Source: Streptacidiphilus carbonis
GTDB taxonomy: Bacteria > Actinomycetota > Actinomycetes > Streptomycetales > Streptomycetaceae
Assembly (NCBI RefSeq): GCF_000787775.1
Contig: NZ_BBPM01000032.1
Coordinates: forward strand, 1 to 64,000
Reading direction: 5' to 3'
Length of the DNA stretch: 64,000 bases
Of the stretch, positions 1-64,000 are shown piece after piece (position 1 is the first letter of the stretch; each line of letters opens with the position of its first letter). The position numbers and the translations under genes are program-made. The notes below the pieces were generated by a model. The model was given only the letters and a program-made list of their open reading frames with translations. It was not told where the DNA came from and searched no databases.

Positions 1-849
1 CGCCGGGAGCCTGCTGACCTGGCCGTGGTAGGCCAGCTGCAGCTGTCCGGCCAGCGGCACGGAACCCGCGCCGGGGCCGGCGGCGAGGCCGGTGCGGTCG
101 GTGAGGCCGGTGCCGCCGTCGCCCTCAGGGCCCGAAGCGACCGGCAGCTCGCTCAGCGCCAGCGGATTGCCGTGCGCCTGGGCCAGCACCCGGCTGCGGG
201 CCCGCTCGCTGAGCCCGGCGGCGCGCTCGCCGAGCAGGGCGCGGGCCGCGTCGGCGGACAGCGCGCCGAGCCGCAGCTCGGGCAGGCCCGAGGCGGACCA
301 GGCGCCCTCGCCGTCCCGCGCGCCGAACAGCAGCACCACGCCCTCGGCCTGCAGCCGCCGGGCCGCCAGCAGCAGCGCCTCGGCCGAGGCCCGGTCCAGC
401 CACTGGGCGTCGTCGACCACGCACAGCAACGGCTCCTTCTCGGCCAGGTCGGCGAGGAGGGTGAGGGTGGCCAGACCGGCCAGCAGCCGGTCCGGGGCGG
501 CGCCGGCAGCCGCGGGCTCGTCGCTGAGGCCGAAGGCGCGCTGCAGCGCCCGGCGCTGCGGGCCCGGCAGCCCGGGCAGCCGGTCCAGGGCGGGTGCGAG
601 CAGCAGGTTCAGCCCGGCGAAGGGCAGATCGGCCTCGTACTCCACGCCGGTGGCGCGGACCACCCGGAAACCCCCGGCCGCCGCCACGGCGTGGTCCAGC
701 AGCGCGGTCTTGCCGATACCCGGCTCGCCGCGCAGCACCAGCACCCCGCTGCGCCCGGCCCGCGCACCCTGCAGCAGCGCCTCCACGGCGGCCTGTTCAC
801 GCTCGCGTCCGTACAGCAAACCGGGATCCCCCTCGCCCTCTGCACGCAC
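1..849 (-). CDS. LuxR-family (LAL-type) ATPase transcriptional regulator, N-terminal part
   Basis: The frame is open on the minus strand from a GTG at 849 to the left edge, so only about 283 N-terminal residues are present. Residues 11-20 read LLYGREREQA, the usual opening of large ATP-binding LuxR regulators. The Walker A motif GEPGIGKT is at residues 41-48 and a Walker B-like LLCVVDDAQWLD lies near residue 130. Proteins of this family couple an AAA/STAND ATPase and a TPR-like sensor region to a C-terminal LuxR helix-turn-helix; that part would lie outside the window. The gene is divergent from the SnoaL-like and MFS genes and may regulate them (inference). The start is the first in-frame GTG before the conserved region and has no strong Shine-Dalgarno. 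Confidence 0.8.
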   Translation of the reverse strand, partial: MRAEGEGDPGLLYGREREQAAVEALLQGARAGRSGVLVLRGEPGIGKTALLDHAVAAAGGFRVVRATGVEYEADLPFAGLNLLLAPALDRLPGLPGPQRRALQRAFGLSDEPAAAGAAPDRLLAGLATLTLLADLAEKEPLLCVVDDAQWLDRASAEALLLAARRLQAEGVVLLFGARDGEGAWSASGLPELRLGALSADAARALLGERAAGLSERARSRVLAQAHGNPLALSELPVASGPEGDGGTGLTDRTGLAAGPGAGSVPLAGQLQLAYHGQVSRLPA

Positions 850-975
850 CCTACCTGCGCCCTGCGACGACGCCCGGCGGAAAGTACCTAAGCACGACGG
901 ATTCCCGGCCTGCGCGTCCTGCGTACCTTCTTGACCTGCAAGGACGAACCGTCAGAAGCCAAGGGAGAAACCGAG

Positions 976-1341
976 ATGAGCGACCTCCAGGACCTCGCCG
1001 AGCGCTACATCGCCACCTGGAACGAGACCGACCCCGCCGCCCGCCGGCGCCTGGTCGACGAGCTCTGGACCGAGGACTGCAGCTACACCGACCCGCTGGT
1101 GGCCGCCGAGGGCAGGGAAGCGATCGACGCGACCCTGGGCGCCGTCCAGGCCCAGTTCCCCGGACTGGTGTTCACCCTCGGCGGCGCCGTCGACGCCCAT
1201 CACGACATCGCCCGGTTCACCTGGGAGCTCGGCCCCCAGGGCGCCGAGTCCCTGGTCGTCGGCTTCGACGTGCTGGTGGCCGACGCCGACGGACGCATCA
1301 AGGACGTGCACGGCTTCCTCGACAAGGTGCCGTCGGTCTGA
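976..1341 (+). CDS. SnoaL-like / NTF2-fold protein
   Basis: A 121-residue protein with the SnoaL/NTF2-like cone-fold pattern: helical opening ERYIATWNETD, then LWTEDCSYTDPL, REAIDATLGAVQAQFPGLVF and alternating beta strands to the end (VVGFDVLVADADGRI). Members include polyketide cyclases, small hydrolases and many uncharacterised ligand-binding proteins, and the sequence does not say which. The ATG at 976 is preceded by GGGAG at suitable spacing; the longer frame from 931 lacks this. The gene precedes the DHA2 exporter by 125 bp on the same strand and is divergent from the LuxR-type regulator, so a small stress or detoxification unit is possible (inference). Confidence 0.75.
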   Translation: MSDLQDLAERYIATWNETDPAARRRLVDELWTEDCSYTDPLVAAEGREAIDATLGAVQAQFPGLVFTLGGAVDAHHDIARFTWELGPQGAESLVVGFDVLVADADGRIKDVHGFLDKVPSV

Positions 1342-1466
1342 CGCCCGCCCGGACCGCGCTCCGGGCCCGGCAACACCCCCCGCTCCCCGTCCGGGGCTGC
1401 TCCCACAGCCCCGGGCGGGGCCCGTCCCCCGAATGAACCGACCCCTTCGTGATCAGGAGAGCACTG

Positions 1467-2915
1467 ATGACCACCTCCACCCTCCGCGCCGCCGCCCCGG
1501 CCGCACCGGCCGGGGCGGGGACCGCGCCCCGGGGACTGCTCCCGGTGATGCTGACCGCGACCTTCATGACCGCCCTGGACTTCTTCATCGTCAATGTGGC
1601 GATCCCCTCCATGCAGGTGGACCTGCGGGCCGGCGCCTCGGCGATCCAGTGGATCGTCGCCGCCTTCGGCCTGGCCCTGGCCGCCGCGCTGATCACCGCG
1701 GGCCGGATCGGCGACATCGCCGGACGCCGCCGGATCTTCGGGCTCGGCCTGACCCTGTTCACCCTCTCCTCGGCCGCCTGCGGACTGGCCCCCACCGTCG
1801 GCGTGCTGATCGCCGCCCGCGCCGTGCAGGGGCTGTCGGCCGCGCTGATGGGACCGCAGGTGCTGGTCATCCTGCAGACCGCCTACCAGGGCGCGGCCCA
1901 GGCCAAGGCGTTCGCGATGTACGGGCTCACCATGGGCATCGGCGCGGTGTTCGGCCAGCTGATCGGCGGAGTGCTGATCCGGGCCGACCTGTTCGGCCTC
2001 GACTGGCGCTCCTGCTTCCTGATCAACGTCCCGGTCGGCATCGCCACCCTGGTCCTCATCCCCCGGGTGGTCCCGGAGTCCCGTGCCCCGCAGCGCCCCC
2101 GGCTCGACCTCACCGGCGTCGCGCTGGTCACCGCCGCCCTGGTCACCCTGGTGCTGCCGCTGATCCAGGGCCGGGCCCAGGGCTGGCCGGAGTGGACCTG
2201 GGTGTGCCTGGCCGGCTCCGCCGTCCTGTTCACCGTCTTCGGCGTGCACCAGCACCGGGCGAGCGGCCGCGACGGTCTGCCGCTGGTCCACACCGGACTG
2301 TTCCGGGAGCGCGCCTTCAGCGCAGGATCGCTGGCCCAGCTCGCCTTCTGGCTCGGCCAGGGCTCGTTCTTCCTGATCCTGGCGCTCTACCTGCAGCAGG
2401 GCCGGGGCCTGGACGCGCTGGCCTCCGGCGTGGTGTTCACCGTGATCGGCGGCGGCTACCTGGTCACCTCGATGACCGCGCACCGGCTCGCGGCCCGGCT
2501 GGGCCGCCGGGTGCTGACCGTCGGAGCGCTGCTGATGGCGCTGGGCCTGGGCCTGCTCTGGCTGGCCGTCGGCGAGCTGGGCACCGGCGGCGGCACCGCC
2601 GGGGTGGCCTGGCTGGCACCGGGCCTGCTGGTGGACGGCCTGGGAATGGGCATGGTCATCGCCCCGCTGACCGGAACCGTGCTCAGCCGGGTCGACCGGC
2701 AGCTGGCCGGCTCCGCGTCCGGGGTGCTGGCCACCACTCAGCAGGTGGCCGGCGCCCTGGGGATCGCCCTGATCGGCATCGTCTTCTACGGCGCCCTCGG
2801 CAACGGCTCCCCGGACCGGTTCCCGCACGCCTTCCAGCTCGGCCTGGCCTCACTGGCCGGAGTGGAACTGGTACTGGCCGGCCTGGTCCAACTGCTCCCC
2901 CGCCGCGCTTCCTGA
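1467..2915 (+). CDS. MFS drug exporter, DHA2 (EmrB/QacA) family
   Basis: A 482-residue integral membrane protein with the hallmarks of the 14-helix drug:H+ antiporters. Motif D1 appears as LDFFIVNVAIP at residues 37-47, motif A as GRIGDIAGRRR at 79-89, and a motif C-like GIGAVFGQLIGG follows at the end of helix 5. Hydrophobic segments continue to the C-terminus. Family members expel small hydrophobic toxins or antibiotics across the cytoplasmic membrane at the expense of the proton gradient; the substrate cannot be read from sequence. The ATG at 1467 has AGGAGA eight bases upstream. It follows the SnoaL-like gene and ends in a strong hairpin. Confidence 0.9.
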   Translation: MTTSTLRAAAPAAPAGAGTAPRGLLPVMLTATFMTALDFFIVNVAIPSMQVDLRAGASAIQWIVAAFGLALAAALITAGRIGDIAGRRRIFGLGLTLFTLSSAACGLAPTVGVLIAARAVQGLSAALMGPQVLVILQTAYQGAAQAKAFAMYGLTMGIGAVFGQLIGGVLIRADLFGLDWRSCFLINVPVGIATLVLIPRVVPESRAPQRPRLDLTGVALVTAALVTLVLPLIQGRAQGWPEWTWVCLAGSAVLFTVFGVHQHRASGRDGLPLVHTGLFRERAFSAGSLAQLAFWLGQGSFFLILALYLQQGRGLDALASGVVFTVIGGGYLVTSMTAHRLAARLGRRVLTVGALLMALGLGLLWLAVGELGTGGGTAGVAWLAPGLLVDGLGMGMVIAPLTGTVLSRVDRQLAGSASGVLATTQQVAGALGIALIGIVFYGALGNGSPDRFPHAFQLGLASLAGVELVLAGLVQLLPRRAS

Positions 2916-2930
2916 CGCAGCATCGGCCAG

Positions 2931-2967
2931 GACGGCGCCGCCCCCGGGATCCGGGGGCGGCGCCGTC
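2931..2967. terminator. 17-bp perfect hairpin terminator between convergent genes
   Basis: A perfect 17-bp GC stem (2931-2947 with 2951-2967) and a 3-nt loop follow the exporter stop by 15 bp. There is no U-run, which is common in Streptomyces. It probably stops transcripts from both sides. Confidence 0.75.
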
Positions 2968-2976
2968 CCTTCCGTG

Positions 2977-3010
2977 CTCCTGATGTGCCGTCACTCCTGA
3001 TGTGCCGTCA
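2977..3010. repeat. 17-bp tandem direct repeat spanning a stop codon
   Basis: CTCCTGATGTGCCGTCA occurs twice head to tail (2977-2993 and 2994-3010). The second copy contains the TGA (minus strand, 3008-3010) that ends the upstream unknown gene, so a second TGA lies 17 bp downstream in another frame. Confidence 0.85.
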
Positions 3011-3985
3011 GCCGAGACTGATCTCCCCGAGGGCGAAGCCGGGGACCGCCTCGGCGCCGGGCAGGCAGACCGCGATCCAGGACACCGCCGGGACGGACAG
3101 GTCCAGCAGCACATCGGCCGCGTTGCGCGGCACAAAACCGGCGACGTCCAGCTCCCAGCCCCAGGCCACCGAGCCGCGGGTGCGGCAGGTCCCGGACAGC
3201 ACCACCCCGCCGGGCATCCCCAGTGCGAAGCCGGCGCAGAGCAGCGAGCAGAGCAGGTCCAGGTCGGCCTCCTCGATCCGCAGCACCGAGCCGCCGTCCT
3301 CCCCCTCCTGCAGCAGCAGGTCGGCCCAGGCCTCCACCGGCCCCTCCGGCGAGCGCAGCGAGCAGACCAGCCGGAACCGGCCCTGCCCGGCGCCCACCAG
3401 GACCCGCCGCAGTGCGTCCGCGCCCCGGGTGTAGGCGGCGTGCAGCTGGTCCTCCGGGAACTCCCCGCCGGTGGCCGCCGCCTCGGCGGTCTCGGACAGC
3501 ATCCGGGCCAGCCGGCGGTGCACCAGGCCGCGCTCGCGGGCCCGGGCCAGCCGGGAGGTGAACTCGGCCACCGGTTCGCCCTCGTAGAGCACCCACTCGT
3601 CCTCGGCGTCCGGGTCGGCGGTGTAGACGGTGTGGCTCTGCGGGTCGGCCAGCGAGAGGCCGCGGCTGCGGCAGAAGTCGACCAGGTCGGCCGGGTGGAA
3701 GGCACGGCCCCGGACCACCCCGCCGGCCTCGCGCAGCCGGCCGAGCAGCTCCTCGATGTCCGCCAGGTACTCGGTGTAGCAGGTGTACTCGGTGCCGCCG
3801 TCCCGCCGCAGCGCCTCGAAGTCCTCGCGGCAGGTGACCACCCCGAGCAGGGTGGGCGCCGGCGGGCAGGCCGCCCGGCTGCGGCTGCCGGCGCGGGTGA
3901 GGCCGCGGGCGGCGGCCCGGCAGCGTGCGGAGGCCGCGGTCCTGGCGGCGGACGGGCGGCGGGTACGGACGTGCCTGGCGGCCAT
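3008..3985 (-). CDS. Hypothetical protein with basic N-terminus
   Basis: I do not recognise this 325-residue protein. The ATG at 3985 has GAGGAG upstream; an open frame continues to 4120 but without a better start. Residues 1-40 are Arg/Ala/Ser-rich and strongly basic, so they could bind nucleic acid or be a processed leader. The rest is an acidic mixed alpha/beta region with EEADLDLLCSLLCAGFALG and a C-terminal SVAWGWELDVAGFVP stretch. Cysteines occur at scattered positions (for example TCREDF and EYTCYTEY) with no obvious metal motif. It lies directly downstream of nusB, where S. coelicolor has bldD, but it has no resemblance to the small BldD helix-turn-helix protein. A near-consensus BldD-like box lies upstream. 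Confidence 0.65.
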   Translation of the reverse strand: MAARHVRTRRPSAARTAASARCRAAARGLTRAGSRSRAACPPAPTLLGVVTCREDFEALRRDGGTEYTCYTEYLADIEELLGRLREAGGVVRGRAFHPADLVDFCRSRGLSLADPQSHTVYTADPDAEDEWVLYEGEPVAEFTSRLARARERGLVHRRLARMLSETAEAAATGGEFPEDQLHAAYTRGADALRRVLVGAGQGRFRLVCSLRSPEGPVEAWADLLLQEGEDGGSVLRIEEADLDLLCSLLCAGFALGMPGGVVLSGTCRTRGSVAWGWELDVAGFVPRNAADVLLDLSVPAVSWIAVCLPGAEAVPGFALGEISLG

Positions 3986-4070
3986 GGGGACTCCTCGGGG
4001 GCGGAAGGTCTCGGCGTTGCGGCCCCGTCGGCCGCTACCTGCGTCCTCCCCTGTCACCCGCGCCCCATGC

Positions 4071-4105
4071 GCACCCTGTGTAACAGGACTGTCACCAATA
4101 GTGAC
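4071..4105 (-). promoter_or_regulatory. Candidate BldD-like box and adjacent palindrome
   Basis: 4071-4083 reads GCACCCTGTGTAA. It fits the published BldD operator pattern TNACNC(A/T)GNGTNA at 12 of 13 positions on the plus strand, the first base being the mismatch. A second inverted repeat, GTCAC-N5-GTGAC, occupies 4091-4105. Both sit 86-120 bp upstream of the start of the unknown gene at 3985. Regulation by BldD is inference. Confidence 0.4.
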
Positions 4106-4121
4106 GCAGAGCGATGACAAG

Positions 4122-4169
4122 GAAGGCCCGGCGCCTGCCCCCGCTCAGCGGGGGACGCGTCGGGCCTTC
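4122..4169 (-). terminator. nusB: Terminator downstream of nusB
   Basis: The outer arms GAAGGCCCG (4122-4130) and CGGGCCTTC (4161-4169) enclose a second stem, CCCCCGCT/AGCGGGGG. On the minus strand it is followed by CTTGTC. It lies 8 bp after the nusB stop. Confidence 0.7.
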
Positions 4170-4177
4170 TCCGGCCG

Positions 4178-4618
4178 TCAGTCGCGCGTTGCGCGCAGTG
4201 ACGGCTTGAGCTCCAGCAGTCGGGCCAGCAGTCCGTTGACGAAGGCCGGGGACTCGTCGGTGGAGAACTCCTTGGCGATCTCGACCGACTCGTCCAGGAC
4301 GACCGCGTCCGGGACGCCGTCCTCCCAGATCAGCTCGTACGCGCCCAGGCGCAGCACATTGCGGTCCACGACCGGCATCCGGTCCAGCGTCCAGCCCACC
4401 GCGTAGGTCGCGAGCAGTTCGTCGATCCGGGCGGCGTGCTGGGTGTAGCCCTCGACCAGCTCCATCGTGTACTCGCTGACCTGCGGCGTGCCCTCGTCCG
4501 GGGTGCGCGCCCGGCGCACCCAGTCCGCGAGGACGGACTGCGGGGCGACGCCCCGGTGGTCGGCCTCGAAGAGGATCTGGAAGGCGCGCGTGCGGGCCTT
4601 GTTGCGTGCGGTCGACAC
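4178..4618 (-). CDS. nusB: Transcription antitermination factor NusB
   Basis: A 146-residue protein of normal NusB length. The N-terminus VSTARNKARTRAFQILFEAD carries the Arg-rich RNA-binding start of the family. The core contains LDRMPVVDRNVLRLGAYEL and the C-terminus VLDESVEIAKEFSTDESPAFVNGLLARL, the two signature stretches of the all-helical fold. NusB pairs with NusE (S10) on boxA RNA to form the rRNA antitermination complex. The GTG start at 4618 lies 2 bp after the efp stop, so the two are co-transcribed as in other actinomycetes. Confidence 0.95.
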   Translation of the reverse strand: MSTARNKARTRAFQILFEADHRGVAPQSVLADWVRRARTPDEGTPQVSEYTMELVEGYTQHAARIDELLATYAVGWTLDRMPVVDRNVLRLGAYELIWEDGVPDAVVLDESVEIAKEFSTDESPAFVNGLLARLLELKPSLRATRD

Positions 4619-4620
4619 GG

Positions 4621-5187
4621 TTAGGAGTTCACCCGGCCGAGGTAGTCGCCGGTGCGGGTGTCGACCTTGATCTTCTCGCCGGTGGTGATGAAGAGCGGGA
4701 CACCGATCTCGTGGCCGGTCTCCAGGCGGGCCGGCTTGGTGCCGCCGGTGGAGCGGTCGCCCTGGACGCCGGGCTCGGTGTACTCGATGACCAGCTCGAC
4801 CGAGGCAGGCAGTTCGACGTACAGGGGCGCGCCCTGGTACATCGCCACGGTGGCCTCGTTGCCCTCGAGCAGGTAGTGGGCGTTGTCGCCGAGGACGGCC
4901 GGGCTGATCTGGATCTGGTCGTAGGTGTCCATGTCCATGAACACGAAGTCCTCGCCGTCCTTGTACGAGAACTGCATCCCGCGCTTGTCGACGCTGGCCG
5001 TCTCGACCTTCACGCCGGCGTTGAAGGTCTTGTCGACCACCTTGCCGGACAGCACGTGCTTCAGCTTGGTGCGCACGAAGGCCGGGCCCTTGCCGGGCTT
5101 GACGTGCTGGAACTCGACGACGGACCACAGCTGGTCGTTGTCGAGCTTGAGCACCATGCCGTTCTTGAGGTCGTTGGTGGAAGCCAC
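4621..5187 (-). CDS. efp: Translation elongation factor P
   Basis: EF-P of 188 residues, which binds between the P and E sites and relieves stalling at polyproline. The N-terminal KOW-like domain starts [20 protein letters not shown]. The tip loop is KPGKGPAF, with the lysine at residue 33. The PGKGP form of this loop is characteristic of Actinobacteria, where EF-P is reported to work with an unmodified lysine; no epmA, epmB or other modification gene is nearby. The C-terminal OB domain ends in the conserved [12 protein letters not shown]. The GTG at 5187 is preceded by AGGAG; an in-frame ATG at 5223 is less likely. It sits between a PepP homologue and nusB. Confidence 0.96.
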
Positions 5188-5263
5188 GGTCGCACTAACT
5201 CCTGATATATCGCGGAATGTCAAGCATCAGAACCAAGCGGCGGTGTCCGCGGACCCGCGAGGG

Positions 5264-6328
5264 TCACAGGGCGAGGAGCTCCTTGGTCGTGATGGTGAGC
5301 AGCTCGGGACCGCCGTCCTCGGACGGACGGACCACGAGCGTGTCCTCGATCCGGACCCCGCCCCGGCCCGGGATGCACACCCCGACGCCGACGGTTACCG
5401 GCACACGGTTGTCAAGCTTACCCAACTCCTGAGGTCCCAGATGCGGCTCCTCCCCGATCTCCAGGCCGACACCCGCCCCCACCCCCGCGCCGAGGCTTTC
5501 GCCGGCGACCCGGCCTGCCGCCTCCAGCACCCGCCCGGCCGCCCGGTCCGCCACCTGGTAGCCGCCGCCGACCGCCAGCGACTCGCGGGCGGCGCGCTGG
5601 GCGTCGAAGACCTGCCGGTGCAGCTCGGACTGCCAGTCGGCGGGGCTGAGGCCGACCACGAAGGTACGGGTGGCGGCGGTCCGGTAGCCGCGGTAGCAGG
5701 CGCCCAGGGCGACGGTGAGGAAGTCGCCGTCCTCGACCCTGCGGTCCCCCGAGCTGTGGTCGGCGCGGCCCGAGTGGTCGCCCGCGCCCACCCGGGTCGG
5801 GAAGGCCGCGGAGTCGGCGCCGTGGTCGATCATCCGGCGCTCCAGCTCCATCGCCAGGTGCCGTTCGGTACGGCCGATCAGGATCGACTCCAGCAGCTCG
5901 CCCAGCGCCTGGTCGGCGATCTCCCCGGCGATCCGCAGGCAGGAGATCTCCTCCTCGTCCTTGACGGTGCGCAGCTGCTCCACGGCGCGGCCCAGGTCGC
6001 GCAGGTCCTCCACGGCCGGGGCCGCTGCGGCGACGGCCCGGTGCCGGGCCACGGTGAGGTCGTGCTCCTCCACCCCCAGCGTGCGGCCCCGGCAGCGGGC
6101 GGCCAGCAGCACCGCCGGGTCGGCGCCGGCCGGCACCGGCAGCACGGTGCAGCCGCCGGCCGGGCCGGCGGCCTCGGCCCCGTCCCGGGTCAGCAGCAGC
6201 GCGGCGGCGGTGTCCGTGCCGGTGAGCCAGCGGACATTGGCGGGCCGGGTGACCAGCGCCGCGTCCAGCCCTGCGGCGCTGCAGCGTTCCCGCATGCGGT
6301 CGCGGCGCTCCTCGTGCACTTTCCCCAT
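5264..6328 (-). CDS. M24-family (Xaa-Pro aminopeptidase-like) protein lacking most metal ligands
   Basis: A 354-residue pita-bread-fold protein of the aminopeptidase P/creatinase family, with an N-terminal creatinase-like domain (1-120) and a C-terminal M24 domain (125-350). Active members use two Asp, one His and two Glu to bind two metals. Here the DxG position reads VALGA (Ala207), the GDxTRT position reads TAATRT (Ala218), the HxxG position reads GAGVG (Ala285) and the TxEPG position reads TVGVG (Gly314). Only the last Glu (Glu328 in GGVRIED) remains. The fold signatures around these sites are intact. A catalytically inactive binding protein is therefore more likely than a peptidase. The start ATG at 6328 lacks a clear Shine-Dalgarno but matches the family N-terminus. 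It lies 76 bp upstream of efp on the same strand. Confidence 0.85.
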   Translation of the reverse strand: MGKVHEERRDRMRERCSAAGLDAALVTRPANVRWLTGTDTAAALLLTRDGAEAAGPAGGCTVLPVPAGADPAVLLAARCRGRTLGVEEHDLTVARHRAVAAAAPAVEDLRDLGRAVEQLRTVKDEEEISCLRIAGEIADQALGELLESILIGRTERHLAMELERRMIDHGADSAAFPTRVGAGDHSGRADHSSGDRRVEDGDFLTVALGACYRGYRTAATRTFVVGLSPADWQSELHRQVFDAQRAARESLAVGGGYQVADRAAGRVLEAAGRVAGESLGAGVGAGVGLEIGEEPHLGPQELGKLDNRVPVTVGVGVCIPGRGGVRIEDTLVVRPSEDGGPELLTITTKELLAL

Positions 6329-6392
6329 GTCATGAGCGTAGGCACGGGGGCGCCAGGTCGCTCGGCGGGATCGTCCGAGTGCGGACCGTAGA

Positions 6393-6482
6393 TGGCTGGT
6401 CGCGCAGTTCCCCGCGTCCCTAGGGGTCTGCAACTGGCTCAGTTGCACGTGCCAGGGGCGCGGGGAACTGCGCGACCAGCCA
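6393..6482. repeat. Nested palindromic intergenic repeat, copy 1
   Basis: The outer arms begin TGGCTGGTCGCGCAGTTCCC (6393 onward) and end at 6482 with the complementary sequence. The stem is nearly 30 bp with one G.U position. The inner stem is TGCAACTG-GCT-CAGTTGCA (6429-6447). It lies between the PepP-like gene and the P-loop kinase. Confidence 0.9.
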
Positions 6483-6504
6483 CGCACACGCCGCAGCCGA
6501 AGGA

Positions 6505-7230
6505 CTACCGGTGCACCGCTCCGGCGAGTACCTGCTCCAACGCGGAGACGGTCCCCGGGACGTCCAGTTTGGAGTTGTCGATGATGGGGAGCCCGGAGCC
6601 GTACCACCCGGCCATCCGCCCGTGGATACGGGCGACCTCCTCGTCCTCCAGTCGCCGCACCCCTGCGCGCTGCGCGTTGCGGGACAGCACCACGTCCAGG
6701 CCGGGAAGCAGGACCACCGGGACCAGGTCGGGGCCGACATGCCGCTTCCAGCCGCCCAGACCGATCGCCGGGCGGTCCGGGAAGACGGCGTCGTCGATGA
6801 TGCAGGAGATGCCGTTGGCGAGGTAGTTGCGGGCGGCGAAGCCGCAGGTGCGGCGGGCCAGCCGGTACTGGGCCTCGGACTGGTCGTTCCACCCCGACTG
6901 CGGATTGGCGAACCCCGAGCGGACCCATTCGCGGACGTCGTCCAGGCTGATGTGCGCCGTCGGCGTGGCACGGCTCTCGGCCCACTGCCGGGCCACCGAG
7001 GTCTTGCCGGCCCCAGCCGGGCCGATCAGCAGCACTGCCACCGGGCCCCGCGCGTGCGGGTGGGCCGGCGCCGTGCCCGGCGGCAGGCCGGTCGGCATGA
7101 CGAAGTGTCCGGTGGGTCCGGTGGCCGACTCCGGCACGGCTCGCAGCTGCAGCGTCGCCCGCGGCGGTCCTGGCGTGGGCTCGGGCAGGCTGCCCTGGTA
7201 GTGCCCGTCGCTCACCGCTCCACCGCTCAC
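6505..7230 (-). CDS. P-loop kinase / ATPase (AAA_33-like)
   Basis: A 241-residue P-loop NTPase. An unstructured Pro/Gly-rich segment of about 60 residues precedes the Walker A motif GPAGAGKTSVARQWAE. HISLDDVREWVRSG and CIIDDAVFPD follow, the arrangement seen in small-molecule kinases of the zeta-toxin/gluconokinase-like group (AAA_33). The lid region carries RNAQRAG and RRLEDEEVARIHGRM. The phosphate acceptor is unknown. The GTG at 7230 has a perfect AGGAGG seven bases upstream, so the longer frame from 7296 is not used. Copy 1 of the palindromic repeat follows its 3' end. Confidence 0.75.
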   Translation of the reverse strand: MSGGAVSDGHYQGSLPEPTPGPPRATLQLRAVPESATGPTGHFVMPTGLPPGTAPAHPHARGPVAVLLIGPAGAGKTSVARQWAESRATPTAHISLDDVREWVRSGFANPQSGWNDQSEAQYRLARRTCGFAARNYLANGISCIIDDAVFPDRPAIGLGGWKRHVGPDLVPVVLLPGLDVVLSRNAQRAGVRRLEDEEVARIHGRMAGWYGSGLPIIDNSKLDVPGTVSALEQVLAGAVHR

Positions 7231-7361
7231 CCGTCCACCTCCTGCGTCACCCACGTCCCGGCCGGAGCGACGATACCGCGCCGCAGCCGCCCCCACAGCT
7301 GCGCGTTCCCCGGCCGCCCCGTCGTCATGTCAACGAGCGGGAACGGCCCAGGGTTTCGAGG

Positions 7362-9401
<2,040 letters not shown>

Positions 9402-9405
<4 letters not shown>

Positions 9406-10586
9406 CGGACGATCAGGTTGTCGAGGTAGCTCTGGACGTTGCGCCGGGTCTCGCTGACGCTGTCCCCGCCGAACTTCTCGTCCACCGCATCGGCCAGCAC
9501 CAGCGCCACCATCGCCTCGGCGACGATCCCGGCGGCCGGGACGGCGCAGACGTCGGAGCGCTGGTGGTGCGCCCGGGCGACCTGGCCGGTACGGGTGTCG
9601 ATGGTGGCCAGGGCGCGCGGCACGGTCGCAATCGGCTTCATCGCGGCGCGCACTCGCAGCAACTCGCCGGTGGACATGCCGCCCTCGGTGCCGCCGGAGC
9701 GGCCGGTGGCCCGGCGCACCCCGTCGGGGCCCGGCACGATCTCGTCGTGGGCCTGCGACCCGGGGATCCGGGCCAGCTCGAAGCCGTCGCCGACCTCGAC
9801 GCCCTTGATGGCCTGAATACCCATCAGCGCCGACGCCAGCCTGGCGTCCAGCCGGCGGTCCCAGTGCACGTGCGAGCCCAGGCCCGGCGGCAGACCGTAG
9901 GCCAGCACCTCGACGATGCCGCCCAGGGTGTCGCCGTCCTTGTGGGCCTGGTCGATCTCGGCGACCATCTGCTTGGCCGCGTCGGCGTCCAGGCAGCGCA
10001 CCGGGTCCTCGTCCAGGCGCGCCTCGTCGGCCGGGACCGGGACCACACCGGCCGGGGCCTTGGCCGCGCCCAGCTCCACCACGTGCGAGACCAGCTCGAT
10101 GCCGCAGACCTCCCTGAGGTAGGAGCGGGCCACGGCGCCCAGGGCGACCCGGGCCGCGGTCTCCCGAGCGCTGGCGCGCTCCAGCACCGGCCGCGCCTCG
10201 TCCAGGTGGTACTTCTGCATCCCGACCAGGTCGGCGTGGCCGGGGCGGGGGCGGGTCAGCGCCTCGTTGCGGGCCAGGCCGGCCAGGATCTCGGGGTCGA
10301 CCGGGTCGGCCGACATCACCTGCTCCCACTTGGGCCACTCGGTGTTGCCGACCATGATCGCCACCGGGCTGCCCATGGTCAGGCCGTGCCGGACCCCGCC
10401 GAGGAAGGTGACCTGGTCCTGCTCGAACTTCATCCGGGCACCGCGGCCGTAGCCCAGGCGACGGCGCGCCAGCGCGTCCACGATCACCTCGGAGGTGACC
10501 GGGACACCGGCGGGCAGGCCCTCCAACGTCGCCACGAGTGCGGGGCCGTGCGACTCCCCCGCCGTCAACCAGCGCAAGGTACCCAA
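9402..10586 (-). CDS. aroC: Chorismate synthase
   Basis: A 394-residue AroC, which makes chorismate from EPSP using reduced FMN. The conserved [18 protein letters not shown] opening, the [24 protein letters not shown] stretch, [16 protein letters not shown] and the C-terminal [17 protein letters not shown] are all present. The start is an unusual TTG at 10586 with GAGGAG six bases upstream; the family N-terminus begins exactly here. It opens a four-gene overlapping unit with aroK, aroB and aroQ. A palindromic repeat separates it from aroE. Confidence 0.97.
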
Positions 10587-10721
10587 CGGTGCTCCTCAAA
10601 GATCCGGACGTGCGTCGTCTCCGATCCTCCCACGACACCCGCCGGACCTCAGAATCAGTCCAGGGTACGGACCCGCCGCGGGGTGCTGGTCCGGGGTGGA
10701 GTACTCAGCTGCGGACCGGGG

Positions 10722-10808
10722 GCTTGTCGCGCAGTTCCCCGCGCCCCTATGGGTCTGCAACTGGCTCAGTTGCACTGGAGAGGGGCGCGGGGAACTGCGC
10801 GAACAGCA
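10722..10808. repeat. Nested palindromic intergenic repeat, copy 2
   Basis: The outer arms are CGCGCAGTTCCCCGCGCCCCT and its complement (ending near 10808), with the inner stem TGCAACTG-GCT-CAGTTGCA identical to copy 1. It lies between aroE and aroC, which are co-directional, so here it interrupts what would otherwise be one aro transcript. Confidence 0.9.
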
Positions 10809-10837
10809 ACCAGGCACGCGCCGCAGCCAGAAATCCC

Positions 10838-11671
10838 TCAGAAACCGAGGGCGGCCTCGCCCGCAGCCCGCATCGCGTCCAGCGGCCCCGCCGCCACCCC
10901 GGTGAACATCTCGAACTGCAGCACCGCCTGGTGCACCAGCAGGTCCAGCCCACCGACGACGACGCCGCCGCGCCGCGCCCACGCGGCGGCCAGCGCGGTG
11001 GGCCAGGGGTGGTAGAGCACGTCGAACAGCACGCCCGGCGACTGCGGCACCGCGGCGGCGAGGTGGTCGGCGGCGCCGACCGGGGTGGTGGAGACGGTGA
11101 GCGGCGCGTCGAAGGCCTCGGCCGCACGCTCCCAGTCCGCGGTGCGCACCTTCACCTGCAGCCGTTCGCCGAGCGCCAGCATCTGCGCGGCCCGCTCCGG
11201 GCCCCGGACATAGGCGGTGACCTCGCCGGTGCAGACCCGGCCGAGCGCGGCCAGCGTCGACGAGGCGGTTGCCCCCGCGCCCAGCACCGAGGCGGAGCCC
11301 ACCTCGGTCACCCCGCGCTCGCGCAGCGCCGCGATCAGTCCGGGGACGTCGGTGTTGTCGCCGGTGCGGCGGCCGTCCTCGGTGAAGACCACGGTGTTGA
11401 CCGCGTCCACCGCCAGTGCGGTGTCGCTGACTTCGTCCAGCAGGGGGATCACCGCCCGCTTCAGCGGCATGGTCAGCGAGAGGCCGGCCCACCCCTCGCC
11501 CTCCACGTCGAGTGACGCGAGGAAGCCGGGCAGCCCGGCCTCGTCCACCTCGAAGCGCCCGTAGTGGCGCCCGGTGAGCCCCAGCGCCGCATAGCCGGCG
11601 TTGTGCAGCACCGGGGAGAGCGAGTGCGCGATCGGCGAGCCCAGCACCGCGGCCCGGGTGGCGGACCGCAT
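10838..11671 (-). CDS. aroE: Shikimate dehydrogenase
   Basis: A 277-residue NADP-dependent dehydrogenase that reduces 3-dehydroshikimate. The N-terminal substrate domain has GSPIAHSLSPVLHNAGY and GLSLTMPLKRAVIPLLDE, whose Lys is the catalytic residue. NTVVFTEDGRRTGDNTDVPG precedes the Rossmann motif LGAGATASSTLAALG. The ATG at 11671 overlaps the mltG stop as TGATG. mltG-aroE adjacency is common in actinomycetes. Confidence 0.95.
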   Translation of the reverse strand: MRSATRAAVLGSPIAHSLSPVLHNAGYAALGLTGRHYGRFEVDEAGLPGFLASLDVEGEGWAGLSLTMPLKRAVIPLLDEVSDTALAVDAVNTVVFTEDGRRTGDNTDVPGLIAALRERGVTEVGSASVLGAGATASSTLAALGRVCTGEVTAYVRGPERAAQMLALGERLQVKVRTADWERAAEAFDAPLTVSTTPVGAADHLAAAVPQSPGVLFDVLYHPWPTALAAAWARRGGVVVGGLDLLVHQAVLQFEMFTGVAAGPLDAMRAAGEAALGF

Positions 11672-13326
11672 CAGTCGCACTGCCCGGCCGAGGCGTTGAA
11701 GCCCTGGTTGTGGGCCGTGCAGTACTGCTTCACCAGCACCTTGAAGTCGGTGAAGGTGTTTGCGAACTGGGTGTTGGTCGGGCTCATCGCGATGAAGTAG
11801 AGCCAGCTGCCGGGCGCCGGGTTGAGCACCGCGTTGATGGCGGCCGCGCCCGGGTTGCTGATCGGGCCCGGGGGCAGCCCCTTGACCAGGTAGGTGTTGT
11901 AGCCGCCGGCCTTGTCGCCGTCCTTCTGGGCGTTGGTGAACTTGGTGGAGTTCAGCGCGTACTGCAGCGTGGTGTCCAGCTGCAGCTGGCCGTGGGTCTC
12001 GCCGTCGGTCTCGTTGATGCGGTTGCTGAGCACCCGGGCGATCTTGCTGAAGTCGGCCGAGTTGTTGCCCTCCGCCTGCAGGATGCTCGCCTCGATCAGC
12101 ACCTGGTAGCCGGACTTGAGCTTGACCGCGGAGGCGCCGGAGTCCATGCCCAGGCCCTGGAACTGGGCCACGGTGTTGGCGACCATCTGCTTCAGCAGGT
12201 CGGCCGGCTTCATGCCCTTGGTGACCGAGTAGCGCGTCGGCCAGAGGAATCCTTCGATGTCGCCGTTGGCGTAGGCCGGCAGACCCAGGGCCGAGATGTT
12301 GTCCTTGGCTGCCTTCGCAGTGGTTCCAGCGGGCAGGCCGAGCTTGGCGTCGATCTTGGTGTAGACCGCACTGGCGCGCATGCCCTCGGTGACGGTCATG
12401 ACATCCCCGCCGTTGTCCGCGATCAGCAGTGCCACCGCATCAGCACCGGACATCTCCCGCTTGAGCGTGTAGGAACCAGGCTGGATGGTGGTCGCCTTGG
12501 CGTTCTTGTTGTAGGCGTTGACGAACGCCTGGCCGCTCTTGACCACGTCGTCGGCCTTCAGCACATTGGCCATGGCCCAGCCGTCGGCGCCGCTGGGGAT
12601 GGTGACCGTCACCGAGCCGGTGCCGCCGCCCGTGAAGTCGGCGGGCGGCCCGAAGTGGTTCTTGTAGAAGCCGTAGCCGTAGTAGCCGCCGGCCCCGATG
12701 GCGGCGACCAGCAGCATCGACATGCCCAGACAGGCCACCCCGCTGCGCTTGCGCTCGGTACGGCCCTGCTGCTTGCGGCGGCGCTCGCCGCTGCGGGTGT
12801 CGTCCTCGGCGGCCAGGAAGGGCTGGTAGTCCTCTTCCTCGTCGTAGCCGTCGCCGTGGTCCTCCGGGTACTCGTCCGAGTACTCCTCGGCGGGACCCTC
12901 GTCCTCGGCCGGGAGCTCCTCGACCGGCGCGTGCTGTTCGGCGTCCAGCGCCGCGGCCTCGGCCTCCCAGTCGATGCCGTCCGGGCCGAGCACCGGGGCG
13001 GCCGGCCGCGCCGGTGGAGTGGGCGGCTGCCGGTAGGGCTGCTGGGGCCGGGCCTGCTGGGGGTGCTGCTGCTGCGGGTAGCCCTGCTGGGGGTACCCCT
13101 GCTGCGGGTAGCCCTGCTGCTGCGGACCGCCCTGCTGCGGGTAGCCGGGCTGCGGCACCGGCTGCTGCACGGGGTACTGCCCGGTGCCGTACGGGTCCTG
13201 TGCCTGCGGGTCGCCCCAGCCCGACGGCTGCTGCGGGTAGCCCACAGATCCGGCATAGGGACTGCCCTGGTTCGGGTCCCCGTGGCCCCACGGTGCGGCG
13301 CCGTAGCCCCGGCCCTGGTCGGTCAT
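11671..13326 (-). CDS. mltG: Endolytic murein transglycosylase MltG (YceG-like)
   Basis: A 551-residue membrane-anchored lytic transglycosylase thought to terminate nascent glycan strands. Residues 30-105 are a Pro/Gln-rich cytoplasmic tail with tandem GYPQQ units. Residues 127-185 are strongly acidic, an Arg/Lys patch follows, and one membrane helix spans about 204-224. The rest is the extracytoplasmic YceG domain with a LysM-like subdomain and the catalytic Glu in VLIEASILQAEGNN. SNPGAAAINAVLNP is the conserved C-terminal signature. The ATG at 13326 has AGGGGAAG upstream. A 200-bp gap after ruvX suggests its own promoter. Confidence 0.93.
   Translation of the reverse strand: MTDQGRGYGAAPWGHGDPNQGSPYAGSVGYPQQPSGWGDPQAQDPYGTGQYPVQQPVPQPGYPQQGGPQQQGYPQQGYPQQGYPQQQHPQQARPQQPYRQPPTPPARPAAPVLGPDGIDWEAEAAALDAEQHAPVEELPAEDEGPAEEYSDEYPEDHGDGYDEEEDYQPFLAAEDDTRSGERRRKQQGRTERKRSGVACLGMSMLLVAAIGAGGYYGYGFYKNHFGPPADFTGGGTGSVTVTIPSGADGWAMANVLKADDVVKSGQAFVNAYNKNAKATTIQPGSYTLKREMSGADAVALLIADNGGDVMTVTEGMRASAVYTKIDAKLGLPAGTTAKAAKDNISALGLPAYANGDIEGFLWPTRYSVTKGMKPADLLKQMVANTVAQFQGLGMDSGASAVKLKSGYQVLIEASILQAEGNNSADFSKIARVLSNRINETDGETHGQLQLDTTLQYALNSTKFTNAQKDGDKAGGYNTYLVKGLPPGPISNPGAAAINAVLNPAPGSWLYFIAMSPTNTQFANTFTDFKVLVKQYCTAHNQGFNASAGQCD
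13069..13146. repeat. mltG: 15-bp tandem repeats encoding GYPQQ units of MltG
   Basis: About five degenerate copies of CTGCTGCGGGTAGCC (plus strand), one unit 18 bp long, encode the GYPQQ pentapeptide repeats. Such a tract can vary in copy number between strains without shifting the frame. Confidence 0.8.
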
Positions 13327-13526
13327 GCTTCCCCTTGGACGACGTGGCGACCGGCATCCACTCCGGTCGGACGGGACCTCCCCGCCGACGATCGAACCGA
13401 CGTACCAAAGCACGTCGTGAAGCGGAACGTTACCCTAGGCGCTCAGGAGGGGGCTCCGCAGCGTTAACCATGATCTGCGCACGATTGCTCCATGGGACCG
13501 CCCCCACGCCGTTCATATGACCGTGC

Positions 13527-14020
13527 TCACTCGGTCGGAGCAGCGGTTTCGGTCGGTGCCACCAGCTGTCCGGGCGGCCTTCCGCCGGCCTTCTCGCCCT
13601 CCAGCGCGCTCTGCAGGATGACCACGGCGGCCGCCTGGTCGATCACAGAGCGTCCCTTTTTCGACTTCACGCCCGAGGCCCGCAGCCCCTGCGCGGCGGT
13701 GACCGTGGACATCCTCTCGTCCACCAGCCGCACCGGCACTCCGAGCGGGACCAGCTTGGCCGCCAGCTCGCCCGCGTACCGGCGGACCTTGGCCGCCGCC
13801 GGACCCTCGCCGCCGTTCAGCGAGCGCGGCAGCCCGAGGACCACCTCGACGGCCTGGTACTCCTCGGCGAGGGTGACCAGCCGGGCCTGCGAGGCAGGCC
13901 CGGCGGGGACGGTCTCGACCGGGGTGGCCAGCATCCCGTCGGGGTCGCTGGAGGCGACCCCGATCCGGGCGTCGCCCACGTCCACGCCGATCCGCCGCCC
14001 CCGCCGGAACGCACCGTCGG

Positions 14021-14024
<4 letters not shown>
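13527..14024 (-). CDS. ruvX: Putative pre-16S rRNA nuclease (YqgF/RuvX family)
   Basis: A 165-residue RNase H-fold protein. [22 protein letters not shown] holds the first catalytic Asp, [13 protein letters not shown] the second strand and [13 protein letters not shown] the catalytic Glu, with a later Asp in [12 protein letters not shown]. YqgF members trim 16S rRNA 5' ends; resolvase activity is not established. The C-terminus ([11 protein letters not shown]) is a short disordered tail. The ATG at 14024 overlaps the alaS stop as ATGA. Confidence 0.93.
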
Positions 14025-16686
<2,662 letters not shown>

Positions 16687-16687
<1 letters not shown>

Positions 16688-17061
16688 CAGTGGTCCTCAT
16701 TCCGGTCGTACGGGGTGATGTCAGTGCTAGTAGACGGTGCCGCGGGGGAAATCTCGAACGGTTTGTCCGCCCGCTGCGCCGCGATGCCGCGCAGCACCGG
16801 GCGGTCCGGCCCCGGCAGCGCGAGCACGCTGCCGTCCAGGCCCAGCTCCCGGTTGAGCTCCAGTTCGCGCTGGAGCATGCCGGCGCGTACCTCTCCCGCG
16901 AAGGAGCGTACGGCCCCGCCGATCTCCACCGCACCCTGGGCCGCGGAGTCGGCGAGACTCCCAGGGGTCAGGCTGCGGGCGACGCGGTTGGCCTTGTTGA
17001 TCGTCCACACGGTCGCGCCCGCGCCCACGGCCATCCAGAACATCCGGCGCACCGGCGTCAC
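16687..17061 (-). CDS. Small membrane-associated protein (DUF6167-like)
   Basis: A 124-residue protein with one N-terminal hydrophobic helix ([21 protein letters not shown]) followed by a helical region ([35 protein letters not shown]) and a disordered tail. Proteins of this kind are found between the DUF948 gene and alaS in Streptomyces; their role is unknown. The start is GTG at 17061, overlapping the DUF948 stop as GTGA, and its stop overlaps the alaS start, so it is translationally coupled on both sides. Confidence 0.75.
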
Positions 17062-17534
17062 CCCCTCTTGAGCATGCGTGCGAACAGCCCGCGGCGGGCG
17101 GTCGCCGACCGCACCTCCGCCTTGACCATTCGGGCGATCAGCTCGCGCTCGGTCTGCTGCGGGACGTAGCGGTCCGGCTGCCCGGCCGAGCGCTGCCTGG
17201 CCACCGCGCTGCGCACGCCGTAGCTGAAGGCGGACAGCTTGACCAGCGGGCCGCCCAGGGTCGCCGCCATGGTGGAGGACAGCGCGTTGGCGTTGGCGGC
17301 GGCGTCCTGGACATTGGCGGTGATCTCGTCCACCCGCACCAGCTGGTCGTTGGCGGCCCGAAGCGTCTCCGCCGCCTCGTCCAGCAGCGGTACGGTGCGT
17401 TCGGTGACGGTGGCGACCAGCACGGTGGCCTGGCGCAGCGCGCCGGCGAGCCGGACCAGGACGACGGCGAGCAGTGTCACCAGAACCGCCCAGAACACGG
17501 CGACCACGAGGCCCGCGACCTCTCCACCGGACAC
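17058..17534 (-). CDS. DUF948-family membrane protein
   Basis: A 158-residue protein: an N-terminal membrane helix (AGLVVAVFWAVLVTLLAVVLVRL), then a heptad-like helix (VTERTVPLLDEAAETLRAANDQLVRVDEITANVQDAAANANALSS) as in DUF948 proteins, then a basic C-terminus. DUF948 proteins resemble the coiled regions of chemotaxis receptors but have no assigned function. The GTG at 17534 has GGGAG upstream. It is the first gene of the DUF948-DUF6167-alaS-ruvX chain and is divergent from the STAND ATPase at 17691. Confidence 0.8.
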   Translation of the reverse strand: MSGGEVAGLVVAVFWAVLVTLLAVVLVRLAGALRQATVLVATVTERTVPLLDEAAETLRAANDQLVRVDEITANVQDAAANANALSSTMAATLGGPLVKLSAFSYGVRSAVARQRSAGQPDRYVPQQTERELIARMVKAEVRSATARRGLFARMLKRG

Positions 17535-17690
17535 CTTGGCGCTCCCTCGCTCAGTCCCTGCTCCGCCCGACCGCGGGCGTGAAGAAACCCTATCGCGCTC
17601 CACCCGGCATTCCCGACCGCGTGACCCCGGGCCCGTTCGATCGTTGAACCGAACGGGGGAGCGCCGTCGGCACGCCCACTGGGGGATCAA

Positions 17691-19880
17691 TTGACCAGCA
17701 ACACCACGGGGAACCTCCCCGCCGAGACCACCGGATTCGTCGGACGGTCAGTCGAACTGACCCGAGCGGTACGGATGCTGACGACCTCTCGGCTCGTCAC
17801 CGTGGTCGGCCCCGGCGGGGTGGGCAAGAGCCGGCTCGCGCTGCGCGCCGCCGCGACCGGCACCGCCGAGCCGCCTCGCGACGGCACCTGGGTGGTGGAG
17901 TGCTCACTCGTGCGGGATCCCGAACTGCTGGTGCACGCGGTGGCCGAGGCCCTGCGGGTGACCGACGGCACGGCCCGCCCCCCGGTCGACATCCTGATCA
18001 CGCACCTGCGCGAGCGCAGCCTGCTGCTGGTACTGGACGGCTGCGAGCACCTGGTCGACCGCTGCGCCGCGCTGGTGGGCCGGCTGCTCGCGGAGGCGCC
18101 GGGGCTGCGGATCCTGGCCACCAGCAGGCAGCCGCTGGGCATCGGCGGGGAGTACCTGCTGCAGGTCCCGCCGCTGCCCACCGAGGGCCCGGAGCCCGAG
18201 GCGGTCCAGCTCTTCGTCCAGCGGGCCGCCGCGGTGGCGCCCGGCTTCGCCCTCACCGATGCCAACCGCCAGGCGGTGACCGCGCTCTGCCACCGGCTCG
18301 ACGGCATCCCGCTGGCGCTGGAACTGGCCGCCGGGCGGCTGCGGGTGCTGGGCGTCGAGCAGATCACCGAGCGGCTCAACGACCGCTTCCGGGTGCTCAC
18401 CGGCGGCTCCCGCACCGCGCTGCCCCGGCACCAGACGCTGCGCACCGCCATCGGCTGGAGCCATGAACTGTGCACCCCGGCCGAGCGGCTGCTCTGGGCC
18501 AGGATCTCGGTCTTCGCCGGCGGCTTCGACCTGGACGCCGCCGAGTACGTCTGCGCCGGCGACGGGCTGCGCGCCGACGAGGTGCTCGACCTGCTGTCCG
18601 AGCTGGTGGCCAAGTCCATCGTGCTGCGCGAGGAGGACGCCCCGGACCGGGACCCCTCCCGGGCCGCCCGCTACCGGATGCTGGACACCCTGCGCGAGTA
18701 CGGCGCCCGCTGGCTCAGGGACGCCGGCGCCGAGCCGCTGCTGCGCCGGCGTCACCGCGACTGGTACCTGGGCCTGGCCACCTGGGGCGAGATCGAGTGG
18801 TTCAGCGCCCGGCAGGTGCAGACCAGCGACCGCACCCACCTGGCCCAGGCCAACCTCCGCGCCGCGCTGGACTACTGCCTCAGCGAGCCCGGCGAGGAGC
18901 AGATCGCCCAGTACCTCACCGGCACGCTCTGGTACTTCTGGGTCGGCTGCGGGCACCTGGGCGAGGGCCGGCACTGGCTGGAGCGCGCGCTGGCGCTGTC
19001 CGACGAGCCCACCGAGGCCCGCGCCAAGGCGCTGTGGGTGACCGGCTACATGGCCACCCTGCAGGGCGACCTGGGCGCGGCCCGGCCGCTGCTGGAGGAG
19101 TGCCACCGGCAGGCGCTGGAGACCGGCGACGACCGGGCGCTCGCCTACGCGGTGCACCGGCAGGGCTGCGCGGCGCTGATCGGCGACGAACTGCCGCGCG
19201 CCGTCGAGCTGTTCGAGGAGGCGCTCTGGCACTACGAGAAGCTGGGCGAGCTCAACAGCAATGTGGTGATGGCGATGTTCGAACTCGGCCTGGCGATGAC
19301 CTTCCAAGGCGACACCAGGGGCGGCGAGGCCTGGATGGCCAAAGTCATGGACGTCTGCGAGGAGTTCGGCGAGCAGTGGGCCCACGCCTACGGCCTGTTC
19401 GCCTCGGCCTACTCGGAATGGTTGCTCGGCGACCTGCGCACGGCCCGGGCCCGGGCCCGCAAGTGCCTGCGGATCAACCACACCTTCCGCGATCTGGTCG
19501 GCGTGGTGCTCGGGATGGAGATGCTGGCGCTGCTGGCCACCGAGCCCGACGAGGAGGGCGCCCCCGGCGACCTGGCCGAGGCCCGGCTGCTGCAGGGAGC
19601 GGCGAACGGCATCTGGCGCAAGGTCGGCGTCCCGCTGTTCGGCTCGCGCAGCTTCAACGCGGCCCATGAGGTCTGCGAGGCCCGGGTGCTGGACGCACTG
19701 AGCGAGGAGGAGTCCGCCGAGTCGTTCCGTCTCGGCACCCTGCTGGACCTGGACGCCGCGGTCGAGCGCGCCCTGCGCGGCGGTTCGGGACCCGGCGCCG
19801 GCGGCTCCCCCGGCGGCGAGGCCCCCGGCCCGTGGCCGCTGCCCACCGCCCCGCGCAGCCCGGCGCCGGCGGACGCGTGA
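17691..19880 (+). CDS. STAND (NB-ARC/AfsR-like) ATPase with TPR region, no DNA-binding domain
   Basis: A 729-residue signal-transduction ATPase. A TTG start at 17691 follows GGGGGATCAA. Residues 14-20 read TGFVGRS, then the Walker A motif VGPGGVGKSRLALRAA at about 39-54 and Walker B LLLVLDGCEHLVD near 117-129. ILATSRQPLGIGGE is sensor 1 and LDGIPLALELAAGRLRVL the GxP-type motif. A winged-helix region (LSVFAGGFDL..RYRMLDTLREYGARWL) follows, then TPR-like repeats (about 380-640) and a Pro/Gly-rich tail. Relatives such as AfsR carry an N-terminal SARP domain or a C-terminal LuxR helix-turn-helix; neither is visible here. It therefore probably acts through a partner protein. Confidence 0.85.
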   Translation: MTSNTTGNLPAETTGFVGRSVELTRAVRMLTTSRLVTVVGPGGVGKSRLALRAAATGTAEPPRDGTWVVECSLVRDPELLVHAVAEALRVTDGTARPPVDILITHLRERSLLLVLDGCEHLVDRCAALVGRLLAEAPGLRILATSRQPLGIGGEYLLQVPPLPTEGPEPEAVQLFVQRAAAVAPGFALTDANRQAVTALCHRLDGIPLALELAAGRLRVLGVEQITERLNDRFRVLTGGSRTALPRHQTLRTAIGWSHELCTPAERLLWARISVFAGGFDLDAAEYVCAGDGLRADEVLDLLSELVAKSIVLREEDAPDRDPSRAARYRMLDTLREYGARWLRDAGAEPLLRRRHRDWYLGLATWGEIEWFSARQVQTSDRTHLAQANLRAALDYCLSEPGEEQIAQYLTGTLWYFWVGCGHLGEGRHWLERALALSDEPTEARAKALWVTGYMATLQGDLGAARPLLEECHRQALETGDDRALAYAVHRQGCAALIGDELPRAVELFEEALWHYEKLGELNSNVVMAMFELGLAMTFQGDTRGGEAWMAKVMDVCEEFGEQWAHAYGLFASAYSEWLLGDLRTARARARKCLRINHTFRDLVGVVLGMEMLALLATEPDEEGAPGDLAEARLLQGAANGIWRKVGVPLFGSRSFNAAHEVCEARVLDALSEEESAESFRLGTLLDLDAAVERALRGGSGPGAGGSPGGEAPGPWPLPTAPRSPAPADA

Positions 19881-19920
19881 GCACGCGGACGCCTGAGCAC
19901 GCGGACGCCTGAGCACGGAG
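19865..19920. repeat. 16-bp tandem repeat carrying stop codons in three frames
   Basis: Three 16-bp units (19865-19880 diverged, 19881-19896 and 19897-19912 identical GCACGCGGACGCCTGA) end in TGA at 19878, 19894 and 19910. The 16-bp period places a TGA in each of the three frames after the STAND ATPase gene. Confidence 0.8.
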
Positions 19921-19935
19921 CGGGCCGGTAACAGC

Positions 19936-19980
19936 CGAGCGCCGGTCCGGCCTCCGCAAGGAAGGCCGGACCGGCGCTCG
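19936..19980. terminator. Bidirectional terminator between STAND ATPase gene and rpsD
   Basis: A perfect 18-bp stem pairs 19936-19953 with 19963-19980, with a 9-nt loop. It lies 55 bp after the plus-strand gene and 32 bp after the rpsD stop, so it can serve both. Confidence 0.85.
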
Positions 19981-20012
19981 TCACTGCACGTCCTACGGTT
20001 ACCGCCCGCGGA

Positions 20013-20627
20013 TCAACGCGAGTAGTACTCGACGACCAGCTGCTCGTCGCAGATGACCGGGACCTCGCGGCGCTGCGGCTCGCGGTCCAGACGGAAGGCC
20101 AGGGCCTTCAGGTTGACCTCGAGGTACTTCGCGGTCTGGCCCTCGCCCGCGTTGCCACCCTCACGGGCGACGACGAACGGGGTCTTCTCCTTGGAGCGCT
20201 CGCGGACCGTCACCACGAAGCCGGGCTTCAGCTGGAACGACGGGCGGTTGACCTTGGAGCCGTTGACCTCGATGTGGCCGTGGACGACCATCTGGCGGGC
20301 CTGGTAGATGGTGCGGGCGATGCCCGAACGCAGCACCAGGGAGTCCAGACGGGTCTCCAGCTGGCTGATCAGCGCCTCACCGGTCTTGCCCTCGACCTTG
20401 CGGGCACGGTCGAACGCGCGGGCCATCTGGGTCTCGCTCAGGTCGTACTGAGCGCGCAGGCGCTGCTTCTCGACCAGACGGACCTTGTAGTCCGAGTTCT
20501 GCTTGCGACCGCGGCCGTGCTGGCCGGGCGGGTACGGACGCGCCTCGAAGTACTTGACGGACTTCGGGGTCAGCGGAATGCCCAGGGCGCGGGCAATCTT
20601 GACCTTGGGACGCTTCTGGTTCGCCAT
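20013..20627 (-). CDS. rpsD: 30S ribosomal protein S4
   Basis: A 204-residue S4, a primary 16S-binding protein that nucleates 30S assembly. The N-terminal domain reads ANQKRPKVKIARALGIPLTP and lacks the four zinc-binding cysteines of the C+ form, so this is the zinc-free C- type. The S4 RNA-binding domain contains SGIARTIYQARQMVVHGHIEVNG. The ATG at 20627 follows GAGGTTTG. Outside the alpha operon this gene stands alone, with its own structured upstream region. Confidence 0.97.
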   Translation of the reverse strand: MANQKRPKVKIARALGIPLTPKSVKYFEARPYPPGQHGRGRKQNSDYKVRLVEKQRLRAQYDLSETQMARAFDRARKVEGKTGEALISQLETRLDSLVLRSGIARTIYQARQMVVHGHIEVNGSKVNRPSFQLKPGFVVTVRERSKEKTPFVVAREGGNAGEGQTAKYLEVNLKALAFRLDREPQRREVPVICDEQLVVEYYSR

Positions 20628-20768
20628 GAACCAAACCTCATCTCACTGTACGAATTGGCTCACCACTGTTGAAGGAGGTCGCTTCTCGCGGTCCGGGGAA
20701 ACCACCGCGCGCAGGGCGTGGTGATCAGCCAGTCTCCGGAACCGGGCACAATGTGCAGCACACGGGAA

Positions 20769-20927
20769 GCCCACCGTCCGTCTCCGGATGGTGGGCTGCA
20801 CGCGACACCCGAAGGGTGCGCGACGCTCCTGGAACGGCGCCTCGCGGTGCCGCTCCCTGTATGACGTCCCGCTGGTGACGCCGGGCTCCCACCCGGACGA
20901 CGGGACGTCTCGCTCGGGCCAGTCTAA
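20769..20927 (-). promoter_or_regulatory. rpsD: Structured upstream region of rpsD with candidate promoter
   Basis: The 316-bp gap 20628-20943 has no gene. On the minus strand a -10-like TTAGACT (20921-20927) is followed by three hairpins: GACGTCCCG/CGGGACGTC (20863-20871 with 20901-20909, enclosing CCGGG/CCCGG), a bulged stem at 20801-20822, and an 11-bp stem at 20769-20795 with one G.U pair. About 140 bases then lead to the rpsD start. A 5' leader used for S4 autoregulation is possible but unproven. Confidence 0.4.
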
Positions 20928-20943
20928 CGGACGCCCACCGGTG

Positions 20944-22290
20944 CTACTGACCGGCCAGCTTCCTGCGCACCCACTCGACGACATCGGCGTAGCGCGCCTC
21001 GGCGCCGTGCCGGCCCGGCTCGTAGTAGCGCCTGCCCTGGATCCCGTCCGGCGCGTACTGCTGGGCGGCCACACCGTCCGGCAGGTCGTGCGGATACACA
21101 TAGCCCTGGGCGTGGCCGAGCTTCTTCGCACCCGCATAGTGTCCGTCCCTCAGGTGCGGCGGCACCGGTCCGGCCAGGCCCTTGCGGACGTCCTCCAGGG
21201 CCGCGGAGATGGCCAGCGTCGCCGAGTTGGACTTGGGCGCGAGGGCCAGCGCGATCACCGCGTGGGACAGGGTCAGCGACGCCTCGGGGAAGCCGATCAT
21301 CGCCACCGCCTGGGCGGCGGCCACCGCGATCGGCAGGGCGTTGGGGTCGGCCAGGCCGATGTCCTCGCTCGCCGAGATCATCAGCCGCCTGGCGATGAAC
21401 CTGGGGTCCTCCCCCGCCTCGATCATCCGCGCCAGGTAGTGCAGCGACGCGTCCACGTCGCTGCCCCGGATCGACTTGATCAGCGCGCTGGCCACGTCGT
21501 AGTGCTGGTCGCCGTCCCGGTCGTAGCGCACCGCGGCCCTGTCGACGGCCTGTTCGACCGTGTCCAGCCGGATCCCGTCCTCGCCCAGCTCCAGCGCGGT
21601 CCCGGCCGCCGCCTCCAGTGCCGTCAGCGCCTTGCGGGCGTCCCCGCCGGCGATCCGGACCAGGTGGTCCTCGGCGTCCCCGGCCAGCGTCAGCGCGCCG
21701 CCGAGGCCGCGCTCGTCGGTCACCGCGCGGTGCAGCAGCTCGCGGATGTCGTCGTCGGTCAGCGACTCCAGGGTCAGCAGCAGCGAGCGCGACAACAGCG
21801 GCGAGATCACCGAGAAGAAGGGGTTCTCGGTGGTCGCGGCGATCAGGGTGACCCACTGGTTCTCCACCGCGGGCAGCAGGCTGTCCTGCTGCGCCTTGGA
21901 GAAGCGGTGGATCTCGTCCAGGAAGAGCACGGTCTCCCGGCCGGACATGCCGACCTCGCGCCGCGCGGACTCGATGACCGCGCGGACCTCCTTCACCCCC
22001 GCGGTGATCGCCGACAGCTCGACGAACCGCTTCTCGGTCGCCTGGCTGATCACATAGGCGAGCGTGGTCTTCCCGGTCCCCGGCGGCCCGTGCAGGATCA
22101 CCGACGAGGAGGCTGCGGGACCGCCGGCCCGTTCCACCAGCCGCCGCAGCGGCGACCCCGGGTTCAGCAGCCGACGCTGCCCGGCCACCTCGTCCAGGTT
22201 GCGCGGCCGCATCCGCACCGCCAGCGGCGAGCGCCCGGGGTCGGCGGCCTTGCGCTCCTCGGCAGCCGCGGTGAACAGGTCTGGTTCCAC
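20944..22290 (-). CDS. rarA: Replication-associated recombination protein A (RarA/MgsA AAA+ ATPase)
   Basis: A 448-residue AAA+ ATPase related to clamp-loader subunits and RuvB; RarA acts at stalled replication forks. [15 protein letters not shown] is the family opening, followed by Walker [16 protein letters not shown], Walker [17 protein letters not shown], sensor 1 [12 protein letters not shown] and the arginine finger region [11 protein letters not shown]. The C-terminal tetramerisation part includes [26 protein letters not shown]. The start is GTG at 22290. The gene lies upstream of rpsD on the same strand but is separated by the rpsD leader. Confidence 0.95.
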
Positions 22291-22357
22291 CCCATGACCC
22301 TACGACATCCGCCCTGGGGCGCCTGGTCCCGCGCCTGGTCCCGAGTCGGCTCCCGGC

Positions 22358-23071
22358 TCAGCGCGGGCGGTAGCACAGCTCCGGGCGGCCGACGCTGCCG
22401 TACTGCGGCTCCCGGACCGCGCGGCCGGTGCCGACCAGGTACTCCAGGTAGCGGCGGGCGGTGATCCTGGAGACGCCGGCCGCCGTGCCGACCGCGGCGG
22501 CCGGCAGTCCCACCGGGGAGTCGCGCAGTACGGCGGCGACTGCCTCCAGGGTGGTGCCGGTCAGGCCCTTGGGCAGGGTGCTCCCATCCGGTCTGCGCAG
22601 TTCGGCGAACGCCTGGTCCACCTCGTCCTGGCCCAGCGCCTCGCCCTCGCGGGACAGTGAGGCCCGGTAGCGGGCGTAGTGCTCCAGCTTGCTGCGCAGC
22701 GAGGCTGCCGCGAACGGCTTCAGCAGGTACTGGACCACCCCGACCGACACCGCTTGGCGCACCGTCGCCAGGTCCCGGGCCGAGGTGACGGCGATGACGT
22801 CGGCGCCGTGCCCGGCCGCCCGCAGCCGTCCGACCAGTTCCAGGCCGTGGCCGTCCGGCAGGTAGAGGTCGAGCAGCAGCAGCGCCACCGGGGCGCCCTC
22901 GGCGCGGCGCCGCTCCAGGAAGCGCAGCGCCGCGCCCGCACTGTGCGCGGTGCCGACGCAGCGGAAGCCGGGGGCGCGTCCGACGTAGAGGGCGTGCGCG
23001 TCGGCGGCGACCGGATCGTCCTCGACCACCAGCACGTCGATCGGTGTGCTGCCAGGCGGGTGGCCGGTCAT
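22358..23071 (-). CDS. CitB/DcuR-type response regulator
   Basis: A 237-residue response regulator. The receiver domain has the acidic pair in VLVVEDDPVAAD, phospho-acceptor Asp68 in LLLLDLYLPDGHG, the switch Thr in IAVTSARD and the Lys in YLLKPFAA. After a linker, a C-terminal winged-helix of the CitB class contains AAVGTAAGVSRITARRYLEYLV. Such regulators control uptake and metabolism of citrate or C4-dicarboxylates. The ATG at 23071 overlaps the histidine kinase stop (ATGA). With dctA divergent on the other side of the kinase, dctA is the likely target (inference). Confidence 0.9.
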   Translation of the reverse strand: MTGHPPGSTPIDVLVVEDDPVAADAHALYVGRAPGFRCVGTAHSAGAALRFLERRRAEGAPVALLLLDLYLPDGHGLELVGRLRAAGHGADVIAVTSARDLATVRQAVSVGVVQYLLKPFAAASLRSKLEHYARYRASLSREGEALGQDEVDQAFAELRRPDGSTLPKGLTGTTLEAVAAVLRDSPVGLPAAAVGTAAGVSRITARRYLEYLVGTGRAVREPQYGSVGRPELCYRPR

Positions 23072-24741
23072 GGCGCCACCACCGCCGCCCCGCGCCGCAG
23101 CGGGATCCGGACGGTGAGCACGGCGCCCGCGCCGGGCGGGCTGTCCACCTGCACCGTGCCGCCGTTGCGGCGCGCCGTCTGCGCCACCAGGGCCAGTCCC
23201 AGGCCGCGCCCCGGCTGCTTGGTGGACCAGCCGCGCCGGAACACCTTGTCCAGTGCGTCCGGGGCCAGGCCGCGTCCGGTGTCGGCGACCCGCAGCAGCA
23301 GTTCGCCGGAGGTGTTGCGGGCGGTGACGGTGACCTCGGGCGGTCCCGGGTGCTCGGCCGAGCCCTCGATGGCGGCGTCCATGGCGTTGTCGATCAGGTT
23401 GCCCAGCAGGGTGACCAGGTCCCGCGCGCCGACCGCGCCCGCCAATGAGTCGTCGATCAGGCTGTCCTCGGTGAGGGTCAGCTCGACGCCCCGCTCGGCT
23501 GCCTGCGCGGCCTTGCCGAGCAGCAGGGCGGCCAGCACCGGTTCGCTGACGGCGCCGACGACCCGGTCGGTGAGCTGCTGGGCCAGTTCCAGTTCGGCGG
23601 TGGCGAAGTCCACCGCCTGCCGGTGCCGGCCCAGTTCGATCAGTGAGACCACCGCGTGCAGCCGGTTGGCCGCCTCGTGCGCCTGCGCCCCGAGGGCGTC
23701 GGCGAAGCCGCGGACCGAGTCCAGTTCGCCGGAGAGCGCCTGCAGTTCGGTGTGGTCCCGCAGGGTCACCACGGTGCCCAGGCCGGGTCCGGTGCCGATC
23801 GCGGAGGCGTTGACCACGACCACCCGCTCCGAGGTGAGCTGCACCTCGTCCCGCAGCGGCTGCTGACCGGTGATCGCCGCGCACAGCGGCTCCGGCAGTC
23901 CCAGCGCCCCGAGCGGCCGACCCTCCACCTCGCCGTCCAGGGCGAGCAGTTCGCGGGCGGCGTCGTTGCAGAGCAGCACGGTGCCCTCGCGGTCGAGCAG
24001 CAGCAGCCCTTCCCGGACCGAGTGCAGGGTCGCCTGGTGGTACTCGTAGAGGGCGCTGAGCTCGGCGGGCCCCATGCCGTGGGTGTGCCGGCGCAGCCGC
24101 CGGTTGGCCAGCCAGCTGCCGAGGGCGCCCAGCAGCAGCGCGGCCAGCGCGACCAGGACCAGCGCCGCCAGCAGGCCCCGCAGCTGCGCGGCGACGGACT
24201 GCACCTTGATCCCCACGCTGACCAGGGCGACGACCTTGCCCCGGTCGTCCAGGACCGGGGTCACCGCCCGCACCGAGCTGCCCAGGGTGCCCGTGTAGGT
24301 CTCGGTGAAGGTGCGGCCGGCCAGGGCGGGGGCGATGTGCCCGAGGAAGGGCTTGCCGATCTCGGCCGGGTTGGGATGGGTCCAGCGGATGCCGCGGGTG
24401 TCCATGATGGTGACGAAGTCGACCGCGGCCTCGCCGTCCTGCGAGACCCGGTCGGCATAGGGCTGGAGCACTGCGGTGGGGTCGGCCGACAGCACCCCCG
24501 CGCGCACCGTCGGCGAGTCGGCGACGGTCCGGGCCACAGCGGTGACCTGGCGTTCGGCGGACCGCTCGGTGCGGTCGCTGGTGAGCCAGTAGGCCAGCAC
24601 CGCGCCCGCGACCACGACCAGCGCCACGATCAGCACCTGCACCGCGAAGAGCTGCCCGGCGAGGCTCCGGGCGAGGCGGGGGCGCTGGCGCTGCGCCGGT
24701 TGCGGCGTTCGCGCCGGTTGCGCCGGTTGCGGCGGGGACAT
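23068..24741 (-). CDS. CitA/DcuS-type sensor histidine kinase
   Basis: A 557-residue membrane kinase. A Pro/Gln tail precedes membrane helix 1 (about 31-53). The extracytoplasmic PASp/Cache sensor spans about 55-185 and includes FVTIMDTRGIRWTHPNPAEIGKPFLGH, the signature of CitA/DcuS sensors that bind carboxylates. Helix 2, a cytoplasmic PAS domain and the DHp helix AQAHEAANRLHAVVSLIELG follow, whose first His is the probable phosphorylation site. The ATPase domain has NLIDNAMDAA, DTGRGL and GRGLGLALV. It is divergent from dctA with a 154-bp shared upstream region and is translationally coupled to its response regulator. Confidence 0.92.
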   Translation of the reverse strand: MSPPQPAQPARTPQPAQRQRPRLARSLAGQLFAVQVLIVALVVVAGAVLAYWLTSDRTERSAERQVTAVARTVADSPTVRAGVLSADPTAVLQPYADRVSQDGEAAVDFVTIMDTRGIRWTHPNPAEIGKPFLGHIAPALAGRTFTETYTGTLGSSVRAVTPVLDDRGKVVALVSVGIKVQSVAAQLRGLLAALVLVALAALLLGALGSWLANRRLRRHTHGMGPAELSALYEYHQATLHSVREGLLLLDREGTVLLCNDAARELLALDGEVEGRPLGALGLPEPLCAAITGQQPLRDEVQLTSERVVVVNASAIGTGPGLGTVVTLRDHTELQALSGELDSVRGFADALGAQAHEAANRLHAVVSLIELGRHRQAVDFATAELELAQQLTDRVVGAVSEPVLAALLLGKAAQAAERGVELTLTEDSLIDDSLAGAVGARDLVTLLGNLIDNAMDAAIEGSAEHPGPPEVTVTARNTSGELLLRVADTGRGLAPDALDKVFRRGWSTKQPGRGLGLALVAQTARRNGGTVQVDSPPGAGAVLTVRIPLRRGAAVVAP

Positions 24742-24895
24742 GACCACAGTGTGCCTGGCCCTCGGCCGTCTGCGAATCCCGGCGGCCGTGAACACTATGA
24801 ACGCAAACGTGACGCGCACCACTCCCGCGTCGATAGTCATCGGAACCGGACCACCACCAGGGGACGGACCGTATGACCGGCAAAGGAGCCGCAGC

Positions 24896-26293
24896 ATGAC
24901 CTCCGAGGCAACCGCAGCAGCGCCGCCCGCGAACAGACGTCCCGGCGGCCGGACCCACATCCTGTACCTGATGGTCATCGCGGCAGTGGTGGCCGGCATC
25001 GTGGTCGGCCTGGCCGCCCCCTCGTTCGCCGTGGACCTGAAGCCGATCGGCACCGGCTTCGTCAATCTGATCAAGATGATGATCAGTCCGATCATCTTCA
25101 CCACGATCGTGCTCGGCATCGGCTCGGTCACCAAGGCCGCCAAGGTGGGCAAGGTCGGCGGCCTGGCGCTGGGCTACTTCCTGGTCATGTCGACGGTGGC
25201 CCTGGCACTGGGCCTGGTCGTCGGCAATCTGCTGGAGCCCGGCAGCGGTCTGCACCTGACCGACGCCCTGGCCAAGTCCGGCCATGCGCAGGCGGCCGCG
25301 GGCGGTTCGGAGAGCACCAGCGACTTCCTGCTCGGCATCATCCCCACCACCCTGGTCTCCGCCCTCACCGGCGGCCAGGTGCTGCAGACGCTGCTGGTCG
25401 CGCTGCTGGTGGGCTTCGCGCTGCAGTCGCTGGGCCCGGTCGGCACGCCGGTGCTGCGCGGGCTGGAGCACATCCAGGCGCTGATCTTCAAGGTCATGTC
25501 GATGATCATGTGGGTGGCCCCGCTCGGCGCCTTCGGCGCGATGGCGGCGGTGGTCGGCGCGACCGGCGTGGACGCCCTGAAGAGCCTCGCCGTGATCATG
25601 CTCGGCTTCTACCTGACCTGCGCGATCTTCGTGCTGGTGGTGCTCGGCGCGCTGCTGCGGCTGGCGGCCGGGATCAACATCTTCGCGCTGCTGCGGTACC
25701 TGGGCCGGGAGTTCCTGCTGATCCTGTCCACGTCCTCCTCGGAGAGCGCGCTGCCCCGGCTGATCGCCAAGATGGAGCACCTCGGCGTGAGCCGCCCGGT
25801 CGCCGGGATCACCGTCCCGGCCGGCTACAGCTTCAACCTGGACGGCACCGCGATCTACCTGACCATGTCGTCCATCTTCATCGCCCAGGCGATGGACAAG
25901 CCGATGTCGCTGGGCGAGCAGATCTCGCTGCTGCTGTTCATGGTGATCGCCAGCAAGGGCGCGGCGGGGGTCACCGGCGCCGGACTGGCCACCCTGGCCG
26001 GCGGCCTCCAGTCGCACCAGCCGGCCCTGGTCGACGGCGTCGGACTGATCGTGGGCATCGACCGCTTCATGTCCGAGGCCCGCGCCCTCACCAACTTCGC
26101 CGGCAACGCCGTGGCCACCGTCCTGATCGGGCACTGGACCAAGGAGCTCGACCGCGCCCGGCTCGACCTGGTCCTCCGCGGCGGGCTCCCCTTCGACGAG
26201 AGCGGCGCCGCCCAGCCGGAGGCCGGTCCTGGTGACGCGGTCGAGCACCCCGTCGGCCAACCCCTCGACACCGTTCCGGTGCAGGCGGGTTGA
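24896..26293 (+). CDS. dctA: C4-dicarboxylate:cation symporter (DctA, DAACS family)
   Basis: A 465-residue transporter with eight helices and two re-entrant loops, importing succinate, fumarate or malate with protons or sodium. Hallmarks are KMMISPIIFTTIVLGIGS, the serine-rich STSSSESALPRLI loop, VPAGYSFNLDGTAIYLT and GIDRFMSEARALTNFAGNAVAT. The ATG at 24896 has AAAGGAG at ideal spacing. The C-terminus is a short acidic/Pro tail. It is divergent from a CitA/CitB-type two-component system, which fits dicarboxylate-responsive control. A strong hairpin terminator follows 10 bp after the stop. Confidence 0.94.
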   Translation: MTSEATAAAPPANRRPGGRTHILYLMVIAAVVAGIVVGLAAPSFAVDLKPIGTGFVNLIKMMISPIIFTTIVLGIGSVTKAAKVGKVGGLALGYFLVMSTVALALGLVVGNLLEPGSGLHLTDALAKSGHAQAAAGGSESTSDFLLGIIPTTLVSALTGGQVLQTLLVALLVGFALQSLGPVGTPVLRGLEHIQALIFKVMSMIMWVAPLGAFGAMAAVVGATGVDALKSLAVIMLGFYLTCAIFVLVVLGALLRLAAGINIFALLRYLGREFLLILSTSSSESALPRLIAKMEHLGVSRPVAGITVPAGYSFNLDGTAIYLTMSSIFIAQAMDKPMSLGEQISLLLFMVIASKGAAGVTGAGLATLAGGLQSHQPALVDGVGLIVGIDRFMSEARALTNFAGNAVATVLIGHWTKELDRARLDLVLRGGLPFDESGAAQPEAGPGDAVEHPVGQPLDTVPVQAG

Positions 26294-26303
26294 GCGGACG
26301 CCA

Positions 26304-26339
26304 GTGGCCCTGCCCGGTCCTCGGACCGGGCAGGGCCAC
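26304..26339 (+). terminator. dctA: Terminator after dctA
   Basis: A perfect 17-bp stem pairs GTGGCCCTGCCCGGTCC (26304-26320) with 26323-26339 across a 2-nt nominal loop. The region 26350-26387 then repeats AGGACCACGCGT twice before the convergent gene begins. Confidence 0.8.
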
Positions 26340-26396
26340 GTCGGCGTGTCAGGACCACGCGTCTGGTCCCTGCGTCAGGACCACGCGTGGCAGGCG

Positions 26397-27053
26397 TCAG
26401 TACGCGACGGTGAAGCGGGCCTTGCGGTGGGCCGGCTTGTCGATCTCGTCGACGAAGGCGACAGCGTAGTCGGCGCCGGAGATGAAGGACCTGCCCTCCG
26501 CGTCGGAGAGCAGCACGTCGTCGCCGAGGCGGAAGGTGCCGGTGTGCTCACCGGGCACCCAGGCGCCGAACTCGGCTGCCGGGCTGACGTAGAACCAGTC
26601 GGCATCGGCATGGGCGTTGGCGTCGGCCGAGCGCAGCGCGTCCAGGACGAGTCCGTGCGCCGCGGCCTCGGGCTTGTAGGCGTCCGGGAAGCCGGGGGTG
26701 TCGATCAGGCGGGGACCGCCCTCGGCCACGGACAGGCTGCCCGCACCGCCGACCACGCCGAGCCGGGCGCCGCCCGCGCCGGCGGCCGTGAGCAGGGACG
26801 GGACCAGCGGGAGCAGGAACGGTTCGCCGTCCACGCTGCCGTGCACGGCCACGACCAGCACGTCGGACTTGGCCGCCAGGTCGGCCACCAGGGCCGCGTC
26901 GTCGACGGACCCGGCCACCGGGGTGACGCCGGGGCGGGCCTCGGCCGATCCGGTGCGGTTGACCGCGATGACCTCGTGCCCGCGGCGCAGGGCCTCGTCG
27001 GTGATGTGGCCGCCGGCATAGCCGGTGGCGCCGAAGACAGTGATGACCGCCAT
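26397..27053 (-). CDS. NAD(P)-binding Rossmann-fold protein (NmrA/YwnB-like)
   Basis: A 218-residue atypical short-chain dehydrogenase. The N-terminal VFGATGYAGGHITDEALRRGHEVIAVNR carries the GxxGxxG NAD(P)-binding motif. There is no YxxxK catalytic pair, placing it with NmrA-like or YwnB-like proteins that may sense dinucleotide state rather than act as enzymes. The ATG at 27053 has AAAGGAG upstream. It is divergent from an Rrf2-type regulator, the same pairing as B. subtilis ywnB/ywnA. Confidence 0.8.
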   Translation of the reverse strand: MAVITVFGATGYAGGHITDEALRRGHEVIAVNRTGSAEARPGVTPVAGSVDDAALVADLAAKSDVLVVAVHGSVDGEPFLLPLVPSLLTAAGAGGARLGVVGGAGSLSVAEGGPRLIDTPGFPDAYKPEAAAHGLVLDALRSADANAHADADWFYVSPAAEFGAWVPGEHTGTFRLGDDVLLSDAEGRSFISGADYAVAFVDEIDKPAHRKARFTVAY

Positions 27054-27149
27054 GGATGCGCTCCTTTGGATGGAATGGACGGACGTGGCGGGAGGGACTC
27101 CCGGACCAGCATGCGGGTGCTTACCGCCGCCCGCCCGACGAACGCCTCA

Positions 27150-27179
27150 TAATTCGCCACTGCGATGATTACGAATTTA
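27150..27179. promoter_or_regulatory. AT-rich inverted repeat, candidate Rrf2 operator
   Basis: TAATTCG (27150-27156) and CGAATTTA (27172-27179) form an inverted repeat with a 15-bp spacer in an unusually AT-rich patch. It lies between the divergent NmrA-like gene (start 27053) and the Rrf2 gene (start 27231), a good place for an autoregulatory operator. Confidence 0.45.
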
Positions 27180-27230
27180 ACTGTACCAGCCGTACGCACG
27201 TTTTTCGCCGCAGGACGTAGCATTGGGGGC

Positions 27231-27665
27231 ATGGCCCAGCCCACGAACACCCAGTTCGCGGTGGCCGTCCACCTGCTCACCCTGCTGGCCGGCGCCCCCG
27301 GCGAATGGCAGGACTCGCAGTCCCTGGCCGGCAGCCCCGCGACCAACGCCACGCATGTCCGCCGCATCCTCGGCCGGCTGCGCGCCGCGGGGCTCGTCCG
27401 CTCCCAGCCGGGACCCCACGGCGGCTGGATGCTCGAACGCGAGCCCGAGAGCGTCGACCTCGCCCGGGTATGGCTCGCGGTCAACGGCGACGACCCGGTG
27501 CTGGGCGTACACGTACCGCAGCCCGACTGCGCGGTCGGCCAGCGCGTCCACCGCAACCTGCTGGCCCTGGACCGCCGGGCCCTGGACGCCCTCCTCGCCG
27601 AACTCGCGCACACCTCCGTCGCCGACGTCCTGCGCCAGGACGCCCTGGTACCCCAGCCGGGCTGA
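27231..27665 (+). CDS. Rrf2-family transcriptional regulator (YwnA-like)
   Basis: A 144-residue winged-helix regulator. TQFAVAVHLLTLL and SPATNATHVRRILGRLRAAGLVRSQPGPHGGWML match the Rrf2 helix-turn-helix and wing. The three clustered cysteines that bind Fe-S in IscR or NsrR are absent (only one Cys, in QPDCAVG), so it belongs to the cluster-free YwnA/CymR-like group. The ATG at 27231 follows GGGGG. It probably represses the divergent NmrA-like gene through the inverted repeat between them (inference). Confidence 0.85.
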   Translation: MAQPTNTQFAVAVHLLTLLAGAPGEWQDSQSLAGSPATNATHVRRILGRLRAAGLVRSQPGPHGGWMLEREPESVDLARVWLAVNGDDPVLGVHVPQPDCAVGQRVHRNLLALDRRALDALLAELAHTSVADVLRQDALVPQPG

Positions 27666-27682
27666 ACCCGGGGGCGCACGAC

Positions 27683-27717
27683 GAACGGGGCGGGCGCTGG
27701 ATGCGCCCGCCCCGTTC
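27683..27717. terminator. Bidirectional terminator between Rrf2 gene and aspS
   Basis: A perfect 15-bp stem GAACGGGGCGGGCGC (27683-27697) with its complement (27703-27717) and a TGGAT loop lies 17 bp after the Rrf2 stop and 20 bp after the convergent aspS stop. Confidence 0.85.
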
Positions 27718-27737
27718 TCCGTGGTGCTGTTCCGAGG

Positions 27738-29504
27738 TCAGCCCTCCGGCTGCTCGCTCCTGGGCTTGGCGTCGACGCCGGCCTCCTTGCGCTGCTGCGC
27801 GGTGATCGGCGTCGGGGCGCCGGTCAGCGGGTCGCCGCCGGTGGACGTCTTGGGGAAGGCCATGACGTCGCGGATGGTCTCGTAGCCGCCGAGCAGGGCG
27901 ACCAGGCGGTCCAGGCCCAGGGCGATGCCGCCGTGCGGCGGGGGGCCGAAGTCGAAGGCGTTGAGCAGGAAGCCGAACTGCGACTGCGCCTCCTCCTCAC
28001 TCAGGCCGATCGCGTCGAAGGCGCGCTTCTGGACGTCCTTCTGGTGGATACGGATCGAGCCGCCGCCGATCTCGGAGCCGTTGAGGACGAGGTCGTAGGC
28101 GTTGGAGAGCGCGTTGCCCGGGTCCTTGTCGAAGGTCTCCAGGGATTCGGCGGTGGGGGCGGTGAAGGGGTGGTGCACCGCGTGCCAGCCCTGGAACTCG
28201 CCCTTGTCGTCCTCGATCGGCTCGAACATCGGGAAGTCGACGACCCAGAGGAAGGCCCACGCGGACTCGTCGATGAGGTCGCAGCGGCGGCCGATCTCCA
28301 GGCGGGCCGCACCCAGCAGCTCCTGGGACGGGGTCTTCTTGCCGGCGGCGAAGAAGACCGCGTCGCCCGGCTTGGCGCCGGCCGCGGCGGCGAGGCCGGA
28401 CAGGTGCTCCTCGGAGAGGTTCTTGGCGACCGGGCCGCGGAGCGAGCCGTCCTCGTCGACCAGGATGTAGGCCAGGCCGCGGGCGCCGCGGGCCTTGGCC
28501 CAGTCCTGCCAGGCGTCGAGCTGCTTGCGGGGCTGCGAGGCGCCGCCCGGCATCACGACCGCGCCCACGTAGGGGGCCTGGAAGACGCGGAACTCGGTGC
28601 CGGCGAAGTAGGCCGTCAGGTCGGTCAGCTCGTTGCCGAAGCGGACGTCGGGCTTGTCCGAGCCGTAGCGGGCCATCGCGTCCGCGTAGGTGAGCCGGGG
28701 CAGCGGGGTGGGCACGTCGTAGCCGTGGACCTCGCTCCAGATCCGGGCGACCACCTTCTCGCCCAGCTCCAGGATGTCCTCCTGGTCCACGAACGAGGCC
28801 TCGACGTCGAGTTGGGTGAACTCCGGCTGGCGGTCCGCGCGGAAGTCCTCGTCACGGAAGCAGCGGGCGATCTGGTAGTACCGCTCCATCCCGGCCACCA
28901 TCAGCAGCTGCTTGAACAGCTGCGGCGACTGCGGCAGGGCGTACCAGTGGCCGGGCTGGAGCCGCACCGGGACCAGGAAGTCGCGGGCGCCCTCAGGGGT
29001 GGAGCGGGTGAGGTACGGGGTCTCGATGTCGAGATAGCCGTTCTCCTCCATCACCGTGCGGATCAGGTGGGTGGCCCGCGAGCGCAGCCGCAGCGCCCTG
29101 GCCGGGCCCTCACGGCGCAGGTCGAGGTAGCGGTAGCGGAGCCGCACCTCCTCGTTGACCGAGCCGGGCTCGTACTCGGCGACCTGGAACGGCAGCGGGG
29201 CCGCCTCGGAGAGCACGGTCAACTCGCTGACCACGACCTCGATCTCGCCGGTCGGGATCTCGGCGTTGGCGTTGCCCTCGGGGCGGACCCGGACGTCGCC
29301 GACGACCTTGACGCACCACTCGGAGCGCAGCTCGGAGACCGCCTCCAGGTCGCGGACCACGACCTGGACGGTGCCGGAGGCGTCACGCAGATCGATGAAG
29401 GCGACACCGCCGTGGTCGCGGCGGCGGGCGACCCAGCCTGCGAGGGTCACGGTGGTGCCGGCGTGCTCCGGGCGGAGCGTGCCGGCTTCATGGCTGCGGA
29501 TCAC
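27738..29504 (-). CDS. aspS: Aspartyl-tRNA synthetase
   Basis: A 588-residue bacterial-type class IIb synthetase: an N-terminal OB anticodon-binding domain ([19 protein letters not shown]), the catalytic core ([55 protein letters not shown]) with an inserted GAD domain, and motif 3 [17 protein letters not shown]. The start is GTG at 29504, overlapping the hisS stop as GTGA. The order MBL hydrolase-hisS-aspS forms one probable operon, a conserved actinomycete arrangement. Confidence 0.97.
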
Positions 29505-30766
29505 GAGAGCTTCTCCTTGAGGGTGGTGACGAGAGCGTCCAGGGCGACCGGGGTCTGGTCGCCGGTGGTGAGGTCCTTGAGCTGCACGAGGTTCTCGGCG
29601 AGATCTCGCTCCCCGGCGACCAGCGCGTAGCGCGCGCCGGAGCGGTCAGCCGCCTTCATCGCGGCCTTGAGGCCCTTGCCGCCGTAGGCGATGTCGGCGC
29701 TGACGCCGGCCCGGCGCAGTTCGGTGACGGTCCGGAACAGCACACCGCGGGCCTGCTCGCCGAGCGGCACGGCGAAGACGTCGCTCGCGGCCGGCCCCGG
29801 CAGCTCGATGCCCTCGGCCTCCAGGGCCAGCACCGTGCGGTCCACGCCGAGCGCCCAGCCGACGGACGGCAGCGCCGGGCCGCCGATCATCTCGGACAGG
29901 CCGTCGTAGCGCCCGCCGCCGCCGACGGCGGACTGCGCGCCCAGGCCGTCGTGCACGAACTCGAACGTGGTGCGGGTGTAGTAGTCGAGGCCGCGGACCA
30001 GCTTGGGGTCGTCCTCGAAGGCGACGCCGGCGTCGGTGAGGATCGACCGGACCTGCTCGTGGTAGGCCTTGCAGTCCTCGCACAGGTAGTCGACCAGCAT
30101 CGGCGCGCCCACCAGCTGCTTCTGCACCTCGGGCCGCTTGTCGTCGAGCACCCGCAGCGGATTGAGCTCGGCCCGGCGGACCGTGTCGGCGTCCAGGTCG
30201 AGCCCGGCCAGGAACTCCTGCAGCGCGGCGCGGTACACCGGACGGCACTGCTTGTCGCCGAGGCTGTTCAGCAGGATGCGGAACTCCCGCAGCCCGAGGG
30301 AGCGGTAGGCGTCGTTGGCGAGGATGATCAGCTCGGCGTCCAGCGCCGGGTCCTCCGCGCCGATGGCCTCGGCGCCGACCTGCCAGAACTGGCGGTAGCG
30401 GCCCTTCTGCGGCCGCTCGTAACGGTACTGGGAGCCGGAGTACCAGAGCTTGACCGGCAGGTTGCCGATCCGGTGCAGGTTGGCCTCCAGGGTGGCCCGC
30501 AGCACTGAGGCGGTGCCCTCGGGGCGCAGCGCGAGGTCCTCGTCGCTGCGCTTGGTGAGGGTGAACATCTCCTTGCTGACGATGTCGGTGGACTCGCCGA
30601 CGCCGCGCGAGAAGAGCTTGACGTCCTCGAAGACGGGTGTCTCGATGTAGCCGTAGCCGGCCCGGCGCAGCGGGGCTGCGATCGCTTCACGCACGGCCAG
30701 CACGGTGGGGGCCGTGGCGGGCAGGATGTCGTAGGTGCCCTTCGGGGCCTGGAAAGAGCTGCTCAC
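29501..30766 (-). CDS. hisS: Histidyl-tRNA synthetase
   Basis: A 421-residue class II synthetase. [12 protein letters not shown] opens the protein; [14 protein letters not shown] is motif 2, [15 protein letters not shown] is the HisRS signature loop, and [29 protein letters not shown] is motif 3. The C-terminal anticodon domain covers about residues 325-421. The start is GTG at 30766, 13 bp after the MBL hydrolase stop. Confidence 0.97.
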
Positions 30767-30779
30767 GTCTCGTCTCGAA

Positions 30780-31490
30780 TCAGATGCCCCGGCGCGGTGC
30801 GCCGGGCTCGGCGGAGGTCGCGCCCGCTACCTGGAGCAGGTAGGGATTGCTCGCGCGCTCGCGGCCGATGGTGGTCTGGGGGCCGTGTCCGGAGAGCACC
30901 ACGGTCTCGTCCTGGAGCGGCAGGCACACGCGGGCCAGCGACTCCAGGAGGGCGTCGGGGTCCCCTCCGGGGAGATCGGTACGTCCTACCGAGCCGGCGA
31001 AGAGCAGGTCCCCCGAGAAGAGCACCGGCGGAAGCTCCGGTGCGGCGGGGGTCCTGAAGGTCACCGACCCCCCGGTATGGCCGGGAGCGTGGTCGACGGT
31101 GAGACGGAGCCCGGCGAGCTCCAGCACACTGCCGTCCTCCAGGATCCGCAGGTCGTCCGGCTCGCCCACGGTGAGCTCGCCCATCAGCTGGGCGCCGAAG
31201 GCCCGGCCGAGGGCCCGCTCCGGGTCGGCCAGCATGTAGCGGTCCTCCGGGTGGATCCAGGCCGGGATGCCCCGCGCCCCGCAGACCGGTACCACCGAGG
31301 CGACATGGTCGATGTGGCCGTGGGTCAGCACCACGGCGACCGGCTTGAGCCCGTGCTCGCGGACGGCCTCCTCCACCCCCGCGGTGGCCTGGTGGCCCGG
31401 ATCGACGATCACGCACTCCTCGCCGGCCGCGGGGGCGACCAGGTAGCAGTTGGTGCCCCAGGCCCCTGCGGGGAATCCGGCGATGAACAC
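30780..31490 (-). CDS. MBL-fold metallo-hydrolase (glyoxalase II-like)
   Basis: A 236-residue metallo-beta-lactamase-fold hydrolase. The metal-binding motif [11 protein letters not shown] (HxHxDH) is near residue 57, with later ligands in [16 protein letters not shown] and SGHGPQT. The family hydrolyses thioesters such as S-lactoylglutathione or related thiol adducts; in mycothiol-making actinomycetes the substrate is uncertain. The GTG at 31490 has AGGAC upstream. It heads the hisS-aspS unit and is divergent from the cyclophilin gene. Confidence 0.88.
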
Positions 31491-31741
31491 GTGAGTCCTT
31501 GTTTGTCCTGGCTGTGCACGGTGGGGAAGACGGTCGAAGTCTGTGCGCAGCCTACCGGCGGGGCAGGGACGATCGCGAACCCGTTGTTCGCCGTGGCTCT
31601 GCCGTGAACCCGTGACGGGCCCGCTCGAACCAGTTGTCGGGACCTGACACCACGTTTACAGAATCGGTCCCTACACTGAGCGGCCAACGGGTATGAAGAT
31701 CCCCCGCACGGGCTGCGGCGGACGTGAAGGAGTGACGGTCG

Positions 31742-32632
31742 GTGGCACCCAACGACAGGCCAAGCAAGCCCCTGCCCAAGGACAAGGAGAAGCGGCGGCG
31801 GGAGCTGGAGCGGCTCAAGTACGAACGCCAGGTGGCGAGGCGGCGCGAGTCGGTGAAGCGGACCCGTAGGAACACCGCGATCGTGGGCGTGTCGGTACTC
31901 GCGGTGGCCGGTATCGCGGGTGGTGCCTGGGCGGCGACCAGCGGCGGAAGCAAGCCCAAGACCAAGAAGACGGCCGCCGCGGCGTCCACCGCCTCGGCGA
32001 CGGCGAGCGCCGCTGCCAGTGCCGCCTCGGCGAAGGCCGGCTCCGCCCATGTCGCGGGCTGCACCACTCCGGCCGCGGGCAAGCCGACCACCCAGCAGTG
32101 GAAGACCGAGCCCGCGGTGACCATCGACACCAAGGCGAACTACACCGCGACCATCAGCACCAACTGCGGCCCGATCACCGTCAAGCTGGACGCCGCCGCG
32201 GCCCCGCACACGGTCAACTCCTTCGTGTACCTGGCGAGCCAGCACTTCTTCGACCACGTCACCTGCCACCGGCTGACCACCGCCGGGATCTACGTGCTGC
32301 AGTGCGGCGACCCGACCGGCACCGGCTCCGGCGGCCCCGGCTACAGCTTCAAGGACGAGAACCTGACCGCGTCCTCGATCAAGGGCGGCACCTACCCGGC
32401 GGGCACCGTGGCGATGGCGAACTCGGGCGCCAACACCAACGGCAGCCAGTTCTTCCTGGTCTACAAGGACAGCACGCTGGCCGCCAGCTACACCCCGTTC
32501 GGCACCATCACCGGCGGCCTGTCCGAGCTGCAGAAGATCGCCGCGGCCGGCACCAACAACGCCAACGGCACGGGCGACGGAGCCCCGCTGCAGACCGTGG
32601 TGATGAACGCCTTGACGACCGCGAAGAGCTGA
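31742..32632 (+). CDS. Membrane-anchored cyclophilin-type peptidyl-prolyl isomerase
   Basis: A 296-residue protein. A highly charged cytoplasmic N-terminus (KEKRRRELERLKYERQVARRRESVKRTRR) precedes one membrane helix (about 45-65) and an Ala/Ser linker. The extracytoplasmic cyclophilin domain runs from about 125 to the end: HRLTTAGIYVLQCGDPTGTGSGGPGYSFKDE and GSQFFLVYKDS match the active-site strands. Cysteines in the GC and CGDP positions suggest a disulfide. It probably assists folding of exported proteins. The start is GTG at 31742; a -10-like TACACT is at 31672-31677. Confidence 0.9.
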   Translation: MAPNDRPSKPLPKDKEKRRRELERLKYERQVARRRESVKRTRRNTAIVGVSVLAVAGIAGGAWAATSGGSKPKTKKTAAAASTASATASAAASAASAKAGSAHVAGCTTPAAGKPTTQQWKTEPAVTIDTKANYTATISTNCGPITVKLDAAAAPHTVNSFVYLASQHFFDHVTCHRLTTAGIYVLQCGDPTGTGSGGPGYSFKDENLTASSIKGGTYPAGTVAMANSGANTNGSQFFLVYKDSTLAASYTPFGTITGGLSELQKIAAAGTNNANGTGDGAPLQTVVMNALTTAKS

Positions 32633-32813
32633 CGGCGCGCGGGGACAGTTTTCGCCGCCGGGATACGGACAGCACCGGTGCCGGTCGCCTATGTTGGCGT
32701 CTTGTAGGGTGCGTGGTCCCGGCGGCGACTGTTGGTTGATGGGCCTGCCGGGCAATGAACTGTGGACGGTGGCTCTCCCCCAGGGCGAAGGGCCGCCATA
32801 TGGAGGAGGCGCT

Positions 32814-34043
32814 GTGACCAGCGACCCGTGGGGCCGTGTCGACGACGAGGGGACCGTCTACGTGCGGACGGCCGAGGGCGAACGCGTCGTCGGTTCGTGG
32901 CAGGCAGGCTCCCCCGACGAGGCTCTCGCCTACTTCACTCGGAAGTACGAGGGCATCGGCGTCGAGATCGGTCTGCTGGAGCGCCGGGTCCGTACCACGG
33001 ACCTGGCGACCAAGGACGCCATGACCGCCATCGAGCACCTGCAGGCGCAGGTGGCCGAGGGCCATGCGGTCGGCGACCTGGACGCCCTCGCCAAGCGCCT
33101 GGAGGCGCTGGTCGGCGAGGTGGACAAGCGCCGTGACGAGCGCAAGGCGGCGCGGGCCAAGGCCCAGGAGGAGGCCAGGGCCGCCAAGGAGGCGCTGGTC
33201 GGCGAGGCCGAGCAGCTGGCGGAGTCGACGCAGTGGCGGGACGCCGGGGACCGGCTGCGGGCGCTGGTGGACACCTGGAAGGGCCTGCCGCGGCTGGACC
33301 GCAAGTCGGACGACGAGCTGTGGCACCGCTTCTCGCACGCCCGCTCGACGTTCTCCAAGCGCCGCAAGGCGCACTTCGCCACCCTGGACCAGCAGCGGGA
33401 CGAAGCCCGCCAGGTCAAGGAGAAGCTGGCGAAGGAGGCCGAGTCGCTGTCGTCCTCGACGGACTGGGGCGCCACGGCGGCCCGCTACCGCGAGCTGATG
33501 ACCGAGTGGAAGGCGGCGGGGCGCGCCCAGCGCGAGGCCGAGGACGAGCTGTGGGCCCGGTTCCGGGGCGCGCAGGACGTCTTCTTCCAGGCCAGGTCGG
33601 CGGTCTTCGACGAGCGCGACGCCGGCGAGCGGGAGAACCTCGGGCTCAAGGAGGCGCTGGTCGTCGAGGCCGAGGCGCTGCTTCCGGTCCGGGACCTCAA
33701 GGCCGCGAAGGCGACCTACCGGTCGGTGGCGGAGCGGTGGGAGGAGATCGGGCATGTGCCGCGCGACGCCCGGCCGAAGCTGGAGGGGCGGCTGCACGCG
33801 GTGGAGCGCGCGATCCGCGAGGCCGAGGAGGCCGAGTGGCAGCGCAGCAACCCCGAGGCGAGGGCTCGTGCCGAGGGCATGACCGGACTGCTGCAGGCGG
33901 CCGTGGACAAGCTGGAGCAGCAGATCGCCGCCGCACAGGCGCGGAACGACTCCTCGCGGGTGGCCAAGCTGGAGAAGGAACTGGCCGGGCGGCGGGAGCT
34001 GCTGGAGCAGGCCCAGAAGGGGCTTCAGGAGTTCGGGGGCTGA
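32814..34043 (+). CDS. DUF349-family coiled-coil protein
   Basis: A 409-residue protein made largely of charged helices, containing the repeated DUF349 units, for example STQWRDAGDRLRALVDTWKGLPRLDRKSDDELWHRF and SSTDWGATAARYRELMTEWKAAGRAQREAEDELWARF. The C-terminal helix (TGLLQAAVDKLEQQIAAAQAR) is predicted coiled coil. DUF349 proteins have no settled function. The GTG at 32814 has GGAGGAGG upstream; the frame open from 32691 is longer but lacks a site. A palindromic repeat separates it from the convergent relA. Confidence 0.85.
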   Translation: MTSDPWGRVDDEGTVYVRTAEGERVVGSWQAGSPDEALAYFTRKYEGIGVEIGLLERRVRTTDLATKDAMTAIEHLQAQVAEGHAVGDLDALAKRLEALVGEVDKRRDERKAARAKAQEEARAAKEALVGEAEQLAESTQWRDAGDRLRALVDTWKGLPRLDRKSDDELWHRFSHARSTFSKRRKAHFATLDQQRDEARQVKEKLAKEAESLSSSTDWGATAARYRELMTEWKAAGRAQREAEDELWARFRGAQDVFFQARSAVFDERDAGERENLGLKEALVVEAEALLPVRDLKAAKATYRSVAERWEEIGHVPRDARPKLEGRLHAVERAIREAEEAEWQRSNPEARARAEGMTGLLQAAVDKLEQQIAAAQARNDSSRVAKLEKELAGRRELLEQAQKGLQEFGG

Positions 34044-34056
34044 GGTCCTCCACCCA

Positions 34057-34188
34057 CCGGGGCGCGGGGAACTGTTTCGACGAGGGTGCACCAAGGTGCA
34101 TGGCTTGTCGCGCAGTTCCCCGCGCCCCTGGACGTTTGCAACTGGCCCGCTTGCAATCGGCTAGGGGCGCGGGGAACTGCGCGAACAA
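34057..34188. repeat. Nested palindromic intergenic repeat, copy 3 plus a half copy
   Basis: The full copy runs 34102-34188 (GGCTTGTCGCGCAGTTCCCC onward) with inner arms TTTGCAACTGGC and GCTTGCAA that are weaker than in other copies. A right-arm fragment CCGGGGCGCGGGGAACTG (34057-34074) precedes it without a partner arm. It lies between the convergent DUF349 and relA genes. Confidence 0.85.
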
Positions 34189-34208
34189 CCCACCGCGGCC
34201 TGCACCTT

Positions 34209-36611
<2,403 letters not shown>

Positions 36612-36674
36612 GTGCACTCCTCGAGCATGGGCCCCACAAGGTTCAGTGGTGGGGACTCCTCATGGTACCGAGCA

Positions 36675-36709
36675 CGGGCGGGCCACCGTTTGTTCCGGTG
36701 ACCCGCCCG
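36675..36709 (-). terminator. apt: Terminator downstream of apt
   Basis: A 14-bp stem with one mismatch pairs 36675-36688 with 36696-36709 around a TTTGTTC loop, 30 bp after the apt stop. The remaining gap up to relA holds the relA ribosome-binding region. Confidence 0.65.
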
Positions 36710-36738
36710 CGTCGGTCCTGCTGTTCCACCGCCCCGTG

Positions 36739-37284
36739 CTACAGGGCGATGACGGTTTCCAGGGGGGCTCCGCCCAGGTGGGGCCGCAGCCGCTCGCGGC
36801 CGCCGAGGAAGCCGAGCTCCATCAGCACCGCCACCCCGGCCAGCTCGGCGCCGGCCCGGCGGACCAGGTCCAGCGAGGCCTCGACGGTGCCGCCGGTGGC
36901 GAGCACGTCGTCGACCACCAGCACCCGCTCACCGGGGACGAAGGCGTCGCACTGGACCTCTATCACCGCCGAGCCGTACTCCAGGTCGTAGGCCTGGCTG
37001 AAGCACGGTCCGGGCAGCTTGCCCTCCTTGCGGACCGGGACGAAGCCCGCGCCCGCCGCGTAGGCGGCCGGGGCCGCCAGGATGAAGCCGCGCGCCTCGA
37101 GACCGACGACCTTGGTCGCGCCGAGGGCCCTGGCCCGTGCCGCCAGGTGGTCGACCAGGGCGGCGAAGGCCACCGCGTCGTCCAGCAGCGGCGCGATGTC
37201 CTTGAAGACCACTCCGGGCTTGGGGTAGTCCGGGACGTCGCGGATCCGGGAGGCCAGCAGCGCGGCCAGGTCGTCGGTACTCAT
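36739..37284 (-). CDS. apt: Adenine phosphoribosyltransferase
   Basis: A 181-residue type I PRTase that salvages adenine to AMP. The N-terminal hood IRDVPDYPKPGVVFKDIAPLL is typical of APRT, VVGLEARGFILAAPAAYA is the base-binding flank, and ERVLVVDDVLATGGT is the PRPP-binding motif. The ATG at 37284 is 6 bp after the secF stop. The order secD-secF-apt-relA is conserved in actinomycetes. Confidence 0.96.
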   Translation of the reverse strand: MSTDDLAALLASRIRDVPDYPKPGVVFKDIAPLLDDAVAFAALVDHLAARARALGATKVVGLEARGFILAAPAAYAAGAGFVPVRKEGKLPGPCFSQAYDLEYGSAVIEVQCDAFVPGERVLVVDDVLATGGTVEASLDLVRRAGAELAGVAVLMELGFLGGRERLRPHLGGAPLETVIAL

Positions 37285-37290
37285 GCGGTG

Positions 37291-38433
37291 CTACTTCCTC
37301 TTGCCGGGTGCCCGGCGGTCGTTGCGGCTGCGGTTGACCGGCTGGCGCCGGGGACCGGTGGAGCCGCCGCCGGTGCCGCTGCTGACCGGCTCGTTGTCCT
37401 GCACGGCCTCGTCGTCGGCCTGGTCCAGGACCACGCCCTCCGCCGCGGCCTTGGCCTCGGCGGAACGGCGCTGCTTGACCTTCTTGGCCAGGGCGATGTT
37501 CTCCGGCTGCCTCTCCTTGAGCCAGGCCACCATCGGGGTGGCGACGCAGATCGAGGAGTAGGCGCCGGCGGTCAGACCGACGAACAGGGCCAGCGAGATG
37601 TCGTTCAGGGTACCGGCGCCGAGCAGGCCGCCGCCGATGAACAGCAGCGCCGCGACCGGCAGGAGGGCCAGGATGGTGGTGTTGATGGACCGGACCAGGG
37701 TGCTGTTCAGCGACTGGTTGGCCGCGTCGCTGTAGTTCAGCCTGGACTGGGTGCCCAGCTTCTTGGTGGCGTCCTTGAGGCCGTCGAAGACCACGACGGT
37801 GTCGTAGAGCGAGTAGCCGAGGACGGTCAGGAAGCCGATCACCGTGCCGGAGGTGACGGTGAAGCCCAGCAGGGCGTAGACACCGACGGTGATCACCATG
37901 TCGTGCAGCAGCGCGACCAGGGCGCCCACCGCGAGCCGCCACTCGAAGGCGACGGCGAGGTAGAGCGTCACCAGCACCATGAAGGCGATCACCCCGTAGA
38001 GGGCCTTCTTGCTGATGTCGTGACCCCAGCTGGCACCGATCACCTGGGTGCTGATCTGGTTGGCGGGAACGCCCAGCTGCGAGGAGAGCTCGGAGATGGC
38101 CTTCACCGTGGAGACGTTCTCGGCGGCGCTGATCTGGATGGTGATCTGCTTGCCGGAGCTGTTGCTGGCGGACTGGACCACGGACGAGTTGTCGCCGGTG
38201 ATCTTGTTGGCGACGGTCTGGGCCTGGCTGACGGTGACCCCGGGCTTGGAGATCGTGTAGATCTCGCCGCCCTTGAACTCGATGCCGAGGTTAAGGCCGC
38301 GCAGCCCGAGGCCGAGGATCGCCGCGAGCAGGATCACACCTGACAGGGCGACCCAGAGCTTGCGCCGACCGACGAAGTCGAAGCTGAGCTCGCCGGTGAA
38401 GAGCCGGTGGCCGATGTTGCCGAAGCGGGACAT
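37291..38433 (-). CDS. secF: Protein translocase subunit SecF
   Basis: A 380-residue membrane protein of the SecDF complex, which uses the proton gradient to aid late steps of Sec export. Six membrane segments are visible; LGIEFKGGEIYTI follows the first. The conserved SecF block VIGFLTVLGYSLYDTVVVFDGLKD and RSINTTILALLPVAALLFIGG are intact. A charged C-terminal tail of about 60 residues (KVKQRRSAEAKAAAEG onward) is cytoplasmic. It starts 4 bp after the secD stop. Confidence 0.96.
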   Translation of the reverse strand: MSRFGNIGHRLFTGELSFDFVGRRKLWVALSGVILLAAILGLGLRGLNLGIEFKGGEIYTISKPGVTVSQAQTVANKITGDNSSVVQSASNSSGKQITIQISAAENVSTVKAISELSSQLGVPANQISTQVIGASWGHDISKKALYGVIAFMVLVTLYLAVAFEWRLAVGALVALLHDMVITVGVYALLGFTVTSGTVIGFLTVLGYSLYDTVVVFDGLKDATKKLGTQSRLNYSDAANQSLNSTLVRSINTTILALLPVAALLFIGGGLLGAGTLNDISLALFVGLTAGAYSSICVATPMVAWLKERQPENIALAKKVKQRRSAEAKAAAEGVVLDQADDEAVQDNEPVSSGTGGGSTGPRRQPVNRSRNDRRAPGKRK

Positions 38434-38437
38434 CTGG

Positions 38438-40231
38438 TCAGGCCTCCTTGGTCTCGACGGGACGGCGGCCGCCGCGCAGCGGGGGCCTCACGCCCAGCCG
38501 CTTGGGGTCGAGCCCGGACATGGGATGGCCTTCGGAGAAGAACTTCCGGCGGGCCAGCAGGGTGATCAGCGGCTTGGTGAACAGGAAGATCACCACGACG
38601 TCGAGCAGGGTGGTCAGACCCAGGGTGAAGGCGAAGCCCTGCACCTTGCCGACCGTGAAGAAGTACAGCACCGCGGCGGCCAGGAACGACACGAAGTCGG
38701 CGACCAGGATGGTGCGCCGGGCCTTGGGCCAGGCCCGCTGCACGGAGGGGCGCAGCGAGGAGCCGTGCCGGAGTTCGTCGCGGATTCTCTCGAAGTAGAC
38801 GACGAAGGAGTCGGCGGTGATACCGATGGCCACGATGGCGCCGCAGACCGCCGGCAGGTTCAGCGCGAACCCGATCGTCGCGCCGAGCAGGCACATGATC
38901 GAGTAGGTCAGCACGGCGGAGACCGCCAGACCGGCGATGGCCACCAGGCCGAGGCCCCGGTAGTAGACCATCGAGTAGAGGATCACCAGCGCCAGGCCGA
39001 GGGCGCCGGCGACCAGGCCCGCGGTGAGCTGGCTGCTGCCGAGCTCGGGCGAGACCGTGGTGACGTCCTGCTGGGTGAAGGTCAGCGGGAGCGCGCCGTA
39101 GCTCAGCACGTTGGAGAGCGAGGTCGCCTGCTGCTGGGTGAAGCTGCCGGTGATCTGCGCCTGTCCGCCGGTGATCGCCGAGGACACCGAGGGTGCGGAC
39201 TGGACCTTGCCGTCCAGGACGATGGCGAACTGGTTCTGCGGGGAGGTCTTCCCGGACAGCGCCTTGGTGGTGGCGGTGAACTTGCCGGCTCCGGCGGAGT
39301 TGAAGTTCAGGTTGACCTGCCAGCCGCCGTTCTGCTGGCTGATGCCGGCCGAGGCGCTGCTGATGTCGGTGCCGGGGACGGAGACCGGGCCGAGCGCGTA
39401 CTTGACGTAGTAGCCGAGGCTGGCGTCGGAGGAGCAGGCGACGGCGTTCGCGTTCTCCGCGGTCTGGTAGTCGACGCGCTGGGCCGCCTGCGAGCAGTCC
39501 AGCTTGGCGAAGGCCGCGGCGAGGTCCGCCGGGACGGTGCCGTAGGTGGAGTTCGCCGACGCCGAGGCCGACGGAGTGGCCGCCGCGGCGGCGGTGCCGG
39601 TGGCGGCGGAGCCGGCTGCGTGGGTGGCGGACGCGCCGGCCGAGGCCGTCGCCTTGGTCAGGTCACCGGTGACCGCGTCGCCCTGGGTCTTGCTGGCGGA
39701 CGGGCTCGCGGTGGCCGAGGCCGAACCCGCGGCGGCGCCCTTGGCCTGGGTGCTCGCCGACGCGGAGGCGCCGGCGGCCTTGGAGGCACCGGCGCTGGCG
39801 CTGGCACTGGCCGACGGGGAGACCGCGACGCCCGACGCGGCCTCGGCGAGGACGGGCCGGAAGTACAGCTTCGCGGTGGTGCCGACCTCCTGGGCGATCT
39901 GGTTGGTGTTGTTCCCCTTGGGGATCGTCACCACGATGGTGTCGCTGCCCTCGGTCTGCACGGTGGCTTCGGAGACGCCCATCCCGTTGACGCGCTGCTG
40001 CAGGATCGAGACGGCCTCGTTCATGCTGGTGCTGTTGACCGCGCCGGGGTTGCTCTTGGGAGCGACCGCCTTGAGCGTGACGGTGGTGCCGCCCGCCAGG
40101 TCGACGCCGAGGCGAGGGGTCGTGTTCCCGGTGGCGAACATGATGGCCACCAGGGCCACCGCAACCGCCAGGATCAGGCCCATCGCGCGCCCCGGGTATC
40201 CGTCACGGGGACGGGATTTGGGTGATGCCAC
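38438..40231 (-). CDS. secD: Protein translocase subunit SecD with long Ala/Ser-rich insertion
   Basis: A 597-residue SecD. Membrane helix 1 (about 16-34) is followed by RLGVDLAGGTTVTL and the P1 head region, and five helices at the C-terminus carry GFALNLPAVCGAIVAIGITADSFVVYFERIRDEL. Residues 131-229 are an Ala/Ser/Thr/Gly low-complexity segment inserted in the extracytoplasmic domain between KLYFRPVLAEA and TVPADLAAAFAKLD. The conserved P1 subdomains lie on both sides, so the insertion probably loops out. The start is GTG at 40231. It is the middle gene of yajC-secD-secF. Confidence 0.95.
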   Translation of the reverse strand: MASPKSRPRDGYPGRAMGLILAVAVALVAIMFATGNTTPRLGVDLAGGTTVTLKAVAPKSNPGAVNSTSMNEAVSILQQRVNGMGVSEATVQTEGSDTIVVTIPKGNNTNQIAQEVGTTAKLYFRPVLAEAASGVAVSPSASASASAGASKAAGASASASTQAKGAAAGSASATASPSASKTQGDAVTGDLTKATASAGASATHAAGSAATGTAAAAATPSASASANSTYGTVPADLAAAFAKLDCSQAAQRVDYQTAENANAVACSSDASLGYYVKYALGPVSVPGTDISSASAGISQQNGGWQVNLNFNSAGAGKFTATTKALSGKTSPQNQFAIVLDGKVQSAPSVSSAITGGQAQITGSFTQQQATSLSNVLSYGALPLTFTQQDVTTVSPELGSSQLTAGLVAGALGLALVILYSMVYYRGLGLVAIAGLAVSAVLTYSIMCLLGATIGFALNLPAVCGAIVAIGITADSFVVYFERIRDELRHGSSLRPSVQRAWPKARRTILVADFVSFLAAAVLYFFTVGKVQGFAFTLGLTTLLDVVVIFLFTKPLITLLARRKFFSEGHPMSGLDPKRLGVRPPLRGGRRPVETKEA

Positions 40232-40377
40232 CTTCTCGATTCTCTCTGTCCATGCCGTGGGTGGGGCGCGCCGCCGCCGCCGGGGGTCCGGCGGACAGGG
40301 GACGGCGCGGCCACGACGCAGCGATCCGTTGGGGCCGTCCGGGGTGAGTGGCCCCGGCGTCTGCCGTAAGGGGCAGG

Positions 40378-40836
40378 CTACTTGGCTGCTACGCCCTTGT
40401 CAGCGGCGGCCTCTGCGTCTTCCTCCGCCCCGGAGTCGGCCTTCTCCAGGGAAGGCGCCTTGTCCAGCTCGACCGGGGCCTCGTCGGCGACGACGGCAGC
40501 CAGGGCGTCGTCCTCGACCTGGTCGGCGTCCTCGTCCGCCTCGTCGGCGATCTCGTCGCCGTGGACGATGCGGTTGTACTCAGCACCGTCCATCACGACG
40601 GCGATGGCGTTCTTCGCGTAGATGGCGTGGACGCCGGGGGCGACCTCCAGCTCGACGGAGTCCTCGTTCACGGCCTTGACCAGGGCGTACATGCCGCCGA
40701 TGGTGCGGATGCCGGAACCGGGCTCCATCTTGTTGCGCATCTCCGAGGCCGCCGCCTGCTTCTTCTTGGCAGAGCGGGTCATCAGGAACATCGCGCCCAT
40801 CATGACGACGATGATGACGAGGAATGAGGAATTCAC
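40378..40836 (-). CDS. yajC: Preprotein translocase subunit YajC
   Basis: A 152-residue protein with one N-terminal membrane helix (SSFLVIIVVMMGAMFLMTRSAKKKQ) and the YajC soluble domain (MEPGSGIRTIGGMYALVKAVNEDSVELEVAPGVHAIYAKNAIAVV). The C-terminal 65 residues are a strongly acidic, low-complexity tail (EIADEADEDADQVEDDALA). YajC associates with SecDF in the membrane. The GTG at 40836 is preceded by AAGGAC; in-frame starts further upstream (to 40914) would put a polar segment before the helix. Confidence 0.9.
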   Translation of the reverse strand: MNSSFLVIIVVMMGAMFLMTRSAKKKQAAASEMRNKMEPGSGIRTIGGMYALVKAVNEDSVELEVAPGVHAIYAKNAIAVVMDGAEYNRIVHGDEIADEADEDADQVEDDALAAVVADEAPVELDKAPSLEKADSGAEEDAEAAADKGVAAK

Positions 40837-41009
40837 GGCTGACAGGTCCTTTGCGAGGCCGCAAGGGAAGCGGCCGGTCATTTCGGTGGCGGGCCGTCCG
40901 AAAGGGGGCGGCAACGGCGGAGTCTAGGCGACCCGCCTTGGAGGGACAACGTCAAGCATGTCATCCCGGTTCCGACGATAGCGAGTACCAGGGCTGGCTT
41001 CGGTACGGT

Positions 41010-42083
41010 TCAGCCCTCCGGAGACCCGCCGAAGAGGTCCTGCTGGGCCGGCAGGGAGGCGTGCGGCGGCGCGGTCGGGGGTGTGAGGCCGAGGTGCTGC
41101 CAGGCGGCGGCGGTGGCGATCCGGCCCCTGGGAGTACGGGCCAGCAGGCCCTCGCGCACCAGGAACGGCTCGGCGACCTCCTCCACCGTCTCGCTCTCCT
41201 CCCCCACCGCGACCGCCAGGGTGGACAGGCCCACCGGACCGCCGCCGAAGAGTTTCAGCAGGGCGTGCAGCACGGCGCGGTCCAGCCGGTCGAGCCCGCG
41301 CTCGTCCACCTCGTACACCCCCAGCGCCGCCGCTGCGATCTCCTTGGTGATCTCGCCGTCATGCCTGACCTGCGCGAAGTCCCGGACCCGGCGCAGCAGC
41401 CGGTTGGCGATACGGGGCGTGCCGCGGGACCGTCCGGCGATCTCGGCCGCGCCCGCGGTGTCGATGCTGACGTCGAGCAGCCGGGCCGAGCGGTGGATCA
41501 CGCGCTCCAGTTCGACCGGCGCGTAGAACTCCATGTGGCCGGTGAAGCCGAAGCGGTCCCGCAGCGGCGGGGGCAGCAGTCCGGCCCTGGTGGTGGCGCC
41601 GACCAGGGTGAACGGCGGCAGCTCCAGCGGGATGGCGGTGGCGCCGGGGCCCTTGCCGACGATCACGTCGACCCGGAAGTCCTCCATCGCCATGTAGAGC
41701 ATCTCCTCGGCCGGCCGGGACATCCGGTGGATCTCGTCGAGGAACAGCACCTCGCCCTCGGTGAGCGAGGACAGGATCGCGGCGAGGTCGCCGGCGTGCT
41801 GGATGGCCGGGCCCGAGGTGATCCGGATCGGGGCGCCCATCTCCGCCGCGATGATCATCGACAGGGTGGTCTTGCCCAGTCCGGGCGGGCCGCTGAGCAG
41901 CACATGGTCCGGGGTGGCGGCCCGGTGCCGGGCGGCCTGCAGCACCAGCGACAACTGCTCGCGGACCCTCTCCTGTCCGATGAACTCGTCCAGGTCCTTG
42001 GGTCGCAGCGCGGCCTCGACGGCGCGGTCCTCGCCGTCGGCGGTGGAGGAGACGGCCGAGGAGGACTCGTCGTAGGGACTCAT
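41010..42083 (-). CDS. ruvB: Holliday junction branch-migration helicase RuvB
   Basis: A 357-residue AAA+ motor. [19 protein letters not shown] opens the ATPase, then Walker [17 protein letters not shown], Walker [17 protein letters not shown], sensor 1 [11 protein letters not shown] and the arginine finger [10 protein letters not shown]. The C-terminal winged helix contains [33 protein letters not shown]. The ATG at 42083 has GAGGAG upstream, 11 bp after the ruvA stop. It hydrolyses ATP to pull DNA through the RuvA-bound junction. Confidence 0.98.
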
Positions 42084-42094
42084 CGGGCTGCTCC

Positions 42095-42712
42095 TCAGCG
42101 GGTGCGGTTGCGGGTACGGAGGGCGCTGCGGAGCAGGGCGGAGACATCGGCCCGCTCCTGGGCCTCGGCCTCGGGCGTGACGGCGGCCACCGCGTCCTCG
42201 GCCTCGCGCGGGGCGAAGCCCAGGCCGACCAGGGCTGCGTGCAGCTGGTCCTGCCAGGGGGCGGGGCCCGAGGACTGCGCGGCGTGCTGCTGGGCCGGGA
42301 CGGCGCCGGAGGGCGCGCCGAGCTTGTCCTTGAGCTCGATCAGCAGCTTCTGCGCGCCCTTCGGCCCGATGCCGGGGACGGCGGTGAGGGTCTTGGCGTC
42401 GCCGCGCTGGACCGCGGTGCGCAGCGTGTCGGGGCGGTGCACGGCCAGCATGGCCTGGGCGACCTTGGGGCCGATGCCGCTGGCGGTCTGCAGCACCTCG
42501 AAGGTGGTGCGCTCGTCGTCGTCGGCGAAGCCGTAGAGGGTGAGCGAGTCCTCCCGGACCACCAGCGAGGTGGCCAGCCGGCCGTGCTCGCCCACCTTCA
42601 GCCCGGCCAGCACCGCGGGCGCGCACTGGACCAGCATGCCCACCCCTCCGACCTCGATGACTGCGGAGGCCGGGCCGAGGGCGGCCACCGGGCCACTGAC
42701 GAAGGCGATCAT
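42095..42712 (-). CDS. ruvA: Holliday junction DNA-binding protein RuvA
   Basis: A 205-residue RuvA. Domain I is an OB fold ([52 protein letters not shown]). Domain II has two helix-hairpin-helix motifs ([16 protein letters not shown] and [19 protein letters not shown]). A Gln/Pro linker joins the C-terminal RuvB-binding helices. Its ATG overlaps the ruvC stop (ATGA). Confidence 0.97.
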
Positions 42713-43299
42713 CGGCGGTACTCCTTGCTGGGACTGTGCTCACTGGGGCTGTGCCTGCTGGGGCCCTGCCTGCTGGGGATGCGCCCCTGCGGGGTCCGCG
42801 CCACGGCGGCGGCGATGCGGTCGGTGGCCGCCCCCCGCCAGATGTGGCAGATGGCCAGGGCGAGGGCGTCGGCGGCGTCGGCCGGCTTGGGCGGCGCGTC
42901 CAGCCGCAGCAGCCGGGTGACCATGGCGCCGATCTGGGCCTTGTCGGCGCGGCCGCTGCCGGTGACGGCGGCCTTGACCTCGCTCGGGGTGTGCAGGGTG
43001 ACCGGGATGCCGCGCCGGGTGGCGCAGAGCATGGCCACCGCGCTGGCCTGGGCGGTGCCCATCACGGTGCGGACGTTGTGCTGCGCGAACACCCGTTCCA
43101 CGGCGACGAGTTCGGGCCGGTGCTGGTCGAACCAGAGCTCCAGCCCCTCCTCGATCCGCAGCAGCCGGTGCGCGACGTCCAGCTCGGCCGGGGTGCGGAC
43201 CACGCCGCAGGCGACCATCCGCAGCGGACGCCCGGGGGCGCCGTCGACCACGCCGACGCCGCAGCGGGTCAGACCGGGGTCGACCCCGAGTACGCGCAC
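42709..43299 (-). CDS. ruvC: Crossover junction endodeoxyribonuclease RuvC
   Basis: A 196-residue RNase H-fold resolvase that cuts Holliday junctions. Catalytic acids are visible in [18 protein letters not shown] (Asp7), [18 protein letters not shown] (Glu near 68) and [12 protein letters not shown] (Asp near 142-145). The start is set at GTG 43299 because AAGGG precedes it and the family begins at this VRVLGVDPG. The C-terminal tail is a run of pentapeptide repeats ([15 protein letters not shown]) absent from most RuvC proteins. First gene of ruvC-ruvA-ruvB. Confidence 0.96.
42726..42785. repeat. ruvC: 15-bp tandem repeat in the ruvC 3' end
   Basis: Four degenerate 15-bp units (TGCTGGGACTGTGCT type, plus strand) encode the disordered C-terminal pentapeptide repeats of RuvC. 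The length is a multiple of three, so copy-number change keeps the frame. Confidence 0.75.
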
Positions 43300-43432
43300 A
43301 CCTGTGCCCTTCACCTCGAACGGATGGTTGCTGGTGAGGCTATCGCCAACCACCGACAACGGGACCCCGGACATGCCGCCGCCCGGCTACCCGCAGGGGG
43401 CGCCGGGCGGCGGCAGGGTCGGGAACTGACGA

Positions 43433-44194
43433 CTACTCGTCCTCGTCGAGCTCGGCGACGACCTCGGCGGAGAGGTCGAAGTTGGCGAAGACGTTCTGGA
43501 CGTCGTCGCTGTCCTCCAGGGCGTCGATCAGCTTGAAGATCTTGCGGGCGCCGTCGGCGTCCAGCTCGACCTGGACGCTGGGGACGAAGTTGGCGTCGGC
43601 CGAGTCGTAGTCGATCCCGGCGTCCTGCAGCGCGGTGCGGACCGCGACCATGTCGGTGGCCTCGCTGAGCACCTCGAAGGTGTCGCCCAGGTCGTTGACC
43701 TCCTCGGCGCCGGCGTCGAGGACGGCCTCCATCACGGTGTCCTCGTCGAGCTTGTCCCCCTTGGGGACCACCACCACGCCCTTGCGGTTGAACATGTACG
43801 ACACCGAGCCCGGGTCGGCCATCGAGCCGCCGTTGCGGGTCATCGCCACGCGCACGTCGGAGGCGGCGCGGTTGCGGTTGTCGGTGAGGCACTCGATCAG
43901 CACGGCGACGCCGTTGGGGCCGTAGCCCTCGTACATGATGGTGGAGTAGTCGGCGCCGCCGGCCTCGGCGCCCGAGCCGCGCTTGACGGCGCGGTTGATG
44001 TTGTCGATCGGCACCGAGCTCTTCTTGGCCTTCTGGATGGCGTCGTAGAGCGTGGGGTTGCCGGCCGGGTCGCCGCCGCCGGTGCGGGCCGCCACCTCGA
44101 TGTTCTTGATCATCTTCGCGAAGAGCTTGCCGCGCTTCGCGTCGATGGCGGCCTTCTTGTGCTTGGTGGTAGCCCACTTGGAGTGGCCGGACAT
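43433..44194 (-). CDS. YebC/TACO1-family transcriptional or translational regulator
   Basis: A 253-residue YebC/PmpR-family protein. The N-terminus [31 protein letters not shown] is highly conserved, as is [22 protein letters not shown] and [18 protein letters not shown]. Members are described both as DNA-binding regulators (PmpR) and as factors easing ribosome stalling at proline-rich stretches (TACO1, YebC2); the sequence alone does not decide. The ATG at 44194 has AAGGAG upstream. It precedes ruvC on the same strand, the usual bacterial linkage. Confidence 0.94.
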
Positions 44195-44294
44195 CGAGTA
44201 GCTCCTTAAGACAACACCAGAGAAACGAACAACAGACGAGATCCTACCGTCACCCGGCGTCACCACCGGGGGTGCGGGCGCCGCCCCCGGAGTG

Positions 44295-44894
44295 TTACCG
44301 CGGACGGGCCCGGACCATGTCCACGAAAAACCGGTGGATCCGGTGGTCGCCGGTCAGTTCGGGGTGGAACGAGGTGGCCAGCAGACTACCCTGACGGACC
44401 GCCACGATCCGGTCGCCGTCCAGCGCGGCGAGCACCTCCACCCCCTCGCCCACCGACTCGACCCAGGGCGCCCGGATGAACACGCCGTGCACCGGGCCAC
44501 CGTCCAGCCCGCGCACGTCGATGGCCTGCTCGAACGACTCGTTCTGCCGGCCGAAGGCGTTGCGCCGCACCACCATGTCTATACCGCCGACGGTCTCCTG
44601 GTCGTCCCGGCCCTCCAGGATCTTGTCGGCCAGCATGATCATGCCCGCGCAGGAGCCGTAGACCGGCATCCCGTCGGCAACCCGCGCTCGCAGTGGCTCC
44701 ATCAGGCCGAACAGCAGTGCCAGTTTGGACATCGTGGTGGACTCGCCGCCGGGGATGACCAGGGCGTCGACCTCGGCCAGCTCCTCGGGGCGGCGGATCG
44801 GCCGGGCCACCGCGTCCGCCTCGGCCAGGGCCATGGCGTGCTCGCGCACATCGCCCTGAAGGGCGAGTACGCCGACTACGGGAGAGCTGGTCAC
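44295..44894 (-). CDS. pdxT: Pyridoxal 5'-phosphate synthase glutaminase subunit
   Basis: A 199-residue class I glutamine amidotransferase of the DXP-independent PLP pathway. [18 protein letters not shown] starts the fold, [14 protein letters not shown] follows, the nucleophile is in [12 protein letters not shown] and the catalytic His-Glu pair is in [16 protein letters not shown]. It feeds ammonia to PdxS. The GTG at 44894 follows AGAGG. A 10-bp tandem repeat and a terminator-like hairpin lie between it and pdxS. Confidence 0.96.
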
Positions 44895-44910
44895 AGTACA
44901 GAACCTCTTC

Positions 44911-44950
44911 GAACGACGAGAAACGACGAGAAACGATGAGAAACGACGCG
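44911..44950. repeat. 10-bp tandem repeat between pdxS and pdxT
   Basis: Four units of (A/G)AACGACGAG (44911-44950, two with one change each) lie just upstream of the pdxT ribosome-binding site. The period is close to one helical turn. Confidence 0.75.
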
Positions 44951-44985
44951 AACTGAGGGGACGCGGGAAGGACGGGAAACCGAAG

Positions 44986-45017
44986 GGGGAGCGCGGACCG
45001 TGCGGTCCGCGCTCCCC
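44986..45017 (-). terminator. pdxS: Hairpin downstream of pdxS
   Basis: A 15-bp perfect stem, GGGGAGCGCGGACCG (44986-45000) with 45003-45017, lies 14 bp after the pdxS stop and upstream of pdxT. It may reduce read-through and lower PdxT relative to PdxS. Confidence 0.7.
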
Positions 45018-45031
45018 ACCGAACCTGCTGA

Positions 45032-45946
45032 CTACCAGCCGCGGTTGGCGTACCGCTCGGTCTCGGGCAGGGTGTCGCAGTTGATGCCGACCATGGCCTC
45101 GCCCAGGTTGCGGGAGGCGTCCGCGATGATCTTGGGGTCGTCGAAGAACGTGGTCGCCTTGACGATCGCGGCGGCGCGCTTGGCCGGGTCGCCGGACTTG
45201 AAGATGCCCGAGCCGACGAAGACGCCCTCGGCACCGAGCTGGCGCATCAGCGCGGCGTCGGCCGGGGTGGCCACGCCACCGGCGGAGAACAGCACCACCG
45301 GGAGCTTGCCGAGCTCGGCGACCTCCTTGACCAGCTCGTACGGCGCGCGCAGCTCCTTGGCGGCGGCGTAGAGCTCGTTGTTGTCGTAGCCGCGCAGCCG
45401 GGCGATCTCGTTCTTGATCTGGCGCAGGTGGCGGACGGCCTCGACGACGTTGCCGGTGCCGGCCTCGCCCTTGGAGCGGATCATGGCCGCGCCCTCGGCG
45501 ATCCGGCGCAGCGCCTCGCCGAGGTTGGTGGCGCCGCAGACGAACGGGGTCGTGAAGGCGAACTTGTCGGAGTGGTTCACCTCGTCGGCCGGGGTCAGCA
45601 CCTCGGACTCGTCGATGTAGTCCACGCCGAGCGCCTGCAGCACCTGGGCCTCGACGAAGTGGCCGATCCGGGACTTGGCCATGACCGGGATGGAGACGGC
45701 CCCGATGATCTCCTCGATCATGTTGGGGTCGGACATCCGGGCGACGCCGCCGTCCTTGCGGATGTCCGCCGGGACCCGCTCCAGGGCCATGACCGCGACG
45801 GCGCCGGCGTCCTCGGCGATCTTCGCCTGCTCGGCGTTGACGACGTCCATGATCACGCCGCCCTTGAGCTGCTCGGCCATACCGCGCTTGACGCGGGCGG
45901 TGCCGACCGAGGGCTGGTCGGTGGGGGCGGGAGTGTTGGTGGACAC
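45032..45946 (-). CDS. pdxS: Pyridoxal 5'-phosphate synthase lyase subunit
   Basis: A 304-residue TIM-barrel that joins ribose 5-phosphate, glyceraldehyde 3-phosphate and ammonia into [47 protein letters not shown] is nearly invariant in the family. [14 protein letters not shown] contains an active-site Lys and [15 protein letters not shown] the phosphate loop. The GTG at 45946 has GAGGT upstream; the frame extends further but the family N-terminus begins here. Confidence 0.97.
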
Positions 45947-46108
45947 GAAAGACCTCACTGGAGAAAGCGGAGCATGAACAGAGCGGAGCAGTAGTGCGAC
46001 AAGCCCATGGTAGGCCCACCGCACCCCGGACCGATTGCTCCACCGGGTCCATCGGACGTAGATCACACACTCCGCCGTGGCACTCGCAGGAAGCGCCGCG
46101 GTCCGGGC

Positions 46109-46645
46109 TCAGACCGGCGCGACCAGCACCTGCGGGGCCGCGTCGTCCATCTCGAAGGTCTGCGGGAAGGGCGCGTGCCCGGCCAGCCGGAGGATCCGCA
46201 CGATCCGGTGCCGGCGCACCGCCCGGGCCGCCCGGACCGAGTCGTTGTGGAAGGTGCGCGCCATCGGGACCCGGCGCACCGACGAGCTGAGCTCGACCAC
46301 GTACTCCTCGCCGCCGACCAGTTCACGCAGCGCCTTGACCTGCTCGGGCTCGGCGAAGACGGCCCGCAGCGCCTGGCTCAGATTGCTCTCGGCCAGCTCC
46401 CGGCCCTCCTCCGGCGCGGTCCGCGCCGCGTGCGCCGCCTGGTAGAGCACCACCGAGGCGGCCGGGTCCAGCAGGGTGGAGGTGGACAGCTCCAGGGCCG
46501 CCGAGGCACGGCGCAGCAACTGCGCGTCGAGCCCCGCCCGGCCGGCGTCGATGCGCGCGTGCAGGCGGTCCAGCCGTCCGGCGGTCCAGCTGAGGTAGAG
46601 GCCGACGAGGACAACGGCGAAGGCGACCCAGATCCAGATGCTCAC
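46109..46645 (-). CDS. Membrane-anchored hypothetical protein, weakly LemA-like
   Basis: A 178-residue protein with one N-terminal helix ([18 protein letters not shown]) followed by a helical region [30 protein letters not shown] that vaguely recalls LemA proteins, although the PNLV-type LemA signature is missing. The C-terminal part ([47 protein letters not shown]) is conserved-looking and basic. The start is GTG at 46645. It follows pimA on the same strand by 31 bp and may belong to the PIM transcript. Function unknown. Confidence 0.7.
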
Positions 46646-46676
46646 GAAGGGTCACTGTAGAGGCTGGACAGCCCGC

Positions 46677-47858
46677 TCAGTCCCGCGCCAGCCCCAGCCG
46701 CGCCCGCCAGCCGCCGCCCGGGTCCTCCTCGACGATGGCGGCCGCGCCGGTGGTGACCGTCTCGTAGACGGAGAGGATGTCCGCGCCGACGGTCTCCCAG
46801 TCGAAGCGGCGCACGTGCGCGGAGCCGGCCGCGCGCAGCCCGGCCAGCCGCCGCGGGTCGCCCAGCAGCCGGATCGCCGCCTCGGCCAGCGCCTCGGCGT
46901 CCTCGACCGGGAACAGCTCGCCGGCCGCGCCGCCGTCCAGCACCTGGCGGAACGCGTCCAGGTCGCTGGCCAGCACCGGGGCGCTCGCGGACATGGCCTC
47001 GACCAGGATGATGCCGAAGCTCTCGCCGCCGGTGTTGGGCGCGACATAGAGGTCCACGCTGCGCAGCAGCGAGGCCTTCTCCTGGTCGCTGACCATGCCG
47101 AGGAACTCGATCCGCTCCCGTACCTGATCGGGCAGGCCCTTGACCGCCTCCTCCTCGTCGCCCTTGCCGGCCACCAGCAGCCGCACCCCGGGCCGGGCCG
47201 CCAGGATCCGCGGCAGTGCCTCCAACAGCGTCGGCAGGCCCTTGCGCGGCTCGTTGATGCGGCCGACGAAGCCGATGGTGCCGCCGTCCGGGAGGTCCGC
47301 GCCGCTCCACTCCGGACGGGGCTCGGCGTCGGCGAAGAACGCCACGTCGACGCCGTTGGGGATGACCACCGCGTCCCCGCCGAAGTGCTCGACCAGGGTG
47401 CGCCGGGCGTACTCGCTGACCGCGATCCGGGCACTGATCTTCTCCAGCGCCGGCTGCAGGATCGGCTCGGCGGCGATCATGGCCCGGGAGCGCGGGTTGG
47501 AGGTGTGGAAGGTCGCCACGATCGGGCCGCTGGCGGCCCAGCAGGCGAGCATGCCCAGGCTTGGGCTGACCGGCTCATGGATGTGCAGCACGTCGAAGGC
47601 GCCGTCGTGCAGCCAGCGGCGCACCCGCGCCGCGGACAGGAAGCCGAAGTTCAGCCGGGCCACCGAGCCGTTGTACGGCACCGGGACGGCACGGCCGGCC
47701 GGCACCACGTACGGCGGCACCGGCGTGTCGTCGTCGGCCGGGGCCAGCACCGAGACCTCGTGGCCCAGCCGGATCAGGTGCTCGGCCAGGTCCCTGACGT
47801 GGAACTGCACCCCGCCGGGGACGTCCCAGGCGTAGGGGCAGACGATTCCGATCCTCAC
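46677..47858 (-). CDS. pimA: Phosphatidylinositol mannosyltransferase (PimA-like GT4)
   Basis: A 393-residue GT-B glycosyltransferase of family GT4, transferring mannose from GDP-mannose to phosphatidylinositol on the inner membrane face. RIGIVCPYAWDVPGGVQFHVRDLAEHL is the PimA-type N-terminus, and IHEPVSPSLGM, EPRKGLPTLLEAL and NTGGESFGIILVEAMSA form the acceptor and donor sites. The GTG at 47858 overlaps the acyltransferase stop as GTGA. The order pgsA-acyltransferase-pimA is the same as in mycobacteria. Confidence 0.93.
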   Translation of the reverse strand: MRIGIVCPYAWDVPGGVQFHVRDLAEHLIRLGHEVSVLAPADDDTPVPPYVVPAGRAVPVPYNGSVARLNFGFLSAARVRRWLHDGAFDVLHIHEPVSPSLGMLACWAASGPIVATFHTSNPRSRAMIAAEPILQPALEKISARIAVSEYARRTLVEHFGGDAVVIPNGVDVAFFADAEPRPEWSGADLPDGGTIGFVGRINEPRKGLPTLLEALPRILAARPGVRLLVAGKGDEEEAVKGLPDQVRERIEFLGMVSDQEKASLLRSVDLYVAPNTGGESFGIILVEAMSASAPVLASDLDAFRQVLDGGAAGELFPVEDAEALAEAAIRLLGDPRRLAGLRAAGSAHVRRFDWETVGADILSVYETVTTGAAAIVEEDPGGGWRARLGLARD

Positions 47859-48799
47859 CGTGAGGCCTCCGCGGTCGGCTCCGCGACCGCGGCGGGCGCC
47901 CGGTCCGGGTCGAGGTCGGCCAGCCAGAAGCGCTGCAGCATGTGCCAGTCCTGCGGGTGCTCGCGCACGCCCTCGGACCACACGTCGGCGAGCGTCTGGG
48001 TCATCGCCGCGGCCTTCTCGCGCTTGCTGCCGGCCTCCGGGACCGGGACCTCCTCGTGCACCCGGCCCTTCATCACCGGGGTGCCGTCGTACCAGAGGGT
48101 CACCGGCAGCAGCGCCGCCCCGGTCTGCGCCGCCAGCACGGCCGGTCCGGCCGGCATCCGGGCCGCCTCGCCCATGAAGGTCACGTCCACCCCGGAGGCG
48201 GACAGGTCGCGGTCGCCGACCAGGCAGACCAGTCCGCCCGCACGCAGCCGCTTCGCCAGCGTGGCCAGGGTGTTGGCACCGCCGGTCAGCGGCAGCACCT
48301 CCATGCCCAGGCCCTCGCGGTAGGCCACGAAGCGGTCGAACAGCTTCTCCGGCCGCAGCCGCTCGGCCACCGTGCTGAACGGATAGCCGCGCACCACCAC
48401 CCAGGCGCCGGCCAGGTCCCAGTTGCCCATGTGCGGCAGCGCCAGCACCGCGCCGCGCCCGGACGCCATCGCCTCGTCCAGCCGCTCGATGAACTCGGGC
48501 TCGAACGAGGCGGCGATCCGCTCCCTGCTCCACACCGGCATCCGGAACGACTCGCACCAGTAGCGCAGGTAGCTGCGCATCCCGGCCCGGCCCAGCTCGG
48601 CGATCTCGGCATCGGAGGCCTCGGGGCGGACCCGGCGCAGATTGGACTCCAGCCGCAGCACGCCCTTGCCCCGGCGCTTCCAGACGACGTCCGCGATCCG
48701 CTGGAACAGCCCGTTGGCGGCCGATTCGGGCAGCCGCTTCACCGCCGCCCAGCCCGCGGCGTAGGCGCTGTACGTCAGATGGTCGGCCAGTCCGCTCAC
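47855..48799 (-). CDS. Phosphatidylinositol mannoside acyltransferase (LpxL/HtrB family)
   Basis: A 314-residue membrane-associated acyltransferase. The catalytic H(x4)D motif is in ALPHMGNWDLAGAW and the second conserved block in GLVCLVGDRDLSASGVDVTFMGEAARMPAG. In mycobacteria the equivalent gene between pgsA and pimA acylates the 2-linked mannose of PIM. The GTG at 48799 overlaps the pgsA stop (GTGA), and its stop overlaps the pimA start, so all three are translationally coupled. Confidence 0.92.
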   Translation of the reverse strand: MSGLADHLTYSAYAAGWAAVKRLPESAANGLFQRIADVVWKRRGKGVLRLESNLRRVRPEASDAEIAELGRAGMRSYLRYWCESFRMPVWSRERIAASFEPEFIERLDEAMASGRGAVLALPHMGNWDLAGAWVVVRGYPFSTVAERLRPEKLFDRFVAYREGLGMEVLPLTGGANTLATLAKRLRAGGLVCLVGDRDLSASGVDVTFMGEAARMPAGPAVLAAQTGAALLPVTLWYDGTPVMKGRVHEEVPVPEAGSKREKAAAMTQTLADVWSEGVREHPQDWHMLQRFWLADLDPDRAPAAVAEPTAEASR

Positions 48800-49446
48800 A
48801 GTTGCCCTCCCCCTGCCGCGACCGCTTCGGCCGCCTCGCGGCGCACCGTCAGGATCCGCTGCAGTGCGGTGATCAGACTACCCACCGCGATCAGCCACAG
48901 CGCGATCGGAAGCAGCCAGTCGATGTAGGGCACACCGAAGCCGTGCAGCCCGGCGAGACCGGCCAGGACGAGGGTCACCACCAGCCGCTCGGCCCGCTCC
49001 ACCAGGCCCGACACGTCGCACTTCAGGCCCAGGCTCTCGGCGCGCGCCTTGGTGTACGACACCACCTGCCCGCTGGCCAGGCAGAACAGCGCCACCGCGC
49101 AGAGCAGCAGGTTGTCGCCGCCCCCCGCGTACCACATCGCGATCCCGGCGAAGACCGCCGAATCAGCGACCCGGTCCAGGGTGGAGTCCAGGAAGGCGCC
49201 CCAGACGCTGGAAGTGCCCGCCTGGCGGGCCATATTGCCGTCGACCAGGTCGGAGAAGACGAAGGCGGTGATCACGATGGTGCCCCAGAAGAAACTACCC
49301 TGGGGGAAGAACACCAGTGCCCCGGCGACCACCCCGGCCGTGCCCACCAGCGTGACCATGTCCGGGCTGACACCGATACGCAGCAGGAACGTTGCGAAGG
49401 GGGTGAGCACCCGCGTGAAGAAAGCTCGCGCGTATTTGTTGAGCAT
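48796..49446 (-). CDS. pgsA: CDP-alcohol phosphatidyltransferase (phosphatidylinositol-phosphate synthase)
   Basis: A 216-residue integral membrane enzyme with about six helices. The CDP-alcohol signature DG(x2)AR(x8)G(x3)D(x3)D is complete in SDLVDGNMARQAGTSSVWGAFLDSTLDRVAD. In actinomycetes with this gene order the product is phosphatidylinositol phosphate, the precursor of PIMs. I choose ATG 49446 (MLNKYARAFF), where the homologous part begins. An in-frame ATG at 49533 would add a GSTA repeat segment of 29 residues. Confidence 0.9.
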   Translation of the reverse strand: MLNKYARAFFTRVLTPFATFLLRIGVSPDMVTLVGTAGVVAGALVFFPQGSFFWGTIVITAFVFSDLVDGNMARQAGTSSVWGAFLDSTLDRVADSAVFAGIAMWYAGGGDNLLLCAVALFCLASGQVVSYTKARAESLGLKCDVSGLVERAERLVVTLVLAGLAGLHGFGVPYIDWLLPIALWLIAVGSLITALQRILTVRREAAEAVAAGGGQL

Positions 49447-49484
49447 GGGCCTTCCGACCGCTCCGATCTGACTGAGTTCCGGCT

Positions 49485-49532
49485 CTGATCCGGCAGTGGA
49501 TCCGGCCGTGGATCCGGCAGTGGATCCCGCCA
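49485..49532. repeat. 12-bp tandem repeat upstream of pgsA
   Basis: Four 12-bp units of TGGATCCGGCAG type (49485-49532), three with GGATCC, lie 40-90 bp upstream of the chosen pgsA start. If the upstream ATG were used they would encode repeated GSTA. Confidence 0.8.
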
Positions 49533-49749
49533 TGGTCCGGCCGTGCCCGGGCGGCGCTCTCACGGCGGCCCCCGGTGGGCTGGCCCATGGTATCCGGGTG
49601 CGGCCCGCACGCCGGGGCCGGGCACGCCGCCCGTGCGGGAGCTATGGACCTCGGCCTGTTGCGGTGCCAAGCTCACCATCACCGCGGGTGACCCTCAGTC
49701 AACGCAACGCGGTCCCCGTGGCAGGTACTCCGACTGAATGGAGAGGGCG

Positions 49750-51972
49750 ATGGGTGACAGGACGACAGCGGCATCGGGAGGCCCCGGCAGGGGTACGGCG
49801 GCCGACCAGTACGAGCCCAACCGGCCGGATCTGATCCGCAATGTCGTACTGGTCGGCCACAGCGGGGCCGGCAAGACCACCCTGGCCGAGGGCCTCGCGC
49901 TCGCCACCGGAGCGCTGACCCGGGCCGGACGGGTCCAGGACGGCACCACCGTCTCCGACTACGACGAGATCGAGCACCGCCAGCAGCGCTCGGTGCAGCT
50001 CGCCCTGGTACCGCTGGTGCACGCCGGAGTGCGGATCAACCTGCTGGACACCCCCGGCTACGCGGACTTCGTGGGCGAGCTGCGGGCCGGACTGCGCGCC
50101 GCCGACGCCGCGCTGTTCGTGGTGCCGGCCACCGACGGCATCGACGGCTCCACCCGGATGCTGTGGGAGGAGTGCGCCGCGGTCGGCATGCCCCGCGCCC
50201 TGGTGGTCACCAAGCTCGACTCCCCGCAGGCCGACTTCGCCGCCACCGTCGAGCTGTGCCGCGAGGCCTTCGGCGGGGCCAACCCGGAGGCCGTGCTGCC
50301 GCTCTACCTGCCGCTCAACCGTGGCCCGGCCGGCCCCGACGGCACTCCCAGGATCTCCGGCCTGCACGGCCTGCTCAGCGGCAACTGCTTCGACTACGGC
50401 AGCGGCCGCCGGGTCGAGCACACCCCCGACCACGCGCTCGGCGAGGCAGCCGCCGAGGCCAGGGACCGGCTGATCGAGGCCGTCATCGCCGAGAGCGAGG
50501 ACGAGGCGCTGATGGACCGCTACCTCTCCGGCGAGGCCGTCGACACCAAGACCCTGATCGACGATCTGGAGCGTGCCGTCGCCCGGGGCGCCTTCCACCC
50601 GGTGCTCGCCTCCGCCCCGCCCGCCGAAGGATCCCGCGAGGGCCTGGGCAGCACCGAGCTGCTGGAACTCATCGGCTCCGCCTTCCCCTCCCCCGCCGAG
50701 CACCGGCCGCCGGCCGCCACCACCCCCGACGGCCGCCCCCGCCCGGCGCTGGCCTGCGACCCCGAGGGACCGCTGGCCGCCGAGGTGGTCAAGACCAGCG
50801 GCGACCCCTATGTCGGCAGGCTCAGCCTGGTCCGGGTCTTCTCCGGCACGCTGCGCCCCGACCAGCCGGTGCACGTCTCCGGCCACGGCATGGCCGACCG
50901 CGGTACCGACGACCACGACGCCGACGAGCGCATCGGAGCACTGTCGCTGCCCTTCGGCCGCACCCAGCGCGGCGTGGACCAGGCTGTCGCCGGGGACATC
51001 GTCTGCGTCGCCAAACTCGCCTCCGCGCAGACCGGCGACACCCTCTCCGCGCCCGCCGACCCGCTGCTGGTCGCGCCCTGGTCGATGCCCGACCCGCTGC
51101 TGCCGGTCGCCGTCGAGGCGCACAGCAAGGCCGACGAGGACAAGCTCTCGCAGAGCCTGGGCCGGATCACCGCCGAGGACCCCACCCTGCGGCTCGAACA
51201 GAACCCGGACACCCACCAGTTGGTGCTCTGGTGCCTCGGCGAGGCGCACGCCGACGTGCTGCTGGAACGGCTGCGCAGCCGCCACGGCGTCCAGGTCGAC
51301 CCGGTCCCCTACGCCGTCCCGCTGCGGGAGACCTTCGCCGGGCCCGGCCACGGGCGCGGCCGGCACGTCAAGCAGTCCGGCGGCCACGGCCAGTTCGCGA
51401 TCTGCGAGATCGAGGTCGAGCCGCTGCCCACCGGCGGCGGCTTCGAGTTCGTCGACCGGGTGGTCGGCGGCTCGGTGCCCCGGCAGTTCATCCCCTCCGT
51501 CGAGAAGGGCGTACGGGCCCAACTGCTGCGCGGGGTCAGCGCCGGCTTCCCGGTCGTCGACGTCAGGGTCACCCTGGTCGACGGCAAGGCCCACTCGGTG
51601 GACTCCTCCGACGCGGCCTTCCAGACCGCCGGGGCGCTCGCCCTGCGCGAAGCCGCCGCCGGCGCCGGGGTGCGGCTGCTGGAGCCGGTCGCCGAGGTCC
51701 GGGTACTGGTGGCCGACGAGTACGTCGGCGCGGTGCTCAGCGACCTGTCCGGCCGCCGCGGCCGGGTCCAGGGCACCGAGCCGGTCGGCGTCGGACGGAC
51801 CCTGGTGCGGGCTGAGGTACCGGAGTTGGAGATCGTCCGCTACGCCGTGGACCTGCGCTCGCTGTCCCACGGCGCCGGCGACTTCACCCGAGCCTACGTA
51901 CGCCACGAGGCCATGCCGGAGGCGGTGGCGGCCAAGGCGCTGAGCACCGCGGCGGCCACGGCGCACGGCTGA
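49750..51972 (+). CDS. EF-G-like translation GTPase paralogue with altered G motifs
   Basis: A 740-residue protein with full EF-G domain order. The P-loop is GHSGAGKTTL (residues 36-45) and switch II is DTPGYADF (from 100), so the catalytic His of EF-G is Tyr. The G4 motif reads TKLD (154-157), not NKxD. The switch I region SDYDEIEHRQQRSV departs from the EF-G consensus RGITI. Domain IV (RHVKQSGGHGQFAICEIEVEPLP) and the C-terminal domain V are clear. It belongs with the EF-G2/FusA2-like group rather than the essential EF-G. The ATG at 49750 follows GGAGAGGG. It is divergent from the PIM operon. Confidence 0.88.
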   Translation: MGDRTTAASGGPGRGTAADQYEPNRPDLIRNVVLVGHSGAGKTTLAEGLALATGALTRAGRVQDGTTVSDYDEIEHRQQRSVQLALVPLVHAGVRINLLDTPGYADFVGELRAGLRAADAALFVVPATDGIDGSTRMLWEECAAVGMPRALVVTKLDSPQADFAATVELCREAFGGANPEAVLPLYLPLNRGPAGPDGTPRISGLHGLLSGNCFDYGSGRRVEHTPDHALGEAAAEARDRLIEAVIAESEDEALMDRYLSGEAVDTKTLIDDLERAVARGAFHPVLASAPPAEGSREGLGSTELLELIGSAFPSPAEHRPPAATTPDGRPRPALACDPEGPLAAEVVKTSGDPYVGRLSLVRVFSGTLRPDQPVHVSGHGMADRGTDDHDADERIGALSLPFGRTQRGVDQAVAGDIVCVAKLASAQTGDTLSAPADPLLVAPWSMPDPLLPVAVEAHSKADEDKLSQSLGRITAEDPTLRLEQNPDTHQLVLWCLGEAHADVLLERLRSRHGVQVDPVPYAVPLRETFAGPGHGRGRHVKQSGGHGQFAICEIEVEPLPTGGGFEFVDRVVGGSVPRQFIPSVEKGVRAQLLRGVSAGFPVVDVRVTLVDGKAHSVDSSDAAFQTAGALALREAAAGAGVRLLEPVAEVRVLVADEYVGAVLSDLSGRRGRVQGTEPVGVGRTLVRAEVPELEIVRYAVDLRSLSHGAGDFTRAYVRHEAMPEAVAAKALSTAAATAHG

Positions 51973-52127
51973 GCGCCGGAGTGATCCCTATTGGGCTGAC
52001 GGGCGATGATCGGCGGCGATACCCTGGCATCCGGGCATTCTGACAGCCCATCGGAATATGTTTCAGTGCGGATGATCTGTCAGGCCCGGGGAACAATGAC
52101 GGAGACCGCTGTCGGGAGGGGACCACA

Positions 52128-53741
52128 GTGCCGGACGTCCCGCGCGAATCGCTCAACTTCGCGGCCACCGAGTCACTCGCCTCCCTCGCCTACCGGGACG
52201 GCCCGCTCAAGGAGCTGACCGGCAGCGTGGAGAGCGTCGGCCACAAGGAGGGGCGGCACGGGCTGTTCGTCCCCACCATCGGCGAGGCCTTCTGCCGAGC
52301 GGTGATCAAGCGCACCCTCGGCAAGACCCGCAAGCCCTTGGTGCCTTCCTACGGCGCCGATCCGCGACGGGTCGTCGAGCACTGCCTGGAGGCGGAGAAG
52401 ATCCGGCACGACCGCGACCGCAGGCTCACCGCGGTCGCCGTCGTCGCCGGGCTGCTCTTCCTCCCCGGCACCCTGATCTGGCTCGCCGCCTTCAAGATCC
52501 GCGACCTCAGCACGGAGGAGCGGCGCTCGCTCTACGGAGGCATCGCCCTCACCGTGGCCGCGCTGCTCGCCGTGCTGCTGGCGCTGCGGCCCTTCGCCGC
52601 GGGCTGGGCCGGGTTCTACATCCGGATCATGATGCTGGTCCCGGTGCTGGGCTGGTTCATCGCCTTCCGGATCTGCGTGCGCACCGCGGAGAAGCTGCGG
52701 CTGCGCTGGAACGAGGTGCTGGACGGCAGCGGGCTGGGCCCGGTGGTCCCGGAGATCGTGCCGATGGGCCCGCAGGACGTCAGAGCCGAGGAGCTCAAGA
52801 AGGCCCTGGAGACCCTGGAGATGGAGCAGGAGACCAATGTGCTCCAGTACGCCGGGGCCAACGGCATACTCGGCCTGGGCAAGCGCTGGGGCTCCTGGAC
52901 CCTGGCCGAGCAGATCGACCCCGCGGAGGGCATCGCCGAGATACGCACCTTCCACCCCTGGGACGTGCTGCGCCGGATCGAGGACCGGCTCAAGGAGATG
53001 TCCAGGTCGACGATGCCGGCCGAGAACGGCATCCCGGACATGCGGGTCACCCACTGGATGGTCATGTCCATACCCGAGGGCGCGGACGAGATCAGCCGCC
53101 CCACCGGGGCCGACATGGACGGCTACCGCTACCGCAGCTCGGCCATGACCAACCTCGCCAACAAGCAGCAGTTCGGCCGCGGGCCCCGGCACTACCTGGG
53201 CATCCAGTTCGTGCTGTGGGGCGGCCAGTTGGTGGTGACCCTGCTGGTCACCGTCACCCTGCTGCACCACACCCTGCGGGTCGAGGTCAGCGGCCACGCG
53301 CTCGGCCCGATGGCGCCGATGTTCAACAAGAAGGCCAAGCGGGGCGAGATCCAGGTGGCCAAAGCCGGCAAGTTCTGGGAGGAGCGCACCAAGCAGCTCC
53401 CGATAGTCGCCCCCGACGAGGTCGTCCGGCTCACCCTGCGCGCCCCGTTCACCTGGCCCTGGGGCGAGACCATGCTGGACTACCTGGGCGGCACCCTCAA
53501 GCTCCCCGAACCCTTCGGGCTGCGCTCCGCGTGGACGTCCCGCCCCTGGGCCGACAGGTTCATGGCCGACGACGCGCTCCGGGTCGCCACACCGGTGCTT
53601 CGCACCGTTCACAAGGCGACCATGGAGTTCCTGGAGGACCACGACGTCGAGGTGGACCGCTTCAAGACCCGCTCCAGCCTGCTCGGCGCCGAGATCCAGG
53701 GCATGCGGGCCTCGAAGGCAGACGTCTACGACGCGGACTGA
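52128..53741 (+). CDS. Unrecognised multi-pass membrane protein
   Basis: A 537-residue protein I do not recognise. Hydrophobic segments are at about 102-124, 137-157, 160-182 and one later (FVLWGGQLVVTLLVTVTLL, near 364-382). The cytoplasmic parts contain ELKKALETLEMEQETNVLQYAG, EIRTFHPWDVLRRIEDRLKEM, an AMTNLANKQQFGRGPRHYLGIQ stretch and a C-terminal VHKATMEFLEDHDVEVDRFK. No enzymatic motif is evident. The GTG at 52128 follows GGGAGGGG. It is separated by 155 bp from the EF-G-like gene and ends at a palindromic repeat. Confidence 0.75.
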   Translation: MPDVPRESLNFAATESLASLAYRDGPLKELTGSVESVGHKEGRHGLFVPTIGEAFCRAVIKRTLGKTRKPLVPSYGADPRRVVEHCLEAEKIRHDRDRRLTAVAVVAGLLFLPGTLIWLAAFKIRDLSTEERRSLYGGIALTVAALLAVLLALRPFAAGWAGFYIRIMMLVPVLGWFIAFRICVRTAEKLRLRWNEVLDGSGLGPVVPEIVPMGPQDVRAEELKKALETLEMEQETNVLQYAGANGILGLGKRWGSWTLAEQIDPAEGIAEIRTFHPWDVLRRIEDRLKEMSRSTMPAENGIPDMRVTHWMVMSIPEGADEISRPTGADMDGYRYRSSAMTNLANKQQFGRGPRHYLGIQFVLWGGQLVVTLLVTVTLLHHTLRVEVSGHALGPMAPMFNKKAKRGEIQVAKAGKFWEERTKQLPIVAPDEVVRLTLRAPFTWPWGETMLDYLGGTLKLPEPFGLRSAWTSRPWADRFMADDALRVATPVLRTVHKATMEFLEDHDVEVDRFKTRSSLLGAEIQGMRASKADVYDAD

Positions 53742-53758
53742 ATCCTGCGGCGTGTGCC

Positions 53759-53857
53759 TGGCTGGGCGCGCAGTTCCCCGCGCCCCTATGTAGCTGCAAC
53801 TCACCCGCAGTGGGTCAGTTGCACCCCCAGGGGCGCGGGGAACTGCGCGCCCAGCCA
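53759..53857. repeat. Nested palindromic intergenic repeat, copy 4
   Basis: The outer arms TGGCTGGGCGCGCAGTTCCC (from 53759) pair with the complement ending at 53857. Relative to copy 1 one T-A pair of the stem is G-C, changed in both arms. The inner arms TGCAACT and AGTTGCA enclose a further CACCC/GTGGG-like stem. It lies between the unknown membrane protein gene and the convergent HIT gene. Confidence 0.9.
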
Positions 53858-53896
53858 CTTACGGTCCGCAGCCGGGTTCCGCCAGAGCACCCGCAG

Positions 53897-54442
53897 CTAC
53901 GCGGGCCAGGCGTCGGCGAGCATCTTGCGGGTCTCCACGAGCAGCTGCGGCAGCACCCTGGTCTGGCCGATGACCGGCATGAAGTTGGTGTCCCCGCCCC
54001 AGCGGGGCACCACGTGCTGGTGCAGGTGCGCGGCGATGCCGGCCCCGGCCACGCTGCCCTGGTTCAGCCCGATGTTGAAGCCGTGCGCTCCCGAGGCCGC
54101 CCGCAGGGCGGTCATCGCCTGCTTGGTGAGCAGCGCGACGTCCGCGGTCTCCTCCGGCGTGAGCTCCGTGTAGTCGGCGACGTGCCGGTACGGGACGGCC
54201 ATCAGGTGACCGGAGTTGTACGGGTAGAGGTTGAGCACCGCGTACGCGTGCTCCATCCGACGCAGGATCAGCCCGTCCTCGTCCGACATCGCCGGGATCG
54301 CGCAGAAGGGACAGCCGTCCGTGGGCTCGGGGCCGGTCGGCTTGTTCTCACCCTTGATGTAAGCCATCCGGTGAGGGGTCCACAGGCGGCCGAAAGCGTC
54401 CGGCTCGCCCGCTCCGTTCTGCTGCTCCGGCTCCGTCGTCAT
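53897..54442 (-). CDS. HIT-family nucleotide hydrolase/phosphorylase
   Basis: A 181-residue HIT protein. The catalytic triad motif is AAHLHQHVVPRW, with CPFCAIPAM near the N-terminus as a possible zinc site and LNLYPYNSGHLMAVPYRHVADYTEL as the nucleotide-binding strand. The mycobacterial protein encoded beside thrS and pgsA is an Ap4A phosphorylase, and the position here suggests the same (inference). The ATG at 54442 is used; an in-frame ATG at 54454 is equally possible. It follows thrS by 62 bp. Confidence 0.9.
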   Translation of the reverse strand: MTTEPEQQNGAGEPDAFGRLWTPHRMAYIKGENKPTGPEPTDGCPFCAIPAMSDEDGLILRRMEHAYAVLNLYPYNSGHLMAVPYRHVADYTELTPEETADVALLTKQAMTALRAASGAHGFNIGLNQGSVAGAGIAAHLHQHVVPRWGGDTNFMPVIGQTRVLPQLLVETRKMLADAWPA

Positions 54443-54504
54443 GGAGATCAGCATAGGCGGAAGGGCGGCCCCGGATGGGACCGCCCCTGCGTCCGCCGCT
54501 CGGA

Positions 54505-56478
54505 TCAGACCTGGATACGGCGCTCCACCGCGTCGACGATCTCCGCCAACGCCTCGGCACGCGGGATCCCGTTCTTCTGCTCGCCGTTGCGGTAGCGGAA
54601 GGAGACGGTCCCGGCGGCCATGTCGTCGTCGCCGACGATGACCATGAAGGGGGCCTTCATCTTCTGGTGGGTCCTGATCTTCTTCTGCATCCGGTCGCTG
54701 GAGGCGTCCACGTCGACCCGCAGGCCCTTGGTCCTGGCCTCGGCGGCGAACTCCTTCAGGTAGTCCACGTGGGCGTCGCCGATCGGGATGCCGACGGCCT
54801 GGACCGGTGAGAGCCACGGCGGCATCGCGCCGGCGTAGTGCTCCAGCAGCACCGCGAAGAATCGCTCGATCGAGCCGAACAGCGCACGGTGGATCATGAC
54901 CGGCCGCTGGCGCGAGCCGTCCGCCGCCGTGTACTCCAGGTCGAAGCGCTCGGGCAGGTTGAAGTCGACCTGGATGGTCGACATCTGCCAGCTGCGGCCG
55001 ATCGCGTCCTTCACCTGGACCGAGATCTTCGGGCCGTAGAAGGCCGCGCCGCCCGGGTCGGGAACCAGCGGGAGCCCCTGCTTCTCGGCGGCCGTCCGCA
55101 GGATCTCGGTGGCCTCCTCCCAGACCTCGTCCGACCCGACGAACTTCTCCGGGTCCTTGGTGGAGAGCTCCAGGTAGAAGTCGGTCAGGCCGTAGTCCCG
55201 CAGCAGGTCCAGGACGAACGTGAGCAGGTTGTCCAGCTCCTCCGCCATCTGCTCCTTGGTGCAGTAGATGTGCGCGTCGTCCTGGGTGAAGCCGCGCGAG
55301 CGGGTCAGGCCGTGCACCACGCCGGACTTCTCGTAGCGGTACACCGTGCCGAACTCGAAGAGCCGCAGCGGCAGTTCACGGTACGAACGGCCGCGTGCGT
55401 CGAAGATCAGGTTGTGCATCGGGCAGTTCATGGGCTTGAGGTAGTAGTCCACGCCCTCGTCGAGCTGCATGGGCGGGTACATGCCGTCGGCGTACCAGTC
55501 CAGGTGGCCCGACTTCTCGAACAGCGTGCCCTTGGTCGCGTGCGGGGTGTAGACGAACTCGTAGCCCGCCTCCTCGTGCCGCTTGCGCGAGTAGTCCTCC
55601 ATGGCCCGGCGCATCACGCCGCCGCGCGGGTGGAAGACGGCCAGGCCGGAGCCGATCTCGTCCGGGTTGGAGAACAGGTCCAGTTCGGCGCCGAGCTTGC
55701 GGTGGTCCCGCTTGGCGGCCTCCTCCAGGAAGTCCAGGTAGGCCTTGAGGTCGTCCTTGGTGGCCCAGGCGGTGCCGTAGATGCGCTGCAGCATCGGGTT
55801 CTTCTCGCTGCCGCGCCAGTACGCCGCGGCGTTGCGCATCAGCTTGAACGCGGGCACCCGGGTGGCCGGCAGGTGCGGGCCACGGCACAGGTCCTTCCAG
55901 CACAGCTCGCCGGTCCTGGGGTCCAGGTTGTCGTAGATGGTCAGCTCGCTGCCGCCCACCTCGACGTCCGAGCCGTCCTCGCTGGACGCGCCGCCCTTGA
56001 GGCCGATCAGCTCCAGCTTGTAGGGCTCGTCGGCCAGTTCCGCGCGCGCCGCCTCGTCGGTGACCACCCGGCGGGAGAACTTCTGCCCCCGCTTGATGAT
56101 CTCGGTCATCTTCTTCTCGACGGCCTTGAGGTCCTCGGGGGTGAACGGCTTCTCGACGTCGAAGTCGTAGTAGAAGCCGTCCTTGACCGGCGGACCGATG
56201 CCCAGCTTGGCCTCGGGGAAGATCTCCTGCACGGCCTGGGCCATGATATGCGCGGTGGAGTGGCGCAGGATCGACAGGCCGTCCTCGCTGTCGATGGCCA
56301 CCGGCTCGACCTCGTCGCCGTCCGCGAGGACGTGGGCGAGGTCGCGGAGCTCACCGCCGACGCGGGCGGCGATGACGGCGCGCTCGCCGGGGAACAGGTC
56401 CGCCGCCGTAGTGCCCGTCGTCACCACACGCTCTTCCCGATCGGGTTCGCGACTGATGACCACACGGACGTCCGACAC
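54505..56478 (-). CDS. thrS: Threonyl-tRNA synthetase
   Basis: A 657-residue class II synthetase with a TGS domain (1-65), the editing domain ([35 protein letters not shown]), and the catalytic core containing [81 protein letters not shown] is motif 3, and the anticodon domain follows. The GTG at 56478 has AGGAGA upstream. thrS-HIT-pgsA-acyltransferase-pimA is the mycobacterial order; here two plus-strand genes separate HIT from pgsA. Confidence 0.98.
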
Positions 56479-56565
56479 CGGACTCTCCTGACTCTCGGCA
56501 TTCTCCTGAGCAGCAGGTGCTGCGGTGATGATGGTACCGAGACCGGAGGGCGGCTCGCGCGGGCC

Positions 56566-57828
56566 TCACCTGCCCTCGCTGTCCTCCCCCGCGCCGGATC
56601 CGCCGCCGGATCCGCCGACCCGCAGCCGCAGCGCCTTGAGCATGCGGTCCCGCTCGGCGGCGTCCAGTTCCACCCGGACCAGCGCGCTGGGGACGGAGAG
56701 CTTGCGGAAGCCGCCCTTGCGCTCCAGCCGCGCCCGCAGCCGGACCGGCACCCCGGCGAGGTGGGACTCGACCGCGGTGCGGTAGTCCTCGTCGCCCAGC
56801 CGGACCCGTACCTCGTCCACATCGGCCCCGGCCAGCACCGCCAGCCTGACCTGGCCCTCGCCGTCGGGCACGGGCCGTTTGAGCCGGACCACCGCGCCGG
56901 TGATCTCCACGTCCAGGGCGGGTTCGCTGCGTTCCAGCCGCTCCCCCGCGGCCTCCAGGGCGGGCAGGTCGCCGGGGCTGAACTCCAGCCGCAGCCGGCG
57001 GCTGGCGAAGCCGCGCGGGGTGCCGACCGAGGCGGCCCAGGCCAGGGCGATCTCGATGCCCTCGCTCCCGCGGACCAGCTGCACCACCGAGGCGAGCAGC
57101 TCCCGGCTGACGCCGAGCCGGACCGCATCGTCGAAGGCCTCGGTACGGCCGCTGACCCGCTGCAGGTCGATGGCGTCCCTGGTCGCCTCCAGGGCCCGGA
57201 CCAGCGTGGTGGTGACGGTCCTGTCCTCGGGGGCGGGCGCGTAGGCGGTGAGCAGGCCGGCGCCGGTGCCCGGGGCGACGACCAGGATCCGGTCCAGGAA
57301 CTCGGCGGCGGCCCCGTCCAGGCGGGCGCCGAAGTAGGCGGCGCGCAGCAGTCCGGCCTTGGCGGCGGCGGAGAGCATCGCGGTGGCGCCTGCGTGCAGG
57401 TCCTCCTCCGAGCCCCAGCTGACGGCGCCGCCGACGCCGGGGGTCTCCCGGCGCCAGTGGATCTCGTCGCCGGGGACCAGCAGCGCGGCCAGGATGGCCC
57501 TGGCGGAGGGGACGCCGGAGTGCGACAGCGCCGCGATGGCCTCGTCCAGCAGGTCGACGCTGTCGTCGAAGCGGCGGTCGGCCGGGACCAGCAGGCTGGT
57601 GTCGGGCTCCAGGTCGTCGGGCGGGGTCCAGCGGGTGTAGCGGCCCTCGGCGCCGCCGCGGCGGATCCAGCCGTGGCGGGCGAGCAGGGTACCGAGCACG
57701 GCCGGGTCGACTCCGGCCGGGTCGATGTGCACCGGGTCGGCGGGGGCGCGGCCGCCGCCGGCCCGGACGGCGGCGCGCCCGGCAGCGTCCACTGCCTCTG
57801 GTCGGGTGTCGCGGCGCATCGCTGTCAC
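56566..57828 (-). CDS. Unrecognised 420-residue protein paired with a DUF4365 gene
   Basis: I cannot assign a family. The GTG at 57828 has GGGAGGG at good spacing. The N-terminal 120 residues (PAVLGTLLARHGWIRRGGAEGRYTRWTPPDDLEPDTSLLVPADRRFDD) look like a compact winged or RNase-like fold, followed by helical segments and a possible second domain (EIALAWAASVGTPRGFASRRLRLEFSPGDL). There is no signal peptide, membrane helix or Walker motif. It begins 41 bp after the DUF4365 gene on the same strand, so the two are probably co-transcribed. Confidence 0.7.
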   Translation of the reverse strand: MTAMRRDTRPEAVDAAGRAAVRAGGGRAPADPVHIDPAGVDPAVLGTLLARHGWIRRGGAEGRYTRWTPPDDLEPDTSLLVPADRRFDDSVDLLDEAIAALSHSGVPSARAILAALLVPGDEIHWRRETPGVGGAVSWGSEEDLHAGATAMLSAAAKAGLLRAAYFGARLDGAAAEFLDRILVVAPGTGAGLLTAYAPAPEDRTVTTTLVRALEATRDAIDLQRVSGRTEAFDDAVRLGVSRELLASVVQLVRGSEGIEIALAWAASVGTPRGFASRRLRLEFSPGDLPALEAAGERLERSEPALDVEITGAVVRLKRPVPDGEGQVRLAVLAGADVDEVRVRLGDEDYRTAVESHLAGVPVRLRARLERKGGFRKLSVPSALVRVELDAAERDRMLKALRLRVGGSGGGSGAGEDSEGR

Positions 57829-57868
57829 GTTGTCCCTCCCGCAGGAATCGATACCGCAGAGGCCTCGT

Positions 57869-58450
57869 TCAAGGACGCTCTCCCGCTCCCACACGGGCCA
57901 TGATGGCGCAGAGCGCCCGGTCGTCGAAGACCTGGCCGGTCGGAATCCGGACATTCGTCCTGCGTTTCCCGGTCACCGGGTGCCCTGCCAGGTTGACCCA
58001 GTAGCAGCAGTGGCGCAGTTCCAACCGGTCGGGACCGGCCTGCAGCCACTGGTCGACCTCTCTGGGGACCAGCATGACGACGAGGATCTTGTGCACGGCG
58101 ACCCGGGCGTGGGCGAGTTTTCGCAGGTGGTCGTTGTCGAGGGTGAAGCTGAAGTACGGCCCTTCCGGATTCGGCGGGATCTGGTAGGTGCACTTGAGCT
58201 GGACCTTGATGGTGGCCTCGTCGTCCACGGTGTGCGCCGAACTGCCGTGGCTCACATGCCAGTCGATCCCGTTGTCCGGGAACGGCGAGGACAGTGCGCA
58301 GCCCGACGCGGCCGCGACCGCGTGCAGGTATCCCACCTGGAGCGTCTCCATGCAGGAGGTGACCGCGAGTTGACCCCGCATCGGTTGTCCCGTCCCGATC
58401 CCGCCCCAGGCGAGGGGCGGGGTGGCCGGTTCGGGTTGTGTCAGCGCCAT
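57869..58450 (-). CDS. DUF4365-family (PD-(D/E)XK nuclease-like) protein
   Basis: A 193-residue protein with the DUF4365 arrangement: RGQLAVTSCMETLQVGYLHAVAAASGC, then GIDWHVSHGS and IKVQLKCTYQ. The Asp of GIDW and the Q-x-K of VQLK match the D..(D/E/Q)xK core of restriction-like nucleases. The domain occurs in restriction and conflict systems and in many orphans. The ATG at 58450 has GGGGAGAAGG upstream. It precedes the unknown 420-residue protein and is divergent from a DnaQ-like exonuclease. Nuclease activity is inference. Confidence 0.75.
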   Translation of the reverse strand: MALTQPEPATPPLAWGGIGTGQPMRGQLAVTSCMETLQVGYLHAVAAASGCALSSPFPDNGIDWHVSHGSSAHTVDDEATIKVQLKCTYQIPPNPEGPYFSFTLDNDHLRKLAHARVAVHKILVVMLVPREVDQWLQAGPDRLELRHCCYWVNLAGHPVTGKRRTNVRIPTGQVFDDRALCAIMARVGAGERP

Positions 58451-58640
58451 TGCTGCCGCCTTCTCCCCTTTGAACGGCAGTCCCGTCGAACGGCAGCCCG
58501 CCGTCCGGACCGGACGGGCCGTCACTGTGTGTTGTCTCCGCCCTGACGGGGCGTCAAACAGATCCGCAGCTCACAGCAGGATTGGAAGCCGAGGGTCACC
58601 GGGTATCACCTCAGTGTCACCATCGGAGGGGGAGGCAGCG

Positions 58641-59369
58641 ATGACGCACTGGTACCAGGGGCCACTGGCCTCCTTCGACACCGAGACCACGGGCGTGGAC
58701 GTGGAGCATGACCGGATTGTGACGGCGGCGCTGGTGGTACAGGAGTCCGCCGGCGGCCCGGTACGGCGGCGGGACTGGGCGGCGGACCCCGGCGTGCCGA
58801 TCCCGGCGGGGGCCACCGCGGTACACGGCCTGACCGACCTCTGGGCGCGGCAGCACGGCCGGCCCGCCCCGGTGGTGGTGGAGGAGATCGCCCGGGCGCT
58901 GGCCGAGACGGCGCGGGCCGGGCTGCCGCTGGTCGTCATGAACGCCCCGTACGATCTCACGCTGCTGGACCGGGAGTTGGGCCGGCACCGGGGTGCGTCG
59001 CTGGGCGACTACGTATCGAGTGCGCCGCTGCTGGTGGTGGACCCCCGGGTGCTGGACAAGCACGTGGACCGCTACCGCAAGGGCCGCCGCACCCTGACCG
59101 ACCTGTGCGCGCACTACGGCGTGGTGCTGAACGGGGCGCATGACGCGGCGGCCGACGCCACCGCGGCGATGCTGCTGGTACGGGCGATCGGCGGCCGCTT
59201 CGAGGAACGGCTGGCGGCGATGACCCCGGCGGAGCTGCATCTGCGCCAGGCGGTATGGCACGCGGCGCAGGCGCGCGGACTGCAGCAGTGGTTCAACCGC
59301 AGCGGCTCGCCCGAGTCGGTGGACACCTCCTGGCCGCTGCGGCGGCGGGCGGAGGAGCAGGCGGCCTGA
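58641..59369 (+). CDS. DnaQ-like 3'-5' exonuclease (DEDDh)
   Basis: A 242-residue protein of the DnaQ/PolC-epsilon exonuclease family. Exo I is SFDTETTGVD, exo II MNAPYDLTLLDREL, and exo III GAHDAAADATAAML with the catalytic His and Asp; HGLTDLWARQHG is also typical. It lacks polymerase or other fused domains. The C-terminus (LQQWFNRSG..SWPLRRRAEEQAA) is characteristic of a streptomycete orthologue group. The ATG at 58641 has GGAGGGGGAGG upstream. Its 3' end meets the tRNA-Val terminator. Confidence 0.9.
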   Translation: MTHWYQGPLASFDTETTGVDVEHDRIVTAALVVQESAGGPVRRRDWAADPGVPIPAGATAVHGLTDLWARQHGRPAPVVVEEIARALAETARAGLPLVVMNAPYDLTLLDRELGRHRGASLGDYVSSAPLLVVDPRVLDKHVDRYRKGRRTLTDLCAHYGVVLNGAHDAAADATAAMLLVRAIGGRFEERLAAMTPAELHLRQAVWHAAQARGLQQWFNRSGSPESVDTSWPLRRRAEEQAA

Positions 59370-59424
59370 ACCCGGTCGCCGGGCAACCTTCGCCGCGCCG
59401 CAGTCCTGAAGGTGCGTCAAAAGC

Positions 59425-59457
59425 ACTGAAGGCCCCTCGATTTGAGGGGCCTTCAGT
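59425..59457. terminator. Terminator of tRNA-Val copy 1 and of the exonuclease gene
   Basis: ACTGAAGGCCCCTC (59425-59438) pairs with 59444-59457 across GATTT. On the minus strand it is followed by GCTTTTGACG, a proper U-rich tail for the tRNA transcript. Confidence 0.85.
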
Positions 59458-59463
59458 CTTCTG

Positions 59464-59535
59464 TGCGCAATGCTGGGTTCGAACCAGCGACCTCTCCGGT
59501 GTGAACGGAGCGCTCTCCCACTGAGCTAATCGCGC
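59464..59535 (-). tRNA. tRNA-Val (anticodon CAC), copy 1
   Basis: On the minus strand GCGCGAT pairs with ATTGCGC as the acceptor stem (one G.U). The D arm is GCTC-AGTGGGA-GAGC, the anticodon arm CTCCG-TTCACAC-CGGAG with anticodon CAC, and the T arm GCTGG-TTCGAAC-CCAGC. The discriminator is A and CCA is not encoded. A 5-nt variable region makes 72 nt in all. Confidence 0.95.
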
Positions 59536-59640
59536 CTGCCGACCGTGTCGGCGACGAGATGAACATTAGCATCACGACCGCCGGTGGCCTAAATCCCTTC
59601 GCCCTGTTTCGATTCGAACACCAGTGCTATATTTGCTGTC

Positions 59641-60165
59641 ATGACCCCCGCACTTCTGCTCATCGACGTCCAGCGCAACATGCTTCTCCCGCCCGAGCCG
59701 ATCCCGGACGCGTCCGCGGTCCGGGCGGCACTCACCGAACTCCTGGCCCGGGCCCGCCGGGCCGGTTCGGTGATCGTCCACGTCCGCAACTCCGGCGACC
59801 CCGAGGTCGGCGACCCGGACGTACCGGGCACCCCCGGTTGGGAGCTGGTGTTCGAACCGCTGCCCGAGGAGCATGTGATCGACAAGCTCAGCAGTGACAG
59901 CTTCGACGGAACCGGGCTGGAGCGGCTGCTCCCGGCGAAGTCGCCGCTGGTCGTCGCCGGCATGCAGAGCGAGTACTGCGTCCGCGCCACCTCGCTCGCT
60001 GCGATCAGCCGCGGCCACGCGGTGGTGCTGGCCAGCGGCGCGCACGCCACCTACCCGGACGCCTTTCCGGACGGGCAGCCGGCCGAGGAGATCTCGGCGG
60101 CCGTGGAACTGGAGCTGGCGGCGGCCGGCGCGGAGATCACGCCCTGGGACGGCATCCGCTTCTGA
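59641..60165 (+). CDS. Isochorismatase-family cysteine hydrolase
   Basis: A 174-residue hydrolase of the nicotinamidase/isochorismatase fold. The catalytic triad is Asp9 in LLLIDVQRNML, Lys in HVIDKLSSDSF and Cys in VAGMQSEYCVRATSLAA. Substrates vary widely in the family (nicotinamide, isochorismate, ureidoacrylate), and none is indicated here. No Shine-Dalgarno precedes the ATG; a TATATT box at 59628-59633 ends seven bases before it, so the message may be leaderless. The gene lies alone between two identical tRNA-Val genes on the other strand. Confidence 0.9.
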   Translation: MTPALLLIDVQRNMLLPPEPIPDASAVRAALTELLARARRAGSVIVHVRNSGDPEVGDPDVPGTPGWELVFEPLPEEHVIDKLSSDSFDGTGLERLLPAKSPLVVAGMQSEYCVRATSLAAISRGHAVVLASGAHATYPDAFPDGQPAEEISAAVELELAAAGAEITPWDGIRF

Positions 60166-60211
60166 GACGCCCGCAGCAGGCGGCCGCAGACGGCGGACCG
60201 CGACAACGACA

Positions 60212-60244
60212 GAGGCCCCGCAGATCGCTGATCTGCGGGGCCTC
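60212..60244. terminator. Terminator of tRNA-Val copy 2 and of the isochorismatase-like gene
   Basis: A 15-bp perfect stem GAGGCCCCGCAGATC (60212-60226) pairs with 60230-60244. Its sequence is unrelated to the terminator of copy 1, although the tRNAs are identical. Confidence 0.8.
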
Positions 60245-60253
60245 GTCCTGCGG

Positions 60254-60325
60254 TGCGCAATGCTGGGTTCGAACCAGCGACCTCTCCGGTGTGAACGGAG
60301 CGCTCTCCCACTGAGCTAATCGCGC
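60254..60325 (-). tRNA. tRNA-Val (anticodon CAC), copy 2
   Basis: It is identical over all 72 nt to copy 1, which lies exactly 790 bp to the left; identity extends only a few bases beyond on each side. The cloverleaf and anticodon are therefore the same. Confidence 0.95.
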
Positions 60326-60498
60326 CTGCTCGCACCAGCCCGGTACCGGGCGGTGCATGGAAAACACTACCGCATCGGCCCGTGTGCTCCTGACCTGCCC
60401 CGGGACGGCGGCCCGGCTCCCGCGATGACCGGATATCGACCCTGTGACACCACCGCCGAGCCGGTTTGCAGCAGGCTGTTGAAACAGCTGTGACGGGC

Positions 60499-60523
60499 GT
60501 GTCTGCTGAGCCGTAAGGGGTAC
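60499..60523 (+). promoter_or_regulatory. ssgB: Stress/development sigma-factor promoter upstream of ssgB
   Basis: GTGT (60499-60502), 15 bp, then GGGTAC (60518-60523) fits the GNNT-N14-16-GGGTAC/T pattern of SigB-like factors (SigB, SigH and relatives). In S. coelicolor ssgB is reported to depend on SigH. The 309-bp gap 60326-60634 has no gene. Transcription would start about 105 bp before ssgB. Confidence 0.6.
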
Positions 60524-60634
60524 CAGGTACGTACTAATCGGGACAGACGGGTTTACACCGGTCGAACAGGTGGGATGGTCCGTTCGCCGACGTGCGATCC
60601 CCGAGCGCACACTGAGCGAAAGGCCCTGGCGCTT

Positions 60635-61048
60635 ATGAACACCACGGTCAGCTGCGAGCTGCACCTGCGCCTCATCGTGTCGAGCGAATCATCACTGCCC
60701 GTCCCCGCGGGCCTGCGCTACGACACCGCCGACCCCTATGCCGTGCACGCCACCTTCCACACGGGCGCCGACGAAACCGTCGACTGGGTGTTCGCCCGCG
60801 ACCTCCTTGCGGAGGGGCTGCACCGGCCTACCGGGACCGGTGACGTCCGTGTCTGGCCCTCCCGCAGCCACGGACAAGGAGTCGTCTGCATCGCCCTGAG
60901 CTCTCCGGAAGGAGAAGCCCTGTTGGAAGCCCCGGCCCGAGCGCTGGAGTCCTTCCTCAAGCGAACCGATGCCGCGGTGCCCCCGGGCACCGAGCACCGA
61001 CACTTCGATCTCGACCGAGAGCTCTCCCACATCCTTGCGGAGAACTGA
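60635..61048 (+). CDS. ssgB: Sporulation-specific cell-division activator SsgB
   Basis: A 137-residue SsgA-like protein, the SsgB member. The sequence (STVSCEL-type start NTTVSCELHLRLIVSSESS, YDTADPYAVHATFHTGADE, GDVRVWPSRSHGQGVVCIAL, SFLKRTDAAVPPGTEHRHFD) is very close to SsgB of Streptomyces. SsgB marks division sites in aerial hyphae and recruits FtsZ during sporulation. The ATG at 60635 follows AAAGG at 11-nt spacing. A SigB-like promoter lies about 110-135 bp upstream and a hairpin follows the gene. It is the best marker for a sporulating streptomycete in the window. Confidence 0.96.
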   Translation: MNTTVSCELHLRLIVSSESSLPVPAGLRYDTADPYAVHATFHTGADETVDWVFARDLLAEGLHRPTGTGDVRVWPSRSHGQGVVCIALSSPEGEALLEAPARALESFLKRTDAAVPPGTEHRHFDLDRELSHILAEN

Positions 61049-61143
61049 ACCGCTTCATCCCTTCTACCGTGCGCAGCCGTGCTACTCGGGGGCACGGAAC
61101 GCGCCACCGGCACCATCCGCTCCATCTGCTCCCCTGCTGGAAA

Positions 61144-61180
61144 GAAGTCGCCGCGGACCCGCAAGGGCCGTGGCGACTTC
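61144..61180 (+). terminator. ssgB: Terminator after ssgB
   Basis: GAAGTCGCCGCGG (61144-61156) pairs with 61168-61180 with one G.U, about 95 bp after ssgB and before the CGNR gene. Confidence 0.65.
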
Positions 61181-61263
61181 CGCGTTCGCGTCCGGCAGTA
61201 CGGTCGGAGGCAGCAGCGGTAGAGTCGCCGCCAACCCGCCCGGACGCCCCAGGGAGTACCGAC

Positions 61264-61929
61264 GTGCTGATCACCCATGACACGCAGTGCGCCCTCGATG
61301 TCCTGGTCGACCTGCTCAACACGGACCCGGACGCCTGCGGGCAGGAGGGCCTGCCGGATCTCGCGGCGCTGCGCGGATTCGTGCTGCGGCACGAGATCAG
61401 CGAGGTCGGCGTACTGGGGGCGGCGGACCTGGACGCGGTGCGCCGGGTACGCGGACAGTTCCGCCAGGTGTTCTTGGCCGGTTCCACTCGCGAGGCGGCC
61501 GGGCTGGTCAACGCGATGGTGGCCCGGGCCGGTTCGACGCCCCGGCTGACCGACCACGACGGCCACGACTGGCACATGCACTTCTTCGCGCCCTGCGCGG
61601 CCCTCGCCGACCATCTGGCGGTGGAGGCGGGGATGGCGCTGGCCTTCATCGTGGTGGCCGGGGAACGGGAGCGGCTGCGCCGCTGCGAGGCGCCCGACTG
61701 CGCCCGGGTGTTCGTGGACCTCTCGCGGAACCGCTCACGCCGCTACTGCGACAGCCGCACCTGCGGCAACCGGCTGCACGTGGCCGCCTACCGGGCCCGG
61801 CAGCGGACCGCGGCGGAATCGCCGGACGCGGTCTCCGGGGTGGCGTCCGCGGTGGCCGAGGCGGCGTCCGGGGTTTCAGCGGTGGCCGGTGCGTCCGGTG
61901 CGGCCGGGGTCAGATCCCGCGGCGCTTGA
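61264..61929 (+). CDS. ABATE/CGNR zinc-finger stress-type regulator
   Basis: A 221-residue protein: an ABATE domain (about 1-145, LVDLLNTDPDACG and LAFIVVAGERERLRRC) and a CGNR zinc finger (CEAPDCARVFVDLSRNRSRRYCDSRTCGNRLHVAAYRAR) with four cysteines. CGNR proteins are putative DNA-binding regulators. The C-terminal 40 residues are an Ala/Val/Ser repeat (VSGVASAVAEAASGVSAVAG). The GTG at 61264 has GGGAG upstream. Its 3' end overlaps the convergent membrane-protein gene by 20 bp. Confidence 0.88.
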   Translation: MLITHDTQCALDVLVDLLNTDPDACGQEGLPDLAALRGFVLRHEISEVGVLGAADLDAVRRVRGQFRQVFLAGSTREAAGLVNAMVARAGSTPRLTDHDGHDWHMHFFAPCAALADHLAVEAGMALAFIVVAGERERLRRCEAPDCARVFVDLSRNRSRRYCDSRTCGNRLHVAAYRARQRTAAESPDAVSGVASAVAEAASGVSAVAGASGAAGVRSRGA

Positions 61930-62353
61930 GGATCTCCTCGACGTCGGAGAAGTCGCCCAGGTCGTCGGCGGCGGACTTCTGCCCGGCCGGCTTGGCGGTG
62001 ACGGCCGGGGCCGAGGAGCCGCCCTTGGCCGCTTTCGGCTGCTTGGAGGCCTTGACCGGCCCGGGCTCCCGGGACCTCCGGCCGATGCCGGTGGCCAGCA
62101 GCAGGAGGACGGCGGCGCCGAGCATCGCCAGGCCGGTCCACACCTTCGGGTCGAACACCAGGTGGGTGGCCCAGTTCGACAGCGCGGTGCCGATCCGGCG
62201 GAACACGGTGATCAGGCCGGTGAGGTAGAGACCGACCGGCACCAGGGCGACGCCGAGCCAGCGGAAAGCGGAACGGATCCGGCCGCGAACGCCGGCCAGC
62301 ACGGCGATCACCACCCCCGCTGCGGACAGTGCCATGCACACGATCGCAGTCAT
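61910..62353 (-). CDS. Small hypothetical membrane protein
   Basis: A 147-residue protein with three likely membrane helices (about 3-22, 30-55 and 70-90) and a Lys/Ala-rich cytoplasmic tail ending in DDLGDFSDVEEILKRRGI. I do not recognise a family. The ATG at 62353 has GAGGAG upstream. It is divergent from the DsbA-like gene with 62 bp between starts and overlaps the CGNR gene tail-to-tail. Confidence 0.75.
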   Translation of the reverse strand: MTAIVCMALSAAGVVIAVLAGVRGRIRSAFRWLGVALVPVGLYLTGLITVFRRIGTALSNWATHLVFDPKVWTGLAMLGAAVLLLLATGIGRRSREPGPVKASKQPKAAKGGSSAPAVTAKPAGQKSAADDLGDFSDVEEILKRRGI

Positions 62354-62415
62354 CGTCCTGTCTCCTCCTGCTCGTCCGACAACTCCATCCTGCCCGTAAT
62401 GGGAGACTGACGACC

Positions 62416-62907
62416 ATGAGCGAAAGTTCCTTTTCCCCGGTCGAGTACTGGTGCGATCTGCAGTGCCCGGACTGCGCGGCCGCGCTGGACGACGTACGGG
62501 CCCTGCGGGAGGCCTACGGCGACCGGCTGGAGGTGGTGCTGCGGCACTTCCCGCTGGACAAGCACAAGCACGCGTTCGCGGCGGCGCAGGCGGCCGAGGA
62601 GGCCTTCGTCCAGGGGCAGGGCTGGCCCTTCGTCGAGGCGGTGCTGGCCAGGACCGAGGAGCTGGGACGGCGCGGGGAGGCGTTGCTGGTCGAGCTGGCC
62701 CGGGGTCTCGGCCTGGACGCCGAGGAGATGGACACCGCGCTGATCGACGGCCGTCACATGCTGGTCGTGGACGCCGACCAGGCCGAGGGCAAGGCCATCG
62801 GCGTGACCGGGACCCCCACCTACGTGGTCGCCGGGAAGCGGCTCGACGGAGGGGCCGGTCAGGCGGGGCTGCGTGAGCGGATCATGGAGCTGTTGGGCGC
62901 GCCGTAG
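62416..62907 (+). CDS. DsbA-family thiol oxidoreductase-like protein
   Basis: A 163-residue thioredoxin-fold protein with the DsbA helical insert. The active-site motif is CPDC in YWCDLQCPDCAAALDD, with a third Cys three residues before it, and the cis-Pro loop is GVTGTPTYVVAGKRL. It has no signal peptide, so it probably works in the cytoplasm, like the FrnE/DsbA-like oxidoreductases of actinomycetes. Isomerase or reductase partners are unknown. The ATG at 62416 follows GGGAG. A palindromic repeat follows the stop. Confidence 0.85.
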   Translation: MSESSFSPVEYWCDLQCPDCAAALDDVRALREAYGDRLEVVLRHFPLDKHKHAFAAAQAAEEAFVQGQGWPFVEAVLARTEELGRRGEALLVELARGLGLDAEEMDTALIDGRHMLVVDADQAEGKAIGVTGTPTYVVAGKRLDGGAGQAGLRERIMELLGAP

Positions 62908-62931
62908 GGTTTTCGACTTCGGACCGTAGTG

Positions 62932-63029
62932 GGCTTGTCGCGCAGTTCCCCGCGCCCCTATGGGGCTGCAACTGACCCACCGAGGGCACGTTGCACTATC
63001 CAGGGGCGCGGGGAACTGCGCGACAAGCC
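62932..63029. repeat. Nested palindromic intergenic repeat, copy 5
   Basis: The outer arms GGCTTGTCGCGCAGTTCCCC (from 62932) pair perfectly with the complement ending at 63029. Compared with copy 1 one stem pair is T-A instead of G-C in both arms. The inner region (TGCAACTGACCC..GGGCACGTTGCA) is longer. It lies between the DsbA-like gene and the convergent GNAT gene. Confidence 0.9.
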
Positions 63030-63052
63030 ATGCAGCGCCCGCAGCCGAAAAC

Positions 63053-63901
63053 CTAGAGCTGTTTGTGCAGCAGGCTGCGATACGTGCGGTACCCCAGCGA
63101 CCGGTACAGCGACACCGCCGGGGCATTCGCCGCGAACACGTGCAGTCCCAGCTCGCGCACGCCGCGAGCGAGGCACTCGCGTTCGGCCAGCAGCATCAGA
63201 GCGCGTCCGTGTCCCCGGCCGCGGTACCGCTCGTCCACGGAGAGCATGAACACCCAGGCCGGCGGCTCGTCCGCGGCCGCTCCCGGGAGCTGGGTGCCGA
63301 CCCAGACGGCGCCGACCGGCACTCCCCCGGACTCCAGGCGGCTGATCACCGCGCCCGGGGTGTCCAGACCGTCCGGGAGCGCGGCCGCGTGGTCGGCCTG
63401 GGAGCGGGTCCTGGCCTGCTCCGGGGTCATCCCGGCGGCGATCTGGCTGTCCACGTAGCCCGCGGACTCCTCGGCCAGCCAGGCGTCGAACTCGTCCTGG
63501 CGCATCGGGCGGCCGGTGCTGCCCTCCGGCAGCGACGGCGGATCCGCCGGGAGTTCCTTGCGCATGTTGAGGCCGCGCAGGGTGTAGCCGAGGGTGCGGG
63601 CCAGGGCGAGCCCGGCGTCCCGGTCCGGGCCGTCGGGGACGCCGATGTCGGCCCGGACGCAGCCCCAGGAGCGCAGCACCTCCTCGGCGGCGAGCACCGC
63701 GACCGTGCCCCGGCCGCGCCCGCGGTCGGCCTGATGGATCGTCAGTTCCCGGATGCCGCCCACCCGGGGGCCGGGCCCGCCGGAGGCCGCGGCCACCAGC
63801 CCGCCGACGGTCCGGCCGTTGACGCGCACCTCGAAGGCCCGCTCCCGGCCCCCGTCGGGCCTGCTCTGCTCGGGTCCCAGCGGCCGGAGCGTGGTGGTCA
63901 T
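63053..63901 (-). CDS. Double-GNAT acetyltransferase
   Basis: A 282-residue protein with two GNAT folds, as in MshD-like and other tandem acetyltransferases. The N-terminal domain (1-115) has the acetyl-CoA loop RGRGRGTVAVLAAEEVLRSWG and the C-terminal domain (about 130-282) has RYRGRGHGRALMLLAERECLARG with a normal catalytic-strand ending SLYRSLGYRTYRSLLHKQL. The N-terminal loop fits the R/Q-x-x-G-x-G/A motif only in part. The substrate is unknown. The ATG at 63901 is used with GGAG eight bases upstream; GTG at 63907 would leave too little spacing. Confidence 0.85.
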   Translation of the reverse strand: MTTTLRPLGPEQSRPDGGRERAFEVRVNGRTVGGLVAAASGGPGPRVGGIRELTIHQADRGRGRGTVAVLAAEEVLRSWGCVRADIGVPDGPDRDAGLALARTLGYTLRGLNMRKELPADPPSLPEGSTGRPMRQDEFDAWLAEESAGYVDSQIAAGMTPEQARTRSQADHAAALPDGLDTPGAVISRLESGGVPVGAVWVGTQLPGAAADEPPAWVFMLSVDERYRGRGHGRALMLLAERECLARGVRELGLHVFAANAPAVSLYRSLGYRTYRSLLHKQL

Positions 63902-63903
63902 CC

Positions 63904-64000
63904 TCACGGCTCCAGGTCGGCGGCGGCGCGCTCGGTGAAGACCGCGATCGCCTTGGCCGTGACCGGTCCCGGCGCGCCCGGCAGTTCGCGGTCGTCGACC
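63904..64000 (-). CDS. C-terminal fragment of an unidentified protein
   Basis: Only the last 32 codons, ending at TGA 63904-63906, are inside the window (VDDRELPGAPGPVTAKAIAV onward, ending DLEP). It lies 2 bp before the GNAT start on the same strand, so the two are probably co-transcribed. The family cannot be judged from this fragment. Confidence 0.55.
   Translation of the reverse strand, partial: VDDRELPGAPGPVTAKAIAVFTERAAADLEP

Follow-up and report, generated by a model that had tools for sequence, protein, structure and literature searches.

Peptidases of the M24B group such as PepQ and aminopeptidase P (1pv9, 3q6d and 5giu) combine a Creatinase_N domain with a pita-bread M24 domain, and M24 proteins that are catalytically dead and kept for binding have been described from eukaryotes. 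Ebp1 (PA2G4) and Arx1, both of the M24A type, bind the ribosome tunnel exit and belong to a class marked by a MetAP-2-like insert domain and a basic C-terminal extension (PMC7005732), the extension of Ebp1 being Lys-rich; Ebp1 keeps two of the five metal ligands (PMC11266112). The window, by which the whole analysed stretch of 64,000 nucleotides is meant, contains a gene whose product shares the architecture of PepQ and aminopeptidase P over nearly its full length and which lies in the same position beside efp as the efp-linked orthologues of other Actinomycetes. In contrast to PepQ and aminopeptidase P, six of the seven catalytic residues are replaced, and peptidase chemistry is not to be expected of this protein. 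Judged by its sequence, it is a real, ancient and lineage-wide M24B pseudoenzyme, of a kind already known from eukaryotes. It is probably a catalytically dead protein in which the pita-bread fold has been kept and maintained for a non-catalytic role, most plausibly the binding of a protein or of the ribosome. Ebp1 and Arx1 are likewise dead pita-bread proteins; however, the window protein is an M24B protein with Creatinase_N, possesses no insert domain, ends in TITTKELLAL without an extension and received 15.5 bits against 430 from the Ebp1-type profile TIGR00495. It falls outside the PA2G4/Ebp1/Arx1 family and has no shown common ancestry with these proteins as a pseudoenzyme. Searches of the open-access literature returned neither a description of such a bacterial M24B variant, with one stem loss spanning most of a family and a conserved substituted ligand set in Streptomyces, nor a paper on the S. 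coelicolor locus tag SCO1492.

The open reading frame starts with an ATG at 6328 and ends with a stop codon at 5266–5264 on the minus strand (Table 1). The plus-strand frame over 5264–6328 was set aside as a chance open frame. Pfam analysis revealed matches to Peptidase_M24 (PF00557; 132.6 bits, cut-off 23, E = 2.2e-38) and Creatinase_N (52.2 bits, cut-off 22, E = 1.1e-13), which together span nearly the whole protein and place it, above the gathering score, in the M24B fold. None of the NCBIfam equivalog cut-offs for PepQ, PepP and YpdF was reached, the best score being 143 bits against the 630 needed. Upstream of the gene lie aroB, aroQ and a P-loop kinase-like gene, and downstream efp followed by nusB. 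The order aroB-aroQ-M24-efp-nusB could also be found in sister families and the M24-efp pair in much of the class; this order is ancestral and widely kept, in agreement with the conserved place upstream of efp and nusB that the initial annotation had proposed. The P-loop kinase-like gene between aroQ and the M24 gene (6505–7230, minus strand; AAA_33 with a weak Zeta_toxin match) was also matched upstream in L177 and L181, but gave no match in the examined stretches of several intact order members. A large inverted repeat, GGCTGGTCGCGCAGTTCCCCGCG ... CGCGGGGAACTGCGCGACCAGCC, occupies 6371–6504 between the kinase-like gene and the M24 gene, with core arms at approximately 6395–6418 and 6458–6482; it resembles a hairpin of the terminator type or of a dispersed repeat.

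Table 1. Positions in the window of the M24 gene, its catalytic codons, its constrained segments and the genes that follow it.
Feature	Position	Strand	Basis or remark
M24 gene, product of 354 aa (M24B, prolidase / aminopeptidase P-like), catalytically dead	5264..6328	-	Translation, Pfam, PDB alignments
Codon 190, first His of the PHH motif (catalytic) to Asp	5759..5761	-	PDB and orthologue alignments, tree
Codon 207, metal-ligand Asp to Ala	5708..5710	-	PDB and orthologue alignments
Codon 218, bridging metal-ligand Asp to Ala	5675..5677	-	PDB and orthologue alignments
Codon 285, metal-ligand His to Ala	5474..5476	-	PDB and orthologue alignments
Codon 292, second catalytic His (HE motif) to Gly	5453..5455	-	PDB and orthologue alignments
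Codon 314, metal-ligand Glu to Gly	5387..5389	-	PDB and orthologue alignments
Codon 328, sole retained metal-ligand Glu	5345..5347	-	PDB and orthologue alignments
Helix pair EIADQALGELLESILIGRTERHLAMELERR of codons 136-165, candidate surface for interaction, frozen in the pseudoenzyme clade	5834..5923	-	0.83 vs 7.60 changes/site
Codons 346-354, C-terminal tail ITTKELLAL	5267..5293	-	Almost invariant across the order
3' part of gene, codons 301-328, synonymous constraint in the altered clade only; candidate efp regulatory DNA	5345..5428	-	Amino-acid-corrected scan
efp, elongation factor P (PGKGPAF loop)	4621..5187	-	~75 bp downstream of the M24 gene
nusB	4178..4624	-	PF01029 match

The catalytic positions were read by alignment to the solved prolidases 1pv9 and 3q6d, which was unambiguous at the motifs. 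The window segments VALGACYRGYRTAATRT and GVGAGVGLEIGE aligned with the prolidase segments IDLGALYNHYNSDITRT and SLGHGVGLEIHE, respectively, and TVGVGVCIP aligned with TIEPGIYIP, while VRIEDT was kept. Relative to the intact orthologues, the replacements were H190D, D207A, D218A, H285A, H292G and E314G. Among the five metal ligands of an active M24B peptidase (D, D, H, E, E), E328 alone is present next to A207, A218, A285 and G314, and the two catalytic His of the PHH and HE motifs are D190 and G292. The four ligand losses and the retained Glu are exactly those that the initial annotation had listed; its list was incomplete, as it lacked the two catalytic His. The M24 profile match and the flanking motifs TRT, GxG and GGVRxED are intact. 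Identical replaced residues recurred in the close relative S. jeojiense, and related losses were observed at the same columns in 13 of 13 full-length copies of the genus; hence, the losses are not a sequencing artefact. Chance could be excluded as an issue because all seven residues were present in every one of the 63 intact orthologue loci read (33 efp-linked and 30 class-level, some of the 30 sharing genomes with the 33). Since only one ligand is left, metal is presumably absent from the window protein.

An efp-linked orthologue was found in 14 of 14 Streptacidiphilus genomes and in 120 of 121 genomes sampled from the family. Genome G044, an assembly of approximately 800 contigs, has neither the M24 gene nor efp; gene loss was rejected there in favour of an assembly gap, as efp is missing too. 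Among 185 distinct efp-linked orthologues, the catalytic columns were intact (HDDHHEE) in 33 and altered in 152. The intact copies comprised all sampled class outgroup families, the sister families within the order and two early Streptomycetaceae genera (g2 and g4), and an independent class-level search from an intact sequence returned best loci that were intact in 30 of 30 cases. In a maximum-likelihood tree from which the catalytic columns had been left out, the altered copies formed a single clade (65 rows, SH-aLRT 100, stem length 0.37), with the intact g2/g4 copies as the sister group. Because the altered copies form one clade, the catalytic centre was lost once, in the stem of the core Streptomycetaceae, the ancestor of Streptomyces, Kitasatospora and Streptacidiphilus. 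The alignment of orthologues, which the initial annotation had recommended for dating the loss, thus moved it to this stem; the ligand loss itself holds, but not as a property of this gene or genus, and a genus-specific loss was rejected by the tree. According to parsimony, the crown ancestor still had H285, while H190, D207, D218 and H292 had already changed. With a single loss in that common ancestor, the enzyme fold has been kept over a very long period, probably for a non-enzymatic task.

Comparison of the window gene with its two closest congeners gave dN/dS values of 0.20 and 0.23 (Fisher p 1e-14 and 1e-13), with changes at 38 of 765 nonsynonymous and 64 of 297 synonymous sites in the first pair; slightly longer extracts gave 0.25. 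Intact order members showed values of 0.11–0.16; the constraint on the window gene is thus weaker than theirs, yet real. No credible frame break was found among the 185 distinct orthologues. Breaks occurred only in G083 and G013, where the neighbouring nusB or efp is broken as well, which points to assembly error. Gene decay was rejected on these two grounds, and the view of the initial annotation that the gene is a maintained pseudoenzyme was upheld: the fold is kept, the catalytic residues are lost and the frame is under purifying selection. In a sister lineage of the same order (g100/g101; L225, L226 and L227 from three genomes), aroB adjoins efp, with M24 and aroQ gone and efp kept; therefore, the protein is not universally needed.

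The distribution of protein constraint was evaluated as parsimony changes per site in the altered clade and in the intact rows, the totals of which were nearly equal (2454 vs 2321). Residues 136–165 showed 0.83 changes per site in altered copies vs 7.60 in intact orthologues, and the C-terminal residues 346–354 showed 0.11 vs 4.78. Higher values in the altered copies could be observed for two segments lining the pocket, residues 41–70 (15.5 vs 6.1) and 261–295 (9.3 vs 4.2). Per-column counts revealed a release from constraint at pocket positions, among which are P and H of the PHH motif as well as conserved residues of the N-domain. Taken at the level of sequence, these counts indicate that constraint shifted from the pocket to residues 136–165 and the C-terminal tail. 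Site permutation gave 0 of 5000 shuffles as extreme. Circular shifting, used as a control, gave no significance (p 0.71), because it destroys the conservation pattern common to both sets and is a poor null. Synonymous sites in codons 136–165 vary normally in Streptomyces-type copies; thus, the freeze acts at the protein level. The helix segment has 80% identity between pseudoenzyme and sister, compared with 58% overall. Some of the helix conservation is thus older than the loss, and the surface may therefore have mattered before catalysis was lost. The simplest reading would be an early non-catalytic surface, either already present or newly arisen, that persisted after catalysis had gone. The role of this surface could also be no more than homodimer stability. 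The binding of X-Pro peptides, which the initial annotation had considered plausible, received no positive support, as it is the pocket that was released from constraint. The window protein and a Streptomyces orthologue were modelled with AlphaFold2, but at pLDDT 50 and 56 the models were too poor to use; hence, what is said here on surface and pocket is derived from the known M24 fold.

The sequences show the following course of events. The ancestral efp-linked enzyme carried the complete H-DD-HH-EE set, and the residues essential for catalysis disappeared once, in the stem named above. The pocket then drifted, towards a C-E-H-D-E-D set in Streptomyces and towards near-emptying in this Streptacidiphilus, while the helix pair and the C-terminal tail stayed or became frozen and the frame remained under purifying selection. 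The fold may now serve as a binding platform by way of the helix-pair/tail surface, as in the M24 pseudoenzymes Ebp1 and Arx1. This protein, found in essentially all core streptomycetes sampled, is very unlikely to be the peptidase that a profile match would suggest. With a placeable single loss, intact sister genera at the same locus, a lineage that deleted the gene and a pocket that decays by degrees from the substituted set to near-emptiness, it offers an unusually clean case of conversion from enzyme to pseudoenzyme. A non-catalytic surface is also predicted for model organisms such as S. venezuelae.

Other explanations were weighed against this reading. The M24 profile match and the intact flanking motifs would agree with a still active peptidase whose ligands come from neighbouring residues; displacement of this sort, named in the initial annotation as a ground for abandoning the claim, was looked for in the alignments, and no substitute Asp, Glu or His was present beside 207, 218, 285 or 314 (V-A-L-G, R-T-A-A-T, G-A-G and V-G-V). 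With both catalytic His gone as well, such activity is extremely improbable. A different picture is presented by the Streptomyces-type copies (this label and Kitasatospora-type rest on tree position for part of the copies), in which the consensus at the replaced columns is C207-E218-H285-D292-E314-D328. Among the 122 distinct copies with Glu or Asp at 314, C207 occurred in 109, E218 in 117, H285 in 121, D292 in 103, E314 in 120 and D328 in 118. The pocket columns read V/A-S-H-R-G-E in Kitasatospora-type copies and range from S-S-H-E-G-E to A-A-A-G-G-E in Streptacidiphilus, and the C-E-H-D-E-D set is gone in both. The window copy is the emptiest of this graded series; it thus stands at the end of a long drift and is no recent loss. 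It is possible, although doubtful, that the Streptomyces-type pocket was rebuilt to bind another metal or a small cationic ligand or to carry out a new reaction; the Streptacidiphilus protein would then be a later derivative that lost the rebuilt site. The combination C-E-H-x-E-D in 105 of the 122 copies would fit this, as would the fact that the substituted residues are all plausible metal ligands and the presumed cost of four buried carboxylates without a cation. However, the columns are less conserved than in the intact enzymes, where they are invariant; R207 characterizes one supported subclade of altered copies and single copies carry R/Q/A mixtures. Nearly all copies have, moreover, lost the two catalytic His, and the proposal is inapplicable to the window protein with its single ligand. 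That the stem event itself rebuilt the centre into a new conserved Cys-Glu-His-Asp-Glu-Asp site in Streptomyces, coupled to the frozen outer surface, seems unlikely; if true, the window genus would show the remnant after the site was lost again, with the surface function alone left.

The 3' end of the gene may hold regulatory DNA of efp, as suggested by synonymous constraint and the position of a WhiA peak. Synonymous sites, corrected for amino acid, were unusually conserved in codons 301–311 of Streptomyces-type copies and in codons 319–328 of Streptacidiphilus copies (p = 0.001 each), no such signal was found in codons 301–328 of intact order members, and dS was 0 in codons 326–354 against both close congeners. 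ChIP-seq in S. venezuelae located a WhiA peak at 191 bp upstream of efp (PMC3781837), a site that would fall within the M24 gene if the spacing there resembles that of the window. A WhiA-type GACAC motif over codons 328–330 was set aside, since any Asp(GAC)-Thr pair creates GACAC, and no candidate emerged when the region was scanned in a simple way for sigma-70 and terminator signals. These signals could mean that the coding sequence is a passenger, the protein mattering little and the locus being held for efp promoter or regulatory sites. This is quite improbable, as it leaves unexplained the frozen segment 136–165, the dN/dS of 0.20–0.25 over the whole frame and the approximately 150 distinct altered copies with open frames; regulatory DNA can complement but not replace an explanation at the protein level, because the frozen helix lies approximately 650 bp from efp. 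The protein might instead stay beside efp by binding EF-P, the ribosome or polyproline nascent chains. The ancestral gene order and the binding of the dead M24 proteins Ebp1 and Arx1 to the ribosomal tunnel exit (PMC7005732) speak for such a partner, and a role in translation is possible by analogy with these two. The neighbourhood, however, is equally conserved with the intact enzyme. Co-evolution with EF-P was looked for, and no position of EF-P carried a residue that is constant throughout the altered clade and differs from that of intact order members. A specific EF-P role received no positive support, and the sister lineage kept efp without the M24 gene. Such an EF-P, ribosome or polyproline-chain partner can be entertained only tentatively; gene order makes some translation-related partner, in line with the role in translation that the initial annotation had considered plausible, the first guess, albeit a speculative one.

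For the preferred reading, a dead protein kept for binding, the loss of efp-linked catalysis may have been made tolerable by intact M24B paralogues. One such paralogue in the same genome (L026, contig C116), which is not efp-linked, has 32% identity in the aligned part and a complete HDDHHEE set, and copies related to it occurred in both intact and altered lineages, in 54 of the 61 family genomes. In another M24-family protein of the window's genome (L007; G000, contig C80) and in L038 of a congener, the second Asp ligand is replaced by Cys and the spacing ahead of RIEEE is unusual.
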